DNA from: Mariniblastus sp.
GTDB lineage: Bacteria > Planctomycetota > Planctomycetia > Pirellulales > Pirellulaceae
Assembly: GCA_029251085.1 (NCBI GenBank)
Contig: JAQXDZ010000015.1
Location: forward strand, 1-64,000
Reading direction: 5' to 3'
DNA: 64,000 nt
Shown: in pieces, positions 1-64,000 of the stretch
Layout: each line of letters opens with the position of its first letter
How positions within the stretch are numbered: position 1 is the first letter of the stretch
Translations under genes and position numbers: made by a program
The notes under the pieces: model-generated
Told to the model about the DNA's origin: nothing
Seen by the model: only the letters and a program-made list of their open reading frames with translations
Databases searched by the model: none

Positions 1-1616
1 TCAGCATAGTGAGCGGTTTCATTGTAAAACGGGTTGATGCAAACGTGATACGGAATTAGCTCCTCATCGCACATAACATCTTTGGTCAAACTTTCCTCTG
101 GCCAAGTCATTGGTGCGTCAAGATTATAGGTCATGTACGCATCAATTTTTGTTCGCTCCTGCAAAAGATACAGGTAAATAATTTCACCGACCCGCATCCG
201 CCTCCAGACGTTCGCCAATGGATACTCCGGTGGATCTTCGAGAACGCTCCAGGTCTTCGCTGAAGGTGGCATCGCTGGTGTTTTTACAATCGGATCCAAG
301 CCACCCCATGGCGACCAACACCAGCCTCCTTTTTTCCCGACACTTCCAACCAAGCCGTTGAGAAGACCGATTGCGCGATCATTGTAGAACCCGTTTAGAT
401 GAGCCGAGGAACCACGATTACACATCGTCGTCGCCGCCGGTGCCGCTGCTGCAAATTCTAACGCAATTCTTTTTATGTCCGCTGCGGGAACACCGGAAAC
501 AGACTCGGCCCATTCAGGTGTTGAATCCTTCAGATGCGATTTCAATTCATCAACGCTGCTCGTCGTCCAACCATTGACAAAACTCTCATCGTAAACTCCC
601 TCATTGAGAATTGTCTGGCACATTGCCAAAGCAACGGCGCCATCAGTTCCCGGGAACGGAGCAAACCATTCGTCGCTGGCTCCCGCTGTATTGGAGAGTC
701 GAACATCGAACGTCACCATTTTGGCACCATTGTTGAAGCGACCATTCTGAATGCGATTTGCAAACGGGATATGACCTTGATGTGCTTCGAATGCATTGGA
801 ACCAAAATTCAAAATGTACTTTGAATTCTCGACATCATTAAGATCCCAGTCCGACTCCCACAGGTAAGCTAGATTCGCCGCCCGTCGATTACCACTGCAT
901 AGACTGCGATGGGACAGTTGTGTTTTGGTACCAAATGCATCTAAGAACCGCTTCAGTGCGTCTTTGGAACGCTGGCGACCCTGATGAAAAGCAAATCTCT
1001 CTGGATTCCCTGAATCCCGAATCGGTTTAAGCTTGGTTGAAATTTCGTTTAACGCTTCATCCCAAGTCAATCGTTTCCATTTCCCCTCACCACGCTTACC
1101 CACCCGCTTGATCGGATAAAGCAAACGCTCGGGATGGTACTGGTGATTAAGTCCAGCATGGCCACGTGCACACAATCGACCACGACTGTTAGGGTCGTTG
1201 GGATTACCCTCCAATTTAATCAGGCGCCCGTCTTTTACATGTCCGACAATCCCGCAAATGGTGCTGCACAACTGACACATGCCAGGAACTTTTTTAGTGC
1301 CTTTGTATTTATTTGGATCAGGCCACTGCCGTTTTGCATTGGGCCCCGGCAAAGGACAAACGCCAGGAGTGTTTTCTGTCCCTGCAGGATACGCCTCACC
1401 CTTGAGTTTCTTCCACTTTTCAAGATCAATTCCCTGCGGAGGCGCATTGCTTCCGGCTTGCTCTTGAGTCGCCGCAACGGACTGCTTAGCCTGCGGATCT
1501 TGAATTACTTCGTCTTGCTTGCAGCCCGACAAAACGGAAGCTGAAACCGTTGCCGCCCCAAGCTGTAAGAACCTACGTCGTGTCTGCACTGAATCGCGGG
1601 AAGAATCACTAGTCAT
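1..1616 (-). CDS. Molybdopterin oxidoreductase, catalytic subunit (partial, C-terminus off window)
   Basis: The frame is open from an ATG at 1616 to the left edge, so about 538 N-terminal residues are visible and the stop lies outside. The start MTSDSSRDSVQTRRRFLQLG carries a twin-arginine export signal, followed by a lipobox-like LSGC. Around residues 115-160 the [4Fe-4S] ligands appear as MCQLCSTICG (CxxCxxxC), and a fourth cysteine lies in GRLCARGHAG; this is the hallmark of the DMSO-reductase superfamily with a Mo-bis-MGD cofactor. The cysteine in SLCSGNRR is a plausible Mo ligand, by analogy with polysulfide/thiosulfate-reductase relatives; this is inference. It follows the four-cluster ferredoxin subunit gene by 137 bp on the same strand, as in PsrAB/PhsAB/TtrAB-type periplasmic oxidoreductases. 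The membrane anchor gene would be expected beyond the left edge. The substrate cannot be told from the sequence. Confidence 0.9.
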   Translation of the reverse strand, partial: MTSDSSRDSVQTRRRFLQLGAATVSASVLSGCKQDEVIQDPQAKQSVAATQEQAGSNAPPQGIDLEKWKKLKGEAYPAGTENTPGVCPLPGPNAKRQWPDPNKYKGTKKVPGMCQLCSTICGIVGHVKDGRLIKLEGNPNDPNSRGRLCARGHAGLNHQYHPERLLYPIKRVGKRGEGKWKRLTWDEALNEISTKLKPIRDSGNPERFAFHQGRQRSKDALKRFLDAFGTKTQLSHRSLCSGNRRAANLAYLWESDWDLNDVENSKYILNFGSNAFEAHQGHIPFANRIQNGRFNNGAKMVTFDVRLSNTAGASDEWFAPFPGTDGAVALAMCQTILNEGVYDESFVNGWTTSSVDELKSHLKDSTPEWAESVSGVPAADIKRIALEFAAAAPAATTMCNRGSSAHLNGFYNDRAIGLLNGLVGSVGKKGGWCWSPWGGLDPIVKTPAMPPSAKTWSVLEDPPEYPLANVWRRMRVGEIIYLYLLQERTKIDAYMTYNLDAPMTWPEESLTKDVMCDEELIPYHVCINPFYNETAHYA

Positions 1617-1753
1617 TATTCTTTATCTTTTTTATTTTGATACGAAGCCTAAACCCTTAGGCCGTCTGTAAAGCAAGTTGCGGTCGGGTGCACCCTCAAG
1701 CAAGAGGTAAAGCCAGGCGAACGGCTTATGGCGAAGCACTCAATCAATTGAAA

Positions 1754-2578
1754 TTACTCTTTCCAGTTGTAAATATTGTAGGCGTCATTGTTGTAAGACT
1801 CGCCTTCACGTGGCACTCGCGGTTCAATTTGAGCAGGCGCTGGACCAGCAAACCACATTCTTGGCTTGGTCTCCTTCTCGCCACGCAGTTGCACTAACTC
1901 AATATCATTTTCACCAGCCGCTTTCATGGCTAACGAGACTTTGGAGTTTGGATCGTTCAAATCACCAAAGTGAATCGCATCCGAAGGACACGTCGAAGCA
2001 CAGGCAGGCTCCATCTCTTCATCTATTCGGTGATAGCAATTATGGCACTTGACCGCCTGATTCGCGGAGGGATCAATGTAAATTGCTCCATAGGGACAAA
2101 CCTCTACACAAGTCGCGTGGCCACAACATTTTTCATAATCAATGACGACGCTTCCTCCCTCTCGTTTATGGAGAGCGCCGCAAGGGCAAGCCTTGATGCA
2201 GGGGGCGTCCTCACAATGCTGACACGCCATCGGTAGAAACATTCTTGCTACCTTCGGGTACTCACCAACATCTTGAAAAAAAGTTTGGCGAATATAATTG
2301 CCTAGCGGAACGTCGTTCTCGGCTTTACAAGAAACCTCGCAACCATGGCAGCCAAAGCAACGGCGGGTGTCAATAAACCAACCATACTTTTTGCCATCAT
2401 CGGGGGCTTTGATGCGTTCCTCCCAATAAGACTTGGGCTGGAAATAGGAGCTCGGATCGACAACGCCATCGGCGGCCGCTGGCTCTTGTGTTCCGGATTT
2501 TGCCGCTAGGATACCCGAAGCCGCCGCCACACCGGCAACACCGAGGAACTCTCGGCGGTCTTTTTTCTCGTCAGTCAT
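1754..2578 (-). CDS. Tat-exported four-cluster iron-sulfur subunit (NrfC/PsrB/DmsB family)
   Basis: A 274-residue electron-transfer subunit. It begins with a twin-arginine leader (DRREFLGVAGVAAASG). Four ferredoxin-type cysteine clusters follow: CFGCHGCEVSCKAEN, CQHCEDAPCIKACP, CCGHATCVEVCP, and CHNCYHR with a later CASTCPSDAIHFG. That pattern gives four [4Fe-4S] clusters, as in DmsB, PsrB and NrfC. It should wire the molybdopterin subunit encoded just downstream (137 bp gap, same strand) to a quinone-reactive membrane subunit. The first cluster has the CxxCxxC start typical of the family, and the length is normal. The gene is the first of its operon in this window, with a 388-bp gap to a divergent gene on its 5' side. 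Confidence 0.93.
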   Translation of the reverse strand: MTDEKKDRREFLGVAGVAAASGILAAKSGTQEPAAADGVVDPSSYFQPKSYWEERIKAPDDGKKYGWFIDTRRCFGCHGCEVSCKAENDVPLGNYIRQTFFQDVGEYPKVARMFLPMACQHCEDAPCIKACPCGALHKREGGSVVIDYEKCCGHATCVEVCPYGAIYIDPSANQAVKCHNCYHRIDEEMEPACASTCPSDAIHFGDLNDPNSKVSLAMKAAGENDIELVQLRGEKETKPRMWFAGPAPAQIEPRVPREGESYNNDAYNIYNWKE

Positions 2579-2966
2579 TTAAATCGCAGTGCTTGCAAAA
2601 ATGGAGCGTAAGAATGCTCCTAAGATAAAAAAATTACCGGTTTAATTCAATTGTAGTCCCGCACCAAAATGCCCAAATGTCTTTTGGTTCACCAAACTTC
2701 AAAATTCCCGAAAAGCGATGGTTCAACGGCAAGGCCACCATCGCATTGGGTTTCGGCCAATGCATTGAAATTATTATTTAAATAAAATTCTAAATGTCAG
2801 GTCTGCCATCGCTAAATTACGCGTGTCCACAACTGCCGACGGCACAAACCAGACAAATTACCGATCTTTTGAACCCCTTTTGCGTCTCTAGGTCTGGTTT
2901 GCTAAAACTGCGGCTAAATAATTTATCGCCAAATTTGTACCCCACACTTGCAATCGAAAGCAAAAA
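2579..2966. other. Divergent intergenic region, no gene seen
   Basis: This 388-bp stretch lies between the minus-strand oxidoreductase operon and the plus-strand beta-propeller gene. It is AT-rich in the middle (about 2765-2800) and should hold both promoters. I could not assign convincing -35/-10 pairs, operators or RNA elements, and no conserved short ORF is visible. Confidence 0.5.
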
Positions 2967-4340
2967 ATGACGATCTTTCCACGGCTGATCTGCTTAATCG
3001 CGTGTGTCCTCTGCTTCGTCTCGGTCGACCACAACTCCTTTGCTCAAGATGCAAATTCCAATTGGCAACAATTCCGAGGCCCCACTGGAAATGGCGTCTC
3101 AACAACGGCCAAACCGCCAGTTGAGTGGAGTGGCGACAGTGAAAACCTAAAGTGGAAAACGCCGATCCCCGGCAAAGGTAGTTCGAGCCCGATTGTCTGG
3201 GAGGACAAAGTCTACCTGATGACCGCTGTCGACACCGGCAAGACACCGTCCGGCGAAAAAGAAGCTGCGCCTCCCACCACGCAATCGCAGGGACGCCCAG
3301 GCGGCGGACGGTCTCGCGGGCGGTTCGGACGCGGCAAACCACCAACGACCATCAACGAGTTTTACCTTCTTTGCCTCAATCGAGACGATGGCACGATTGA
3401 ATGGAAAACTAAATTAACCGAAACGGTTCCGCACGAAGGGAAACACAGCACTAACACCTTCTGCTCAGCTTCTCCGGTCACCGACGGAAAGCACATCTAT
3501 GCTTCGTTCGGTTCCTTCGGTTTATTCTGCGTCGACATGGACGGCAAGCTTGTCTGGAAACGCAATTTTGGAAAAATGTCTACCCGAAACTCCTTCGGTG
3601 AAGGCGCGTCGCCGGCCCTCTTTAAAAACAAACTCTGCGTGATCTGGGATCACGAAGGAGATTCATTTATCGAAACCATGGATGCGACTACCGGCAAGAC
3701 AATCTGGAAAAAAGACCGCGTGGAACCGACGGGATGGGCTACTCCTCGGATTGTCGAACACGGGGGTGGTGTACAGGTGATTGCAAACGCAACCAAAGTG
3801 AAGAGCTACGACCTCGCAGATGGATCGCTTTTATGGGAATGCGGAGGCCAAACCGGCAACCCAATCCCGACCCCGATTATCTTGGATGACTTTGCGATCT
3901 GCATGACAGGATTCCGCAACTCCGCCTGCTATGCAATTCCTCTGGACAGCCGTGGAGACATTACCGACACCGATAAAATCATTTGGAACACACGCGACAT
4001 TGGCCCTTACGTCCCGACGGGTGTACTTTACGATGGAACCCTCTACGGTTCCAAATCAAGTTCTGCCGTACTAACGGCAGTCGATGCAAAAACGGGCGAG
4101 ACCATTATTGAAACTTCCCGCCTCGATGGAATTCGCGCGATTTATTCATCAATGGTGGCCGCCGACGGGCATGTCTTTATCACCGGCAGAAGCGGCAAAA
4201 CGGTCGTTCTCAACCACGGTAATGAATTAAATATTGCTGCGACCAACGATCTCGGTGAAGCAGTCGACGCCACACCCGCCCTCGCTGGAAATCAAATATT
4301 CATTCGTGGCGAAAACAATTTGTACTGCTTCGAAGACTAA
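2967..4340 (+). CDS. Exported PQQ-like beta-propeller protein (BamB-like fold)
   Basis: A 457-residue protein with a classical signal peptide (MTIFPRLICLIACVLCF, ending near FAQ-DAN). The mature part begins NWQQFRGPTGNG, the usual opening of planctomycete PQQ-binding-like repeat proteins. Propeller blades of the form 'LNRDDGTIEWKTKL', 'DATTGKTIWKKD' and 'DLADGSLLWECG' recur through the protein. A short Gly/Arg-rich insert (RPGGGRSRGRFGRGKPP, about residues 110-127) interrupts the early blades. The catalytic features of true quinoprotein dehydrogenases are not obvious, so binding of PQQ is not implied. The role is probably periplasmic scaffolding or binding; the exact function is unknown. It is transcribed alone and its 3' end faces a convergent gene. 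Confidence 0.88.
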   Translation: MTIFPRLICLIACVLCFVSVDHNSFAQDANSNWQQFRGPTGNGVSTTAKPPVEWSGDSENLKWKTPIPGKGSSSPIVWEDKVYLMTAVDTGKTPSGEKEAAPPTTQSQGRPGGGRSRGRFGRGKPPTTINEFYLLCLNRDDGTIEWKTKLTETVPHEGKHSTNTFCSASPVTDGKHIYASFGSFGLFCVDMDGKLVWKRNFGKMSTRNSFGEGASPALFKNKLCVIWDHEGDSFIETMDATTGKTIWKKDRVEPTGWATPRIVEHGGGVQVIANATKVKSYDLADGSLLWECGGQTGNPIPTPIILDDFAICMTGFRNSACYAIPLDSRGDITDTDKIIWNTRDIGPYVPTGVLYDGTLYGSKSSSAVLTAVDAKTGETIIETSRLDGIRAIYSSMVAADGHVFITGRSGKTVVLNHGNELNIAATNDLGEAVDATPALAGNQIFIRGENNLYCFED

Positions 4341-4377
4341 CCAACGTTTCGCTAGTTCGAGTTTGGCAGACACAATT

Positions 4378-5037
4378 TCAGTCAACCAAGTGCAGCGTTT
4401 GCCAAAGACTAGGGTCTTCCATAATCGGCAATTCAGGCCCCATGGCCAGTGTTTGCCAGCCTAATTCGCGATCGTTCACTGCATAATTAAAACCAACAAA
4501 TTGATGGTCATCCGTATTCCAACCATGGAGTGCTTTGCCAGGAATAAACGCGGTTAAACTATAACCCTGTTTTGTGATCTTCGATTTCACGTCTATTTTA
4601 AACCGGTTAATCGTCGGAGAATCATCTCGACTTCGATTGATCTTCAGCATCGAAGCCATGGGGCTTTCGTTTCGAATTCCCCCGCCGCTAGGCAATAAAA
4701 CAAACCAATGGCAAAATTTAGAAGCGCGATGAACATTGTGTACATCCCGTGTATCAATCCAGACCTGAAGACCATCACTGTCAAGCAACTGTGTTTCACG
4801 ACACCAAAGCGATTGCTCTTTTTTGTTTACTTCTAAGCGAAAGAACAATCCCTCCTCACTCCAACCGACCCGCATATCAGCAAAATCGACCTGCCCTTCA
4901 AAAGCGCCAAAATTGGGAATCCGGAAAGCCTCGGTAAGCTCAATCTTCCCACCAGGTTTGCCGGGAAACTTTTTGCAAGCGATACGGTATTGAAAAAGGA
5001 GGTTCTTAGGAACCTGAGATACGATGGAATTACTCAT
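4378..5037 (-). CDS. CBM9/DOMON-like fold protein
   Basis: A 219-residue protein without a signal peptide. Its sequence resembles the beta-sandwich of carbohydrate-binding module family 9 and DOMON-like proteins. The visible family features are 'ADMRVGWSEEGLFFRLEV', then 'DGLQVWIDTRDVHNVHRAS', then a C-terminal 'YSLTAFIPGKALHGW' strand. Several planctomycetes carry similar stand-alone cytoplasmic proteins of unknown role. It lies 68 bp downstream of the double uvrA gene on the same strand and may be co-transcribed with it. There is no direct evidence for a ligand. The alternative is a non-carbohydrate-binding member of the fold. Confidence 0.75.
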   Translation of the reverse strand: MSNSIVSQVPKNLLFQYRIACKKFPGKPGGKIELTEAFRIPNFGAFEGQVDFADMRVGWSEEGLFFRLEVNKKEQSLWCRETQLLDSDGLQVWIDTRDVHNVHRASKFCHWFVLLPSGGGIRNESPMASMLKINRSRDDSPTINRFKIDVKSKITKQGYSLTAFIPGKALHGWNTDDHQFVGFNYAVNDRELGWQTLAMGPELPIMEDPSLWQTLHLVD

Positions 5038-5105
5038 AGATCACCACTCTTAAAAACGCAAACAATCAACTTAAAAACAAAACTAAATAAACTAAGATCC
5101 GAACC

Positions 5106-8100
5106 CTAGTGTGGGATCGATCCTGCATGTTCGACCAGGTAACTCTTCAACTCTTCGCTGCTTACCTGTTCGATTTGAGAGAAACTCATTTCAACAAAAT
5201 CAAATCCATCCTCCGTTCTCACCACCGGTTCTTCTTCAAAAACGGTAATCGAATCAATCCCTCCGGCATCGACAGGCCGGGACAACTGCAATTTCACGGC
5301 ATCGTTTTTCTTCGTCTCGATACTGGCCCATGGCCTCTCTTGACTCGGCAGAAAAATTTCGACGACCTGCTCATCACCCCAGACAAATTTCCCGTCGGGC
5401 ACCGCAGTTTGAATAACCTGATGAAGCGTTTCAAGCACCTCAGGCTCCCAGTGAATCTCGGTGCCACTGGCAAAACCCTTTCTCATGAAATGCCATTTTT
5501 CGCCCAGTTTTGCCCAGGGTGTCTCAGCCTTTACATCGATTGGCTTTGCCTCTGCTTTATTCCGAAAGCTCGCGATGGCATCATCCAGGAAACTCCAAAA
5601 ACCGGGAATATCGATTTCGGTGAGAGTATGAACCTTGATTTCGATCTCCTGCCAAGAGGCTTTTCCAGCAGCAATTTTCACCCGTGGAGTGTTCCCATAA
5701 ACCGGAACATCTTCCATATCGTTGGGCCTTAACAACGGGATCTGGTCAACCAACTCCTCTCGCCTAAAGGTCTTAGGTCTCGCTCGGAATTTCATTTTCA
5801 AGAACCACGGATCTCCCGTCGATGCTTCCAAAAACGCACCCTGACTTTTCTTGGTTCCCTGAATCGACACCGTTGATCTATCGTTCCAATTGGTTTCGCC
5901 AAACCCTTCGTGCTGCTGAATATAATCAACCACGCGAGCAAGAACTTCGCCGTCCCACTTAACAGGCTCTCCAGCTCTGCCAACACGATCCTTGGTGTGC
6001 CATTGCCTTCCGTCAGACTCCCAAGGCATCTGTGCATTGGCGCCAACATCTTCGATGTCCATGTCGCCTTTTTTCCACCGATCGTCGGTCGAGGGGTCGT
6101 AGACCTTTCGTTTCTTATAAGGATCGGAAGCCAACACTGGCTCGAGGGCTTCTCCAGTCCAGCTCCTCGGCATCGAGGCTTTACTCTTTCCGGATTTCCC
6201 AGCCTTTTCCCGGGCCCGCTGTGCGTACTCAACAATCATTTCAGGAGTTCCCTGAATGACAATATTGCCTCCGCCAGCTCCAGCCTCGGGTCCTAAATCG
6301 ACGACCCAATCCGCAGCTTTGATCATATCTAAATTGTGTTCGATCAGAACCACTGTGTTACCAATGTCGATCAATCGCTGCACCACATCGAGCAGCTTCT
6401 GCAAGTCTTCAAAATGCAACCCGGTGGTAGGCTCGTCCAAAAGATACATCGTGCGACCGGTATCGGGCCGGGCCAATTCGGCCGACAACTTAACGCGTTG
6501 AGCTTCACCCCCGGAGAGCGTGGGAGCGCTTTGCCCCAACGTAAGATAATCAAGTCCCACATCACACAGCGTCTGCAGAATTCGGCGAATTTTGGGAATA
6601 TTATGGAAGAGTTTTGCCGCTTCCGCGCAACTCATCTTCAGTACATCATCAATGTTTTTACCATTGTATTTAACGGCGAGCGTTTCTTCGTTGTAGCGAC
6701 GCCCCTGACAGGTTTCACAGGGCACCCAGACATCTGGAAGGAAATGCATTTCGATGCAAATATGTCCGTTCCCAGTACATTCCTCACAGCGCCCTCCGGG
6801 CACATTGAAGCTAAACCTTCGAGCGGTGTAGCCGCGGATTTTTGAATCTGGAAGATGCGCGAACAAATCGCGAATCGAATCAAACGCTCCCGTATAAGTC
6901 GCTGGATTCGAAGAAGGAGAATTACCAAGCGGCGTTTGGTCAACGCGAATCACTTTATTGACATTCTCAATTCCACGAATTCCCTTATGGGCACCCGGCG
7001 TCTGAGTGGATCGATGGAGCCGACGAGACAGAGCTTTAAACAAAATATCGTTGACCAGTGAACTTTTTCCACAACCACTCGGCCCCGTGACAACGGTCAG
7101 CGTTTCCAGTGGGAACTTTACCTCGATGTCTTTTAGGTTGTTGTGTCGAGCGCCAACAACATCGAGCGTCCGCGCTAATGTCTCTGTTTTCTTAGCAACT
7201 TTCTTCTTGGTAACTGCCTTTTTCTTTACCTTCTTTTTCACCGTTTTCGCTTTAATTTGTTCCTCAAGATCGAGCGAAAGGGCAGGGCGGCGATTACTCG
7301 GAATTGGGATAGCCTTTTTACCGCTCAGGTAAGGACCCGTTACCGAGCCACGCTTTTTGGCCAATTCCGCTGGTGTTCCCGAAGCAACAATTTGGCCACC
7401 GCCACTTCCCGCTTTGGGGCCAAAGTCACAGATCGCATCGCTGTTCTCGATTACCTCCTTGTCATGCTCAACAACAATCATCGTGTTGCCTAAGTCACGA
7501 AGCCGGTGCAGTGCCTTCAGCAGCCGCTTATTATCACGAGGGTGCAGGCCGATAGTCGGCTCATCCAAAACATAAAGAACCCCGCACAAACCACTCCCTA
7601 ACTGACTCGCCAACCGAATTCGTTGAGCCTCTCCATTGGAAAGCGATGCCGCAGTTCGATTGAGTGTCAAATACTCCAAACCAACGTCATTCAGGAAATC
7701 GACCCGTGCAGCGATCTCCCGGATCAACTCCCCGGCAATTTTCTTCTCGCGAGGATCCAGTTTCCATTTCTTAATCGTTTTCGCAAGCAACCCCATCGGC
7801 ATCCGGCAAATACCGTCGATCGTAACATCCCGAAAACGGACTGCCGCAGCGTCATCTCGCAAGCGACTTCCACCACATCCGCCACACTCCACTTCCCCAA
7901 TCAAAGACTGCATCCGCTGCCGCAAATTAGCCGATAATCGCGAGGCCTCTTCCATCGTCGGATAGACCCCTTTGTACTGGAACGAAAACAACATCTCGTC
8001 ATCACCATTGACCACCTCAAACCATCGATCATCCGTGCCGTAAAAGACCATTCTTCGATGGCGTGCTTCTAACTGATCAAAAGGGACATCGATTGGAATT

Positions 8101-11100
8101 CCAGTCCCGGTTGTCCAGGATTCCAGCATTTTCTGTGAGACGGCTGAATTTATATTTGGCCACAGCGATATCGCACCTTGGCGGAGGGACAATTCGGCGT
8201 CATTCATAATCGCCGCCGGATCCGCTCCCGTTTGCGTACCGATTCCCTCACAATCCCGACACCAACCAAGCTGGCTATTGAATGAAAAATTATGCGGAGT
8301 TAACGCGTCGAAACTGCGACCACAACAACCACAGGATAAATGCTGGCTATGCTTGACAGTCGTCCAATGTTGCTCGGAAACCTTATCAACCGGTTCGGCG
8401 ATCGTTAAAACGCCCTTCCCAATTGCCAATGCCGATTCAACACTCTCGGCAATCCGCCCGCGAGACGCTTTCTTAATCGAAATACGATCCACGACGATCT
8501 CAACATTGTGCCGCGAACGGCGATTAAGCAACGGAACTTCATCAATTCCGTAAGTGACTTGATCAATCCGCACTCGCACGAAACCATTGGATCGAATCTC
8601 CTCCCACAACTGCTCGTAAGTCTGATTAGCATCCAGTGAAATTGGCGCCATCAGCAACAACCGCGTTCCCTCTTTGTATTGTAGAAGTTTGTCAACAATG
8701 TCATCGCTGGTCTGTGTACCAATGGGCACATCGCATCCGGGACAATACGGCGTTCCCAAACGGGCCTGCAAAATCCGGAGATAGTCGTAAACCTCGGTTA
8801 CCGTCCCCACGGTACTTCGCGGGGTAGAGCCAAGGTTTTTTTGCTCAATGGCAATCGCTGGAGAAAGCCCTTCGATCTGCTCAACACGAGGCTTTTCTAA
8901 CTGATTTACAAATTGCCTTGCATAAGAACTCAAACTCTCGACATACCGTCGCTGCCCTTCAGCGTAAATCGTATCCATGGCAAGCGAACTTTTGCCGCTT
9001 CCACTGGGTCCACAGAACACGGTCATCTTGTCGCGGGCGATATCAACATCCACCGTTCGCAGACTATGCTGCTGGGCGCCACGAACCTTAATTTCCGATG
9101 CCTGAACGGGTGTCTTTGCCTTCGAGGTCGCTGGCTTCGCAATCACTGGCCGCGGAGCAAGTGCCTTTTTCAACGCTTTACCCGTGTAGGATTCGGGACA
9201 CGCCGCGACGTCTTCGGGAGTTCCTGCACAAACGACACGCCCACCGCCTGAACCACCCTCCGGCCCAATATCAATAATCCAGTCCGCTGTCTTGATAACA
9301 TCAAGATTGTGCTCCACCACCAACACGGTGTTGCCTGCGTCAACAAAGTTCTGCAACACTTTCAACAGCAACGAAATGTCAGCAAAATGCAATCCCGTCG
9401 TCGGCTCATCCAGGAGATAAAGCGTTTTACCGGTACTACGTTTCACGAGCTCTCGGGCGAGCTTGATTCGCTGAGCCTCTCCGCCCGATAGCGTTGGTGA
9501 CGGTTGGCCAATCTTTAGATAGTCGAGCCCAACGGCGTGTAACGTTTCTAGTTTCGTAAGCACTTTGGGAATGTTCTTAAAGAATCCCATCGCTTCTTGA
9601 ATGTCCATATTCAAAACGTCTGCGATTGATTTCTCGCGAAACTTGACCTGCAAAGTTTCGCGGTTGAATCGTTGTCCCATGCAAACAGGACAGGTGACCC
9701 AGACGTCGGCCAAGAAATCCATTTCGAGCTTGTTTGACCCATTTCCTTCACAAGCTTCACAGCGTCCGCCTTTTACGTTAAAGCTAAACCTTCCCGGAGC
9801 ATAACCTCGCGTTTTGGCTTCGGGTAATTGCGTATAGAGTTTGCGAATCTCATCAAACAATTTTATGTACGTTCCCGGGTTCGAACGCGGCGTTCGCCCA
9901 ATGGGAGACTGATCGATCGCGATCATCTTATCCATCAGCTCAACGCCCTCGAGTTCGTCAAACTCACCCGCTTCACTGATCCCTCCATTGAGAATCTCTC
10001 TCAACTCCTCCTTAACAATGTCGTTGACGAGTGAACTCTTGCCACTACCACTCACGCCAGTGACACAGACAAATTTCCCTAATGGAATTTCCACATCAAC
10101 ATTTTTTAAATTGTTGTGACGTGCGCCTTTGACCCGAAAGACCCGCTCGGAATCAAACGCTCGGCGAGCTTTCGGAATTTCGATTTCAAGATCACCTGAC
10201 AAATAGCGTGCGGTCAGGCTTTCCTTATTCTTTATAATCTCTGAAGGGTGGCCTTCGACCACAACCTCACCACCACGCACGCCGGGACCGGGGCCAAAAT
10301 CGATCAGATAGTCGGCAGCCCGCATTGTGTCTTCATCATGCTCAACGACAACAACCGTGTTCCCCAGATCTCTCAAATGCTGCAAGGTGCTTACCAACCG
10401 GTCGTTATCCCGCGGATGAAGCCCGATCGATGGTTCATCGAGGATATAAAGCACTCCCACGAGTCCGGCACCAATCTGCCCAGCCAATCGAATCCGCTGA
10501 CTCTCTCCGCCGGAAAGCGTGGGTGCCGTCCGGTTCAGCATGAGATACTCCAAACCGACGTTAAGCAAAAACCCAAGACGATTCCGGATCTCTTTGAGCG
10601 GTTCGGTTGCAACAAACTGCCGCGTTCCGTTTAACACCAGACCGGAGAAAAAATCATGAGCATCTGCGATCGATAAATCGCAAACCTGCGGCAAGGACAA
10701 ACTTGGTTGCTCTGAAAACTGAGAATTCTGAGTCTCTAACCGAAAGTGGCGAGCCTGCTGGTTGAGCCGGTCACCTTCGCATTCGATGCAGTGAACCTCG
10801 GCCATATATTCTTCAAGTTTTCGGATTTTTGCAGCACCGTTGGTATTCCGATATTTTTCGTCGAGTTCAGCAACAATGCCTGCAAACTTGCCACCGTATT
10901 TCATCGGCGAACTTCCACCTCGCCAGGTGTAAGTAATGTTTAACTCTCCGGTTCCGTAAAGCCAAATATCCTGTTGCTCTTCGGTCAAATCTTCCCACGC
11001 GGTTTCCAGCAGATGCCCCGTCTCAAGCCCCTGCTCTCGTTCGACCGTATCGGCTACGCCCTGATAAATGTGGCATTTCCAACGCCCCAATTCTTTCCAC

Positions 11101-12131
11101 TTCCCAAGCAGATCAAAACATCCTTGCTGAAACGACTTCTGGGAATTGGATACCAACAGATCACGTTCAAACGTAAATACCTCACCAAGGCCGTCACAAC
11201 TTGGGCACATTCCCTGAGGGCTATTAAAACTAAACATTTGCGGAGTTGGAGGAGCAAAACTAACCCCGCATGCGGCACATGCGTAATCGGCTGAATAGAC
11301 CCGATCTCCCTCCACCAACTGCGTTCGCTTGGCTCGCGACTTTCGTGCGTTCCCACCACCTAATTCCTGACCGTCTGGAATCTCTGGGTTCACTGGAGCC
11401 TCGCCGACCTCCTGTTCCTGAGCAATGATCAGCGTGCCCTTACCAATTTTCAGTGCAGACTCAACCGACTCCGAGAGACGCGATCGAATCCCCGCCTTCG
11501 CGGTTAACCGGTCGATCACAACTTCGATATGGTGTCGCTTTGATCGATCAAGATTAATTTCCGATCCCAAAGATACGATCTCGCCGTCAACGCGAGCGCG
11601 AACAAATCCTTTTTTAATTAGATCAATAAAAAGATCACGGTGCTCACCTTTTTGCCCACGCACCACCGGCGCCAGAACTAAATACTCCGTTCCCGACTTG
11701 AACTGAAGAATACTTCCGATGATTTGATCACGCGTTTGAGCCGAAATTGGCTGGTTGCATTTTGGGCAAAACCCCTCCCCCACCCGCGCATATAAAATTC
11801 TTAGGAAGTCATAAATTTCGGTGATCGTTCCTACCGTACTTCGCGGATTATTCCCAGAAGACTTCTGCGAAATTGAGATCGATGGACTTAAACCGGAAAT
11901 AAGATCGACATCCGGCTTGGGCATTTGCCCCAGGAATTGCCGAGCAAAACTGGAAAGACTTTCGACGTATCTTCGCTGCCCTTCCGCGAACACCGTGTCG
12001 AATGCAAACGAACTTTTTCCGCTTCCACTAACACCGGTTAAGCAAATCAATTGATTGCGAGGAAGAACAAGACTGACGTCGCGAAGATTATGTTCACGAG
12101 CGCCTTTGACAACAATATCCGAAGCGGGCAT
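5106..12131 (-). CDS. uvrA: Tandem-fused UvrA (two UvrA copies plus duplicated C-terminal domain)
   Basis: A 2,341-residue protein, more than twice the normal UvrA length of about 940. Copy 1 spans about residues 1-1000 and copy 2 about 1018-2000, so four ABC ATPase modules are present. Each copy has Walker A motifs (GVSGSGKSS twice; GPSGSGKSS and GPSGCGKSS), signatures (LSGGESQR and LSGGEAQR; LSNGEAQR and LSGGEAQR) and Walker B motifs (LDEPSIGLHPRD, LDEPTTGLHF; LDEPTIGLHPRD, LDEPTTGLHF). Both copies keep the zinc modules (for example CPKCNQP, CEACEGNG, CEECTGNG) and what looks like the UvrB-binding insert. A Lys-rich linker (about 1625-1648) joins the halves of copy 2. After about 2015 comes an unrelated tail with two repeats of one domain. 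The expected role is damage recognition in nucleotide excision repair, with UvrB loading. A single polypeptide may replace the usual UvrA dimer; that is inference. Confidence 0.93.
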   Translation of the reverse strand: MPASDIVVKGAREHNLRDVSLVLPRNQLICLTGVSGSGKSSFAFDTVFAEGQRRYVESLSSFARQFLGQMPKPDVDLISGLSPSISISQKSSGNNPRSTVGTITEIYDFLRILYARVGEGFCPKCNQPISAQTRDQIIGSILQFKSGTEYLVLAPVVRGQKGEHRDLFIDLIKKGFVRARVDGEIVSLGSEINLDRSKRHHIEVVIDRLTAKAGIRSRLSESVESALKIGKGTLIIAQEQEVGEAPVNPEIPDGQELGGGNARKSRAKRTQLVEGDRVYSADYACAACGVSFAPPTPQMFSFNSPQGMCPSCDGLGEVFTFERDLLVSNSQKSFQQGCFDLLGKWKELGRWKCHIYQGVADTVEREQGLETGHLLETAWEDLTEEQQDIWLYGTGELNITYTWRGGSSPMKYGGKFAGIVAELDEKYRNTNGAAKIRKLEEYMAEVHCIECEGDRLNQQARHFRLETQNSQFSEQPSLSLPQVCDLSIADAHDFFSGLVLNGTRQFVATEPLKEIRNRLGFLLNVGLEYLMLNRTAPTLSGGESQRIRLAGQIGAGLVGVLYILDEPSIGLHPRDNDRLVSTLQHLRDLGNTVVVVEHDEDTMRAADYLIDFGPGPGVRGGEVVVEGHPSEIIKNKESLTARYLSGDLEIEIPKARRAFDSERVFRVKGARHNNLKNVDVEIPLGKFVCVTGVSGSGKSSLVNDIVKEELREILNGGISEAGEFDELEGVELMDKMIAIDQSPIGRTPRSNPGTYIKLFDEIRKLYTQLPEAKTRGYAPGRFSFNVKGGRCEACEGNGSNKLEMDFLADVWVTCPVCMGQRFNRETLQVKFREKSIADVLNMDIQEAMGFFKNIPKVLTKLETLHAVGLDYLKIGQPSPTLSGGEAQRIKLARELVKRSTGKTLYLLDEPTTGLHFADISLLLKVLQNFVDAGNTVLVVEHNLDVIKTADWIIDIGPEGGSGGGRVVCAGTPEDVAACPESYTGKALKKALAPRPVIAKPATSKAKTPVQASEIKVRGAQQHSLRTVDVDIARDKMTVFCGPSGSGKSSLAMDTIYAEGQRRYVESLSSYARQFVNQLEKPRVEQIEGLSPAIAIEQKNLGSTPRSTVGTVTEVYDYLRILQARLGTPYCPGCDVPIGTQTSDDIVDKLLQYKEGTRLLLMAPISLDANQTYEQLWEEIRSNGFVRVRIDQVTYGIDEVPLLNRRSRHNVEIVVDRISIKKASRGRIAESVESALAIGKGVLTIAEPVDKVSEQHWTTVKHSQHLSCGCCGRSFDALTPHNFSFNSQLGWCRDCEGIGTQTGADPAAIMNDAELSLRQGAISLWPNINSAVSQKMLESWTTGTGIPIDVPFDQLEARHRRMVFYGTDDRWFEVVNGDDEMLFSFQYKGVYPTMEEASRLSANLRQRMQSLIGEVECGGCGGSRLRDDAAAVRFRDVTIDGICRMPMGLLAKTIKKWKLDPREKKIAGELIREIAARVDFLNDVGLEYLTLNRTAASLSNGEAQRIRLASQLGSGLCGVLYVLDEPTIGLHPRDNKRLLKALHRLRDLGNTMIVVEHDKEVIENSDAICDFGPKAGSGGGQIVASGTPAELAKKRGSVTGPYLSGKKAIPIPSNRRPALSLDLEEQIKAKTVKKKVKKKAVTKKKVAKKTETLARTLDVVGARHNNLKDIEVKFPLETLTVVTGPSGCGKSSLVNDILFKALSRRLHRSTQTPGAHKGIRGIENVNKVIRVDQTPLGNSPSSNPATYTGAFDSIRDLFAHLPDSKIRGYTARRFSFNVPGGRCEECTGNGHICIEMHFLPDVWVPCETCQGRRYNEETLAVKYNGKNIDDVLKMSCAEAAKLFHNIPKIRRILQTLCDVGLDYLTLGQSAPTLSGGEAQRVKLSAELARPDTGRTMYLLDEPTTGLHFEDLQKLLDVVQRLIDIGNTVVLIEHNLDMIKAADWVVDLGPEAGAGGGNIVIQGTPEMIVEYAQRAREKAGKSGKSKASMPRSWTGEALEPVLASDPYKKRKVYDPSTDDRWKKGDMDIEDVGANAQMPWESDGRQWHTKDRVGRAGEPVKWDGEVLARVVDYIQQHEGFGETNWNDRSTVSIQGTKKSQGAFLEASTGDPWFLKMKFRARPKTFRREELVDQIPLLRPNDMEDVPVYGNTPRVKIAAGKASWQEIEIKVHTLTEIDIPGFWSFLDDAIASFRNKAEAKPIDVKAETPWAKLGEKWHFMRKGFASGTEIHWEPEVLETLHQVIQTAVPDGKFVWGDEQVVEIFLPSQERPWASIETKKNDAVKLQLSRPVDAGGIDSITVFEEEPVVRTEDGFDFVEMSFSQIEQVSSEELKSYLVEHAGSIPH

Positions 12132-12616
12132 ATGAGGACGATCTGAATCCGAGGAGCATTAATTTTGAGCAGCCAATTCTATCTTCTTCTCACTAAATCC
12201 CCAACCGTCAACTGGAGGATTCAGCCACTAAGATTTGAGTACTTTGACGTTGACAAATGCTTACCGATATGCTTTCAAAACCTTAAATCCAGCCTCTCCC
12301 GAAGCACCGCTGAACCGCGTTCCTGTCCACGCCGCGACTCGCTCCAACCGAACAAAACTGGTAGCCCGCTTGCACGCAAGCATCCTCTACCCCCGCCCCT
12401 CCCAATCCCTGTAACCGCAATGATCGCTACAACAATCGCAATACAACTCAGGGGTTAGCACAATAATTCAGATACAGGGGAATAATCCAGCAATCGCTTC
12501 CATGCGAACACTTGAAAACTTCAATAATTAAGTTTTCAACACAACCCGCGGCAATGCTGACGTAATCTGCCAATACCATTCCCCACCTCCCACACTTACC
12601 CATTCCACAGAATCCA
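12132..12616. other. Intergenic region, no gene seen
   Basis: This 485-bp stretch lies between the divergent uvrA and HD-GYP genes. A 97-codon plus-strand frame at 12165-12458 has no recognisable protein features or ribosome binding site and is rejected as chance. No hairpin, tRNA or repeat stood out. It presumably holds both promoters. Confidence 0.5.
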
Positions 12617-14056
12617 ATGAAAAACAAGCCCGGATGGTTGATTGTCATCCTCATTTCATCGGTACAACTCGCCCTACTGCTGTTTGCAGTAATGATGCTC
12701 TCCTCTTGGTTCCATACACAAACAGAAGAGACGATTGGTAAAAGAACCTGCAACGACAACCGCACCCTCGCACAGCAAGTCACCCGATCCCTCAACCTCC
12801 CTGGCCCCCCAAAAAAGTTTGACCCTGACTCCGAGCTTGAAAGACTGAGTAAAAAGATAGAGACCATTACTGTTCCCAACGGTGGCTTTATTGTCGTGAT
12901 TAATCCACAATCCGCACAAATTTTGTGCAGTGCCCCAGAATCTGCGATCCCTGCCGACTTCGACCCTGCGAACATAAAACTAAAAATGCTCTCCAAGTCT
13001 CTGGAGGCGAAAGTCGATCTCCTCCGCTCTGTTGCGCCCAACAATCGTCACCGACATTTTGATGGTCGAGCCGAAATAGCTGGACGCGAGCATTTTGTGA
13101 GTGTCGAATTCCTACCTAAGCTCCACGCCATCCTGATGCTCGGCCAACCCGCCAAGCATTCAATGACCGGCCTGACCGACTTAATTGCAAACACACAACA
13201 ACTCGTCTTCACCGCAATTCTACTGCTGGGTCTGGTCTCAATCAGCTTAATCATGTCCATCCTAAATCGTTCCTACCAGAAAAGCGAAACGATCACCGAG
13301 GGCCTTGAAAGCAAAGTGACTCAACGTGAATCAGAATTACTCCGAACAAAAAATGCAGTCATTTTCGGTTTAGCAAAATTAGCGGAGTCACGAGACAACG
13401 ACACAGGTGAACACCTCGAACGAATCCGATCCTACGTCACGATCATCGCAAAAGATGTAGCTTCAAAACGAGAAGGACTCGATGACGAATGGGTTCGCAA
13501 TCTTGGACTCGCGTCGTCTCTCCACGACATCGGAAAAGTCGGTGTCCCAGATTCCATCCTGCTCAAACCGGGTCCACTTAGCATGGAAGAGCGAGCAGTC
13601 ATCGAATTGCATACGGTTATTGGCGGAGAGTGCCTCGAAGCCATTCAAATGCGGCTTGGAAACAACTCGTTCATGCACACGGCTAAACAGGTCGCCTTTT
13701 TCCACCACGAACGCTGGGACGGCAGCGGCTATCCTCACGGCCTCAAAGAAGAAGAAACACCCCTCACCGCTCGCATCGTCGCCGTCGCCGATGTCTACGA
13801 CGCACTCACTTCAAAACGCCCTTACAAGACCTCGTTTGGCCACCTTGAAAGCCGAGCGATCATCATCTCCGGTTCAGGCTCTCAATTCGATCCTGAAATC
13901 GTCGACGCATTCCTGCGTCACGAGGATGAATTTAAGAAAATTTCTCAATGCGAGTCCGAAGCCGGAACCCGAATCAATCGGAAGCAATTTGCCAATCCGG
14001 AAGAGCTAATGAAAACACTCACGGAACGAAACACGGAAAGCCCTACGAGCGTTTAG
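12617..14056 (+). CDS. Membrane-anchored HD-GYP domain protein (probable c-di-GMP phosphodiesterase)
   Basis: A 479-residue signalling protein. A first membrane segment (about residues 7-28) and a second (about 193-215) flank a periplasmic region of about 165 residues that resembles no domain I can name. A short coiled coil (about 216-245) leads into the HD-GYP domain. The catalytic signatures are intact: HLERIRSYV, the HD pair in SLHDIGKVGVPD (about residue 303), HTVIGGECL, FHHERWDGSGYP (GYP near 370) and VADVYDALTSKRPY. The family hydrolyses cyclic di-GMP, and the conserved residues suggest activity. It is transcribed alone, divergent from uvrA, and is probably a periplasmic-input sensor. 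Confidence 0.92.
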   Translation: MKNKPGWLIVILISSVQLALLLFAVMMLSSWFHTQTEETIGKRTCNDNRTLAQQVTRSLNLPGPPKKFDPDSELERLSKKIETITVPNGGFIVVINPQSAQILCSAPESAIPADFDPANIKLKMLSKSLEAKVDLLRSVAPNNRHRHFDGRAEIAGREHFVSVEFLPKLHAILMLGQPAKHSMTGLTDLIANTQQLVFTAILLLGLVSISLIMSILNRSYQKSETITEGLESKVTQRESELLRTKNAVIFGLAKLAESRDNDTGEHLERIRSYVTIIAKDVASKREGLDDEWVRNLGLASSLHDIGKVGVPDSILLKPGPLSMEERAVIELHTVIGGECLEAIQMRLGNNSFMHTAKQVAFFHHERWDGSGYPHGLKEEETPLTARIVAVADVYDALTSKRPYKTSFGHLESRAIIISGSGSQFDPEIVDAFLRHEDEFKKISQCESEAGTRINRKQFANPEELMKTLTERNTESPTSV

Positions 14057-14249
14057 CGGACTTCCCGACTCTGACTGAATTGCAATGGCGATGCCTGCTG
14101 TGCAACCCAACGTCGCCTTGAAAGCTGGGGCCAACCTGAACTGCCTCAGTTAAAATGAGCCTGTTCCCCACTACTTGCTTTCCCATCTAAGTCAGCGAAA
14201 ATTACTGGCGACGAGCCCCATCCTCCAAGTTCCAGCGAATGCTCAGCTC

Positions 14250-15488
14250 ATGCATGAAATACTGGTAGAAAAGCCATATCGATTTACCCCGCCTATTACC
14301 TGGCACTGGCCTCAACGACTGTTAACTCGGCTTGGTCAGTTTCAACAATTAATCCGCAAAGAACACGGCATTATCGATCACGAATGCCGCCACGTCGACC
14401 GACTTCGCGCCTCCGTGGATGCCGGGCATGGGATCATGCTAACCCCCAATCACCCGCGCACGACCGATCCAATTGCGATGTACTTCCTCTGCCGTGAAGC
14501 CCCCATTTCAATGTACACGATGGCGAGCTGGCACCTGTTCAACCAGTCGGCTTTTAAGACATTCATGGTCCGGCTAATGGGAGCCTTTAGTGTCAATCGC
14601 GAAGGCCTCGACCGTGCTGCAGTAGACTACGCGGTCAAAGTTTTAGTGGAAGCCGAAAGACCACTGCTGATATTCCCTGCCGGAGCTACCAGCCGGACAA
14701 ACGACCGGCTGATGGCTTTGATGGAAGGACCGGGCTTCATCGCCAGAACTGCGGCGAAGAAAAGAGCTAAAAATGGTCAAAAAGTTGTTGTACATCCCAT
14801 CGCCATCAAATACCTCTACCAAGGAGATATCGAGAAAACTGGCAATGAGGTTCTTACTGATTTAGAACGCAAGCTCACATGGACTCCCGATCCGACCGTC
14901 CCCTTAATGGAACGAATTATAAAACTCGGCAATGCAGTGCTAACGCTTAAGGAACTTGAATTTAACGTTCAATCCATGCCGGGAAAAACGCTCAGAGAAC
15001 GACAAAACAACATGGTCGATCACTTGATGTTTCCGCTGGAAAAAGAATGGCTTGGAGCAACCGAGCCAATCAGTGGCGGCATTCAATCGAGGGTCAAGAA
15101 CTTAAGAATGAAAATATTCCCCGAGATGAGTCGGGATGAAATAGACCAAACAGAAAAAGACCGGCGCTGGCAGCAGCTAAGCCAAACTTATCTTGCCCAG
15201 CAAATTGACTGCTACCCCGAGAACTATATTGTTGACCTGCCATCGATCGATCGACTCATCGATACTCTTGAAAAATTCGAAGAAGACCTCATTGGCCAAT
15301 GCCGAATTCATGGCAAAACAAAAGTCATCCTGGACGTCGGAGAAGCAATTGAAGTTTCTCCCAAACGTGACCGCGGTGCGAAATCTGACCCGCTGATGGC
15401 AGCGATCCGCGAACAACTCAATGGCAGCCTAGCGGAACTGCAACATGAGTCGCGGATGTACGAAGGAAAGATTTACGGCCAAGATTGA
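14250..15488 (+). CDS. PlsC-like 1-acyl-glycerol-3-phosphate acyltransferase family protein
   Basis: The protein has about 412 residues from the ATG at 14250; an in-frame TTG at 14175 would add 25 residues, and neither start has a clear ribosome binding site. The acyltransferase HX4D motif is present as TPNHPRTTDP (about residues 69-78). The second block reads LIFPAGATSRTN, where the usual FPEG glutamate is replaced by alanine. MGAFSVNREG sits between them, as in glycerolipid acyltransferases. The C-terminal third has no motif I recognise. No membrane segment is obvious, so peripheral membrane association is likely. The acyl acceptor cannot be inferred. The gene is convergent with the sulfatase at 15.5-17.1 kb. 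Confidence 0.8.
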   Translation: MHEILVEKPYRFTPPITWHWPQRLLTRLGQFQQLIRKEHGIIDHECRHVDRLRASVDAGHGIMLTPNHPRTTDPIAMYFLCREAPISMYTMASWHLFNQSAFKTFMVRLMGAFSVNREGLDRAAVDYAVKVLVEAERPLLIFPAGATSRTNDRLMALMEGPGFIARTAAKKRAKNGQKVVVHPIAIKYLYQGDIEKTGNEVLTDLERKLTWTPDPTVPLMERIIKLGNAVLTLKELEFNVQSMPGKTLRERQNNMVDHLMFPLEKEWLGATEPISGGIQSRVKNLRMKIFPEMSRDEIDQTEKDRRWQQLSQTYLAQQIDCYPENYIVDLPSIDRLIDTLEKFEEDLIGQCRIHGKTKVILDVGEAIEVSPKRDRGAKSDPLMAAIREQLNGSLAELQHESRMYEGKIYGQD

Positions 15489-15517
15489 CAGAGCCAATTC
15501 AAAAATATCAAACCTTG

Positions 15518-17071
15518 TTATTCATACTTCCATTTGAGTATCCAAGGATCCTCCAACTGACGCTGCTTCGCTTTCAGCTTTCCCTGATAGGTCTTTAGCA
15601 ACTCAGCAAACTCCGGTTTTCCAGCAAGATTATAAGCCTCATCTGGATCGTTTTTCATATCAAACAATTCAAATTCTGACCGGTGAATATATTGCCCAAC
15701 GGTCTTCAATCCGTACGGCGACTCCTCTCCTTTAAGAAACTGCGCCTGCCAACTTGAGGCCGCCCAAAGATCTGAAGCAAACGGGTAGTCGAGCTTATAA
15801 GCAATATTCCAGATTAACTTGTAACGATCGTCTTGGATGACTCGCATCGGATAGTACATCTGAATCTCATGAAAAGTATGCGATGCAAAAATTGAATCCC
15901 AATGCTCAACTTCGGGACCGGCAAGACAATTCAGCCACGACTTTCCTTGATAGCTTCGGAATTTATTGCCGCCGCTCCGATTGTCCTTGGCAAACAGATC
16001 TTTTTCCTTCCAGTATTTATCCGGATCTACCCAATCTTTAGGTCCGTTCAAATCAGGATCGAGACCTCCGGCAAAATCAAGCAGTGTGGGCGCAATGTCG
16101 ATGTGACTGATCATCGCTTCGGATACAAATCCGCGTTGCTTTTCATACGGGTTTCGGACCACAAACGGAACTCGCAAACCTGGCTGGTAGACGGTTGTTT
16201 TAGCACCGGCGAACGCCATGCCGTGATCAGCGGTAAACACAATCAGCGTCTTATCATAAACTCCGGCCTCTTTTAATATTTCAACGAGCTTCCCTAAGCC
16301 TTGATCAATTCGAGCACAGGATTGGTAGTACTGAGCAATTTCAGAACGCGTTTCGGCCGTATCACTCAGGAACGGCGGTACCGTGACCTTGGCAGGATCG
16401 TAAAAAACTTCCTCCACACCGGGATAAGACCCTCGTTCTGGTTTATTCCCAAACAGATCAGGCTTGAGCTTTAACTTAGACGTCTTATCGATCCCACCAC
16501 CGCGGTGTGGATCCGAGGTTCCGAAATACAAGAAAAATGGCCGATCATCAGAGCGATCTGAAATAAAGTCTCGACACTTTTCTGCCATCTCAACGGCACT
16601 TCTCGGGTTGCCACGCAAATAGGTTTCGAATCGATAAACAGCTTCGGGGCCGACATGATATTTCCCAATGTGGCCCGTTCGATAACCCGCATTAGCCAAC
16701 ACTCGTGGCAGGGCAAGCGACACAACGTTGTGGTAAGAATCAAACTTATGAAAATGATGCTGGTGACCGTACTGCCCATTTTTGTGATTATGCAAACCCG
16801 ACATCACGACCGATCGACTTGCACTGCAACTTGCGGTCGTCGCAAAGGCGCGATTGAACACAACACCGTCCTTGGCCAGTTGATCAATGCAAGGGGTTGC
16901 CGCCAAAGAATCACCGTAACAACCAAGCGTCGGCCCCTCATCGTCAGTAATGAAAAATACAATATTTCGTTCGGCCGGATCGGAAGCAACCGCTGGCGAA
17001 CAAACTAAACCAAGGAACAGAAACGCAATTCCCCAACCGAGACAACTCACAAGACAATTATTTAAATTCAT
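15518..17071 (-). CDS. Exported sulfatase (formylglycine-dependent, CSASR type)
   Basis: The frame extends upstream to 17236, but the ATG at 17071 is chosen. It follows a GGGA-rich ribosome binding site and gives a normal signal peptide (MNLNNCLVSCLGWGIAFLFL, cleavage near VAS-DPA). The 517-residue protein starts its catalytic domain with NIVFFITDDEGPTLGCYGDS, holding the first metal ligands (DD). The modification motif is SCSASRS with Cys at residue 82: CxAxR rather than the commonest CxPxR. The later VFTADHGMAFAG carries the other Asp/His metal ligands. The overall resemblance is to N-sulfoglucosamine sulfohydrolase-type sulfatases. The likely role is periplasmic desulfation of sulfated polysaccharides. 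Activity needs a formylglycine-generating enzyme, which is not in this window. Confidence 0.9.
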   Translation of the reverse strand: MNLNNCLVSCLGWGIAFLFLGLVCSPAVASDPAERNIVFFITDDEGPTLGCYGDSLAATPCIDQLAKDGVVFNRAFATTASCSASRSVVMSGLHNHKNGQYGHQHHFHKFDSYHNVVSLALPRVLANAGYRTGHIGKYHVGPEAVYRFETYLRGNPRSAVEMAEKCRDFISDRSDDRPFFLYFGTSDPHRGGGIDKTSKLKLKPDLFGNKPERGSYPGVEEVFYDPAKVTVPPFLSDTAETRSEIAQYYQSCARIDQGLGKLVEILKEAGVYDKTLIVFTADHGMAFAGAKTTVYQPGLRVPFVVRNPYEKQRGFVSEAMISHIDIAPTLLDFAGGLDPDLNGPKDWVDPDKYWKEKDLFAKDNRSGGNKFRSYQGKSWLNCLAGPEVEHWDSIFASHTFHEIQMYYPMRVIQDDRYKLIWNIAYKLDYPFASDLWAASSWQAQFLKGEESPYGLKTVGQYIHRSEFELFDMKNDPDEAYNLAGKPEFAELLKTYQGKLKAKQRQLEDPWILKWKYE

Positions 17072-17258
17072 TCCCGATCCCAAAACAAAAATAGCAGGCG
17101 CTGCAACGCTAGAAACTTTTTCAAAACGAAGTATAAACGAGTTAACAAACAGATCCAACTTAATTAATTTTGAGAGACTTTCCTTCAAACCGTTGTGAAG
17201 GAGTCTGGAACGCCGCGGTCTAACCATGGCAAACATTTATTTCGAGGAGTACTTTTAG

Positions 17259-17606
17259 ATGACGAATGTAGACTGGAGTTACCATCGCCGCGGCTGAAAG
17301 ACCTGTGTAAAAACGCAAGAGTTTCTTGCGAATGCTGGCATTACCCCCAAGACCGAAATCAATGCCAAGAAAGAAACCTATCAAAAACAACAGGCACTCG
17401 AGTTAGTCGAGGCAGCAAACCATCTGTTTGTTGCACGGGGAAAAAAGGTGGTTGAGCTCAATCTCAAAAAAGATGCGCCCACAGAGGCGGAAGTCTTAAA
17501 GTTGATTCTTGGACCAACTGGAAATCTTCGCGCGCCAACATTGAGATGCGGTAAGAAACTAATTGTTGGATTTAACGAAGAGATGTACACCGATATATTT
17601 TCATAG
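17259..17606 (+). CDS. ArsC/Spx-family thioredoxin-like protein with in-frame UGA (candidate selenoprotein)
   Basis: A 115-codon gene whose 13th codon is TGA (17295-17297). Read through, the start is MTNVDWSYHRRG-U-KTC, and the frame then stays open to TAG at 17604. The rest matches small planctomycete ArsC-family proteins: QEFLANAGI, then GKKVVELNLKKD, then GPTGNLRAPTL and VGFNEEMY. In that family the position of the UGA is normally the first cysteine of the CxxC motif, so this is U13-x-x-C16. A GGAG ribosome binding site stands 9 nt before the ATG. A perfect 7-bp hairpin with a G-first loop lies 16 nt after the UGA (separate entry). No other stop or frameshift disturbs the gene, which argues against decay. 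A TGC-to-TGA mutation in a pseudogene is the alternative. The likely role is a cytoplasmic thiol/selenol oxidoreductase; arsenate as substrate is not implied. Confidence 0.82.
17314..17330 (+). promoter_or_regulatory. Candidate bacterial SECIS hairpin for the ArsC-like gene
   Basis: A perfect inverted repeat cgcaaga-gtt-tcttgcg forms a 7-bp stem with a GUU loop. The loop's first base is G, and 23 nt separate it from the UGA at 17295-17297. As I recall the bSECIS rules (apical loop with G in its first two positions, about 16-37 nt after UGA), it fits. The stem lies inside coding sequence (codons for T-Q-E-F-L-A), as bacterial SECIS elements do. Confidence 0.65.
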
Positions 17607-17664
17607 GCTCGGCACCGACGACTGCAACCATGCAAAAAACCGGCTTTTCATTGGCCAGCGCAAC

Positions 17665-18858
17665 TCACACAACTTCCATGTGCTTGAGTGAAGTGGACCC
17701 CATCTTGATCAGAGATCCAAGTAAAATAAGAACTAAGACCACAGTGATGCTGCCCCCCACCAAAGCTATGTAAAAAAGCCCCCAAATTGTGTCGAAGAAA
17801 ATGCCAACAGCAAGCAAGAAGGTAAATATCGAAAACGTATTTGCAAACGTCAGGATCCAACACACCATCGCAAACTTTGTTGAATTGACCACTGCCTTCG
17901 ATTTGATATTTTTTCCCATGCGTCTAAAAAACATTAACTGGAAGATGGGATAACCTAATCCCACCAACACAGGTAGAGAAGAGATGGCAAAAGACATGGC
18001 TCCTCCAATCGCGTTGTCAGCAACATCCACTTCTCCCGGCGACGGTGCGCCATTCATCAATTCAGCTGTTGACGATAGTATGAACGCAGCAAAATACGCC
18101 CCAATGGACAATCCTGCGTATAATCTTTCGTCTTTGCTGGGCGTGAAAATGAGTAAGAACGAGCCAATAAGCCCTGCAATGAAACACAAACTAATGGGGA
18201 TTGAAAGCAATCCGAGTACAACCGTCGCAACCGAAACCAATCCCTCAAAACCCGACGACATCGCGAACATGATACCGAGAGTGCCTAAAAGAGCAATCGG
18301 GATCCCGATCAACTGTGCAATCCAACCAATTAACAATAATTTAATGGCGGTCCGCACAGTACTGTAAGGACGAAGGTCGACAGCTGGAGCCTGACTTTTC
18401 CTCTTGAAGCCTCCCTTTAATTTCTTTTCGGTACCGGAGGCGTAAGGATTACCCAAAATCGACTCCATCCCATCCGACTTCACCTCTTCTTCAACTTCCT
18501 GTTTAGCAACTTCTAAATCTGCAAACCCTGGATCCTCAATCGAGAAATTTCCAAGCGGATTGCTTCTCGTGGGTGGGGGGGGAGCCGAAAAAATATCGGC
18601 CTGCTTTTTGATGGCCCCCTGAATCCCCATCTTTGAAATATCTTGCTGGCTTGGCTGCAAAACCTTGCTGACAGCCGTTTGAGGTTGCGATTTCTTGGTC
18701 GACAATTGCTGCGAAGGAGCAGGATTCCCAGCGGTCTGTGGCGGTGCCGCAGTGCGAAAACTGGCACCACACTTTTGGCATTTCACGGGCTTTCCCAAAG
18801 CACTGTCGGGGAGACGATACTTCGTTTTACATTTTGGGCAAGCGATGGAGACTGGCAT
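17665..18858 (-). CDS. MJ0042-type zinc-finger multi-pass membrane protein
   Basis: A 397-residue protein opening with a zinc-ribbon of the MJ0042 type, ACPKCKTKYRLPDSALGKPV followed by KCQKCGASF (two CxxC pairs, residues about 7-33). Then comes a Gln/Pro/Ser-rich low-complexity linker to about residue 160. The second half has about six hydrophobic segments, for example LLLIGWIAQLIGIPIALL, VLGLLSIPISLCFIAGLIG and ILTFANTFSIFTFLLAVGIF. This finger-plus-membrane architecture is common in planctomycetes; the function is not established. The gene stands alone, downstream of nothing on its strand and convergent with the ArsC-like gene. Confidence 0.85.
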   Translation of the reverse strand: MPVSIACPKCKTKYRLPDSALGKPVKCQKCGASFRTAAPPQTAGNPAPSQQLSTKKSQPQTAVSKVLQPSQQDISKMGIQGAIKKQADIFSAPPPPTRSNPLGNFSIEDPGFADLEVAKQEVEEEVKSDGMESILGNPYASGTEKKLKGGFKRKSQAPAVDLRPYSTVRTAIKLLLIGWIAQLIGIPIALLGTLGIMFAMSSGFEGLVSVATVVLGLLSIPISLCFIAGLIGSFLLIFTPSKDERLYAGLSIGAYFAAFILSSTAELMNGAPSPGEVDVADNAIGGAMSFAISSLPVLVGLGYPIFQLMFFRRMGKNIKSKAVVNSTKFAMVCWILTFANTFSIFTFLLAVGIFFDTIWGLFYIALVGGSITVVLVLILLGSLIKMGSTSLKHMEVV

Positions 18859-19080
18859 GAAGATTCAGGGGTTTAAATAAATAGTTCGGGGACGAGCTTA
18901 AACAACTCCAGTTGGGTAAAACGACGAATAGTCGGTTTTCAAGCTTCTAATTATAGTTCGCCAGACGAGCCCAAGGGGAGTGCCTACAGGGCAAACCCCA
19001 TCTTATGGTTGCGAACCAGACATTTTAACCGATTCTACCGACAAATGCTCCTCTCAGCAGAATAATATTTCGGTCTCAAA

Positions 19081-20145
19081 TTATGGAAGCGCAGCAACTT
19101 CGCGTCCGCTTCGGGTTCCCATTGCCGCCCAAATCGCTCGCGTAATACCGTTGGCGACAAACCCGACTGACCCATCCATGCGGGCTACATTGACTCCCTG
19201 TTCGTGGTAAGAACGAGACGTGACTGCAGCATAAGTTGGCTTTACAAGATGCCGCCCCTCCTGTTGAGAATTAAAATCAATGTCATATTGCTCACCCTCA
19301 AACTTATAAGAAACGACCGTATTGGGAGAGAACACTGTGGTAAATCCAGTGTGATGCACTCGCCCATCACTCCAGACAGTGTGACCAGTATTACGATCTT
19401 TTCCCGCTCCCAACTTGCGTTCAACTGAATTCATCGCTCCAAATGCCTGAGCGTTAACCGGAAAAGTACCATCGAACGAGTCATGGTTGCGGAGGTAACT
19501 CGTAAAAGATTTTACGTCTGATATCGCCCAGGTATTGCTCAGTCCATCGGTGAAGTCCGAATGTCGCGTCGGCTTGGAAACACAAAACGATCCATCTCCA
19601 GACTCTCGAGACACTGGGTCGTAAATTAGCCAACTTCCAAGATTAAACCCGTAACTGGTCGAGTGAACATAATCTTTCCCATCCTTCGTTCGCGTTCCCG
19701 CTTGGTAATCGCTCGGGCATGAATAGACTGGCGCTCCGAAGGCAGGGATACCGGAATCGACCTGCTCATGCCAGTCGACGGAAAAATTGATACCCTGTTG
19801 AGCATTCGCCTGTTCAATCATCGGTAGCAATTTCGCATGAATTGACCACGAACCGCGTGTCAAACCACTCTCTGGTATGTCAAAGCTCGTGGGGTACTCA
19901 AGAAGTGCAGTTTCATGATTGGCTACCGCCAATGAGATTTGACGCAAATTGTTGGCACAACTAGCCCGCCGTGCCGCACTTCGAACCGATTGAATTGCAG
20001 GCAACAGCATCCCGATCAAAATTCCGATGATCGCGATTACAACGAGCAACTCAACGAGCGTAAACCCGCGGTTCGGCGAACCACCAGAGGCCGACGGTTT
20101 ATTCCGAAGTGTCGCATTCAAAATTCCAATTTTGCGTTTTGCCAT
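19081..20145 (-). CDS. DUF1559 pseudopilin-like protein
   Basis: A 354-residue member of the DUF1559 family that is hugely expanded in planctomycetes. The N-terminus has a type IV prepilin-like motif, [18 protein letters not shown], after a 25-residue basic leader, with the processing site expected before F. The typical [14 protein letters not shown] follows. Near the C-terminus the H-X9-DG motif is intact ([12 protein letters not shown], then SVGFVANGI). These proteins are presumed to be exported and assembled by a type II secretion/pilus-like system, or to be surface components; the role is unproven. It is the sole gene of its transcript here. Confidence 0.93.
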
Positions 20146-20856
20146 ACCGTTCTTGTTTTCACTGCACCGCTAAACTCAAGCCACGACCCGACTCACCCTA
20201 TCCCCTCGCAGGCGATCCGTTTACTGAGGCCACGACCAAGGACACGATTTCCTAGGTTATGACCGGCGAAGCCTAGAGAGTACACTCCGCCAACCCAATT
20301 CGGCAACGCGGCGGTCACCCTTTTAACCTACCGCTCAGCAGCAATAATTGTGTCTAAGCTTAGGAAAAACCAGTAAAAAAACTCATTCCGTATAAAACCT
20401 CTCCGTTAGATAAGCCCGTTGGCCATACTCGCTGACGAAGCTCTTTTCCCACGCCAACATTCCAACTCAAAAGTCTAAAAAACGCTCCATCTTCTCATGT
20501 CAGTGAATCCCAAATTGTCAGACGACCGATTTCCCAAAAAGAATCAGAGAAGCCCTGTCTCCCCTAAGCCGTAAAAACTTGTCGATTCCGAAGAAATTTT
20601 CGATTTGTGCAATGGAAACTCCAAGCCTAATTCGATAATCTGAGGTACATTTAACGTCAAAGAAGCAACCCACGGAGGGTTGTCAAAACGAAACCAAATT
20701 TTTTAGAAACGAACCAGTTCCAATAATTTTGGTTTCCGACGGAAATCCCGGACAAACTCGATTACGTTATGCGACACTTCTGCATTCTCAAAAGAGTTAC
20801 TTTGGTACTTCCTTCATGGACGAATCCCGGCCTGTGACGACGATCGGCATTGATTA
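20146..20856. other. Long intergenic region upstream of sucA; one small hairpin
   Basis: A 711-bp gap between the divergent DUF1559 gene and sucA. I see no credible ORF. One small hairpin, caaccc-acgga-gggttg at 20666-20682, sits about 175 nt before the sucA start. It overlaps a possible -35 TTGTCA (20680-20685) with a weak -10 near 20702-20708. It may be a leader or operator structure of the 2-oxoglutarate dehydrogenase operon, but this is weak evidence. Confidence 0.35.
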
Positions 20857-23640
20857 ATGAACGTATTCAGTCGAGCTTACATCGACAGTTTATTTGACGA
20901 CTACCAACAAGATCCAAGTTCGTTGCCACCCGAATGGCAAACCTATTTTGAGAACTTCGATCCCGACAATAGTGAGATCGACTTTTCGTCGCTTCCAGTA
21001 GCCTCAAATTCTTCTGCCTCCTCGCCAGACCACAACACAACGAACAGTCGTAGTGTTGCTCAGCTGCAAGACCGGGTGGATCAACTCATTCGCGGCTTTC
21101 GCGTTCGGGGGCACCTCGAGGCAAAAATCGACCCACTCGGTCGGCCTCGCGCGACCAACAACGAACTGAACCCGGAATCCTATGGACTTCTGCCATCTGA
21201 TTTCCCGAAGAACTTCTCGGCGCGGACCGTTGATGGTCAAAATTTCAGATCGCTGGAAGAGATCGTTGATCTGATGCGGCAAACCTACTGCCGCTCTATT
21301 GGCGTTCAGTTCATGCACATCGATGACCACGATGTTCGAAATTGGTTGCAAACGCGAATGGAAGGTTCGCGTAATCGAATGCAACTGCACCGAAAGACGC
21401 AATTAAGAATTTTGACTAAACTGACGGACGCCGTCATTTTTGAAGAATTCATGCGGAAAAAATTCCTAGGGGCGAAGACCTTTTCACTCGAAGGCGCCGA
21501 AACCCTGATTCCGTTACTCGATCTCGCACTCGAGAAAGCCGGTGACCATGGCGTCAAGCAAGTTGTTCTAGGAATGGCTCACCGCGGCCGCCTCAACGTG
21601 CTGGCTAACATCATGGGCAAACGGGCACAAAACATTTTCTGGGGATTCGACGATCCTGATCCCGAAAAACATCGCGGTGGCGGAGACGTGCTCTACCATC
21701 TTGGCCACAGTAACGATTGGGGCACCAGCAAAGGCAAAAAGGTTCACATCTCACTTTGCTTTAACCCTAGCCACCTCGAGTTCGTTAACCCGGTTGCCAT
21801 GGGACGCTGCCGAAGCAAACAAGATCGCACCTCCGATGTCGACCAATCAGAAACCATGACGGTCCTGATCCATGGAGACGCTGCCTTCGCTGGCGAAGGC
21901 GTCGTTCAGGAAACACTCAACTTGAGCCAACTCGAAGGCTATAAAGTCGGCGGAACGCTACACGTCATCGTCAACAATCAAGTTGGTTTCACCACGGACT
22001 GCCACGACAGTCGTTCGACAACGTATGCAAGCGATGTCGCAAAGATGTTGCAGATCCCAATCTTTCACGTTAACGGCGAAGATCCCGAAGCCGTTGCCCA
22101 AGTGGTCAACCTGGCAATGGAATTCCGACGCGCCTTTAATCGAGACGTTGTCATTGACATGTATTGCTACCGAAGGCTTGGGCACAACGAAAGTGATGAA
22201 CCAAGATTCACGCAACCGTTGATGTACAAATCCATCGACAGCCGCCCGACAATCCGCGACAGCTACCTAAAGCGACTTCTAAAAATGCAGGAAGTTACCC
22301 AGGAAGAGGCTGACCTAATTGCGGAGCAGCGCGGCACCAAACTCCAGGACGAATTCGAATCCACCAAAATTGCCGGATTCACACCAGATACGCAAACGCT
22401 CGAAGGTTTGTGGTCCGGATACTACGGGGGAAAAGAACGGTCTGATGATGAAGCGGACACCACGGTCTCCGAAGAAGTGTTAACGGAGGTTATTCGCAAT
22501 ACAGCGACTGTCCCCGAGACATTCAATCTGCATCGCAAGTTGAAGCGGGTACTCGAAACCCGCGTTGACTCTGCCAACGGCAAGCGGGCGATCGATTGGG
22601 CAACCGCGGAACTGGCAGCCCTTGGCACCCTTGCGATCGAAGGGCATCCAGTCCGTCTTTCGGGGCAGGATTGCGGTCGTGGAACCTTTAGCCAACGCCA
22701 CGCAGTGCTGCACGACACTCAATCAGCCGAATCCTATACTCCTCTCAACCATCTCGGAGAGTCACAGGCCAAGGTAAATATTATCAACAGCCCTCTCAGC
22801 GAGGCTGGTGTTCTCGGATTCGACTACGGCTATAGCCTCGATGCGCCTGACAGCCTGATTATCTGGGAAGCCCAATTTGGTGACTTCTTCAATGCAGCTC
22901 AAGTAATTGTCGATCAATTCATCTGCAGTGCGGAAGACAAATGGGATCGACTAAGTGGATTGACGATGTTCTTGCCGCACGGCTTCGAAGGGGCTGGCCC
23001 GGAACATTGTAGCGGCCGGCTTGAAAGATTTCTGACTTCAGCAGCCGAACATAATTTCCAGGTCGCAATCCCAACGACTGCCGCACAACACTTTCACTTG
23101 CTCCGACGCCAGGTCAAACGGAAATGGCGTAAGCCTCTGGTTGTCTTTACGCCCAAGAGTCTACTTCGTGAGCCGTACGTCGCTTCGCCGATTGAGCAGT
23201 TTACCGAAGGACAGTTCCAGCGGGTCATCGCCGACGAGGCAGTTCGCAACGACAGTGCACCACAACGTGTACTTTTGACCGCCGGTAAAATTGGAGTCGA
23301 ACTACTCAAAGCGAGAGAACTGGCTGAACGCACGGATTTCGCCGTGATTAGAGTCGAGCAGCTTTATCCCCTGCCTCACAAAGAAATTGAGGCATGCCTT
23401 AGCCAGTACGCTTCCGGAACGCCGGTATTCTGGGTCCAGGAAGAACCTCGAAACATGGGTGGCTGGTACTTCATGAAAGTTAAATGGGACGAATTTGGAC
23501 TCGAAGAAAAATGGCCATTAAAAGTCATCTGTCGCCCCGAATCAGCCAGCCCGTCAACCGGATCTAAGAAGTCCCATAAGATTGAGCAAGAAGACATCAT
23601 GAACACGGCGATGAGTTTCCAACGAACCGCTAACGTCTAG
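20857..23640 (+). CDS. sucA: 2-oxoglutarate dehydrogenase E1 component
   Basis: A 927-residue thiamine-diphosphate enzyme of normal family length. The N-terminus (NVFSRAYIDSLFDDYQQDP) has the region that docks to the E2 core in E1o enzymes. The thiamine site and catalytic blocks include GMAHRGRLNVLANIMGK, HGDAAFAGEGVVQETLNL and VIVNNQVGFTT. The C-terminal transketolase-like half has SGQDCGRGTFSQRHAVL and LPHGFEGAGPEHCSGRLER. It decarboxylates 2-oxoglutarate and transfers the succinyl group to the E2 lipoyl group in the TCA cycle. It is the first gene of a three-gene operon with sucB (90-bp gap) and lpd. Confidence 0.97.
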   Translation: MNVFSRAYIDSLFDDYQQDPSSLPPEWQTYFENFDPDNSEIDFSSLPVASNSSASSPDHNTTNSRSVAQLQDRVDQLIRGFRVRGHLEAKIDPLGRPRATNNELNPESYGLLPSDFPKNFSARTVDGQNFRSLEEIVDLMRQTYCRSIGVQFMHIDDHDVRNWLQTRMEGSRNRMQLHRKTQLRILTKLTDAVIFEEFMRKKFLGAKTFSLEGAETLIPLLDLALEKAGDHGVKQVVLGMAHRGRLNVLANIMGKRAQNIFWGFDDPDPEKHRGGGDVLYHLGHSNDWGTSKGKKVHISLCFNPSHLEFVNPVAMGRCRSKQDRTSDVDQSETMTVLIHGDAAFAGEGVVQETLNLSQLEGYKVGGTLHVIVNNQVGFTTDCHDSRSTTYASDVAKMLQIPIFHVNGEDPEAVAQVVNLAMEFRRAFNRDVVIDMYCYRRLGHNESDEPRFTQPLMYKSIDSRPTIRDSYLKRLLKMQEVTQEEADLIAEQRGTKLQDEFESTKIAGFTPDTQTLEGLWSGYYGGKERSDDEADTTVSEEVLTEVIRNTATVPETFNLHRKLKRVLETRVDSANGKRAIDWATAELAALGTLAIEGHPVRLSGQDCGRGTFSQRHAVLHDTQSAESYTPLNHLGESQAKVNIINSPLSEAGVLGFDYGYSLDAPDSLIIWEAQFGDFFNAAQVIVDQFICSAEDKWDRLSGLTMFLPHGFEGAGPEHCSGRLERFLTSAAEHNFQVAIPTTAAQHFHLLRRQVKRKWRKPLVVFTPKSLLREPYVASPIEQFTEGQFQRVIADEAVRNDSAPQRVLLTAGKIGVELLKARELAERTDFAVIRVEQLYPLPHKEIEACLSQYASGTPVFWVQEEPRNMGGWYFMKVKWDEFGLEEKWPLKVICRPESASPSTGSKKSHKIEQEDIMNTAMSFQRTANV

Positions 23641-23730
23641 ACAACCAGCTCAAAACCAGGCGGAAAACCGTCAGGCAATTTTCGTTTAATCATTTCAGCT
23701 CAACACAATCCAACTCAGAATCAGTCGAAC

Positions 23731-24987
23731 ATGTTTGAAATCAAAGTCCCCGAATTTGGTGAGTCAATTCAGGAAGTTCAGGTCGCGGCATGGCTAAAGC
23801 AGCCGGGCGACTGGATTGAAAAAGACGAAGACATCGTCGAACTTGAATCCGAAAAAGCATCTCAGGCACTCAGCTCCGAACGAGCGGGCGTCTTGCAACA
23901 AATCAAAGTTGCCGATGGTGAATTTGCTCATATTGGCGATATCCTGTGTGTCGTCGAAGAAGGCGAGAAACCGACCGGCGCCACCAGCACGGCTTCGGCC
24001 GCCGCAGGAGGAAGCACTGCTGTGGTCGCGGATTCTCCTGCTGCAACCACTGAGTGGATCATGCCGGCGGCTGAACGCGTACTCAGCGAGTATCAAATTT
24101 CCGCGGATGCCATTACGCCCACGGGACCTGGCGGACGCCTGCTCAAGGAAGACGTTCTCAATTACGTACGCACCAAAGGTCTCAAACCGACCGACTCACA
24201 ACCTGCTCAACCTGCTCCAGTAGTCACTCCGCCAAAACCGCAGCCTGCTCCGCAGCCGGTTGCCGTTTCAGCAACGGACTCCAATGAACGGGTTGAAAAG
24301 TCTGTTCCAATGAGCATGATCCGTCGGACTATCTCGAAGAGACTAGTCGAAGCCCAGCAAACAGCAGCGTTGCTGACCACGTTTAACGAAATCGACATGC
24401 TGCCGGTGAAGGAACTTCGTTCAAAATACAAAGACGCTTTCTTAAAAAAGCATGGGGTCAAATTAGGCTTCATGTCCTTCTTTGCGAAAGCAGTCGTCGA
24501 AGGGCTCAAGCGTTATCCCGCGATTAATTCTGAAGTTCAAGGCGATCGTGTGATCGTCAAGAATTATCACGATATTGGAATCGCGATTGGTGGCGGTAAA
24601 GGATTGGTTGTGCCTATTCTTCGTAACGTCGAAAACATGAGTTTTGCAGTAGTCGAGCGGAAAATCGGCGAATATGCTGCCCTGGCTCAAGCGAACAAAA
24701 TCGTTCCCGACGATCTAAAAGGCGGTACCTTTACGATTAGTAACGGAGGCGTTTACGGCTCGCTACTCTCCACGCCGATCGTGAACCCGCCTCAAAGTGG
24801 AATTCTCGGGCTCCATACAATTCAAGACCGCCCAATCGCTCTCAACGGAGAAGTCGTGATTCGCCCAATGATGTACGTGGCGCTGACTTACGACCACCGA
24901 ATCGTTGATGGAAAAGAGGCAGTCGGTTTCCTGAAAACAATCAAAGAAGTGCTCGAAGAGCCTGCCCGTTTATTCCTTGAAGTTTAA
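23731..24987 (+). CDS. sucB: Dihydrolipoyl succinyltransferase, E2 of 2-oxoglutarate dehydrogenase
   Basis: A 418-residue E2 protein. It has one N-terminal lipoyl domain (residues 1-77) with the modified lysine in [10 protein letters not shown], an Ala/Pro-rich linker and a peripheral subunit-binding domain ([20 protein letters not shown], about 112-150). A second Pro/Gln linker leads to the catalytic acyltransferase domain from about 185. The active-site motif [15 protein letters not shown] near the C-terminus holds the catalytic histidine and DG pair. It transfers succinyl to CoA. It lies between the E1 and E3 genes, so this is the complete complex in one transcript. Confidence 0.96.
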
Positions 24988-25095
24988 ACGTATCACGCCG
25001 ATTCTATATCCGAATTTGAAAGTCCGGATAAACCGCATCGGATTTGCTCACGTTATTGCCGCTCATCCCCAAACTCATAGCGATAGATTTCTATT

Positions 25096-26478
25096 ATGGC
25101 TGATCAAAAATTTGACCTTATCATTGTCGGAGGTGGTCCCGGTGGGTATGTCGCAGCAATTCGTGCCGCACAATTAGGACTGAAGACAGCTGTCATTGAC
25201 GAGAACCCGCAATTCGGTGGAACTTGCCTCCGAGTTGGCTGCATTCCCAGTAAAGCCCTACTCGAGTCCAGCCACCTGCTCGTCGAAGCCCGCGATCATA
25301 TGGTCGAACACGGAATCACCGCGACCAAACTGACCGTCGACCTCTCGGCCATGATGAAGCGGAAGTCGAAGATCGTTGATACGCTTACTGGCGGAATCAA
25401 TATGCTTCTCAAGCGGAACAAAGTTACCACCTACGTTGGTCGTGGAAAATTAGCAGGAAACGGACAGGTCGTCGTCTCTACTGGCGACACTCTCGTTGCG
25501 GAAAACATTATTGTCGCAACTGGCAGTGTCCCAATGCGTCTTCCTGGAATCGAGTTTGACGGCGAATTCATCGGGGACAGTACCACAGCCCTCAGCTATC
25601 CCAACGTTCCAAAAAACCTAGTCGTGATCGGTGGAGGGTACATCGGTCTCGAGCTTGGATCGGTTTGGAGCCGACTGGGTTCAAAAGTCATCATCCTCGA
25701 AGGCATGGATCACGTTCTGCCCGGCCTGGATCAGGAAATTGCTAGAACAGCAAAACGGACTTTTGAAAAACAGGGGCTCGAATTCCACACCAGCATGTGG
25801 GTCGAAAGCGCGAAACGCGAAGGAAACACCTGCGTTGTTAAATGCAAAGATGCTGCACCGATTCAATGTGACCGAGTGCTGGTTTCGGCAGGACGCGTCC
25901 CCAATACAGGTGACGTCGGCCTGAAAGAAGCCGGCGTTGAACTTGATCAGCGAGGATTCATTACCGTGAATCAGCACCTCGCCACATCGGCCCCCGGAGT
26001 CTTCGCGATCGGAGACTGTATCGGCGGAGCGATGTTGGCGCACAAAGCGTCCGAAGAGGGAGTTGCCTGTGTCGAACGGATTGCCAACGGCGCCGGTCAC
26101 GTCAACTACGACACCATTCCCGCTGTTGTTTATACCCATCCTGAGATTGCAATGGTCGGGAAGACAGAGGAACAACTCAAAGCCGAAGGAACTGCCTATC
26201 GAAAGGGCTCATGCCCCTTCGGAGCGAACGGCCGAGCCAGAGCAATGGGCGAAGCCGAAGGAAAAATTAAAATCCTCGCCGATGCCCAATCTGACCGCAT
26301 CGTCGGAGTCCATGCGATCGGTGCTCGTGCTGGTGATTTGATCGCTGAAGCGGCCGTAGCAATGAACTTCGGAGCCTCCAGTGAAGATCTGGCAAGATGC
26401 TGCCATGCCCATCCGACACTTTCGGAAATCATGCAGGAAGCCGCACTCGCAGTTGATGGCCGCGCTATCCACACTTAA
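25096..26478 (+). CDS. lpdA: Dihydrolipoyl dehydrogenase (E3)
   Basis: A 460-residue flavoprotein disulfide reductase of normal length. The FAD-binding motif is IIVGGGPGGYVAAIRAAQLG at the N-terminus, the redox-active disulfide is GGTCLRVGCIPSKALL (CxxxxxC spacing of the E3 family), the NAD-binding motif is VVIGGGYIGLELGSVWSRLG and the second FAD block is GVFAIGDCIGGAMLAHKA. The C-terminal dimer-interface active site HAHPTLSE is present. It re-oxidises the lipoyl group of E2 and makes NADH. It is the third gene of the sucA-sucB-lpdA operon, 108 bp after sucB. Confidence 0.97.
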   Translation: MADQKFDLIIVGGGPGGYVAAIRAAQLGLKTAVIDENPQFGGTCLRVGCIPSKALLESSHLLVEARDHMVEHGITATKLTVDLSAMMKRKSKIVDTLTGGINMLLKRNKVTTYVGRGKLAGNGQVVVSTGDTLVAENIIVATGSVPMRLPGIEFDGEFIGDSTTALSYPNVPKNLVVIGGGYIGLELGSVWSRLGSKVIILEGMDHVLPGLDQEIARTAKRTFEKQGLEFHTSMWVESAKREGNTCVVKCKDAAPIQCDRVLVSAGRVPNTGDVGLKEAGVELDQRGFITVNQHLATSAPGVFAIGDCIGGAMLAHKASEEGVACVERIANGAGHVNYDTIPAVVYTHPEIAMVGKTEEQLKAEGTAYRKGSCPFGANGRARAMGEAEGKIKILADAQSDRIVGVHAIGARAGDLIAEAAVAMNFGASSEDLARCCHAHPTLSEIMQEAALAVDGRAIHT

Positions 26479-26666
26479 TCCGAGCCCACTTTCCTGAAGC
26501 TACCATCCCACACCCTGCTCGCAGCGGTGAGGGGAGATCGGCAGATCAGGGAAGTGCCAGCTTAGGTTTTTGCGATTTATCGAGTGCTAGCGTGCTAAAC
26601 GTCTGGACTTGAATCTAGGGTTTTTCTAACTTTCCCGCTAACGACTCGTTCCTGGAGATTGCGTTA

Positions 26667-27539
26667 ATGAAAAACCGCGCCGTGAAATACGCAAAATTTA
26701 CTCTGCTACTTGCAATCAGTTGCCTCGTAACACCTCAATGCAAGAACTCAAATTTGCTGGGGCAAGATTTTCGAATCGACTCCCAGGTTTACGTTGACGG
26801 AATGAGGTCACCTGTTTCTGAAAACATCACGCTCTTTGCTTCAGGGATAATTTATGACTTTCAACTGTCCGACAACGGAGAAATTGAGACAGAGGAAACT
26901 GTAATCTTTGATAGTCGCCAAAAAACATTCACTCTCTTGAATCACGCCAAGCAAACTAAACTTGACTTATCTGACCTGCAACTCATTTCTATCTACGAAG
27001 GCGTCCGGAAAGAGACGCGGCAGGATTATCGGTCAAGATTTCTAACGGACGATTCATTCGTCGAGGATCTTGATTCAAGTGCGAACTTAATCACACTTTC
27101 AAGCCCCCAGATTGAGTATCGCTACTCCGGTTCACAACCGGCAAAGGTCTCAATTCTTGAGCAATACAATGACTTCCTTCATTACTTCACTTTGCTGAAT
27201 GTCTCCGACCCAACCAAGGTTCCACCGTTCGCTCGGATGGAACTCAACAAATCAATCAAGAAGCTTGGATGGTTTCCAACAGAAATTCAAATCTCGGTCC
27301 AGCAAAACAGCCTATTCCGAGAAGCATTTAAGGCGAAATCGAAACACACTGTGAGGTATCAACTGTCCAAGCAAGATCAGGACAGGATTGAATCTATCAA
27401 AAAGCATTGGGCGCAATACAAACCGGTTCACCTCGCGGAGTATCGCGGATTCAAAAAAGAACCCAAATTAAAAATACCTGAAATTAAAACAGCTTCGTTC
27501 GAAGAGGAGATCCCCAGCAGCCAGCGGAACAAGAAATAG
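26667..27539 (+). CDS. Exported hypothetical protein (unnamed planctomycete-type family)
   Basis: A 290-residue protein with a signal peptide (MKNRAVKYAKFTLLLAISCL) and no transmembrane segment afterwards. The mature start GQDFRIDSQVYVDG and the block PVSENITLFASGIIYDF look like a family I have seen only as hypothetical proteins in planctomycetes. No catalytic motif or cysteine pattern is apparent. The C-terminal part is Lys-rich. It follows the E3 gene by 188 bp but is probably separate from that operon. I cannot assign a function. Confidence 0.75.
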   Translation: MKNRAVKYAKFTLLLAISCLVTPQCKNSNLLGQDFRIDSQVYVDGMRSPVSENITLFASGIIYDFQLSDNGEIETEETVIFDSRQKTFTLLNHAKQTKLDLSDLQLISIYEGVRKETRQDYRSRFLTDDSFVEDLDSSANLITLSSPQIEYRYSGSQPAKVSILEQYNDFLHYFTLLNVSDPTKVPPFARMELNKSIKKLGWFPTEIQISVQQNSLFREAFKAKSKHTVRYQLSKQDQDRIESIKKHWAQYKPVHLAEYRGFKKEPKLKIPEIKTASFEEEIPSSQRNKK

Positions 27540-28001
27540 TCGAGTTGTGTATCCTTTTTCACTTCGATTGCGAACCAATCGCGGTGATCAAGTTAACCGT
27601 CCTCGCCGACTTCGGTTACGCCGGAATCAAAATGAGAGCGGACCTCCTAAGTTCAAAAAAAACGGTTTAGAACGAATAGGGGGATTAACAATCTTAAGAA
27701 ACATGGACAAGGGGGCATTACACGCCTCAATAACCCCATTTATCCGGCTCTTTTGACATTTTGCTTGCGTTGGGTAGGTCGTCATTCGATAATTATTTAA
27801 CAGAGATCTAAGGCAAGTGATTTATTTTCCAATAATTGGGTGAGTTGTTCGAAACTCAAAACAGTTTTTGGTTTTTCATAGATAACGGAAGACAGTTGGC
27901 CGGAGTGGGTTTTCCACTCTAGCAAACGTAGCAGCGAATGCTCATTGCAACTTAAGTTTGCAAGGAGGCTCGATTAGCTTGTTTCTACCTTGGAGATTTC
28001 G
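27540..28001. other. Intergenic region, no gene seen
   Basis: A 462-bp gap. A 69-codon frame at 27547-27756 begins with GTG, has a biased basic composition and shows no ribosome binding site, so it is not called. No hairpin with a T-run was found after the preceding gene. Confidence 0.45.
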
Positions 28002-28643
28002 ATGGTCAAAATCCTACACAAAAAGTCTGGAAAAATTTTACTCCGGGCAAAGAACGAGTCCATTCGTGGCCGTTTGCTTTCAGGTCATGATCTTGCGGGC
28101 GCCGACTTCTCCGGCCAGGATCTATCGGGGTGCAAATTCACAGGGTGCAATCTTTGCGATGCAAACTTTTCCGGTTGCAACTTATCATTTGCCAAGATTG
28201 ATAATTGCGTTTTGCGAAGAGCGGATTTCTCCGATGCAACGCTGACCAAAGCAGATCTGTCCGACAGCGTTCTGGATGTCGCTATTTTCACTCGCTGCAT
28301 CGCGGTTGGCGTGCAATTTCGCCACGCAAAATTAAACGGGGCTGACTTATCCCACGGCAATTTTAATAAAGCTGATTTCTCTTTCTCGGAAGCACGTGCT
28401 AAGTTCGATCACGCAACACTGATTGGTGCCAATCTGTTCGGTGCTGATTTCTGTAGTGCAGACTTTACCCAAGCTGATCTTCGTCACGCAGACATGACCG
28501 ATGCGAAAATCGCAAGAGCGACGTTTACCTATACAAAGCTTGAGGGGAGCATTGGAGCTAACGGACGCCCGTGGGGTTTCTCGGTCAAAGCCCCACACAC
28601 CAAGAAAGCTTGGTGGAAGGTTTGGGACAGCGCTGCAGTGTAA
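28002..28643 (+). CDS. Pentapeptide repeat protein
   Basis: The ATG at 28002 is preferred to a TTG at 27990 because GGAG stands six bases before it; this gives 213 residues. From about residue 25 to 175 the sequence is a run of A(D/N)LxX pentapeptides, for example LAGADFSGQDLSGCKFTG, DLSDSVLDVA and ADFTQADLRHADMTD, which fold as a right-handed beta helix. Many central positions carry cysteine (GCNLCDANFSGC). No signal peptide is visible, so it is probably cytoplasmic. The role is unknown; some relatives bind gyrase, but nothing here shows that. A strong terminator follows 28 bp after the stop. Confidence 0.88.
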   Translation: MVKILHKKSGKILLRAKNESIRGRLLSGHDLAGADFSGQDLSGCKFTGCNLCDANFSGCNLSFAKIDNCVLRRADFSDATLTKADLSDSVLDVAIFTRCIAVGVQFRHAKLNGADLSHGNFNKADFSFSEARAKFDHATLIGANLFGADFCSADFTQADLRHADMTDAKIARATFTYTKLEGSIGANGRPWGFSVKAPHTKKAWWKVWDSAAV

Positions 28644-28671
28644 CTCAATCCATAAACCAATTACCAATTAC

Positions 28672-28702
28672 GCCGAGACCCAAGAAGGTTTCGGCTTTTT
28701 TT
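28672..28702 (+). terminator. Rho-independent terminator after the pentapeptide gene
   Basis: gccgagacc-caagaa-ggtttcggc forms a 9-bp stem (one G-U pair) with a 6-nt loop, followed immediately by seven T residues. It stands 28 bp after the stop codon of the pentapeptide-repeat gene. Confidence 0.85.
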
Positions 28703-29211
28703 ATTGCCCAAATTCCAGTTCAATCCAGATCTCTCCTGCGATTGCTGACCGACACAATTCCACTGTGAAAAAACAGGAACCATCCTCTGGCGACAAACCC
28801 GTTTGTGGCAAACTCCCCAATCCTGAATTTTTTGAGACGATTAACGCAGGCTGCTTTAGTTGATGCGGCTGATGCCGAATTTAAGCCAAAAATCCCTTAT
28901 TTGGCCGCCAGATTAAAAATATCCAAAAAACATCTCTGGCTATTTTGATGCTCAAATTAAGGAGCTAACTCACTTTCCGATGTCATTAAACCGATATTCC
29001 CAATAGATCGGCTCATAGTTCAATGGTGCGTCAGAATGGCACGTAGGTAAAACGGGGGCGATAAGGTAAGATTTTAATCTTCAAATCCCTTCAAATTCAG
29101 CCTGCGATTGGTTATTCCAACCCAATCTTTCCAGTCCGAAACAGGGATATTTTTTTTCGAACGGTGCTGACGGCAAAGTTCGATCACTAAGAACGGCTGA
29201 AGGAAACAGCA
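28703..29211. other. Intergenic region, no gene seen
   Basis: About 509 bp between the terminator and the next gene on the same strand. The only longer frame is the tail of a shadow frame of the pentapeptide gene. No RNA gene or repeat was recognised. It should hold the promoter of the 29.2-kb gene. Confidence 0.45.
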
Positions 29212-30069
29212 GTGGTAAACGGCGAGTCGGATAATTCGAACCAACCTCAATGGCTCGACGTCAGAGTCGAAGGCGTCGGGGCGGATTATCGAAAATCTCA
29301 CCCCGTGGCTTGGTGGCTGGCCTTAATCGGACCTTTCTTGATAACCGCCGTATTGCTTGGCCTCATTGCTCTCATTCAAGGCCCTGATCTCGCTTACAGC
29401 TATGCCACGGCGGCGATCTCTGCATTCCTCTTCTTCGGCCGGTTCATCATCCTGATTGGCCAAAGCGAACCGAACGCGGAGGGGATTTTTTTCCTAAAAC
29501 ACCTATCCGCTTCGAACCTCTTTGTCATGTTAACTTACATGGACACGATGGTTGCGATGTTCGTCGCTTTTCACATAGGAATTATTTTTCGACTTCCCTG
29601 GATTGGCCCGCGAATTCAAGGCATTGTCTCGGACAGCCAATTCATTCTCAGGAAACAACCGTGGATACGCCGCACCGCCTTCATCGGATTGGTTGGATTC
29701 GTGATTTTCCCAACATCGACAACAGGTAGCGTCGGCGGTTCGATCTTCGGCAGATTGCTCGGCATGAAACGATGGCGAGTTGTCGTCGCAATTTTGGTTG
29801 GTAGTATTCTTGGAAACGGGTTGATGCTGATCTTCTCAAAACAAATCGCAAAGTACAGCGATAATTGGACGCTCAAGTTGTTCGGCGTGCTCTTAATGAT
29901 CGTCGTCCTGTTTGTGGTCGAACGCAAATTCCAGAGCATGAAGGCAGAGTACATTGCTCAGGAAGAATTGAACGAGAAACTGGAACAAGGTGGTGAAGAT
30001 TCGTCGCCGAGCGCCCCTCCCGCAAACGAAGCAGAACAATCAGAAGTGACAACCGAAGGTATTGAATAA
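29212..30069 (+). CDS. Multi-pass membrane protein, small multidrug export protein-like
   Basis: A 285-residue integral membrane protein starting at GTG, with an AAGGA ribosome binding site 7 nt upstream. About five hydrophobic segments are visible: ALIGPFLITAVLLGLIALI, ATAAISAFLFFGRFIILIG, YMDTMVAMFVAFHIGIIF, FIGLVGFVIFPTS and LFGVLLMIVVLFVVE. The loop FPTSTTGSVGGSIFGRLLGM, a Gly-rich re-entrant-like segment, resembles the PF06695 (small multi-drug export) family. The substrate is unknown and the family name itself is weakly grounded. The acidic C-terminal tail is cytoplasmic. It is followed 15 bp later by the uracil-DNA glycosylase gene, so the two are probably one operon. Confidence 0.72.
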   Translation: MVNGESDNSNQPQWLDVRVEGVGADYRKSHPVAWWLALIGPFLITAVLLGLIALIQGPDLAYSYATAAISAFLFFGRFIILIGQSEPNAEGIFFLKHLSASNLFVMLTYMDTMVAMFVAFHIGIIFRLPWIGPRIQGIVSDSQFILRKQPWIRRTAFIGLVGFVIFPTSTTGSVGGSIFGRLLGMKRWRVVVAILVGSILGNGLMLIFSKQIAKYSDNWTLKLFGVLLMIVVLFVVERKFQSMKAEYIAQEELNEKLEQGGEDSSPSAPPANEAEQSEVTTEGIE

Positions 30070-30084
30070 AGCGGGTGGTGATTT

Positions 30085-30807
30085 TTGAGTAAGTCTCAGT
30101 CAATACCGTCTCGCTGGAAGCAACTTCAGTCCGACGTCGTCCACTGCTCCCGCTGCCCACGATTGATCGGCCATTGTAAGACTGTCGCTCAAAAGAAGCG
30201 CCGCGCTTATGAAAACGAAAAATATTGGGGCAAACCCGTACCCGACTTTGGCAAACCTCAGGTTGGCTTACTCATTGTCGGCCTTGCGCCCGGAGCACAT
30301 GGTGCCAATCGCACCGGCCGCATGTTTACTGGAGATCGAAGTGGGGATTGGCTTTACCGAGCGATGCAACGAGCCGGATTCGCGAACCAACAACAATCCA
30401 CCGACATCAAAGACGGGCTCAAATTAATCAATTGCGCGATCACTAACATTTGTCGGTGTGCACCGCCACAGAATAAACCATCGACGGAAGAGCTTAAAAA
30501 TTGCTCCCCCTACTTCGCGGAAACTTTGGAACTGTGTGACCCAACGGTGGTGTTAACTCTTGGCGGCCTAGCGTGGAACGCAACGATTCGTGAACTAATT
30601 CGAGTTGGCTGGTTCGATCGTCCGCCGCGAAGACCTCGTTTTGGCCATGGCGAAAAGGTTCACCTGAACAACAATCGATTTTTATTGGGAAGCTACCACC
30701 CCAGTCAGCAAAACACCTTCACTGGAAAACTCACAAAACCCATGCTCGACCGCGTATTTAAAAATGCAGTCAAATTAATCAACCAAAATCAGCCTGAAAC
30801 CGAATGA
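30085..30807 (+). CDS. Family 5 (UdgB-type) uracil-DNA glycosylase
   Basis: A 240-residue protein starting at TTG; no better in-frame start is available after the preceding stop. The N-terminal cysteines in VHCSRCPRLIGHC, together with CRCAPPQNKP, fit the [4Fe-4S] cluster of family 4/5 uracil-DNA glycosylases. Motif A is GLAPGAHGANRTGRMFTGD, typical of family 5 (UDGb). The C-terminal motif is GSYHPSQQNTFTGKLT. It removes uracil and some other deaminated bases from DNA at the start of base excision repair. It lies 15 bp after the membrane-protein gene, with no obvious functional link. Confidence 0.9.
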   Translation: MSKSQSIPSRWKQLQSDVVHCSRCPRLIGHCKTVAQKKRRAYENEKYWGKPVPDFGKPQVGLLIVGLAPGAHGANRTGRMFTGDRSGDWLYRAMQRAGFANQQQSTDIKDGLKLINCAITNICRCAPPQNKPSTEELKNCSPYFAETLELCDPTVVLTLGGLAWNATIRELIRVGWFDRPPRRPRFGHGEKVHLNNNRFLLGSYHPSQQNTFTGKLTKPMLDRVFKNAVKLINQNQPETE

Positions 30808-30984
30808 CAAAGTTTCAGCAGTGCGGTTTAATAAGAGGTAAATTCAACAACCCAGCCTCGGTCTACCGATTTTTTCTTCGCACGGAAATCCGCCTTTGCG
30901 GATCAGTCGAACCTTAAAAATAAGCGCAATCCCAAAATTACTGGCGGTCATCACTGCCTTCCTAAAAAACTGAAAAGTAGCATT

Positions 30985-32559
30985 GTGACAACAACTCCCC
31001 CCGAACCGGATTCAGAGCAAGACCCAAACGATTTAGTCCCTCTTCCCACCACAGACGCTTTATCGGACGGGGATGAAAACGAATTAGTTGAGGCAGCGAT
31101 CGTTGAGGCAAGTTCGTTCCCACTTTCGAAAACCGGGATCGCAGCCTGGGTTCTCGTGGGCTCCGTTACTTTACTGATGTTCTCCCTGGTCGCCTATTCA
31201 CAGCTTTTCCCAGAGCAGGAAATCGGCGGAGACGCCAGTCCCAGTGAGCTGATGACTTTGCAAATGCAAGGCAAGCTGATTGTTGGCCAGGAACAGTTGT
31301 TAGCACTCGCTGAGGGACCGCCAACCGACACCAGCCAAAGTTTACCCGAACAATTTGACTCCGGAAGCTACGAGCAAAGACTTTGCTATGCCATACTAAA
31401 GGGAGAACTCGAAGGAGCTGACGCCGTCAATGAACAATTAATTCAGTTAGATAAAAAAGTCCTTGAAAACAAAGATGTACTCACGTTAACCGAAGATCAA
31501 AACAAACTCCGCGAGCTAATCGAAAAACTGAACCAGGAGTACTCGCAGGGAAATCTCGACTCAAGCGACATTCTTCCTTTGACAGATCGTCAATTGATTG
31601 AATCACGACTTGGCTGGACCGGCCAACTCGCACTCCTGCCCAAGGAAACGCCATTAACTGCACAACGGGATACACTAGAATCCGAAGCGATCACCATGCT
31701 GGTTTTGATTTTCGTTATCGCTATCGCGGGATTATTCATTGGACTTGCAAGCCTGATTTCTTTGATTGTTCTGGGAATAAGATTTCGAAAAAAGAAAATG
31801 CAAGCCAACTTTGAAATCCGATTTTATAATCACAACATTTACATTGAGACCTTCGCTCTCTGGATGATATTATTTTTCGGTAGTTCACTCGGCAGCTCCT
31901 TTTTACTGGCACAGTTCGAATTGGATCCTGCTAATTCGCTATTTGTCCAGCTGCTGATTTTCTTTGGATCTCTGATTTGTCTCGTGTGGCCAGTTTTCCG
32001 CGGAATCCCATTCTCACAAGTCCGCCAAGATATCGGCTGGACTTGCTCCCACCCCTTCAAAGAAATCCTGAGTGCCATTCCAACGTATTTGGCAACACTT
32101 TCGTTACTGCTTCCCGGGTTTCTAGCCATGTTTATCTTGGTTGCACTTGTCTCATCCTTTCAAGAATCGCACGAATTCGGAAGCCCCATCGCCCCTGGAC
32201 ATCCGATTCAAGAACTCATCGCCGAGGGGGGCACCAAAATGATTTTGATGATTTTCCTAACTGCGTGCGTCGCGGCACCAATCGTTGAAGAAACTGTTTT
32301 TCGAGGCATTTTGTATCGGCACCTCCGAGACGTAAAATCTTTTTCAGCAAGATGGATGAGCGTCCTTTTTGCAGCGGTTATTAACGCGCTTATTTTCGCC
32401 GCAATTCACCCGCAAGGAATCTATGGCATACCCGTACTCGCCATGCTCGCGATTGGCTTTTCACTCGCCAGAGAGTGGCGTGGCTCGCTCGTAAGCTCCA
32501 TGGCGATGCACGCAATACACAATACGCTCGTGACTTGTGTCTCACTCGTAATTTTGTGA
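30985..32559 (+). CDS. CPBP-family intramembrane metalloprotease
   Basis: A 524-residue membrane protein starting at GTG. One membrane segment lies near residue 55 and a cluster of at least six more from about 235. The CPBP (CAAX protease and bacteriocin-processing, ABI) motifs are in order: EETVFRGILYRHLR (EExxxR, about residue 434), FAAIHPQG (His, about 473) and AMHAIHN (about 511). The glutamates and histidines would bind zinc in the membrane. The N-terminal acidic cytoplasmic stretch and the hydrophilic region 70-230 are extra to the family core. The substrate is unknown. It is transcribed with dapL 88 bp downstream on the same strand, possibly together. Confidence 0.88.
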   Translation: MTTTPPEPDSEQDPNDLVPLPTTDALSDGDENELVEAAIVEASSFPLSKTGIAAWVLVGSVTLLMFSLVAYSQLFPEQEIGGDASPSELMTLQMQGKLIVGQEQLLALAEGPPTDTSQSLPEQFDSGSYEQRLCYAILKGELEGADAVNEQLIQLDKKVLENKDVLTLTEDQNKLRELIEKLNQEYSQGNLDSSDILPLTDRQLIESRLGWTGQLALLPKETPLTAQRDTLESEAITMLVLIFVIAIAGLFIGLASLISLIVLGIRFRKKKMQANFEIRFYNHNIYIETFALWMILFFGSSLGSSFLLAQFELDPANSLFVQLLIFFGSLICLVWPVFRGIPFSQVRQDIGWTCSHPFKEILSAIPTYLATLSLLLPGFLAMFILVALVSSFQESHEFGSPIAPGHPIQELIAEGGTKMILMIFLTACVAAPIVEETVFRGILYRHLRDVKSFSARWMSVLFAAVINALIFAAIHPQGIYGIPVLAMLAIGFSLAREWRGSLVSSMAMHAIHNTLVTCVSLVIL

Positions 32560-32647
32560 TCATAACAACCTACCAAGGTGATCAACACAATTGGTTTTGC
32601 AACTTTTTGCAAACCACCTTCACGCCCTCTAAAAAGATAAAAAATCA

Positions 32648-33889
32648 ATGGCTCGTATCAACGACAACTATTTGAAGCTTCAGGCAGGCTACTTGTTTCC
32701 AGAAATCGCGCGACGCGTGAACACATTCTGCGAAGCTAATCCGGACGCCAACGTGATCAAAATGGGAATCGGTGATGTCACCCAACCACTCTGCTCCGCC
32801 GTCGTAGAAGCGATGCACAAAGCCGTTGATGAGATGGCAGTTCGAGAGTCCTTTCGCGGATACGGACCGGAACAAGGCTATGCATTTCTACGGGATGCAA
32901 TCTCAAAAAATGATTATCAAGATCGCGGCATCGAAATCCAAAGTGACGAGATCTTTATTTCAGATGGCTCAAAATGTGATTCAGGTAACCTGCTGGACAT
33001 TTTTGGAAGCGACAACGTAATCGCGGTTCTCGACCCCGTGTACCCCGTGTATGTCGACACCAACGTCATGGCTGGGCACACGGGCGAAGCGGATGAAATG
33101 GGGCGTTATGGAAAGCTGGTTTACATGCCTGTCACAGCCGAATCAAATTTTGAACCGGCGATCCCAACAGAACACGTTGACCTAATCTACCTCTGCTATC
33201 CCAACAATCCGACTGGGACCGTTGCAACACGTGAGATGCTGGAGAAATGGGTGGCCTACGCCAAAGAGCATAATTCCATCATCTTCTATGACGCCGCCTA
33301 CGAAGCATTCATTTCTGAAGAAAATGTTCCTCGTTCAATTTTTGAAATTGAGGGTGCGAAGGATGTCGCGATTGAACTCCGAAGTTTTAGTAAAACCGCC
33401 GGATTCACGGGAACTCGATGTGCATTCACGGTAATTCCGAAGGGGCTTGTCGGTAAAACAGCCACCGGTGACTCCCATTCAATACATGCACTTTGGAATC
33501 GAAGACAAAGTACCAAATTCAACGGAGTCTCTTACCCTGTCCAATGCGGAGCAGCCGCTGCCTATTCGCCAGAAGGGCAAGAGCAAATCAGCGAGCTTGT
33601 AGCGTTCTACATGAACAACGCAAAATTGCTCCGCGAGGGGCTTACGGCAGCAGGATTCGAGGTCTTTGGCGGAATCAACGCCCCCTACGTTTGGTTAAAA
33701 ACCCCCGGTGAATTCAGCAGTTGGGATTTCTTTGACCAACTGCTTGAGAAGTCTCACATCGTTGGCACACCCGGTAGCGGCTTTGGAGCCGCCGGAGAAG
33801 GTTACTTCCGCCTGAGCGCATTCAACAGCCTTGAAAATACTGTGACTGCTATCGAGCGTATCCAAAAATCCGTATCGACGAGCGTTTAG
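32648..33889 (+). CDS. dapL: LL-diaminopimelate aminotransferase
   Basis: A 413-residue class I/II PLP-dependent aminotransferase, matching the usual DapL length of about 410. The N-terminus [20 protein letters not shown] and the block [13 protein letters not shown] are diagnostic of Dap[18 protein letters not shown] and [11 protein letters not shown] form the PLP pocket, and the PLP lysine is in [13 protein letters not shown] (about residue 248). DapL converts tetrahydrodipicolinate directly to LL-diaminopimelate for lysine and peptidoglycan synthesis. This is the usual route in planctomycetes and chlamydiae and supports the taxonomic assignment. An inverted repeat follows the stop. Confidence 0.96.
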
Positions 33890-33904
33890 AATTTTTCACC
33901 TAGC

Positions 33905-33933
33905 CCCTCGGGCGTCCATTTAGCCCCCGAGGG
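33905..33933. terminator. Inverted repeat between convergent genes, probable bidirectional terminator
   Basis: ccctcggg and cccgaggg form a perfect 8-bp stem with a 13-nt loop, in the 60-bp gap between dapL (plus) and the SDR gene (minus). There is no long T-run on either side, so it may terminate weakly or protect the 3' end. Confidence 0.55.
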
Positions 33934-33949
33934 ATTTACCAACCGAGCG

Positions 33950-34726
33950 TTAGGACGTCGTCGCACGGACTGCGCCAACTGAGATACCGCCGTCAACTAA
34001 CAACGTCTGACCGGTAATGTATTGACTGGCATCCGAGGCAAGTAACAAGAGCGGACCAGCGAGATCACCCGGGGCGCCGGGGCGTCCTAAAGGGATCCGC
34101 TCACATAGATAATCAACCCACCCTTCTTGCTCGTACATGACCTTATTCTGTTCAGTCTTGAACCAACCCGGTGCAAGGCAATTGACAGTGATCCCATCCC
34201 CACCCCAATCGTGAGCCAAACTCATCGTAAGCTGCTTGGTTCCGCCTCGGCTTGCTCCGTAAGGGCCAAGTCCGGCGTACCCTGCTACACAGGTCACCGA
34301 ACCAATATTGATAATTCGCCCGTATTGACGCTCCGCCATGTGCTTGGCGACTTCTTGAGCGACGAAGAATACGCCTCTCAAGTTCGTATCGAGAACTAGA
34401 TTCCACTCCTCCCACTCAACATCTGCTGCGGGCTTACGCACATTGCACCCCGCATTGTTGACCAAAATATCGATTCGGCCAAAAGTATCGATCACCTCTC
34501 CGACTGCGTCTTTGATGCTTTGGTGATTTCGTACATCTAATTCTATTTTGGCGGTTCGAACGCCCAACGATTCGACCTCATCACTGGGGCCGTCCAGTGA
34601 AGCCAGGGTACGACTCGTCATCGCGACACTCGCTCCGGCTTTTGCCAGTGTTTTGGCAAAACCCAGCCCGAGGCCACGACTCGCACCCGTTACTAAGGCA
34701 ACTTTATCTGATAAGTCAAATGACAC
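33950..34726 (-). CDS. Short-chain dehydrogenase/reductase with YxxxR active site
   Basis: A 258-residue classical SDR. The cofactor motif is TGASRGLGLGFAKTLA (TGxxxGxG), NNAG appears as VNNAGCN, and the catalytic serine is in NIGSVTCV. The tyrosine is in GPYGASRGGTKQL. The position four residues after Tyr, normally Lys, is Arg (codon cga). The closest impression is of gluconate 5-dehydrogenase/KduD-like enzymes, so a sugar-acid substrate and NAD(P) are likely but unproven. It is on the same strand as the dehydrogenase-sulfatase operon upstream, but a 58-codon gene on the other strand lies between, so it is probably separately expressed. Confidence 0.88.
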   Translation of the reverse strand: MSFDLSDKVALVTGASRGLGLGFAKTLAKAGASVAMTSRTLASLDGPSDEVESLGVRTAKIELDVRNHQSIKDAVGEVIDTFGRIDILVNNAGCNVRKPAADVEWEEWNLVLDTNLRGVFFVAQEVAKHMAERQYGRIINIGSVTCVAGYAGLGPYGASRGGTKQLTMSLAHDWGGDGITVNCLAPGWFKTEQNKVMYEQEGWVDYLCERIPLGRPGAPGDLAGPLLLLASDASQYITGQTLLVDGGISVGAVRATTS

Positions 34727-34894
34727 AGTTTACTCCGAAAATTAGGTTGTTTTTCGCACAGATTCTTTTGTTTTCCATCCCCTTCGATAGCACTCAACTC
34801 CCTCTTTGGTTATCCTAGGAAACCACTTTAAACCCCTAATTCGTCCTAGAGTTAGGCGCAAACCTGATCCTTACATTTTCGCTCAGAGATTGAT

Positions 34895-35071
34895 ATGCAA
34901 AAACGATTAATAGTTCTTCTTTTCATTTTCGGATTAGGACTCTGTGGTGTTGGCGGATTTTATTATTGGCTAGATCAACAAGTTCCTAAAGGGGACAAGA
35001 ACTTTGCCAAAGAGCCAGCCACGCCGGACGAAAACGCAGCCAAAGGGCAGATGATCGCACCTGCTATGTAG
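34895..35071 (+). CDS. Small single-pass membrane protein (58 aa)
   Basis: A 58-codon gene: ATG at 34895, TAG at 35069. The start MQKRLIVLLFIFGLGLCGVG is a basic N-terminus followed by one hydrophobic helix of about 20 residues. A soluble, Lys/Glu/Pro-rich tail follows. A purine-rich AGAG lies about 5 nt before the ATG. It sits between two minus-strand genes and has no recognisable homology, so it could be chance. The clean signal-anchor pattern and proper start make it a reasonable gene. Confidence 0.55.
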   Translation: MQKRLIVLLFIFGLGLCGVGGFYYWLDQQVPKGDKNFAKEPATPDENAAKGQMIAPAM

Positions 35072-35113
35072 TGAATCGCTCACTGAGTGATTAAGCGGAG
35101 CGACTGATGATTC

Positions 35114-36145
35114 CTAGGGCTGGACCACAACTTTTAACAGTTTGGGTTCGTGCTCGTAAAGTCGCTGAAAAAATTCCGGCCCTCTGTCCAGGCTCGTAAC
35201 CTGACTGATCAGGGGGCTGACTTTGATTTGCTCTGAAGCCATCAGTTCAATGCAGCGGGGATACTCGCCGCTTGATCCGCAGGATCCTACAAGCTTCAGT
35301 TCGCGGGTCACCACTTTTTGAAGCGGTAAATCGACATTCGGTTGCAAGTTTCCTACCAGCCCAACTTGCCCACCGAGTCGAACACAGTCGATCGCCGTGC
35401 GAAGCGGTGCGGTTTTGCCAACGACCTCCATCGCGATATCGACACCGACTCCTTTGGTAAGCCCGAACACCTCCGCTGCAACATCGGTATCGGTGGCATG
35501 AAGGCAATGAGTTGCGCCAAGTTCTTTCGCTAGGTTTAACTTAAACGTATCGATATCAATTGCGATGATTTGTTCGCAACCGGCGACTCTCAATGCCTGA
35601 ATCACCAGTAGACCAATCATCCCTGTACCAACAACTACCGCAGACGCCCCCGCTGGAACATCGAGTAGGCTGACCGCGTGAACTGCCACCGAAACAGGCT
35701 CCACCAACGCTGCATGCTCAAAGGATAGATCATCGGGGATCTCGTAAACGATATGCTCCGGAACCGAAACGAACTCAGCAAAGCAACCTGATTGACGATA
35801 CGTTTCGCAGGATACTCCCAGTACTCGACGATCAGCACATAGATTAGTGCTGCCCGCTGAACAAAGGTGACAATCGCCACAAGAAATCATCGAGTCAAAA
35901 GTCACGCGTTGCCCAATTGAAAATCGAGAAACCTCCGCTCCGATCTCTGTAACGATGCCGGCGGCTTCATGCCCCATGACCAACGGTGGAATTCGACGCC
36001 CGCTACTGCCGTCGTAGCCGTGAACGTCGCTACCACAGATCCCGCAAGCCTTGACCGAGACCAAAATATCATGAGCCCCTAAGATTGGTTTTTCAACCTC
36101 GACTACATTCAGGTTTTGGTATTCAGATAACAATAAAGCGCGCAT
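35114..36145 (-). CDS. Zinc-dependent medium-chain alcohol/polyol dehydrogenase
   Basis: A 343-residue MDR-family enzyme. Catalytic zinc ligands are Cys in KACGICGSDVHG and His in VMGHEAAGIV. Structural zinc ligands are the four cysteines of CGDCHLCSAGSTNLC. The NAD-binding Rossmann motif is VVGTGMIGLLVIQALRVAG. The resemblance is to sorbitol, L-threonine and galactitol-phosphate dehydrogenases, so a sugar alcohol or sugar derivative is the likely substrate. It lies 118 bp downstream of the sulfatase gene on the same strand, at the end of the CRTAC1/sulfatase operon, which hints at a polysaccharide-derived sugar. Confidence 0.9.
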   Translation of the reverse strand: MRALLLSEYQNLNVVEVEKPILGAHDILVSVKACGICGSDVHGYDGSSGRRIPPLVMGHEAAGIVTEIGAEVSRFSIGQRVTFDSMISCGDCHLCSAGSTNLCADRRVLGVSCETYRQSGCFAEFVSVPEHIVYEIPDDLSFEHAALVEPVSVAVHAVSLLDVPAGASAVVVGTGMIGLLVIQALRVAGCEQIIAIDIDTFKLNLAKELGATHCLHATDTDVAAEVFGLTKGVGVDIAMEVVGKTAPLRTAIDCVRLGGQVGLVGNLQPNVDLPLQKVVTRELKLVGSCGSSGEYPRCIELMASEQIKVSPLISQVTSLDRGPEFFQRLYEHEPKLLKVVVQP

Positions 36146-36263
36146 TCATACCCTTTTAAAACTTAGCGAGAAACATCAAACGAAAGTGACAACCCGATTG
36201 TAAGACGTTCACACGAACAACTCAATCATCCAACGGTCAGAGGAAGCGAATCAACAAATCAAA

Positions 36264-37748
36264 TCACTCAATTCCATTGGCTTTCAAATGCTCCTGAAAC
36301 CACCTATTAATAGGCTTTTTTTTGGTCGCTGCGTGGTACTTGGCATTTCGCGGAGGAAGTTCCAGTCGGAACCGGAAAATCAATTCTGCTTGATCTGGAT
36401 CACCTGCGATATTTTCCCATTCTTCCGGATCGAATTGGTGATCATACAGTTCCTCCGCTCCGTTTTCATATCTGATATATCGATATCTCTCGGTGCGAAG
36501 CGAGTGGTTCTTGCGAGCATAAGTGGTTAGCGCCGAAAACCTCCACTCCATCAATGGATCTTCCATTAATGGCACCAGACTCCTCCCTTCGTTCGAGGCT
36601 TTTGGGGGGAGACCGCACATGTCCGTCAGAGTTGGATACAGGTCTATTAATTCAACTGGCTTAAGCGAGCTCCGACCGGCAACCTTTTTACGAAGCTCAG
36701 AATTACCGGGAGGCAAAATCACGAACGGAACGCGTGTCGATTCCTCCCATAGACTATGCTTGCTTACCCGAGCTTTCTCCCCTAGATGATAACCATGATC
36801 AGAAAATAAAATCACAAGCGTATTTTCAGCGTACTCGCTCCGCTCCAGCGCACCCAATACCTTTCCAACTTGGTGGTCTACGAAATAATTACACGCCAAA
36901 TACGCTTGTACGCACTTCTTAAACTGTTCATTGTCATTGGCCTGTAAAAATTCGAGCGAGGGGTATTTTGGCAGTTCATGAATTTCCACACCAATCTTGG
37001 GAACATCTTCCAGGTCATCATTCGCGACCGACGGTAATACAATTTTATCAAGAGGGAATGGCGCGAACCATTTTTCAGGTACATACCAAGGCACGTGGGG
37101 GCGATTGAATCCAACTGCTAGAAAAAACGGGCGGTCATGTTCTTGATTCAAGACCTCACTCGCCCAAGCTGCTGAACGATAGTCTGGCATTGCCTCATCT
37201 CGATCGGGAAACGGCCCCCAATCAGTTTGAGTTCCCGTGTACGGGACGTCTGGCAGGAAATAATTAAACCTCTCGCCTTTCGCCGGTTTTGGACCAGATC
37301 CATCGAATTTACCTCCGTAATGATCAAAGGCGGTTTCGGGGCGGTAGCCGTGAGTCACCTTACCCACGCCAAATGTCTCATAGCCGTTGCCGGAGAAATA
37401 TTCGGGCAATAATTGGCCCTTGAAAAACTTCTTATCGCTCTCTAACAGGTTACTCGCAGGCTGCTGATAAACACCAGTCGTGTGAGGATAGAACCCGGAA
37501 AAGATTGATGCCCGCGAGGGACCACAGATCGGGCCCTGACAATGAGCGTTACCAAACAAGACGCCCGCCTTTGCCAAGCGATCGATGTTGGGAGTCATCG
37601 CCTGCGGATGCCCATCGAGACAACCAACCCAGTCATTCAAATCATCGACTACGATCATTAGGACGTTCGGGCGGGACTCATCCGCTAGAGCTTTGCCCGG
37701 CACCCCGCCGAGCCACAGTACAGAGATAAACAGCGTGATTCGAATCAT
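36264..37748 (-). CDS. Exported sulfatase, iduronate-2-sulfatase-like
   Basis: A 494-residue enzyme with a signal peptide (MIRITLFISVLWLGGVPGKA). The catalytic domain opens with NVLMIVVDDLNDWVGCL, with DD metal ligands and the DLNDW typical of iduronate-2-sulfatase-like family members. The formylglycine motif is canonical: ICGPSRAS with Cys at residue 75. The second metal site is in LFSDHGYHLGEK. It probably removes sulfate from polysaccharides in the periplasm. It starts 37 bp after the last CRTAC1-like gene and is likely in the same operon. Confidence 0.93.
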   Translation of the reverse strand: MIRITLFISVLWLGGVPGKALADESRPNVLMIVVDDLNDWVGCLDGHPQAMTPNIDRLAKAGVLFGNAHCQGPICGPSRASIFSGFYPHTTGVYQQPASNLLESDKKFFKGQLLPEYFSGNGYETFGVGKVTHGYRPETAFDHYGGKFDGSGPKPAKGERFNYFLPDVPYTGTQTDWGPFPDRDEAMPDYRSAAWASEVLNQEHDRPFFLAVGFNRPHVPWYVPEKWFAPFPLDKIVLPSVANDDLEDVPKIGVEIHELPKYPSLEFLQANDNEQFKKCVQAYLACNYFVDHQVGKVLGALERSEYAENTLVILFSDHGYHLGEKARVSKHSLWEESTRVPFVILPPGNSELRKKVAGRSSLKPVELIDLYPTLTDMCGLPPKASNEGRSLVPLMEDPLMEWRFSALTTYARKNHSLRTERYRYIRYENGAEELYDHQFDPEEWENIAGDPDQAELIFRFRLELPPRNAKYHAATKKKPINRWFQEHLKANGIE

Positions 37749-37785
37749 ATTTCCAACTCATTGGATCGAGAACTGTTGCCCCAAT

Positions 37786-40416
37786 TCAATTTGCTGCCGG
37801 CGCGACCTCGGAGATCACGCAAACTTCGGTTTCATTTGGAGCCACTACAGTAGTATTGTTACCGCTCGGCCAACGAATTTCCAGTTTCGCAATCGAATCT
37901 CCAACCGGAATTCCAATGGAATGAGTCGCTGAGTTCTGGCTCGAAAACCCCTCGCCCGCTTGATTTTGAATCAAAATCTTTTTTCCGGATGAGTAGACCA
38001 CCAAAACTCGAGCACCAATCCCATCACGATTGCTCAAATTGTCCAAGGCCACGGCGGATGTGTTTCCACCTTTTAACCGAAATTGAAAGGGGCGATTCCC
38101 CGTCCGTACGGAAGCCATTTTGTTCTTGAATAATTTGAAGCGGGGAGCGTTAAGCGACATCAAAGCGATATCCTGCCAACCGTCTCGATCAAAATCAAGC
38201 GTTGCAAATGAGCGACCGTCAGCAATATCGTCAGCTCCACTGAGTAACGTTACATCCGTGAAGTTATCACCAAGCTGCAAGAACAACCGGTTCCGCTCAC
38301 GACCGCTAAGTGAATTACTCGTGAATTTCAAACCGTCTTCCGAAAGGTCACCGGACGCTTTAGGCGGCGCCCGGACAATCGTGTCATTGACGTATCGCTG
38401 GTGTTGCCAAAGGTCATTCGTTTTAAAGTCCTCTCCCTGTGTTGCATCTTCACGCACGACCGTGCGCCAGAGGCACGATCACAAGTCAACTTCCGTATCG
38501 ATCTCTGGAGGTGCCGTATAAAAACCAGTCGGCACATAAAGATCCAAACGTCCGTCATTATCAAAGTCAGCCCATTGCCCTCCATATGACCAGCCGACTT
38601 GATTTACGTGAAATTGATCATCTCCGGAACCGGCTCGCTGCTCAAATTTCCCATCCGAGTTAACGAATAGAAAACACCCGGCAGCTGCAACTTCAATTCG
38701 AGGGTCAACCGAATCAAGTTTTTTTATGATCCGACGACCTGCCTTGGAAAACATATTAGAAACATAAAGATCTAAATCACCGTCAGCATCAAAATCGCCA
38801 AATGACGCCCCCATTCCGAATCCGACCCCTTTATTTACCAGAGCGGATTCCGTGATCTCAACAAAAACCGGCTGGGCAGCTCCACGGGGAGTGTCGTTCC
38901 GTAACAAAGCGTCGGGAGCAAAGTCATTGCACACGTATAAATCGTCGTCGCCATCATTATCGATGTCCGACCACACAGGCTGGTAAGACCGACGCCACTG
39001 CGACAGGACATCGTCAAATGGCACTCGTTCCAAACGCCCATTACCTCGGTTCATCAATAACACGTTAGCTGTGCCCGCAGTCCCTATCCACTTTTCGCTC
39101 GCCGCTTGCTTTTCTAGGTAAATCTTTCGCTCTTTTTCGCTTAAAAAGTGGTGCTCGAAAGCCGTGTCCTTGTTACCCAACGGCGGATAACTGCTCATGT
39201 AGATATCAACTAAGCCATCCCGATTCACATCCGCGGCCGCTATTCCACTCGTAAAATATTGCAAATCCTTGCCGAGATCCGACTGCGAATCCGTAACATC
39301 CTCAAAAACACCTCCGTTATTTTGAAAATACCGGGCAGGCTCTAACGAATGCCCCATCAACAAGTCCTTGTCTCCATCATTGTCGAGGTCAACGAACAGC
39401 ACACAATTGACGAGAAAATCAACTTTTAATCCAACCGATTCAGCCACGTCAACAAATGTTCCATCTCCCAAATTCTTTAACATCTGAGTCGGCCCCCAGC
39501 GCGCCGTTAGGAAAATGTCATCCCAGCCGTCATTGTTAAAATCAACGACCGAGACCGATGGGTAGACGTGGTCCGACGTCATCGTCGTCCACTTTGAATA
39601 TTTATCTTCAGGCAACTTATAAACACCCGTCTGCGCCGTCTTCAAAATGATTTCATCCAAAAACGACCGCTGGGCATTTGCGAGCGAGTCGGGGTCTTTC
39701 AAAACGTCAGCCAAAACCTCCTCAAACAAAGGCTGCTTGGAACGTTCGATATAAAAATCTTCCTGAGTCCATTTCTTTAAGACCCAGTCCCCTGCTTCCT
39801 TGTGGAACTCCAACGACTGGTACGCCTTCAACCCATAAAGCCAATGCGAATCAGCCGATCCTGAATCCCCTCTTGCTTCGACCTTTGTATTTATGACGAA
39901 TACGTTTTCATCAACCTCAGAGAAATCCCCCGCGATGGCACCAAACTTCATTGTCTCCCATTGGGCTCCAATCGCCATTGCTGATTGCCACGGGTCAACC
40001 GCCGCTAATAAAGGAGTTTCGGCTATGGGCCAATGCCCGACTTCAACAAAATCAGCGTGGCTGGAATCCGAATGAAAGACCTGCTCAGCACTGGCATCCG
40101 CCAGTCCAGTCACGCTGACACATTCCGCCAATTCGGGTGAAAGCGGAAGTTGCGGATCCTGCGAGCGTTGTTCGTACCACGCGGCAATTCGGCTCAACCG
40201 CGGCGTCAAATCCAGAATCAGGTCTTCACTTTTGATCAAGTCACGGATAGTAGCCACTTCCGCAGGGTTGGTTTTTTCGGAAGGCAGATCAACCAAATCC
40301 TCCTTGTCCCCGACACACCCTTGATTCGTCACAAGAGCGAGCAGCACAATGGCCATCACACACATGAAATTTGTGATGGCAGCATATTTGGCAAGCACCG
40401 CTGACTGATTATTCAT
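37786..40416 (-). CDS. CRTAC1-like FG-GAP/ASPIC-UnbV lipoprotein with in-frame UGA (candidate selenoprotein, copy 3)
   Basis: Read through one UGA (38481-38479) this gene encodes 876 residues with Sec at 646. A conventional caller would split it into 38479-40416 (FG-GAP part) and 37786-38457 (ASPIC/UnbV part, from a GTG). The two parts are in the same frame, separated by UGA and seven codons. The N-terminus has a signal peptide ending near LLALVTNQGC. Then come a conserved SEDLILDLTPRL block and FG-GAP/VCBS repeats with Ca-binding-like DxNxDG loops (DFNNDGWDDIFLTARW, DLDNDGDKDLLMG, DIDNDGDDDLYVC). The junction is EVDL-U-SCLWRTVVRED. The C-terminal domain has NSLSGRERNRLF, DGIGARVLV and IRWPSGNNTTV, typical of UnbV. 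Its ATG overlaps the end of the upstream paralog by 8 bp. The function is unknown; an exported or surface protein is likely. Confidence 0.83.
38452..38467 (-). promoter_or_regulatory. Candidate bacterial SECIS hairpin, CRTAC1-like copy 3
   Basis: On the coding strand gcgcac-ggtc-gtgcgt forms an uninterrupted 6-bp stem (one G-U pair) with a GGUC loop, which starts 17 nt after the UGA. The GGUC loop and spacing match the E. coli fdhF-type SECIS (loop 18 nt after its UGA). Relative to the other two copies the fifth pair is A-U instead of U-U. Confidence 0.8.
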
Positions 40417-43021
40417 CGCCCACTTCCTCGATCGTCAAAATTTCAGAAATACTCGGTTTTAAGATCTCTGTTGTCACCCCCGAAGGCCAGCGAACGTCAA
40501 CCCGCTCAATCGAATCCCCCTTCGGGACACCGATCATTTTTACATCAGAATTTTGACTCGCAAACCCCTCACCCGCCTGCTTCTGAACCAACAATTTATT
40601 ACCTGAAGCAAACGTAATTAAAGCCGTTGCTCCAATTCCATCCCGGTTACTAAGGTTTGCGGATGCAGCCCCAGACCTTTGCCCCCCAATCAAACGAAAT
40701 CGAAACGAAGAATTCTCAGGATAGATGGTCTTCAGTTCGTTGCGGTAAAGTTTAAACCGGGGAGCATTCAGTGACATCATGGCAATGTCCTGCCAACCAT
40801 CCTGATTGAAATCCAACAGGGCAAATGAACGGCCATCGGCAATATCATCAACACCGCTGATCAAACTTACATCGGAAAAATTATCCTTGTGCCGCAGGAA
40901 CATCCTATTCCGTTCACGGCCGCTGAGTGAATTACTTGTAAAACCCCATTTTTGTTTTACTCGGGAACCAGAACCCTCCGTGGAATCTACTAAAACCCGA
41001 TTTTGATATTTTTGATTATCCCAGCGGGAATCATCGCGAAAGGAATCATCTTGAGAAGGATCATCGCGCACGACCGAGCGCCAAAGGCAAGATCAGGTGT
41101 CGACCTGCGTGTCGATTTCTTCAGGTGCCGTATAAAAACCAGTTGGAACATATAAGTCTAACTGACTGTTGTTATCAAAGTCTCCCCACTGCCCACCGTA
41201 AGACCAGCCGACTTGATTAACGTGATACTGGTCGTCCGCAGATCCCGCGGTTTGCGAAAATTTACCGTCGTCATTCACAAACAGAAAACAACCGGCCGCT
41301 GCGACTTCAATCCGCTCATCCACCGAATCCAACTTTTGGATAATGCGGCGTCCGGCTTTAGAAAACATATTGGACACATAAAGATCGAGGTCTCCGTCGC
41401 GATCAAAATCTCCATACGACGCCCCCATTCCAAAACCAAAACCTTTGTATGTCAAAACATCCGATGTCACGTCAACAAACACCGGCTGAGCCGCTCCCTG
41501 GGGCGTATCGTTTCTCAACATGGAGTCAGGAGCAAAATCATTGCACACGTACAAGTCATCGTCACCGTCGTTATCGATATCAGCCCAAACCGCTTGAAAA
41601 GATCGATGCCATTGAGCCAACTCTTCGTCATAAGGCACTCGTTCCAAACGACCGCCGCCGCGATTCATCAGCAACACATTCGCCGAACCAGCAAGATTTA
41701 ACCAACGATTACTGTCAGCTCTTTTTTCGAGAAATAAAGCCCGCTCCTCTTCGTTGAGGAAAGTCTGTTCAAAGGAAGCGTTCTCTTTATTGAGTGGCGG
41801 ATAATTACTTAAATAGATATCAATCAATCCATCTCGATTAACATCAGCAGCTGAAATCCCGCTCGTAAAAAACTGTCTTCCAATATCGGACTTCGCTTTT
41901 GTAACGTCTTTATAAATGCCGTCCTGATTTTCAAGATATTTAGCTGCCTCCATTGGCCGCCCCATTATTGCATCCTTGTCGCCATCGTTATCGAGATCAA
42001 CAAACAAAACGCAATTCACCAAATACTCTTCATAAAGCCCGATCTCTTTGGCGACGTCGACGTACGTGCCATCGCCCATATTCTTGAGCATCTGGGTCGG
42101 CCCCCATCGAGCCGTAAGAAAAATATCCTCTAAACCGTCGTTGTTAAAATCTACGACAGAAACCGACGGCAGAATATTATCAGAGGTAAGATTTGTCCAA
42201 GGCACGTATTCCGGAATGGGTAAAATAAACCCGCCCTTACTAGACGACTTCAAAATAATTTCATCTTTGAATGACCGCTGTGCATTGCTGAGCGTCTTCT
42301 CATCGGGAAGGACCTCACTGAGGACCTCGCGAAACAGAGGCTGTTGCGTTCGCTCAACAAAAAAGTCTTCCTGAACCCAACGGCTAAGTTCCCAATTTGC
42401 ATCGGATTTCTTAAAAACAATAACCTGATGAGCCTTCATGCCGACGGCGGCTCCAGAATCAGTGACCCCGCGCCCGTCAACTTTGGTGTGCATCTCAAAC
42501 TCGTCACGCTGGTCGTTGGTAAAATCTCCAGCAACCACGCCAAACTTCAGCGTCTCCCAGCCAACATTCAACCGCTTCGCAGATTCCCAAGGATTAACCG
42601 CAACGTTGGTCTCTTCGCCGATCGGCCAATGAATGATCTCCAAAAAACCAGGCTCGCTTGGGTCCGCACCAAACAACTCAGCTGGATCTCTATCCGCAAT
42701 CCCTACGAACGAATCGCAATTCTTAAACTCATCCGGCAATTCGTTTTTGAGCCCGGCAGAGTTCTCCTGAAACCAAGCGGCAAGCCCAGTCAATCGCGGA
42801 GTCAGGTCGAGAAGGAGATCCTCACTTTCAATCAGATTATCAACTCGCCGCTCTTCTTCGGTAACGACCGCTTGGCCTCCCTGTTTCGCCCCAACGGCCG
42901 GAGAGGAAGACTCTCTGCAGCCGGTGAAAGCCAAACCACCAAAAACTAGCACTACAAAGGCAACCCATCTTCTGCAATGAGTATGCTTGTCATTAGGCGA
43001 TTGAAGGGGCCATCGCAGCAT
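40409..43021 (-). CDS. CRTAC1-like FG-GAP/ASPIC-UnbV lipoprotein with in-frame UGA (candidate selenoprotein, copy 2)
   Basis: Read through UGA at 41095-41093 it encodes 870 residues with Sec at 643. Without recoding it would appear as 41093-43021 and 40409-41071 in the same frame. The signal peptide ends at a good lipobox (LAFTGC), so it is probably a lipoprotein. FG-GAP repeats (DFNNDGLEDIFLTARW, DLDNDGDKDAIMG, DVNRDGLIDIYLSNYP, DFDRDGDLDLYVSNM) fill residues about 270-635. The junction is QVDT-U-SCLWRSVVRDD. The ASPIC/UnbV domain contains NSLSGRERNRMF, DGIGATALI and VRWPSGVTTEI. The start codon stands one base after the UGA stop of copy 1, which implies translational coupling. No enzymatic activity can be assigned. 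Confidence 0.83.
41066..41081 (-). promoter_or_regulatory. Candidate bacterial SECIS hairpin, CRTAC1-like copy 2
   Basis: The coding strand reads gcgctcggtcgtgcgc. It has four G/C pairs, a U-U mismatch and a C-G closing pair under a GGUC loop. The loop begins 17 nt after the UGA at 41095-41093. The sequence is identical to that of copy 1. The unpaired U next to the closing pair recalls the bulged U of the E. coli element. Confidence 0.78.
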
Positions 43022-43022
43022 A

Positions 43023-45623
43023 TCAGTTCAACTCCTCAATCAAGGTAATCACTTGTCCATCGGGGGAATCGATAGTCGACATTTTTCCAGATGGCCACTT
43101 CACGACAAGCGAAACAACTTCGTCTCCAGCAGGCACTCCCACCGAGAGGATTCCTGAATTCTGGGTAGCAAACCCCTCTCCACATTGTTTCTGAACGATC
43201 ATGGTTTTGCCAGATCGGTATTTTACGTACACCTTCGCCCCGATCCCATCACGATTGGTTTTCCCAACCTGACCTTGAGCTGAGTCTGCAGAACCGCGAA
43301 GACGGAAACGGAGCGAGCGATTCCCTGGATACAAATCCTGCATTTGGTTCTTATACAATTTAAATTTGGGATTGTTGAGCGACATCAGTGCAATGTCCTG
43401 CCAACCATCTTGATCGAAATCAACGACAGCAAATGATCGCCCATCCGCAATATCATCTGCACCGCTAACCAACGTGACGTCGGCAAAGTTACCCGCGCTG
43501 TTTAAAAACAACCGGTTTCGCTCATTACCACTGAGTGAATTACTTCTGAAACTGAATTGTTGCATACGTCGCCCGTTGGGGTCACCCTCGGCAGGCATAA
43601 ATATTTCGTCTCTATACTTCTGCGTATCCCACGCAGCAACTGATTGAAACTCTTTCTCTTGGCTTGGATCTTCGCGCACGACCGAGCGCCACAGACACGA
43701 TCAGGTGTCAACCTCAGTCGCAATCTCAGTGGGGGCAGTGTAATAACCCGAGGGAACATAAAGATCTAATTTGCCATCGTTGTTAAAATCTGAAAACTGA
43801 CCACCAAACGACCAACCAACTTGGTGCACTCTGAACTCTCCCTCCCCACTCCCTGCACGCTGCTCGAATTCCCCGTCTTCGTTCACGTAGAGAAAACTAC
43901 CTTTCGTCGCCACATCGATCCGCTCATCGACTCGCCCCAATTTATCTGCAATTCGCCGACCAGCCTTCGAGTACATATTGGAAACGTAAAGATCAAGATC
44001 ACCGTCCTGATCAAAATCACCAAACGAGGCTCCCATTCCAAACCCTATGCCGCGATTGGTAATTGCCGTCTCGGTAACATTTACGAATACGGGGTGATCG
44101 GCGCCGACAGGTGTATCATTTCTCAGTAATGCATCGGGAGCAAAGTCATTGCAAATGTAGAGGTCATCATCACCGTCGGAATCAAAATCAGCCCACGCCG
44201 ATTGAAATGACCGCCGCCATTGAGACAGGTCATCATCGTAAGGCACCCTTTCCAGTCTGCCACCGCCTCGATTCATCAATAAGACATTTGCCGACCCTGG
44301 TAGATCGATCCAGCGGTTCATTGTCTTTCTTTTTTCGTCGTAGATCTCTCGTTCTTCGTTACCAAGAAAAACATCTTGAAACCGTAGAGACGCTTTATTT
44401 AAAGCGGGATAACTACTGAGATAAATATCCAACAACCCATCTCGATTTACATCCGTTGCGGAGATCCCGCAAACAAAATACTGTTTTCCCAAATCGGAAT
44501 GAGTCTTCGTTGCATTCTTGAAAACGCCCGACTCATTTAAAAAATACTTCGCCGGCTCCATTGGTCGACCCAAAATCGCGTCCTTGTCGCCATCGTTATC
44601 GATATCGATAAAGAGCGCACAATTCACCATGTACTCTTCGCGAAGACCAATTTCCTCCGCCACGTCGATGTAGGAACCGTCTGGCTGTTGCTCTAGCATC
44701 TGGGTTGCGGCCCAACGTGAGGTGAGAAACATATCATCCAGCCCGTCACCGTTGTAGTCGACGACAGCTACGGATGGAAAAACATGATTCGACGGCAACG
44801 CTTCCCAATCAGCGACCAAGGGGACAGGTAAAGTAATCTTTCCGCCCTTGCGAGATGACCTCACAATGATCTCGTCCTTATGAGACCGCTGAATTTCTTG
44901 CAAGGTCTCAGGATCTGCAACCACCTCGGAAAGTACCTCACGAAAAAGGGGCTGGGCTGACCGCTCTAAAAACAGATCACCCTGCAACCACTTCGTCAGT
45001 TCCCAACTTCCAGCCTTCTGCTCAAATTGAAAATCCTGATGCCCCTTCATTCCCCAAACGGTACCGGACGACTTTCCCCGGCCTTCGACTTTACTGTGAA
45101 TAGTAAATACGTTTTCACTCTCGAAGCTGCCGGAGAGAACGCCAAACTTCATCGCCTCCCACTCAACGCCAAGAATATCCAACGGCTTCCAGGGGTACGC
45201 CGAGTCAAGAGAGACTTCTTGTTCGATCGGCCACTCGGCTAATTCGAGAAACTCTGGGTACTTCTCGTTCCTCGCAAACAGCTGTTCAGCGTCAGCCACT
45301 GCAAGTCCTCGCACAGCAACTATCTCGCCAAGCTCTGGCGGCTTGGCCTCAGCACCGATCGCCCGCTCTTCAATCCACAACGCGATACGTTTCAGTTGCG
45401 GCGTAAGATCTAAGATCAAGTCCTCACTGGTAATTAATCCTGTGACACTTTGCTCGACCTCTGTTCTCAACTCTGCGCTGCCGCCTTCGACGTCGCTACT
45501 CTTTTGGCACGAAACGCAGCTCATTAAAAAGACTGTCAGAAGGGAGCAAAATGCCATCAGTCTCAACGCCGAGTGCTCATGGCACTTAAAGATTCCTTCG
45601 ACAAATTTTGAGTCAGAACGCAT
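43023..45623 (-). CDS. CRTAC1-like FG-GAP/ASPIC-UnbV lipoprotein with in-frame UGA (candidate selenoprotein, copy 1)
   Basis: Read through UGA at 43703-43701 it encodes 866 residues with Sec at 641. Without recoding it splits into 43701-45623 and 43023-43679. The ATG at 45623 is chosen over an upstream frame start at 45662 because AAGGA stands about 5 nt before it. The signal peptide ends at LMSC, a likely lipoprotein site. FG-GAP repeats include DYNGDGLDDMFLTSRW, DIDNDGDKDAILG and DFNNDGKLDLYVPSG. The junction is EVDT-U-SCLWRSVVRED. The ASPIC/UnbV domain has NSLSGNERNRLF and VKWPSGKMSTI, and it alone carries Cys in QKQCGEGF where the paralogs have Ala. It is the first gene of the operon, divergent from the lactonase gene across 231 bp. 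Its own terminal stop is UGA. Confidence 0.83.
43674..43689 (-). promoter_or_regulatory. Candidate bacterial SECIS hairpin, CRTAC1-like copy 1
   Basis: The coding strand reads gcgctcggtcgtgcgc. It has four G/C pairs, a U-U mismatch, a C-G closing pair and a GGUC loop that starts 17 nt after the UGA at 43703-43701. Codons between the UGA and the hairpin vary at synonymous positions among the copies, while the hairpin is nearly invariant. Confidence 0.78.
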
Positions 45624-45854
45624 TCGATTCCTTACTACTGCACATCTTTGTTCCCTTACCACTTTTTGACCGGCACCTCAGCAAATTATCAACTGCGTCC
45701 TTGCGACCCCCATGCCCTTGCGCATTGGAGCCAGTCCCGACGTCTCTGACCAGAGAAAAACAACCGCTGTTCGATTTTAACTCTACCACTGGATTAGGGG
45801 AAGTTTTCCACCTATCGTGTAGTGTGCTTTAGCCCTTGAAATTAGGTATACAAA

Positions 45855-47033
45855 ATGAACAAGTGCCCGATCCGTTATTACCCGACCGCCTTTGGTACGA
45901 CATCTACTATACCAATGGTTCAGTCCATCTTTACCGTCTTGACTATTTTATTGCTCACGACGCCCGTGTCTGCGCAAAACGTTGATGTCTGGCTTGGTAC
46001 TGCCAAAACCGGCATCTATCACTCGACGCTCAATGTCGCAAACGGCAAGCTTTCCGAACCGGCCTTAGTGAGCGAAATTAGCGGTGCTGGTTTTCTAGCG
46101 ATGCATCCCAACGGCCGGATCCTCTACTCGACGAACCGTGAAAACGAAGGGAGCGTCACTGCATTTTCAATTATCGACAATTCCTCTAATGAAAGTGCCC
46201 GGCTCGAGCAACTACAATCAATCCCGACTGGAGACGGCGGTGCTGCCTGTGTTGCAGTCGACAAGCTTGGCAAAGTTCTAATGTCAGCCCAATATGGCGG
46301 CGGATCAACCTCAACTTACCAATTGAAACCAAACGGTGACCTCCTTGCACTAGCCGCCAACATTAAGCACGGCAAAGGATCCGGAGTGAATGCGAAACGT
46401 CAGGCTACAGCCCACCCTCACTGGGTCGGCACAAGTCCCGACAATCAATTCCTGTTGGTTCCAGACCTTGGCACCGACCAAGTCTTTCAATACCAATTAG
46501 ACACAGAGACCGGCGATATCAGACTAAAATCAAAAATCCCAGTTCCGCCTGGTTCCGGCCCGAGGCATATGAAATTCCACCCATCGGGCGAGTATGCCTT
46601 CGTACTCAATGAGCTCACGCTCGCCATTAGCGTTTTTCGCTACGATCAAACCGCGGGCACGTTTCAAGAAATTCAAAACATCGAAACACTGCCGTTAGAT
46701 CTCAAAGATCGGCATCTTAACTCGGCTGCTGAAATCCGGGTCCATCCCAATGGAAAATTCGTTTACTCTTCGAACCGAGGGCACGACTCCATTTCAGTTT
46801 TTGGATTCTCCTCAGAGAAGAACAAACTTGAATTGGTAGAACGCGAGTCGGTGAGAGGTGCCTGGCCACGAAATTTCAACATTGACCCTTCGGGGAGATG
46901 GCTTCTGGCAGCCGGCAGACATTCAAACACGCTTGCAGTCTTTGAAATTGATCAGGACTCGGGGGAACTGACCTACGCCAGACAAATTGTTAACCTCCCA
47001 GCACCAATATGTGTCTTGTTTCAAAATGAATGA
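45855..47033 (+). CDS. Exported lactonase, 6-phosphogluconolactonase-type beta-propeller
   Basis: A 392-residue protein with a signal peptide ending near VSA-QNV. A second possible start (Met at 45915, MVQSIFTVLTILLLTTPVSA) gives a tidier leader, so the first 20 residues are uncertain. The mature protein is the seven-bladed propeller of the lactonase (YbhE/Pgl) family, with blocks GTAKTGIYHSTLN, GGGSTSTYQLKPNGDL, PHWVGTSPDNQFLLVPDLGT, GSGPRHMKFHPSGEYAFVLNE and YSSNRGHDSISVF. The cytoplasmic YbhE hydrolyses 6-phosphogluconolactone. An exported member more probably acts on another sugar lactone, which is inference. It is divergent from the CRTAC1-like operon. Confidence 0.88.
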   Translation: MNKCPIRYYPTAFGTTSTIPMVQSIFTVLTILLLTTPVSAQNVDVWLGTAKTGIYHSTLNVANGKLSEPALVSEISGAGFLAMHPNGRILYSTNRENEGSVTAFSIIDNSSNESARLEQLQSIPTGDGGAACVAVDKLGKVLMSAQYGGGSTSTYQLKPNGDLLALAANIKHGKGSGVNAKRQATAHPHWVGTSPDNQFLLVPDLGTDQVFQYQLDTETGDIRLKSKIPVPPGSGPRHMKFHPSGEYAFVLNELTLAISVFRYDQTAGTFQEIQNIETLPLDLKDRHLNSAAEIRVHPNGKFVYSSNRGHDSISVFGFSSEKNKLELVERESVRGAWPRNFNIDPSGRWLLAAGRHSNTLAVFEIDQDSGELTYARQIVNLPAPICVLFQNE

Positions 47034-47291
47034 CTGGCTGCCCAAAACCGGTTCTTCGACTGCGCGGCCCTAGGTTGCTTAACCTAAACATATACCGTAT
47101 TTAGAGCTGTCGAAATCCAGCGGGTTGCACGATTCAAGGTTGAGCATTTCCATTCAATCAACTATCCTTACCCGCTGAAAACACTGGAATAAATTCAATT
47201 AACCTGTGAATCTTGCGTGCGTTCCACAGTCGTTTTCAGGCGTTCGCTCTCTTTGACCCTTGACCAATTTCTTTGTCGCTGCACTTGTTCC

Positions 47292-49061
47292 ATGGCTGTA
47301 CTCTTTCAAATTCGAAACGCTCACTTGAGCTATGGCGACCAAGTTTTATTAGACAACGCGGAAGCAACGATCACCGACGATGCGAAAGTCGGTTTCGTCG
47401 GTCGAAATGGCGCAGGCAAATCAACGCTACTTCGCGTGCTCATGGGCGAAGAGGAATTGGATGCCGGAGAAGTCATTCGACATCCTAATTTGCGAATTGG
47501 CTACCTTCGACAACACGACCCCTTCGCACCCGAAGAATCGGCTCTTGATTTTTTAATGCGTGACAGTGAGCAACCCGATTGGAAATGCGGAGAGATAGCA
47601 GGGCAATTCGAAATCAAAGGGGATTACTTAAACGGCCCCGTCCAATCGCTTTCTGGAGGTTGGCAGACGAGAGTCAAACTCGCCGCTCTGTTACTTCACG
47701 AACCCAACCTTTTGATTCTCGACGAGCCGACTAACTTTCTCGATCTTCGAACCCAAATTCTTCTTGAACATTTTCTAATTTCATTTCGCCAAGCCTGCTT
47801 AATTGTTTCGCACGATCGGACATTTTTAAAGTCGACTTGTGACCACACACTTGACTTGACCCGTGGCACCCTCACGATGTACCCGGGTAAGATCGCAAAG
47901 TTTTTAGAGTATCAATCAGAAAGACGCGAACAGGCTATTCGGGAAAATGCTTCGACCGCCACGAAACAGCGTCAACTCGAAAAGTTCATCGCAAAGAACA
48001 AGGCTGGAGCAAACACAGCGAGCCAAGCGAGGTCTAAACAGAAACAACTCGAAAGATTAAAGCTTAACGAAATTGCTTCAGACGAAAAGACAGCCCACAT
48101 CCGCGCGCCCCTGGTAAACCCCAAACAGGGTGCCGCAATTCGCTGTGAAGATCTTGCCATCGGCTATCCCGATCATCGCGTCTCAGAAGACATTAACCTC
48201 GAAATTGAACACCAACAACGAGCGGCAATCGTAGGCGACAACGGACAAGGAAAAACAACGTTGCTCCGAACACTTGTTGGTTCACTCGATCCGCTCGATG
48301 GCCGAACCCGTTGGGGGCACAACTGCTCAATCGGGACTTACGCGCAACACGTCTACACAACGCTCCCCCCGGAAGACACGGTTCTTGAGTACCTCGAACA
48401 ACAGGCATTGCACGGAACGACAGACCAACAAATCTTGGCAGTCGCTGGTTCACTGCTGTTCCATGACGATCATGTTCATAAAAAAGTCAAAGTTCTTTCC
48501 GGAGGTGAAAGAGCTCGCCTATGCATGGCTGGCCTGCTACTGGGTGATTACAACATTCTCGTGCTTGACGAACCCGGCAACCACCTTGATGTTGAAACCG
48601 TTGAGGCTCTGGCCGAAGCACTACTGGCTTACAAAGGAACAGTCATCTTCACCGCTCACGACCGCCACTTCGTAAATCGAATTGCTACAGCAATCATTGA
48701 AGTCCGTGACGGAACGGTAAAAAACTATGTTGGGGACTATGATTCCTATGTCTACCGCATCAATAAAGAAATCGAAGCGGGAGACAGGGAGTCAAACGGT
48801 CGCGGCGGCGCCAGCCAAACACCCGATGACAAACTGGGAAATTCAAACCAACCGCTATCTCAAAACAAGCAGCGTGAGTTCAAGAAAAAAATCAAATCTA
48901 TCGAGAGAAAAATCGCGAAGCTCGACGAAGAACGAAAATCTCTGAACGAAGCCATGCTATCGGTCACCGACCCCGAAAGAGCAATGCAAATTCATGAAAA
49001 AATAGAGTCCGTGACAAAAGAGCTAACTAATGCAGAGGAAGAATGGCTAGAACTGAATTAG
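47292..49061 (+). CDS. ABC-F family ATPase (Uup-like)
   Basis: The frame opens at 47217, but the ATG at 47292 (MAVLFQIRNAHLSYGDQ) is where family similarity begins, giving 589 residues. Two ABC modules without membrane domains are present: GRNGAGKSTLL, LSGGWQTRVKLA and LDEPTNFLD in the first; GDNGQGKTTLL, LSGGERARLCMA and LDEPGNHLD in the second (DEPG where the family normally has DEPT). A linker of about 80 residues between them is Lys/Gln-rich (KQRQLEKFIAKNKAG). A C-terminal coiled coil (about 535-589) is like that of Uup. ABC-F proteins act on the ribosome or, for Uup, on branched DNA; which applies here is open. Confidence 0.9.
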   Translation: MAVLFQIRNAHLSYGDQVLLDNAEATITDDAKVGFVGRNGAGKSTLLRVLMGEEELDAGEVIRHPNLRIGYLRQHDPFAPEESALDFLMRDSEQPDWKCGEIAGQFEIKGDYLNGPVQSLSGGWQTRVKLAALLLHEPNLLILDEPTNFLDLRTQILLEHFLISFRQACLIVSHDRTFLKSTCDHTLDLTRGTLTMYPGKIAKFLEYQSERREQAIRENASTATKQRQLEKFIAKNKAGANTASQARSKQKQLERLKLNEIASDEKTAHIRAPLVNPKQGAAIRCEDLAIGYPDHRVSEDINLEIEHQQRAAIVGDNGQGKTTLLRTLVGSLDPLDGRTRWGHNCSIGTYAQHVYTTLPPEDTVLEYLEQQALHGTTDQQILAVAGSLLFHDDHVHKKVKVLSGGERARLCMAGLLLGDYNILVLDEPGNHLDVETVEALAEALLAYKGTVIFTAHDRHFVNRIATAIIEVRDGTVKNYVGDYDSYVYRINKEIEAGDRESNGRGGASQTPDDKLGNSNQPLSQNKQREFKKKIKSIERKIAKLDEERKSLNEAMLSVTDPERAMQIHEKIESVTKELTNAEEEWLELN

Positions 49062-49155
49062 CAACTCAGACAAACACAAAGCCAGTATTAAAAGACTTTA
49101 AAAACTCACTTCAAAAAAACAAAACACCCAAAACTCAAACATTGAGGATCTCAAG

Positions 49156-49674
49156 ATGGATCTATTAGAAATCGTTTCGCTCGTTTCTCGCTGGCTGCAC
49201 GTCATTCCCGCGATTGCTTTAGTCGGCGGCACCTTGTTCCTGCGACTCTCGTACGTCCCTGCAACTCAGGAGTGCGACGCATCGGCGGAACTGCGTGAGG
49301 CAGTTCGAAAAAAATGGGCGAAGATCGTAATGATTTCGATTGCTCTCTTGCTCATAAGTGGACTGTACAACTCGGCAGTTAAGTCAATCGGCTACGAACT
49401 ATCTCCGCTATACAACGGCCTGCTCGGAATCAAAATCCTACTTGGATTTGCAATCTTTTACCTCGCATCTGTATTGTCAGGTAGAAGCGATAAGGCGAAA
49501 GCGTTTCGAGAGCGGGAATTACACTGGCTTAACATTCTTTGCATCCTAATGATCGTTACTGTGATGATCGCGAGCTACATGAAAATGAGCTCAAGTTCGT
49601 TTCCGAAAAAGGACAAGACTGCAACTACTGCCCAAAAGATCGTAATTGAAAACTTGCAATCGACACAAATATAG
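49156..49674 (+). CDS. CopD-like four-helix membrane protein
   Basis: A 172-residue integral membrane protein with four hydrophobic segments: SRWLHVIPAIALVGGTLFLR, IVMISIALLLISGLYNSAV, LLGIKILLGFAIFYLASVL and WLNILCILMIVTVMIASYM. A histidine in the first helix (RWLH) and another before the fourth (ELHW) are placed as in CopD/DUF2269-like proteins, where they may bind haem or metal. The function is unassigned. It follows the ABC-F gene by 94 bp on the same strand and may share its transcript. Confidence 0.75.
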   Translation: MDLLEIVSLVSRWLHVIPAIALVGGTLFLRLSYVPATQECDASAELREAVRKKWAKIVMISIALLLISGLYNSAVKSIGYELSPLYNGLLGIKILLGFAIFYLASVLSGRSDKAKAFRERELHWLNILCILMIVTVMIASYMKMSSSSFPKKDKTATTAQKIVIENLQSTQI

Positions 49675-50154
49675 AAACTTTGAATGGCCGCGATACAGTA
49701 AAACTTCGGCTTTACTACGAACTGGAGCGAAAGTCAGATTCTCCCGCCCAGTGTTGCGGATCCTAAAACCTAAAACTACTTCCCACAATTTACGACTAAC
49801 GTAATTTGGAAAGCTTACCGGCACTCACCAAGTCGGGTTGCCTCGTACTTTGCGTTGTTTGTTTTAAACCGATTATTCAAATTTTCGAGTATTATTGCTC
49901 GGTGGGCAAACCAAATGACGAGTTGAATCGAAATAATCGATACGGCAAAATTCGGCTCTGGCAGCATACGACCTGCAAAACTTGTGAAATCAGCTATAAT
50001 TCAAACGGTAGGACCAAGGCGGGCTGAGATGGCTTTCATACACAGCCCACGTGTGTTCACTGCAGTCATGACACCGCGTCAAAAACGCAAACGTCATTGA
50101 TTGACTGCATTTCAATCTGTATTCGGTGCGGCATAAAAACCTGCTGCTTTTTGA
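49675..50154. other. Intergenic region upstream of phoH cluster
   Basis: A 480-bp gap. A TATAAT hexamer at 49995-50000 could be the -10 of the phoH operon promoter, but no good -35 sits at the right spacing. Just after it is a 23-codon basic ORF at 50029-50100 (MAFIHSPRVFTAV then MTPRQKRKRH), preceded by AAGGCGGG. It may be a leader peptide or chance. No RNA gene was recognised. Confidence 0.35.
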
Positions 50155-51114
50155 ATGACTGAAGCAACAATTTCGTCTGTAGAACCAAAGCTTGTTCTGC
50201 CACTGTTTGGTGCCAAAGACCAACATCTCCGTCGTTTGCGGGAAAAATTTAACGTCACCATTACCCACCGGAATGGGCAAGTTAAAATTACCGGCGATAA
50301 AAAAGAGCAGGTCGCTCAGGCGACTGACGCAATCGAGCAGTTGACTGAGATCGTTCGAACCAAAGGTAACTTTAGCCCTGCTGTATTCGATGAGACGATC
50401 GCCCGGGTAACGGGAGAGTCAGCGCCTCGAAAAGCGATTGAAGCGATCCAGACGTTACAGGTCGGTAAAGAAATTCGACCGCGAACTCCCGGACAGGCGA
50501 CTTATGTCGACTCCATGAGAAACAACGATCTTGTCTTTGCCGTAGGCCCAGCGGGATCAGGAAAAACCTACCTAGCCGTAGCGATGGCCGTCGAAGCACT
50601 AAGAAACCAAAAAGTCCGGAAGCTCGTTTTAGTCCGCCCAGCGGTCGAAGCAGGTGAGAGCCTTGGTTTTTTACCAGGCGACCTTCAGGCAAAAATAAAC
50701 CCCTACTTACGACCACTACTCGACGCAATTCATGAGATGATCGGTTATGATCAAGTGCAACAACTCATCCAAAGTGATGTTATTGAGGTCTGCCCACTAG
50801 CCTACATGCGAGGCAGAACGCTTAATGAATCATTCATCATTCTTGACGAAGCGCAAAACACCACGACTGCTCAGATGAAAATGTTCTTGACGCGAATGGG
50901 TAACGAATCGAAAATTGTGGTCTCAGGCGACCAAACTCAAATCGACCTTCCCCCGAAAACACAAAGTGGCCTTGCCGATGCACTGCAACGACTCAAACAA
51001 ATAAAAGGTGTCGGAATCTCGCACCTAACTTCGAAAGACATTGTCAGGCACCGATTAGTTACCGATATCGTACAAGCGTACGACGGCAAACCTAACCAAT
51101 CACGATCCTCCTAG
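50155..51114 (+). CDS. phoH: PhoH family ATPase
   Basis: A 319-residue protein of usual PhoH length. The first 75 residues look like a KH-type RNA-binding segment (LREKFNVTITHRNGQVKITG). The ATPase domain has Walker A GPAGSGKTYLAVAMAV (about residue 130) and Walker B FIILDEAQNTTTAQMKMFL, followed by VVSGDQTQIDLP. PhoH proteins are helicase-related ATPases linked to RNA metabolism. Downstream on the same strand are the 7TM-HD, ybeY and corC-like genes. The phoH-ybeY pairing is conserved across bacteria and points to a role in rRNA handling. Confidence 0.94.
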   Translation: MTEATISSVEPKLVLPLFGAKDQHLRRLREKFNVTITHRNGQVKITGDKKEQVAQATDAIEQLTEIVRTKGNFSPAVFDETIARVTGESAPRKAIEAIQTLQVGKEIRPRTPGQATYVDSMRNNDLVFAVGPAGSGKTYLAVAMAVEALRNQKVRKLVLVRPAVEAGESLGFLPGDLQAKINPYLRPLLDAIHEMIGYDQVQQLIQSDVIEVCPLAYMRGRTLNESFIILDEAQNTTTAQMKMFLTRMGNESKIVVSGDQTQIDLPPKTQSGLADALQRLKQIKGVGISHLTSKDIVRHRLVTDIVQAYDGKPNQSRSS

Positions 51115-51206
51115 CACTTCCAAAACTGCTCGAACAATCAACGGCATTTTAGTTTCACCCAGTACCGTGATTCTCAAGCACCCCCAATCGAAAGTCATGT
51201 AGTACG

Positions 51207-53537
51207 ATGTCCAATGCTTCATCAAACCGTAATCGGTGGATGACCCCCGCACCTAAGACACCCTTCTTCAAAGCCGCTGATTTTTTGCAGCGGTCAGACG
51301 TATGGTCACGGATTGGGCTGTGCGCCCTGACCACCGGCATCTTGTACTTTGTCATGTTTGGCTGGGAACCCCCATTTCCCTATCGGATTCGCCAGGCTCC
51401 GCTCAGAGACATGCATGCCAACACACTCTTTGAAGACCAGGACCCCAAAGCTACCTTTGAAAAACGAGAGCGCACGAAACGAAACTTCAAAAACTATTAC
51501 GAGAACGACGCCCAAAAAATCGAGATCATTCGAGAAGAGTTAATCAACGATGTGTTCAGCATCATGCAACAAGAGTGGGGCGAAGTCGAAGGCTCCAACC
51601 TATGGTCTGAGTTCTTCGAAGTGGATGCCAACACAACCGAAGCGACTGCTGCTGACGAGGAATCGTTTAATTTATTTCGAGAAAGCCTTTCCGGTGATAA
51701 AGAACTTGAAAAACTGAAAACCATTTTGGATCTTGCACTTCTAGACATCAAACAAAAAGGACTTTTGATTGAACTCTCGCACGAGAGTGACCAGGGAAGT
51801 GTAGAGCAAATCCAGGTCTACCCGCTGGGCAACATCGACGCCAGCGAAGTCATCAAAATCGAAGAAGTCCGAATTGCTGAAGTGACCGACGAACTGCAAA
51901 AACGCCTGTCGGAAAAGCTCAGTAATGAATCCGATACAATCACCGACCCCGTGCTTGTTTCCGATCGCATATTCTCCTGGCTCAAACGGAAATTACCAGA
52001 GACGCTTTCCTACAACGAGGTACGTTCCAACAAAGAGCGAAAAGCTGCCGTCGACGCTGTCGAAATCGAGATGAAGCAAATTAACAAAAGTGACCCTCTG
52101 AAACCCGGCAACCTTCTGTCACTCGATTCGCGAGGCATCATGGCCGGCGTCCCCCTTACCCAGGAAGACATTAAACTGCTGAGACTGGAACATAACGCTC
52201 GTGTAGCAAACGAGACGTTTCAAGCCAAATTAATTCGCTCGACAATGTTTTTTGGTTTGTTTGCGGCAATTTTTTCAATGTTCTGCCAGTACTTGTTCTA
52301 CCGAGACCGTTACCTGCTAGACGATTTGAAACAATTTTCAATTCTACTGGGACTGATGCTAATAACGCTGACTCTCGCCTGGATTGTCACGGTCAATAAT
52401 GCCTGGCGGGCTGAAATAGTTCCAATTACGATTTTTGCGATGACAATTGCAATCGTTTACCACATTGAGTTAGCCATGCTGGTCGCTACTCTGGTTGCCC
52501 TTGCTTACACAGTCGCACATGGTTTCGGGCTTAGCGAGTTTGTTATCCTAACCGCTTCTTCATCCTCCGCAGCGTTGATGTGCCGTGTCATCCGCAGTCG
52601 AACCAAACTGGTCTACGTTGGCGTCATCGTCGCGACGATCATCTTTCCGACTGTCATCGGTGTCAATTATTTGATGGGGCAACCGTTTTCTTTGAACCTC
52701 GCTGCCGAAGCACTCTGGTTCGCTGGAGGTGCAGGAGTCGCCGGACTGATGATGACGGCGTTGCTTCCTTTTCTAGAACGTCTATTTGACATTCAGACTG
52801 ACATCAGCCTGCTCGAACTGAGCGATGCCAATCATCCGTTACTAAAGGAATTGGTTCAGCGAGCCCCTGGAACATACAACCACAGTATTAATGTCGCATC
52901 GATGAGCGAAGCCGCCGCGGATGCGATCGGGGCTAACGGCCTGCTTTGTCGCGTCGGCGCCTACTTCCACGATGTCGGCAAGTTAAGAAAACCTGAGTAT
53001 TTCATCGAGAACCAAGGGGGAGGCCCCAACAAACACGACGACCTGACGCCCTCGATGAGCACGCTTGTCATCCTCTCTCATGTCAAAGACGGCATTGAGA
53101 TTGGTCGAAAACACCGGCTACCACAACGGATTATCAATCTGATTGAACAACATCATGGCACAACACTGATCGAATATTTTTACCAACGGGCGTTGTCACT
53201 TCTAGAAGAGTCGGGTGACGAAGAAGCCATCGCCAATCTTGATGAGTCTGATTTTCGATACCCGGGGCAGCGTCCTCAAACTCCAGAAGCTGCCGTCATG
53301 ATGCTTGCCGATGCCGTTGAAAGTGCTAGTCGCGTCCTTCGTGAACCTGCGCCCGCTAGAATCGAGAGCCTTGTCCGCGACATTACTAAAAAGAAATTCG
53401 ACGACGGGCAGTTCGAGGATTGCGACATTACCATCAAGCAACTCAATACAATTCAGGAATCTCTTATTAAATCCCTGAATGCAATGTATCATGCACGTAT
53501 AAAGTACCCCGAGACGCAACCCGCAACCGCCACTTAA
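51207..53537 (+). CDS. 7TM-HD membrane phosphodiesterase (PgpH-like)
   Basis: A 776-residue protein. One N-terminal membrane helix (IGLCALTTGILYFVMFGW, about 32-50) precedes a long extracytoplasmic 7TMR-HDED-type domain (about 55-340). A block of about seven helices follows (about 345-530), then a cytoplasmic HD domain. HD motifs are RAPGTYNHSINVASMSE, YFHDVGKLRKPEYF (HD near residue 587), NKHDDLTPSMS and LIEQHHGTTLIEYFY. PgpH-type members hydrolyse cyclic di-AMP. No di-adenylate cyclase gene is in this window, so the substrate is inferred from family only. It sits between phoH and ybeY, as in many bacteria. Confidence 0.93.
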   Translation: MSNASSNRNRWMTPAPKTPFFKAADFLQRSDVWSRIGLCALTTGILYFVMFGWEPPFPYRIRQAPLRDMHANTLFEDQDPKATFEKRERTKRNFKNYYENDAQKIEIIREELINDVFSIMQQEWGEVEGSNLWSEFFEVDANTTEATAADEESFNLFRESLSGDKELEKLKTILDLALLDIKQKGLLIELSHESDQGSVEQIQVYPLGNIDASEVIKIEEVRIAEVTDELQKRLSEKLSNESDTITDPVLVSDRIFSWLKRKLPETLSYNEVRSNKERKAAVDAVEIEMKQINKSDPLKPGNLLSLDSRGIMAGVPLTQEDIKLLRLEHNARVANETFQAKLIRSTMFFGLFAAIFSMFCQYLFYRDRYLLDDLKQFSILLGLMLITLTLAWIVTVNNAWRAEIVPITIFAMTIAIVYHIELAMLVATLVALAYTVAHGFGLSEFVILTASSSSAALMCRVIRSRTKLVYVGVIVATIIFPTVIGVNYLMGQPFSLNLAAEALWFAGGAGVAGLMMTALLPFLERLFDIQTDISLLELSDANHPLLKELVQRAPGTYNHSINVASMSEAAADAIGANGLLCRVGAYFHDVGKLRKPEYFIENQGGGPNKHDDLTPSMSTLVILSHVKDGIEIGRKHRLPQRIINLIEQHHGTTLIEYFYQRALSLLEESGDEEAIANLDESDFRYPGQRPQTPEAAVMMLADAVESASRVLREPAPARIESLVRDITKKKFDDGQFEDCDITIKQLNTIQESLIKSLNAMYHARIKYPETQPATAT

Positions 53538-53561
53538 CACCACTTACCACAGCCTAATAAA

Positions 53562-54041
53562 TTGCCAGAAGACACCCACAAAATTGAGATTGCTGACGAG
53601 CAAGAATTACCCTTTGACGGGACTCGACTTGTCTCGACCGTCGCTCGAATTCTTTCCGACCACGAGCTAAATCAATCCGAAATCAGCATTGCTGTGGTGG
53701 ACGACCCGGCGATTCGCGTCATTAACAAACAATACCTCGATCACGACTATGCAACCGACGTGATTAGCTTCGTTTTAGATTTCGACGAAGCTGCTTCGTG
53801 CCTTACGGGGCAATTGGTTGTCAGCACAGACACAGCCAGCAACATGGCCGGCCAAATCGGTGGAACAATGGAAGACGAACTCCTCTTGTACGTCATTCAT
53901 GGCATGCTTCACCTGGTCGGCTTTGACGACAAAGACCCCGACTCTGCCGCCGAAATGCGAGAACAAGAACGACATTATCTCGCCCTACATGGCGTTGAAC
54001 ACCGCTGGCAAGGCACGAATCCCGATGGAGAACCCCATTGA
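53562..54041 (+). CDS. ybeY: YbeY endoribonuclease with altered third metal ligand
   Basis: A 159-residue protein starting at TTG, with no better start visible. The family core is present: YLDHDYATDVISFVLDF, GQLVVSTDTASNMA and VIHGMLHLVGFDDKDPDSA. The canonical metal site is HGxLHLxGYDH with three histidines. Here the first two are present and the third is Asp (GFDD). YbeY is a single-strand RNase needed for 16S rRNA 3' maturation and ribosome quality control. The gene lies 24 bp after the 7TM-HD gene and overlaps the corC-like gene by 4 bp, so all are co-transcribed. Confidence 0.93.
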   Translation: MPEDTHKIEIADEQELPFDGTRLVSTVARILSDHELNQSEISIAVVDDPAIRVINKQYLDHDYATDVISFVLDFDEAASCLTGQLVVSTDTASNMAGQIGGTMEDELLLYVIHGMLHLVGFDDKDPDSAAEMREQERHYLALHGVEHRWQGTNPDGEPH

Positions 54042-55321
54042 TGCCTGACTTGCTCTTCTGGTGCCTAATTTGTAGCGGCGTTATCACGACCTACGCAGCA
54101 ATCGCTTCGTTTGTCCTGAACGAGATCGCGTGGCACGAACTGGAAGAATATTGCAAGCAGAAAAAACAACCCAAACTGTTTGGAGTTATTTTCGATTTCC
54201 GAGAACAAATGACTCTCGGTGCTGGAATCCTTCAAATGATTGCAACCGCAGTGTTCGCTGTCACCCTAGCCGCGACGTGGATTGGGCCACGTCAGGTAAC
54301 CGAACTATCCGCTACCCAACTCACTTCGATTATTGGCCTCGTCTGCTTCAGCCTCGTCTTTTGCGGAAGCTGGATTCCCTGGGCGGTAGGTCGCGTCGGC
54401 GCCGTGCCTTTTCTTTTTCGAACTTGGCGATGGTGGTGGATGGTCTCTGCACTCGCTTGGCCTCTATTAGTTGGCGGCCGATTCGTGACTGCTATTTTTG
54501 CACGCGCCAGTGGCCAAGACGATGAGGTGGAAGACGAAGAAGAAGCGTTTGAAGATGAAATTCTGTCGATGGTTTCCGAAGGTGAACAAGACGGTTTCTT
54601 AGAATCAGACGCTCGAGACATGATCGAAGGCGTGATGGAACTCGACGACAACGATGTCAGCTCAGTCATGACCCATCGATCTCAGGTGGACGCACTCGAG
54701 GAAAATACGGACTGGGACGAAATGTTGCGATTCACCGTTGAATCCGGACGAACTCGCATCCCTGTTTATCAGGAAAAAATAGATAACATCGTTGGTCTGC
54801 TCTACGCCAAAGACCTTTTGCGGGAATCGCTACGAAGCGAAAGCAAACGCAAACCGCTTCGAAAACTTCTTCGAGATCCACTCTTCGTTCCTGAGACAAC
54901 TTTACTCGATGAGATGCTTAGCAAGTTTCTTCACGTGCGAACGCACATGGCAATCATTAAAGACGAGTACGGCGGTTTCGCCGGCGTCATTACCATCGAA
55001 GATATTATCGAGGAAATCGTTGGCGAGATCGTGGATGAAACAGACAAAGACATGAGCGAAGAAATCACGATTTTGAACGACCAACAGGCTGATGTCCTTG
55101 GCACTGTTCACATCGGTCGCCTTAATGAGACTCTCGGCATCGAACTGCCCGAAGACGACCACTTCGACACGCTCTCAGGCCTGATCATGCAGCAACTGAA
55201 TGAAATCCCTCGCCCCGGACGCGAGCTTGTTCTTGGCAGGGTTCAATTCAATATTCAGGAAGCAAACCGCCGGCAGATAAAATCAGTCCGAATCACCCGA
55301 CTCGAAGACGACATTGAATAA
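54038..55321 (+). CDS. CorC/CNNM-like protein (DUF21 plus CBS domains)
   Basis: A 427-residue membrane protein; its ATG overlaps the ybeY stop (ATGA-type coupling). Membrane helices near residues 1-30, 60-85, 93-115 and 135-155 resemble a DUF21 region. A very acidic loop (DDEVEDEEEAFEDEI) precedes the paired CBS domains (MTHRSQVDALEENTD, SGRTRIPVYQ, IVGLLYAKDLL, MAIIKDEYGGFAGVITIEDI). A CorC_HlyC domain forms the C-terminus (QADVLGTVHIGRLNE). Relatives are linked to magnesium/cobalt efflux, sometimes labelled haemolysins. It closes the phoH-ybeY cluster. Confidence 0.92.
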   Translation: MMPDLLFWCLICSGVITTYAAIASFVLNEIAWHELEEYCKQKKQPKLFGVIFDFREQMTLGAGILQMIATAVFAVTLAATWIGPRQVTELSATQLTSIIGLVCFSLVFCGSWIPWAVGRVGAVPFLFRTWRWWWMVSALAWPLLVGGRFVTAIFARASGQDDEVEDEEEAFEDEILSMVSEGEQDGFLESDARDMIEGVMELDDNDVSSVMTHRSQVDALEENTDWDEMLRFTVESGRTRIPVYQEKIDNIVGLLYAKDLLRESLRSESKRKPLRKLLRDPLFVPETTLLDEMLSKFLHVRTHMAIIKDEYGGFAGVITIEDIIEEIVGEIVDETDKDMSEEITILNDQQADVLGTVHIGRLNETLGIELPEDDHFDTLSGLIMQQLNEIPRPGRELVLGRVQFNIQEANRRQIKSVRITRLEDDIE

Positions 55322-55361
55322 TTCGTCGCTGCTGAAGTAACCTCTCGAATTGAGTAATTCC

Positions 55362-58300
55362 TCAAGCCTTTGATGGGACACTCTTAACTGCCTTTCGGCG
55401 TCTACCGAATCCAAGACAACCCAAGCCTAGCCCAAACATCAAAAATGTTGTGGGTTCAGGAACTGCCGAGAAACTGTAGTTGAGAACGACATCGCTACCA
55501 TTTTCCGAAAGTGTGAAGGTTCCCGGTGATGTGGCACCATTAACGTTGAATGAGAGATTTTCAATCGAATTTACCGAAGTCGCTCCGGTGAATATTGACC
55601 AAGATTCACTCGCCCCGTCAGTAGTCCAGAACGCATCTGCGAAGTTGACGGAACCACTAAAATCGAAATTCAGTGTGGTGGCGCCGTTAAAACTTAATGC
55701 CCCTCCGACATCGATCCCGTCAAAATCTGTTCCTCGCGTCCCACTGGAGTCAGATGCATTGGAAACCAATTCCCAATCAATGACAGCGCCTGCTTCGTAA
55801 CTCAAATCACTATTAAAAGTTTGAATGCCTGCAGAATTACCCGGGCCATGGGTTCCCGATATTGTGGTCGCACCCCCAATGGTACCCGTTCCAGCAAGCG
55901 TCGCCCCGCTGGCGACGATAACATTCCCGGTCGCTGCTGATTGATCTCCGTTAATGACCAACGTTCCCGCATTCACCTGAGTCTCGCCGAGATAGCTGTT
56001 AACACCTGTAAGGGTAGTTGTTCCACTACCAGACTGTCGAACCGTCCCTAAACCAGTAGTTGAAATAACACCACTATGGGTGTAGGCATTGCTTCGGTTA
56101 AACACGACAAGCCCGCGGTTATCAATCTCTGAAGTTACTGAGCCAGTCGTTCCGCCATTACCAATTTGTAATACCGAGCTTAAACCACCCTCGATTCGAA
56201 CACCGCCGGTCAAAGTGGTATTGCCTGTCAAGGTGAGTGTTCCATCTTGATCCTTATAGAAAAACCCGTCGCCGGCACCATCAGCGATATTCCCAGCGAC
56301 CGTCAAATTCCCACCATTGGTGCGAAAATGAAGATCTAACACATCGTTATTATTAACCGCGATGTCGCCAGAAAGAATTGCTGAACCTCCGCCAGTGCTC
56401 AGCTCAACATGGTTTAGAGCATTATCGTTGGCTAAATTGATATTGTTTACGAGCGTAATACCGTCGTTGAGAATCAAACCCGCATTTGTCCCCGCGAGGG
56501 TCACAACACCTGTTCCCAATGCTGAATTAGACGCCGCCACGATTTCCGTCTCAGAATTGATCGTCGTCCCGCCAGTGTAGGAATTGTTCCCCGACAAAAT
56601 TAACTGCTCGCCACTAAACTGAGCCTCTCCAGCGTTGTCTCCCTCTTGGATTAAGGATCCATCACCGCTGATTTGACCCGAAAACGTATAAGCGTCGCTT
56701 CGACTGACAAATAACTGAGCACCTGAAGCAATAATTACATCTCCACCCAACGAGCCACTAGTCGCGTTATCGCCAAGTTCAAGACTTCCATTTGTAATGT
56801 TAGTGGTTCCAGAAAAACCGCTTAAGTCACCCGAAATCCTTGCCTTTGCGTCTATTTCGATAGTGCCCGCACCACTAATTGAACTCGTTATAACTTGCTC
56901 ATTATCTAAGTTCTTGAAAAATTTAAGTTTAGCTCCCGAAGCAACCACTGCGTCCGAAGTAAAGTATCTCGCGGTTCCACCGCCAACCATGCCGTTGCTG
57001 AATCCTGTTCCGAGCTGAAGCGTCCCAGCATCCACGTTAAGCACCCCAGTGAATTTATGATTTTTTGCCGTAATAAGAGTTCCATCACCGGTTTTTCGAA
57101 AACCAGTTCCTGCGTTGACTTCATTCAAGGCTGGATTGGCTGCGTCATCTGTGTTGCTAAAAGTCTGCGAAACACCGCTATTGATATGAATACCCAAACT
57201 GGAGCCCGACTCAAACCCAGTTCCAATTCCATCAAATGCGGAGACTAAGTTTGCCTTAGTCCAATTCGCAAAACTGCCGCTTCCGTCGCCAGTCGACATG
57301 TTGAAAGCTAACGTAGCGCCACTCGCTACGGTAACGTTCGTAGAATTCCAATCGGTTTGAGTATTGTTATAGAGTTTGTCTTCATCGCTCAATCTAAGAA
57401 TTCCTGCATTGACGGTGGTAGTTCCGGTGTAGATGTTTGCATCTCCGCTACCATCATCGTTACCAAGAACCCAGGTTCCGGCACCGTCTTTGACCAGATT
57501 AATGATGCCTCCGCCGGCCGTGTTGTTATCTTGGATTCCTTGCACGACGCGGTTGTCATCTGTATTGGTGCCACCGAGGGAAAGTGTTCGAGCCACCGTG
57601 GCATTTACATTCCTTCCGTTCAATTTAAATTCCGTATCAAAGACGAGAGCCCCCGTACCATTGCTTTCAATATTCATTCCACCCGTCTGACCAGACCCAG
57701 CGGTGTTGTCACCCACCTTGATTTGAAGATCAGTGGTACTACCCGCACCAACATACTCAAGCGTGCCGGTGTTAGTATTGAGCCCTCCCTGGATGAAGCT
57801 ATCACCGAGATTTTCAACGCCGCTAAATTGAACAGTCCCCTTCCAAACTTGCAATTGATTGATGCCATTATCGGAGGCATTGTTAGTGCCCTGTAAAATA
57901 AGGGTACCGTCACCACCTTTTGAAAAGTTTTGGGTACCGGCGGTCGAAGTTATGTTTCCACTGAGCACCAGCGTCTCATCACCTTGAGCATAAAACTCTC
58001 TTGAACCAGACAACTCCAAGTTATTAGCAATCGAATGGGTGAAGGTTCCCGAACCGTTATTTGCGACATTAATGTTGCCACCCAAAGTAATTCGATTTCC
58101 ACTCAGCGAGAAATTCGTATTCGTGGAATTGAGGAAATCAATATCCCCAAACGTCGTTCCGTCAGCGAGATCATTGACCGAACTTGGCCGAATAATTCCG
58201 GCAAAATCTAACGTGTCATTTGCAGTGGGAGCGGAACCCGAACCCCAATTCGCGCCGGTTGACCAATTGTTATCCCCGCCTCCACCCGTCCAGGTTAGAT

Positions 58301-58391
58301 CTGCTCTCGCAAAATCGACGCAGGTGAGTGAAAGGATAGAAACGAGACAGAGACGCGTCGCAAACGTACGAAGCCAGAAATTTTTAAACAT
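55362..58391 (-). CDS. Secreted autotransporter-type beta-strand repeat protein with PEP-CTERM tail
   Basis: The frame runs to 58511, but the ATG at 58391 gives a normal signal peptide (MFKNFWLRTFATRLCLVSIL) and a 1,009-residue protein. After the leader comes DLTWTGGGGDNNWSTGANWG, the usual opening of planctomycete/verrucomicrobial repeat proteins. The middle is a long series of autotransporter-associated beta-strand repeats such as NIYTGTTTVNAGILRL, NSYTGGTTINSETEI and NSYLGETQVNAGTLVI, predicted to form a beta-helix. The C-terminus is a PEP-CTERM sorting signal: VPEPTTFLMFGLGLGCLG followed by FGRRRK. No translocator beta-barrel is present. Surface display or release through exosortase-type processing is likely. 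Confidence 0.9.
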   Translation of the reverse strand: MFKNFWLRTFATRLCLVSILSLTCVDFARADLTWTGGGGDNNWSTGANWGSGSAPTANDTLDFAGIIRPSSVNDLADGTTFGDIDFLNSTNTNFSLSGNRITLGGNINVANNGSGTFTHSIANNLELSGSREFYAQGDETLVLSGNITSTAGTQNFSKGGDGTLILQGTNNASDNGINQLQVWKGTVQFSGVENLGDSFIQGGLNTNTGTLEYVGAGSTTDLQIKVGDNTAGSGQTGGMNIESNGTGALVFDTEFKLNGRNVNATVARTLSLGGTNTDDNRVVQGIQDNNTAGGGIINLVKDGAGTWVLGNDDGSGDANIYTGTTTVNAGILRLSDEDKLYNNTQTDWNSTNVTVASGATLAFNMSTGDGSGSFANWTKANLVSAFDGIGTGFESGSSLGIHINSGVSQTFSNTDDAANPALNEVNAGTGFRKTGDGTLITAKNHKFTGVLNVDAGTLQLGTGFSNGMVGGGTARYFTSDAVVASGAKLKFFKNLDNEQVITSSISGAGTIEIDAKARISGDLSGFSGTTNITNGSLELGDNATSGSLGGDVIIASGAQLFVSRSDAYTFSGQISGDGSLIQEGDNAGEAQFSGEQLILSGNNSYTGGTTINSETEIVAASNSALGTGVVTLAGTNAGLILNDGITLVNNINLANDNALNHVELSTGGGSAILSGDIAVNNNDVLDLHFRTNGGNLTVAGNIADGAGDGFFYKDQDGTLTLTGNTTLTGGVRIEGGLSSVLQIGNGGTTGSVTSEIDNRGLVVFNRSNAYTHSGVISTTGLGTVRQSGSGTTTLTGVNSYLGETQVNAGTLVINGDQSAATGNVIVASGATLAGTGTIGGATTISGTHGPGNSAGIQTFNSDLSYEAGAVIDWELVSNASDSSGTRGTDFDGIDVGGALSFNGATTLNFDFSGSVNFADAFWTTDGASESWSIFTGATSVNSIENLSFNVNGATSPGTFTLSENGSDVVLNYSFSAVPEPTTFLMFGLGLGCLGFGRRRKAVKSVPSKA

Positions 58392-58660
58392 GGTGAGCAA
58401 CTTGTGGTGCGGTATATCAATTAGGCCCCGGCAATCCGTAGCCGCGGCGAACTGAATCGATCGCACGGATCGATTTCTGTCCCCAGTATTACCTCCGAAG
58501 GAAAAATTCAAACCGAAAAATCGTTATTTTCGTCAAATTCCTCCACCCAAGCCCCCACCCATAAGACAATTCAATCGGCGTGAACGTTTTCAAGGATTTC
58601 CAGACCGAAAGGGCGTCTTTTTTACCGTTGCCCACATTTCATCCGCTCCACACTCAAAAA

Positions 58661-60736
58661 TTAGCGTGAGTCTGGACGGCCTTTTTTCCGGGCTGCCTTT
58701 CGATCCGGACGATATCCCTGACCTGGCGCAAAGCGCCCCTGCTTTTTAGAAGACTTTTTCTGACCGTGCCCCGATTCGCCGGCACTTTTTCCATCCGGCA
58801 TCCGATGGACGTATTCACCACGAAATTGCTTTCCCGCCATTCTTCGGCGACGGTCAACCGCTTCTTTGGGAGCCTTGGCTGGAATCAGGCAGTCACATCC
58901 ATTCCCAATCAACTCTTTGCGTCCCGCATCGAGCAGCGCCTTTCGCACTTCAAAATAGTTTTCCGGTTTGAAGAACTGCATTAACGCTCGCTGGGTTTTT
59001 CGATCCTTTAATTTTTTGGCAATGAAGACCGGCTCTTTCGTAAACGGATCCATTTCGGTGTAGTACATACACGTCGCGACATCCAAGGGAGCCGGGATGA
59101 AATCCTGTACCTGATCCGGTTTATACCCATTTCGTTTAAGGAACACGGCGAGGTCGATCATTGAGTTAACATCACTGCCCGGATGACTGGAGATGAAGTA
59201 AGGCACGATGTATTGCTTCTTCCCCGCCTTCTTCGACTCTTCACGAAATTTTGTCGAAAACGACTCAAAATCCTCGACGCTTGGCTTCCGCATTTTATCG
59301 AGCACATCATCGTTGGCATGCTCGGGCGCGACCTTCAACAAGCCGCCGACGTGGTGCTCGGTCAATTCCTTCATGTACTCCGGACTTCGCCGAGCCAAAT
59401 CCATCCGGATCCCACTGGCGACCAGAACTTTTCGAACGCCTTTTACCTCACGCGCTTCTTTCATCAGCTGAATCAAGGGAGCGTGATCCGTACCGAGCAG
59501 CTTACAAATTTTTGGATGTACACAAGATTGCCTCCGACAAACGGCTTCAACCTCTGGTTTACTGCATTTCATTTCGTACATATTTGCCGTGGGGCCACCG
59601 ATATCGCTAACGACCCCAGTGAATTTTGGGTCTTCGGCCATTCGGTTGATTTCTGAAATCACCGAGTCTTTGCTGCGCGACTGGATGACACGGCCTTGAT
59701 GAGCCGTAATCGAACAAAACGTACACCCCCCAAAACAACCTCGCATGATCGTGACCGAATCCTTAATGGTCGCGAACGCTGGAATGGGTTCTTTGTAACT
59801 GGGGTGCTGTTGTCGCGTATACGGAAGCCCGTAAATTTGATCCATCGCATCCTGGCTGATTGGAAACTGCGGCGGATTGACGACGACTGTTAGTCCGCCA
59901 TGCTTTTGAGTAAGGCGTTTCGCGTTGTAAGGGTTTGTCTCGTTATGGATAATTTTGGTGGCTTCTGCGAAAGCAAATTTGTCTTCACGCACCTTTTCAA
60001 AACTAGGAAGCTCAATGGCATCCTCGGGAATTGGATCTTTCGCACCGCACACATAGGCTGCGCCGAGCATGTCCCGCAAGTCTTTGACCGATTCGCCTGC
60101 ATCCAAACGTTCGGCAATTTCAACGATTGGATTTTCACCCATCCCGTAAAGAACAAGATCCGCTTTACTATCGAGCAAAATTGATTTACGAACGTTATCG
60201 CCCCAATAATCATAGTGAGCGAGTCTTCGCAACGAAGCCTCAACTCCCCCGGCAATAACTGGCACACCTTTATAGGCCTCGCGAGCTCGATGACAGTACG
60301 AAAGCGTAGCTCGATCTGGACGTAAACCAATTCGGCCGCCGGGCGAATAGGCGTCGCTGTTTCTAACTTTGCGATTCGCTGTGTAGTGGTTGATCATGGA
60401 ATCCATGTTGCCGGCACTGATCCCAAAAAACAGCCGCGGTTTTCCAAACCGTTGCCAGTCATCGCAATTACGCCAGTCCGGTTGCGAGACGATTCCCACT
60501 CGAAAACCAGCGGCCTCGAGCGTTCTACCGAGAATTGCCATCGCGAAACTTGGATGGTCGATGTAAGCATCTCCAGTCACGAAGACAACATCCAGCTCAT
60601 CCCAACCCCGCGCCTTCGCTTCCTTCATGGACATCGGCAGCGGGATCTTTCCAGCCGGCGCAGGTACAGCAGTTCCCCGTAACGTCTCAAGACGGGCACA
60701 TTCTTTTTTCGCAGTGTCGATGACGGGGAGGTTCAT
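58661..60736 (-). CDS. YgiQ family radical SAM protein
   Basis: A 691-residue protein of the YgiQ (UPF0313) family. The N-terminal domain has LDVVFVTGDAYIDHPSFAMA, a B12-binding-like region also seen in the family. The radical-SAM cluster motif is MRGCFGGCTFCSITAHQGR (CxxxCxxC, about residue 331). Downstream blocks are KVLVASGIRMDLA, LKVAPEHANDDVLDKMRKP and YFISSHPGSDVNSMIDLA. The C-terminal tail is basic and low-complexity (GQKKSSKKQGRFAPGQG). The biochemical reaction is not known for the family. It is transcribed alone. Confidence 0.94.
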   Translation of the reverse strand: MNLPVIDTAKKECARLETLRGTAVPAPAGKIPLPMSMKEAKARGWDELDVVFVTGDAYIDHPSFAMAILGRTLEAAGFRVGIVSQPDWRNCDDWQRFGKPRLFFGISAGNMDSMINHYTANRKVRNSDAYSPGGRIGLRPDRATLSYCHRAREAYKGVPVIAGGVEASLRRLAHYDYWGDNVRKSILLDSKADLVLYGMGENPIVEIAERLDAGESVKDLRDMLGAAYVCGAKDPIPEDAIELPSFEKVREDKFAFAEATKIIHNETNPYNAKRLTQKHGGLTVVVNPPQFPISQDAMDQIYGLPYTRQQHPSYKEPIPAFATIKDSVTIMRGCFGGCTFCSITAHQGRVIQSRSKDSVISEINRMAEDPKFTGVVSDIGGPTANMYEMKCSKPEVEAVCRRQSCVHPKICKLLGTDHAPLIQLMKEAREVKGVRKVLVASGIRMDLARRSPEYMKELTEHHVGGLLKVAPEHANDDVLDKMRKPSVEDFESFSTKFREESKKAGKKQYIVPYFISSHPGSDVNSMIDLAVFLKRNGYKPDQVQDFIPAPLDVATCMYYTEMDPFTKEPVFIAKKLKDRKTQRALMQFFKPENYFEVRKALLDAGRKELIGNGCDCLIPAKAPKEAVDRRRRMAGKQFRGEYVHRMPDGKSAGESGHGQKKSSKKQGRFAPGQGYRPDRKAARKKGRPDSR

Positions 60737-61058
60737 TGTCTAATTTGACTCAGATCTCAATATTATTATTTACAAATCTCAACTTACCCGACCAGCTTTC
60801 GGGCAACAGAAAACACTGCCCACAGTATATCCCCAAATCCATATTCCTCATCTAGCCATTCATGGAAACTTAAAGAAAGAAAATAACTCGATGCGAATCA
60901 GATAAAAAGAATCGAATACACGGGCTGGAATCAGAATCCTCAGGCCACAAAACATCCATTGCCCGCCCAAAAACAGGTAAGTGACCGGCATCAACGAAAA
61001 AAACCCGCCATCTCTGGCGGGTCTCATCATTTCTAAAGCTAACCAACTGTTCTTGAAA
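60737..61058. other. Intergenic region with minus-strand terminator
   Basis: A 322-bp gap holding the terminator described separately near its right end and, presumably, the YgiQ promoter. No ORF or RNA gene was seen. Confidence 0.5.
60996..61022 (-). terminator. Rho-independent terminator of the lipoprotein/DUF1559 operon
   Basis: On the minus strand acccgcca-gaga-tggcgggt forms an 8-bp stem with a 4-nt loop, followed by a run of T residues. It lies 37 bp after the stop codon of the lipoprotein gene. Confidence 0.9.
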
Positions 61059-61514
61059 TCAGTCGAGAATCACTTCGATTTTCGGATTATCGGCAACAAT
61101 GGTCAGTGTAAGCGGAGTTGAGCGGAGTCGCTCGTATGCCTCTGGAATCGGTCGATTCTTGAGCGATTTAAGGAACTTAGCGGCCTTCATAATCGACGCC
61201 TCGTCCTCTCCGCGATCTCCCGGAATTGGCCCCTCGACAACAAGCACTTTGCAATCGCAAGCACAACAACCTGATTCTTCTTTACCTGGAAGCCGAAGCG
61301 TAAACTCGCCCTTAGCATCCGAAACTCCGGAAGCAACGAAATTGCCATCCAAACCTTCCGCCATTGGCACGAGTTTAATCTCCGCGTTGGGCAGAGGCTT
61401 TCCACGCAGCATCAAAACGCCACTTACCGGCACGACTTCAACCTTCGCGTCTCCACTGCATCCAGCGAGTAGCACTGCAAAGCTGCAGCAAGACACCAAG
61501 AATCCAAATTTCAT
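61059..61514 (-). CDS. Lipoprotein with transthyretin/carboxypeptidase-regulatory-like fold
   Basis: About 151 residues from the ATG at 61514, 4 bp after the DUF1559 stop. ATGs at 61532 and 61550 would overlap that gene and cannot be excluded. The leader MKFGFLVSCCSFAVLLAGCS has a good lipobox (LAGC). The body is a beta-sandwich of the type common next to DUF1559 genes in planctomycetes: VSGVLMLRGKPLPNAEIKLV, then SGVSDAKGEFTLRLPG. An unusual cysteine cluster, GCCACDCKV, replaces the usual Gly/Pro turn before the last strands. Function is unknown. It is in an operon with the DUF1559 gene upstream, and a terminator follows. Confidence 0.82.
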   Translation of the reverse strand: MKFGFLVSCCSFAVLLAGCSGDAKVEVVPVSGVLMLRGKPLPNAEIKLVPMAEGLDGNFVASGVSDAKGEFTLRLPGKEESGCCACDCKVLVVEGPIPGDRGEDEASIMKAAKFLKSLKNRPIPEAYERLRSTPLTLTIVADNPKIEVILD

Positions 61515-61518
61515 CAAG

Positions 61519-62478
61519 TTAGTTTTGAACATTGACCACGATTCCATCATTTCGGACTGCCAAACTTTGAAGCGTCACTAAATCAGCGGTTCCAGTCAGT
61601 GTCACAAACTGAACAGAGCCATCGGCCATTACGAAATTTGCACCGCCTGGATGCCCACTGCTGAACGAATTGAACTTCTTGTCCGTCATCGAATAGCTCG
61701 GGTTAGGACCTGAGCCAACAGGAAGCTTGTAATTGATTGGCTCAATGACGCCAGACATGCAGTCACGTGCCGCGGTACGGTTAGACCAAGCCCAACCACG
61801 ATAGTTTTTGAAATTCTGCCACTCATCGTCTTTTGAATACCGCTCGCCCACGAGCAATGTGTTCGAAGAACCGTCGGTGATCATTCCGAACGTTGTCTTG
61901 CTGTTGTAGTACATCACTCCATCGAAAGAAACGCTGTAGTAGTACCAAGTCTGTAGACCAGCAACAGAGAAGTAGCTGTTGGCGCCGAAGTAATAGTCGT
62001 TGTAATTAACAACTTGCTCGTCGATGTCAGAGGGACACAAAAGTGTCGGAATGACGTTTGCCGCTGGTGAATCTTCACCGCTTGCATTGGCATACTCACG
62101 CTGATTCAAATTCAACTGGTCGAATAAATTATTCTGCTCCATGAACGGAAGAACCCAAACCATCCAAGAACCGAACTTTCCGTTAATCGCCGGCTGTTTC
62201 AGTCCCATACTGTTTGCTTGCCCCGTGTAAAACGAGCCCGAGCCTTGATTAATCGGCACATTAAGCCCCGGAGGAAAGTGTTGGAACGCACTTTCGTAAT
62301 TCAAGCACGCCAAACCAGCTTGTCGCAGATTGTTAGCACACTGGGTCCGGCGAGCAGCCTCGCGAACCTGTTGAACGGCCGGCAATAGCATTCCGATAAG
62401 AATGCCGATGATGGCAATTACAACCAAAAGCTCAACCAGAGTAAATCCGGTTCGCCTTGATCTAGAATTTGAAAACAT
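61519..62478 (-). CDS. DUF1559 pseudopilin-like protein
   Basis: A 319-residue DUF1559 protein. The prepilin-like motif is [19 protein letters not shown] after a short basic leader, then QVREAARRTQCANNLRQAG. The H-X9-DG motif is intact (HPGGANFVMADG, then SVQFVTLTG). A GAGG ribosome binding site stands 6 nt before the ATG. It is the first gene of a two-gene operon with the lipoprotein gene. This DUF1559-plus-lipoprotein pairing recurs in planctomycetes, which suggests they act together at the cell surface; that is inference. Confidence 0.94.
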   Translation of the reverse strand: MFSNSRSRRTGFTLVELLVVIAIIGILIGMLLPAVQQVREAARRTQCANNLRQAGLACLNYESAFQHFPPGLNVPINQGSGSFYTGQANSMGLKQPAINGKFGSWMVWVLPFMEQNNLFDQLNLNQREYANASGEDSPAANVIPTLLCPSDIDEQVVNYNDYYFGANSYFSVAGLQTWYYYSVSFDGVMYYNSKTTFGMITDGSSNTLLVGERYSKDDEWQNFKNYRGWAWSNRTAARDCMSGVIEPINYKLPVGSGPNPSYSMTDKKFNSFSSGHPGGANFVMADGSVQFVTLTGTADLVTLQSLAVRNDGIVVNVQN

Positions 62479-62883
62479 AGTTACCTCGATAGGAAGATAA
62501 AATTAATACGGCAACAGGACTGCGGCGTATCAAACGAACAACGCAGCTTACAAATGGTCAATTAGCGGGAATTGTAGATGGAACCCCCGCCTTTCGCTAG
62601 CTACTGAATGTGAAACTCCGGTGAAAATCCGCAACTCGGTCCGTGTCACGAAAACTGAGTAAACGAGGCTCTATTTAACGCGAAAAAAATCGGCCTTCCA
62701 CGACTTTAACGCGCCCGAGGCAGATTGCTCTCTCCACCATGTAGACACCTAGCAATCCTCCTGTTTGCTTCCCCAATCCTCAACCACAGGCTTATGTCAA
62801 TCGATTTGCATTAATGCTCGATTACCAACCTACGAGAGCCAAACTGGCCCACCAATCTCGCCCACGGTTTCGGTATTTACGGT
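62479..62883. other. Intergenic region, no gene seen
   Basis: A 405-bp gap between the esterase gene's 3' end and the DUF1559 gene, both on the minus strand. No ORF, hairpin-plus-T-run or repeat was recognised. It should hold the DUF1559 promoter. Confidence 0.45.
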
Positions 62884-64000
62884 CTATTTATCCAACTGAC
62901 TCTTTGCAAATTTGACGTATTGCTGCCAATCGAAAAGTGTGATGTCGTGCTTACCCGTTCTCGAATGATACCCACGGAGCCCGGTAATCACCGGGCTATC
63001 CGCCGCCGGTGGATCAACGTCAAGCGTTGGGTCGCCGTAGAGCGCAAACACGCCGTTTGCATTTTGAAGCGATAAATACTCGCCTCGCGGATCTGCCCAC
63101 AGATCTTTCGTCGCACTGGCAACATAAACCGCTCTCGGTGCGATTAACGCCATCAGCATGTGCTGATCGACCGGCAGTTCATTTTCCCGACCATTGAATT
63201 CTGAAAATCGGTCGCAAAACCAATGAGGGAAAACTCGATTGATAACTGCGACCGTTTCACCAAATTTCCTACGACTTAAGGCAGCCCCTCCACATCCAGA
63301 ATTATTGCTAATCGTGATCCAGAATCGCTCATCCGAAGCCCCCGCCCAAAGGGAAGTTTTGCCAAGCCTTGAATGCCCGACTACAGCCACGTGTTTACCG
63401 TCAACACTGGCATCTGATTCAAGATAGTCGAGACAGCGTGAAAGCCCCCACGCCCAAGCTCCAATCGAACCCCACTCAGTTTCCTTTGGTTTTGTTTGCC
63501 CCGCCTCGTAAAACAGCGGATGAATTCCATTTTTGAATTCGTCATGAATATCGGGATCAACATCGCCGTAATAAATTGTTGCCAACCCATAACCCGCTTT
63601 CACCAATTCTTTATAGGGCCAGCGGCTCGCCGAAGTCCCTCGCCCCGCCTCGTTTGCGCGGTTGCCCTTCGTGGGGGGCGATTCGCGATCTCGCACCCAA
63701 CTGTCTGTGATCGGCACCCGAGGATCATTCGTGGTCGTATGATTACCTTGAAAGTTGTATCCCAAAAAACAGGGAACCGGCGATTCTGTCTTGGGAACCG
63801 TGACCAGCAGGTTTGCAAAATTGGTCGGATCATTACCAAACACAATCTTTACTAACTTACGAACCGCTGCTCCGTCTAAAACTTCCCAAGACGAGACTAC
63901 CTTAAAGTCCACTGAAACTTTACGCTTCGGAACGTGACCGTACACGTTATCTGCCATTGCATTAAATACTTCCATTCGGCGTTTTGACTGCCACGCTTCC
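62884..64000 (-). CDS. CE15-like (glucuronoyl esterase family) alpha/beta hydrolase, N-terminus off window
   Basis: The frame stays open to the right edge: codons before the internal Met at 63975 read EAWQSKRR, and the joined EAWQSKRRMEVFNAMADNVYG matches the start of the CE15 domain, so the true start lies outside. About 371 residues are visible. The nucleophile elbow is VVGHSRLGKTSLWAGA (GxSRxGK), the CE15 signature. It is followed by WITISNNSGCGGAALSRRK and the catalytic His candidate in KHDITLFDW. The DQHMLMALIAPRAVYVA block is also typical. CE15 enzymes cleave esters of glucuronic acid, as between xylan and lignin. In marine planctomycetes the natural ester is probably on algal polysaccharides; that is inference. 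Confidence 0.9.
   Translation of the reverse strand, partial: EAWQSKRRMEVFNAMADNVYGHVPKRKVSVDFKVVSSWEVLDGAAVRKLVKIVFGNDPTNFANLLVTVPKTESPVPCFLGYNFQGNHTTTNDPRVPITDSWVRDRESPPTKGNRANEAGRGTSASRWPYKELVKAGYGLATIYYGDVDPDIHDEFKNGIHPLFYEAGQTKPKETEWGSIGAWAWGLSRCLDYLESDASVDGKHVAVVGHSRLGKTSLWAGASDERFWITISNNSGCGGAALSRRKFGETVAVINRVFPHWFCDRFSEFNGRENELPVDQHMLMALIAPRAVYVASATKDLWADPRGEYLSLQNANGVFALYGDPTLDVDPPAADSPVITGLRGYHSRTGKHDITLFDWQQYVKFAKSQLDK

Follow-up and report, generated by a model that had tools for sequence, protein, structure and literature searches.

Animal CRTAC1 and the bacterial proteins of the CRTAC1 family, also known as ASPIC/UnbV proteins, combine an FG-GAP propeller with a UnbV_ASPIC domain, and the same combination is found in the proteins described here. 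The animal protein is not known to be a selenoprotein. The function of CRTAC1-type proteins is obscure; the text of PMC12758564 describes a CRTAC1 family FG-GAP gene which adjoins genes of hydrazine-synthase-like subunits in some taxa. The present family differs in having a segment with U-S-x-x-W-R-x-V-V, where U is the predicted selenocysteine (Sec). It also shares two features with known selenoproteins. Bacterial selenoproteins with the motifs U-x-C, U-x-x-C and C-x-x-U likewise have the Sec residue near a possible resolving Cys or a thioredoxin domain, and bacterial redox selenoproteins likewise have a UGA codon with a hairpin downstream of it.

A recent inventory of selenoproteins (PMC13188914, 2026) contains 119 families and subfamilies in its Table 1. 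The names FG-GAP, CRTAC1 and UnbV occur in none of these families, nor did a term search of the main text of that paper find them. According to the preliminary description of this locus, no such family is known among the listed bacterial selenoproteins, and this holds for the 119 families of that table. Term searches of the open-licence literature, namely PMC9312934, PMC12013277, PMC9402790, PMC5029168, PMC1242214 and PMC4807772, did not return the domain names either, and Planctomycetes are unnamed in the searched text of PMC13188914 and PMC9312934. Table S9 of PMC4807772 is devoted to selenoprotein candidates of two planctomycetes and could include the family. According to the text of PMC12013277, its own search for selenoproteins leans on Cys homologues. 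Reliance of detection tools on such Sec/Cys pairs, which are a minority here, may explain why the family was overlooked.

The window, the whole stretch of 64,000 nucleotides that was analysed, contains three tandem CRTAC1-like genes of approximately 870 codons each on the minus strand between positions 37786 and 45662 (Table 1). The first of them perhaps starts at the ATG at 45623. Only one nucleotide separates the end of gene 1 from the start of gene 2, and genes 2 and 3 overlap by 8 nucleotides, so the spacing is operon-like. A sulfatase gene (36264-37748) follows on the same strand 37 nucleotides beyond gene 3 and may be part of the same operon. The operon neighbours (sulfatase, alcohol dehydrogenase, short-chain dehydrogenase, lactonase and ABC-F) gave no hint of a substrate. 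Judged by eye, the N-termini of the three products resemble lipoprotein signals.

Table 1. Positions of the CRTAC1-like genes and of the features associated with their internal UGA codons in the window
Feature	Position	Strand	Remarks
CRTAC1-like gene 1, read through UGA	43023..45662	-	first in operon; open frame from GTG 45662
CRTAC1-like gene 2, read through UGA	40409..43021	-	domain scan, predicted model, CRTAC1 match
CRTAC1-like gene 3, read through UGA	37786..40416	-	frame check, domain scan
Gene 1 in-frame UGA, predicted Sec codon	43701..43703	-	
Gene 2 in-frame UGA, predicted Sec codon	41093..41095	-	residue 643
Gene 3 in-frame UGA, predicted Sec codon	38479..38481	-	
Gene 2 UnbV_ASPIC domain, 3' of UGA	40442..40639	-	domain scan
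SECIS-like hairpin, gene 1	43674..43689	-	loop GGUC, one U-U stem mismatch; fails perfect-stem test alone
SECIS-like hairpin, gene 2	41066..41081	-	loop GGUC, one U-U stem mismatch; fails perfect-stem test alone
SECIS-like hairpin, gene 3	38452..38467	-	GCGCAC-GGUC-GUGCGU, full 6-bp stem

Each of the three genes is interrupted by an in-frame UGA at the same position, and each UGA is followed by SCLWR(S/T)VVR(E/D)D. The codons that encode the beginning of this segment differ among the genes only synonymously: Ser is tcg, tct and tcg, Cys is tgt, tgc and tgc, and Leu is ctg, ctt and ctc. The frames contain zero additional internal stops. The domain scan placed FG-GAP repeats upstream and the UnbV_ASPIC domain downstream of the UGA, in a single chain after read-through. 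On all of these points the preliminary description, which had been made from the sequence alone, proved to be accurate.

The genome contains further members of this family. Ten matching rows were obtained, which correspond to seven genes spanning the site, one front fragment of one of them and two matches that end short of the site. All seven paralogues contain a single TGA, in the same position; the four located outside the window are found on contigs C165 and C112, two on each. Together with the 116 database homologues that end at this position (see below), this recurrence exceeds what chance would give. Among 99 relatives, 74 have some family match, and at least 41 of their genomes encode a member with UGA, with at least nine copies in one genome (G031, G081). 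The collection of UGA sites gave 157, from which three off-frame false matches (L081, L142, L194) were dropped. The 154 distinct sites that remain, all gathered on having UGA, come from many assemblies, including the single-contig genome G025 of the same genus as the window, which has UGA members as well as a tRNA-Sec. The reading frame is conserved on both flanks of the UGA among homologues. A strict TGA-plus-motif pattern was found in 36 of 392 genomes of the phylum, while the reversed control gave 0.

A scan of named genomes extended the family to other phyla. At least 112 stretches were found, 80 of them listed by name, from Planctomycetota, Verrucomicrobiota (Roseibacillus, Akkermansiaceae), Latescibacterota, Acidobacteriota (Holophagales, Bryobacterales, Pyrinomonadaceae), Myxococcaceae, Archangium and Deltaproteobacteria. 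Among the matches listed, 113 of 114 sites are flanked on each side by at least 80 open codons or by the edge of the stretch. With over 150 related genes having UGA at this site, the proposed selenoprotein family would be a large one.

The RNA downstream of the UGA was analysed for a selenocysteine insertion element. According to the model given in the text of PMC13188914, the loop of the bacterial SECIS lies 16-37 nucleotides after the UGA, with G in its first two positions. An Rfam scan of the window gave no match. Since the 51-nucleotide segments after the three UGA codons fold no more stably than shuffled sequences (z +0.67, +0.62 and -0.88), codon and covariation tests were applied to the family. 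The statistics were calculated for 115 of the 154 sites, the other 39, which had been found with a pattern containing GGTCGTG, being excluded; the pair counts refer to the full set, including the pattern-selected sites. The codon choice downstream of the UGA is strongly constrained. GTC-GTG encodes Val-Val at +7/+8 in 88 of 93 cases, compared with 39 of 398 in the remainder of these genes (p 3e-59). An AGY codon specifies Ser at +1 in 74 of 99 cases (32% elsewhere), and 37 of 37 sites of the WRQVVS type use TCG for Ser at +9 (27% elsewhere).

A hairpin was defined by a perfect stem of at least 5 bp and a loop of 3-6 nucleotides which starts at nucleotides 20-26 (the U of UGA being 1) and has GG or GU within its first three letters. 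Such a hairpin is present at 93 of 111 sites, compared with 18 under synonymous recoding (z 21). Individually, just 17% of 149 sites reach p < 0.05. In the WRQVV group (66 sites, some of them pattern-selected, with GGUC by definition) the element is GCGACA-GGUCG-UGUCGC, and each of the six stem positions is paired in 62-66 of the 66; the one pair that varies freely appears as AU, GU, GC and UA. The window genes are members of the WRxVV group, where 21 of 52 sequences lack pairing at the second stem position counted from the loop, mostly with U-U there. Taken singly, one of the three window genes has a perfect stem and two have the U-U mismatch. Sub-types with other residues retain the hairpin in different letters, for example, CGGCAA-GUU-UUGCCG and GGGCUGU-CGUGUC-ACAGCCC. 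At the level of the family, the hairpin positions agree with the bacterial SECIS model as given in PMC13188914.

The preliminary description proposed a search for selC, selA, selB and selD, and all four genes were found in this genome above the cut-offs: tRNA-Sec with 67.4 bits, SelB with 367, SelA with 593 and SelD with 255 bits. ARAGORN also calls the tRNA as SeC with anticodon tca. The open frame that contains SelD (G000:C164:3027-3935) has 738 codons, which far exceeds the 311-position model, so SelD may be a fusion protein.

The family and the Sec machinery occur together. In the survey a tRNA-Sec was accepted above 60 bits, or at E up to 1e-10 for the phylum, and matches of about 50 bits, which are found in nearly every genome, were treated as tRNA-Ser-like. 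Among the matches listed, 36 of the 41 relatives with a UGA member have a tRNA-Sec above 60 bits; the five draft genomes that make up the remainder have SelB above cut-off, which is absent in all three control genomes without tRNA-Sec. In total, 39 relatives lack a tRNA-Sec above 60 bits: 33 were used in a survey of the junction, the five with UGA members were used in the SelB test, and G023 (71% complete) was excluded from both. Most of the CRTAC1-type matches listed for the 33 genomes do not span the U-S-x-x-W-R-x-V-V segment. The junction is spanned by just two of the matches listed: L087 carries Ala at the site, and L086, from genome G032, carries UGA. A second in-frame TGA lies 148 codons upstream of the site in L086, and this gene is perhaps decaying after Sec decoding was lost. 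Across the phylum, tRNA-Sec is present in 34 of 36 pattern-positive genomes and in 194 of 356 others (Fisher 6e-7), and the two pattern-positive genomes without it both have SelB. Of 18 named genomes tested, 15 have a tRNA-Sec above 60 bits and three have none over this value.

The preliminary description interpreted the UGA as a codon translated as Sec. This interpretation is supported by the Sec genes, the UGA column at 154 distinct sites, the frozen codons and the SECIS-like hairpin, from which we infer Sec insertion itself. The last two lines of evidence go beyond those of that description. The window genes and their relatives very probably constitute one new selenoprotein family. The internal UGA would be decoded by the genome's own SelA, SelB, SelD and tRNA-Sec, guided by the short hairpin just 3' of it. 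The resulting protein, of roughly 95 kDa, is predicted to be a CRTAC1 beta-propeller that is exported and resembles a lipoprotein.

The UGA could also be a true stop, with the FG-GAP and UnbV halves translated separately as subunits. The gene finders' calls do end at the UGA position in 116 of the 120 best listed of 5453 database homologues, and a GTG is located eight codons past the UGA. However, both the protein and the RNA are conserved between the UGA and this GTG, no clear purine-rich ribosome site is seen by eye ahead of the GTG, and the family members co-occur with the Sec machinery. The predicted structure also argues against two subunits. The model of the gene 2 product matches CRTAC1, and its propeller (model residues 226-769) uses strands from both sides of the predicted Sec, so that closure of the propeller is predicted to require protein from either side of the UGA. 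The predicted model of a long-form member has a pLDDT of 77. It is important to note that structural matches to other propellers were counted as shared fold only. We consider separate halves to be very unlikely, and many database entries probably hold just the two halves of a single selenoprotein.

The residue at the UGA site in homologues has to be considered next to this. A motif search gave 92 rows, of which 47 were kept by eye on the basis of protein position and context and 45 were dropped; the search also caught the unrelated WKGVPVMCGP site of ordinary CRTAC1 proteins. The site is occupied by Cys in five of the 47 non-UGA homologues (P0242, P0244, P0251, P0294 and P0296) and by S, D, E, G, A, N, Y, V, Q or H in the remaining 42. 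The Sec/Cys pair thus exists in the family, as a minority, and a complete absence of Cys from the site, as suggested by 0 of 13 in an early set, was rejected. The preliminary description expected Cys or UGA in this column and took any other content as evidence against Sec. The expectation was borne out by the 154 UGA sites and the five Cys homologues, while the other 42 homologues, with neither, count against it under its strict wording.

This tolerance of many residues might point to a different kind of read-through, by near-cognate Trp insertion, a suppressor tRNA or a reassigned UGA, in which the residue is not Sec. However, UGA also serves as a normal stop: it ends two of the three window genes and so has not merely become a sense codon. 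Among the uncut family genes, 52 of 119 terminate in TGA, as do two of 12 checked window genes. Reassignment of UGA was rejected on these grounds. The position of the hairpin matches the bacterial SECIS model in the text of PMC13188914, Cys is found at the same site in the five homologues, and tRNA-Sec or SelB is encoded in the genomes of the members, the exceptions being G032 and the three named genomes. Insertion of another residue is accordingly highly improbable. Recent nonsense mutations or assembly errors, which a draft genome of 171 contigs might suggest, have a negligible probability given the same codon in seven paralogues and at 154 sites in many assemblies, and recent pseudogenes are refuted by the spread of the family.

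The Cys residues around the predicted Sec suggest a function for the proposed selenoprotein family. The 51 members that, like the window genes, have the motif U-x-C with its Cys at +2 all lack a CxxC in the tail, while CxxC is present in the tail of 62 of 64 members without this Cys, counts which are uncorrected for relatedness, as are all the motif counts below. In the uncut part of the named set, CxxC occurs in 90 of 95 members without Cys at +2, and the single member with it has no CxxC. Neither feature is found in L044, L156 and L191, nor in L216, L231, L266, L274 and L290 of the named set. In a quick tree of 164 proteins the U-x-C members form two separate clades.

A thioredoxin-like C-terminal domain is present in each of the five long members scanned and resembles the TlpA/ResA/DsbE thioredoxins (TlpA and ResA models, all below cut-off); no NCBIfam model was above cut-off for the nine family members scanned. 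In contrast to those thioredoxins, the domain here forms the C-terminal part of a propeller protein, with a CxxC that seems to be linked to the Sec. Long members keep CxxC in 64 of 65 cases with UGA, in three of five with Cys and in 13 of 39 with another residue at the site, and the motif WCxxC is found in 38, three and none of them, respectively. Judging from these counts, loss of Sec is accompanied by loss of the thioredoxin site.

The protein is likely to be a redox enzyme with a resolving Cys or thioredoxin domain. The Sec at a helix start may act as the redox nucleophile; after oxidation it could be resolved by the Cys at +2 in the window genes and by the CxxC of the fused thioredoxin-like domain in the longer members. 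Our bet is that the substrate is extracytoplasmic, either a peroxide or a thiol/disulfide. With slightly less confidence, we favour a large overlooked class of extracytoplasmic selenoenzymes, namely CRTAC1 beta-propellers with one Sec and interchangeable resolving partners (adjacent Cys or fused thioredoxin), present in nine or more copies in some genomes across Planctomycetota, Verrucomicrobiota, Acidobacteriota, Myxococcota and Latescibacterota. If this is true, the class would account for one of the most frequent uses of selenium in the phyla named. They would add a widespread selenoprotein family on an FG-GAP beta-propeller scaffold to those in Table 1 of PMC13188914 and would give CRTAC1-type proteins a testable chemistry; a cultured relative, Mariniblastus fucicola, seems to carry a family member, as a database protein recorded under that name (P0075) ends at the UGA position. 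In four homologues (P0111, P0124, P0125 and P0126), Glu occupies the position of Sec and the tail lacks CxxC; the redox site was apparently abandoned in this clade.
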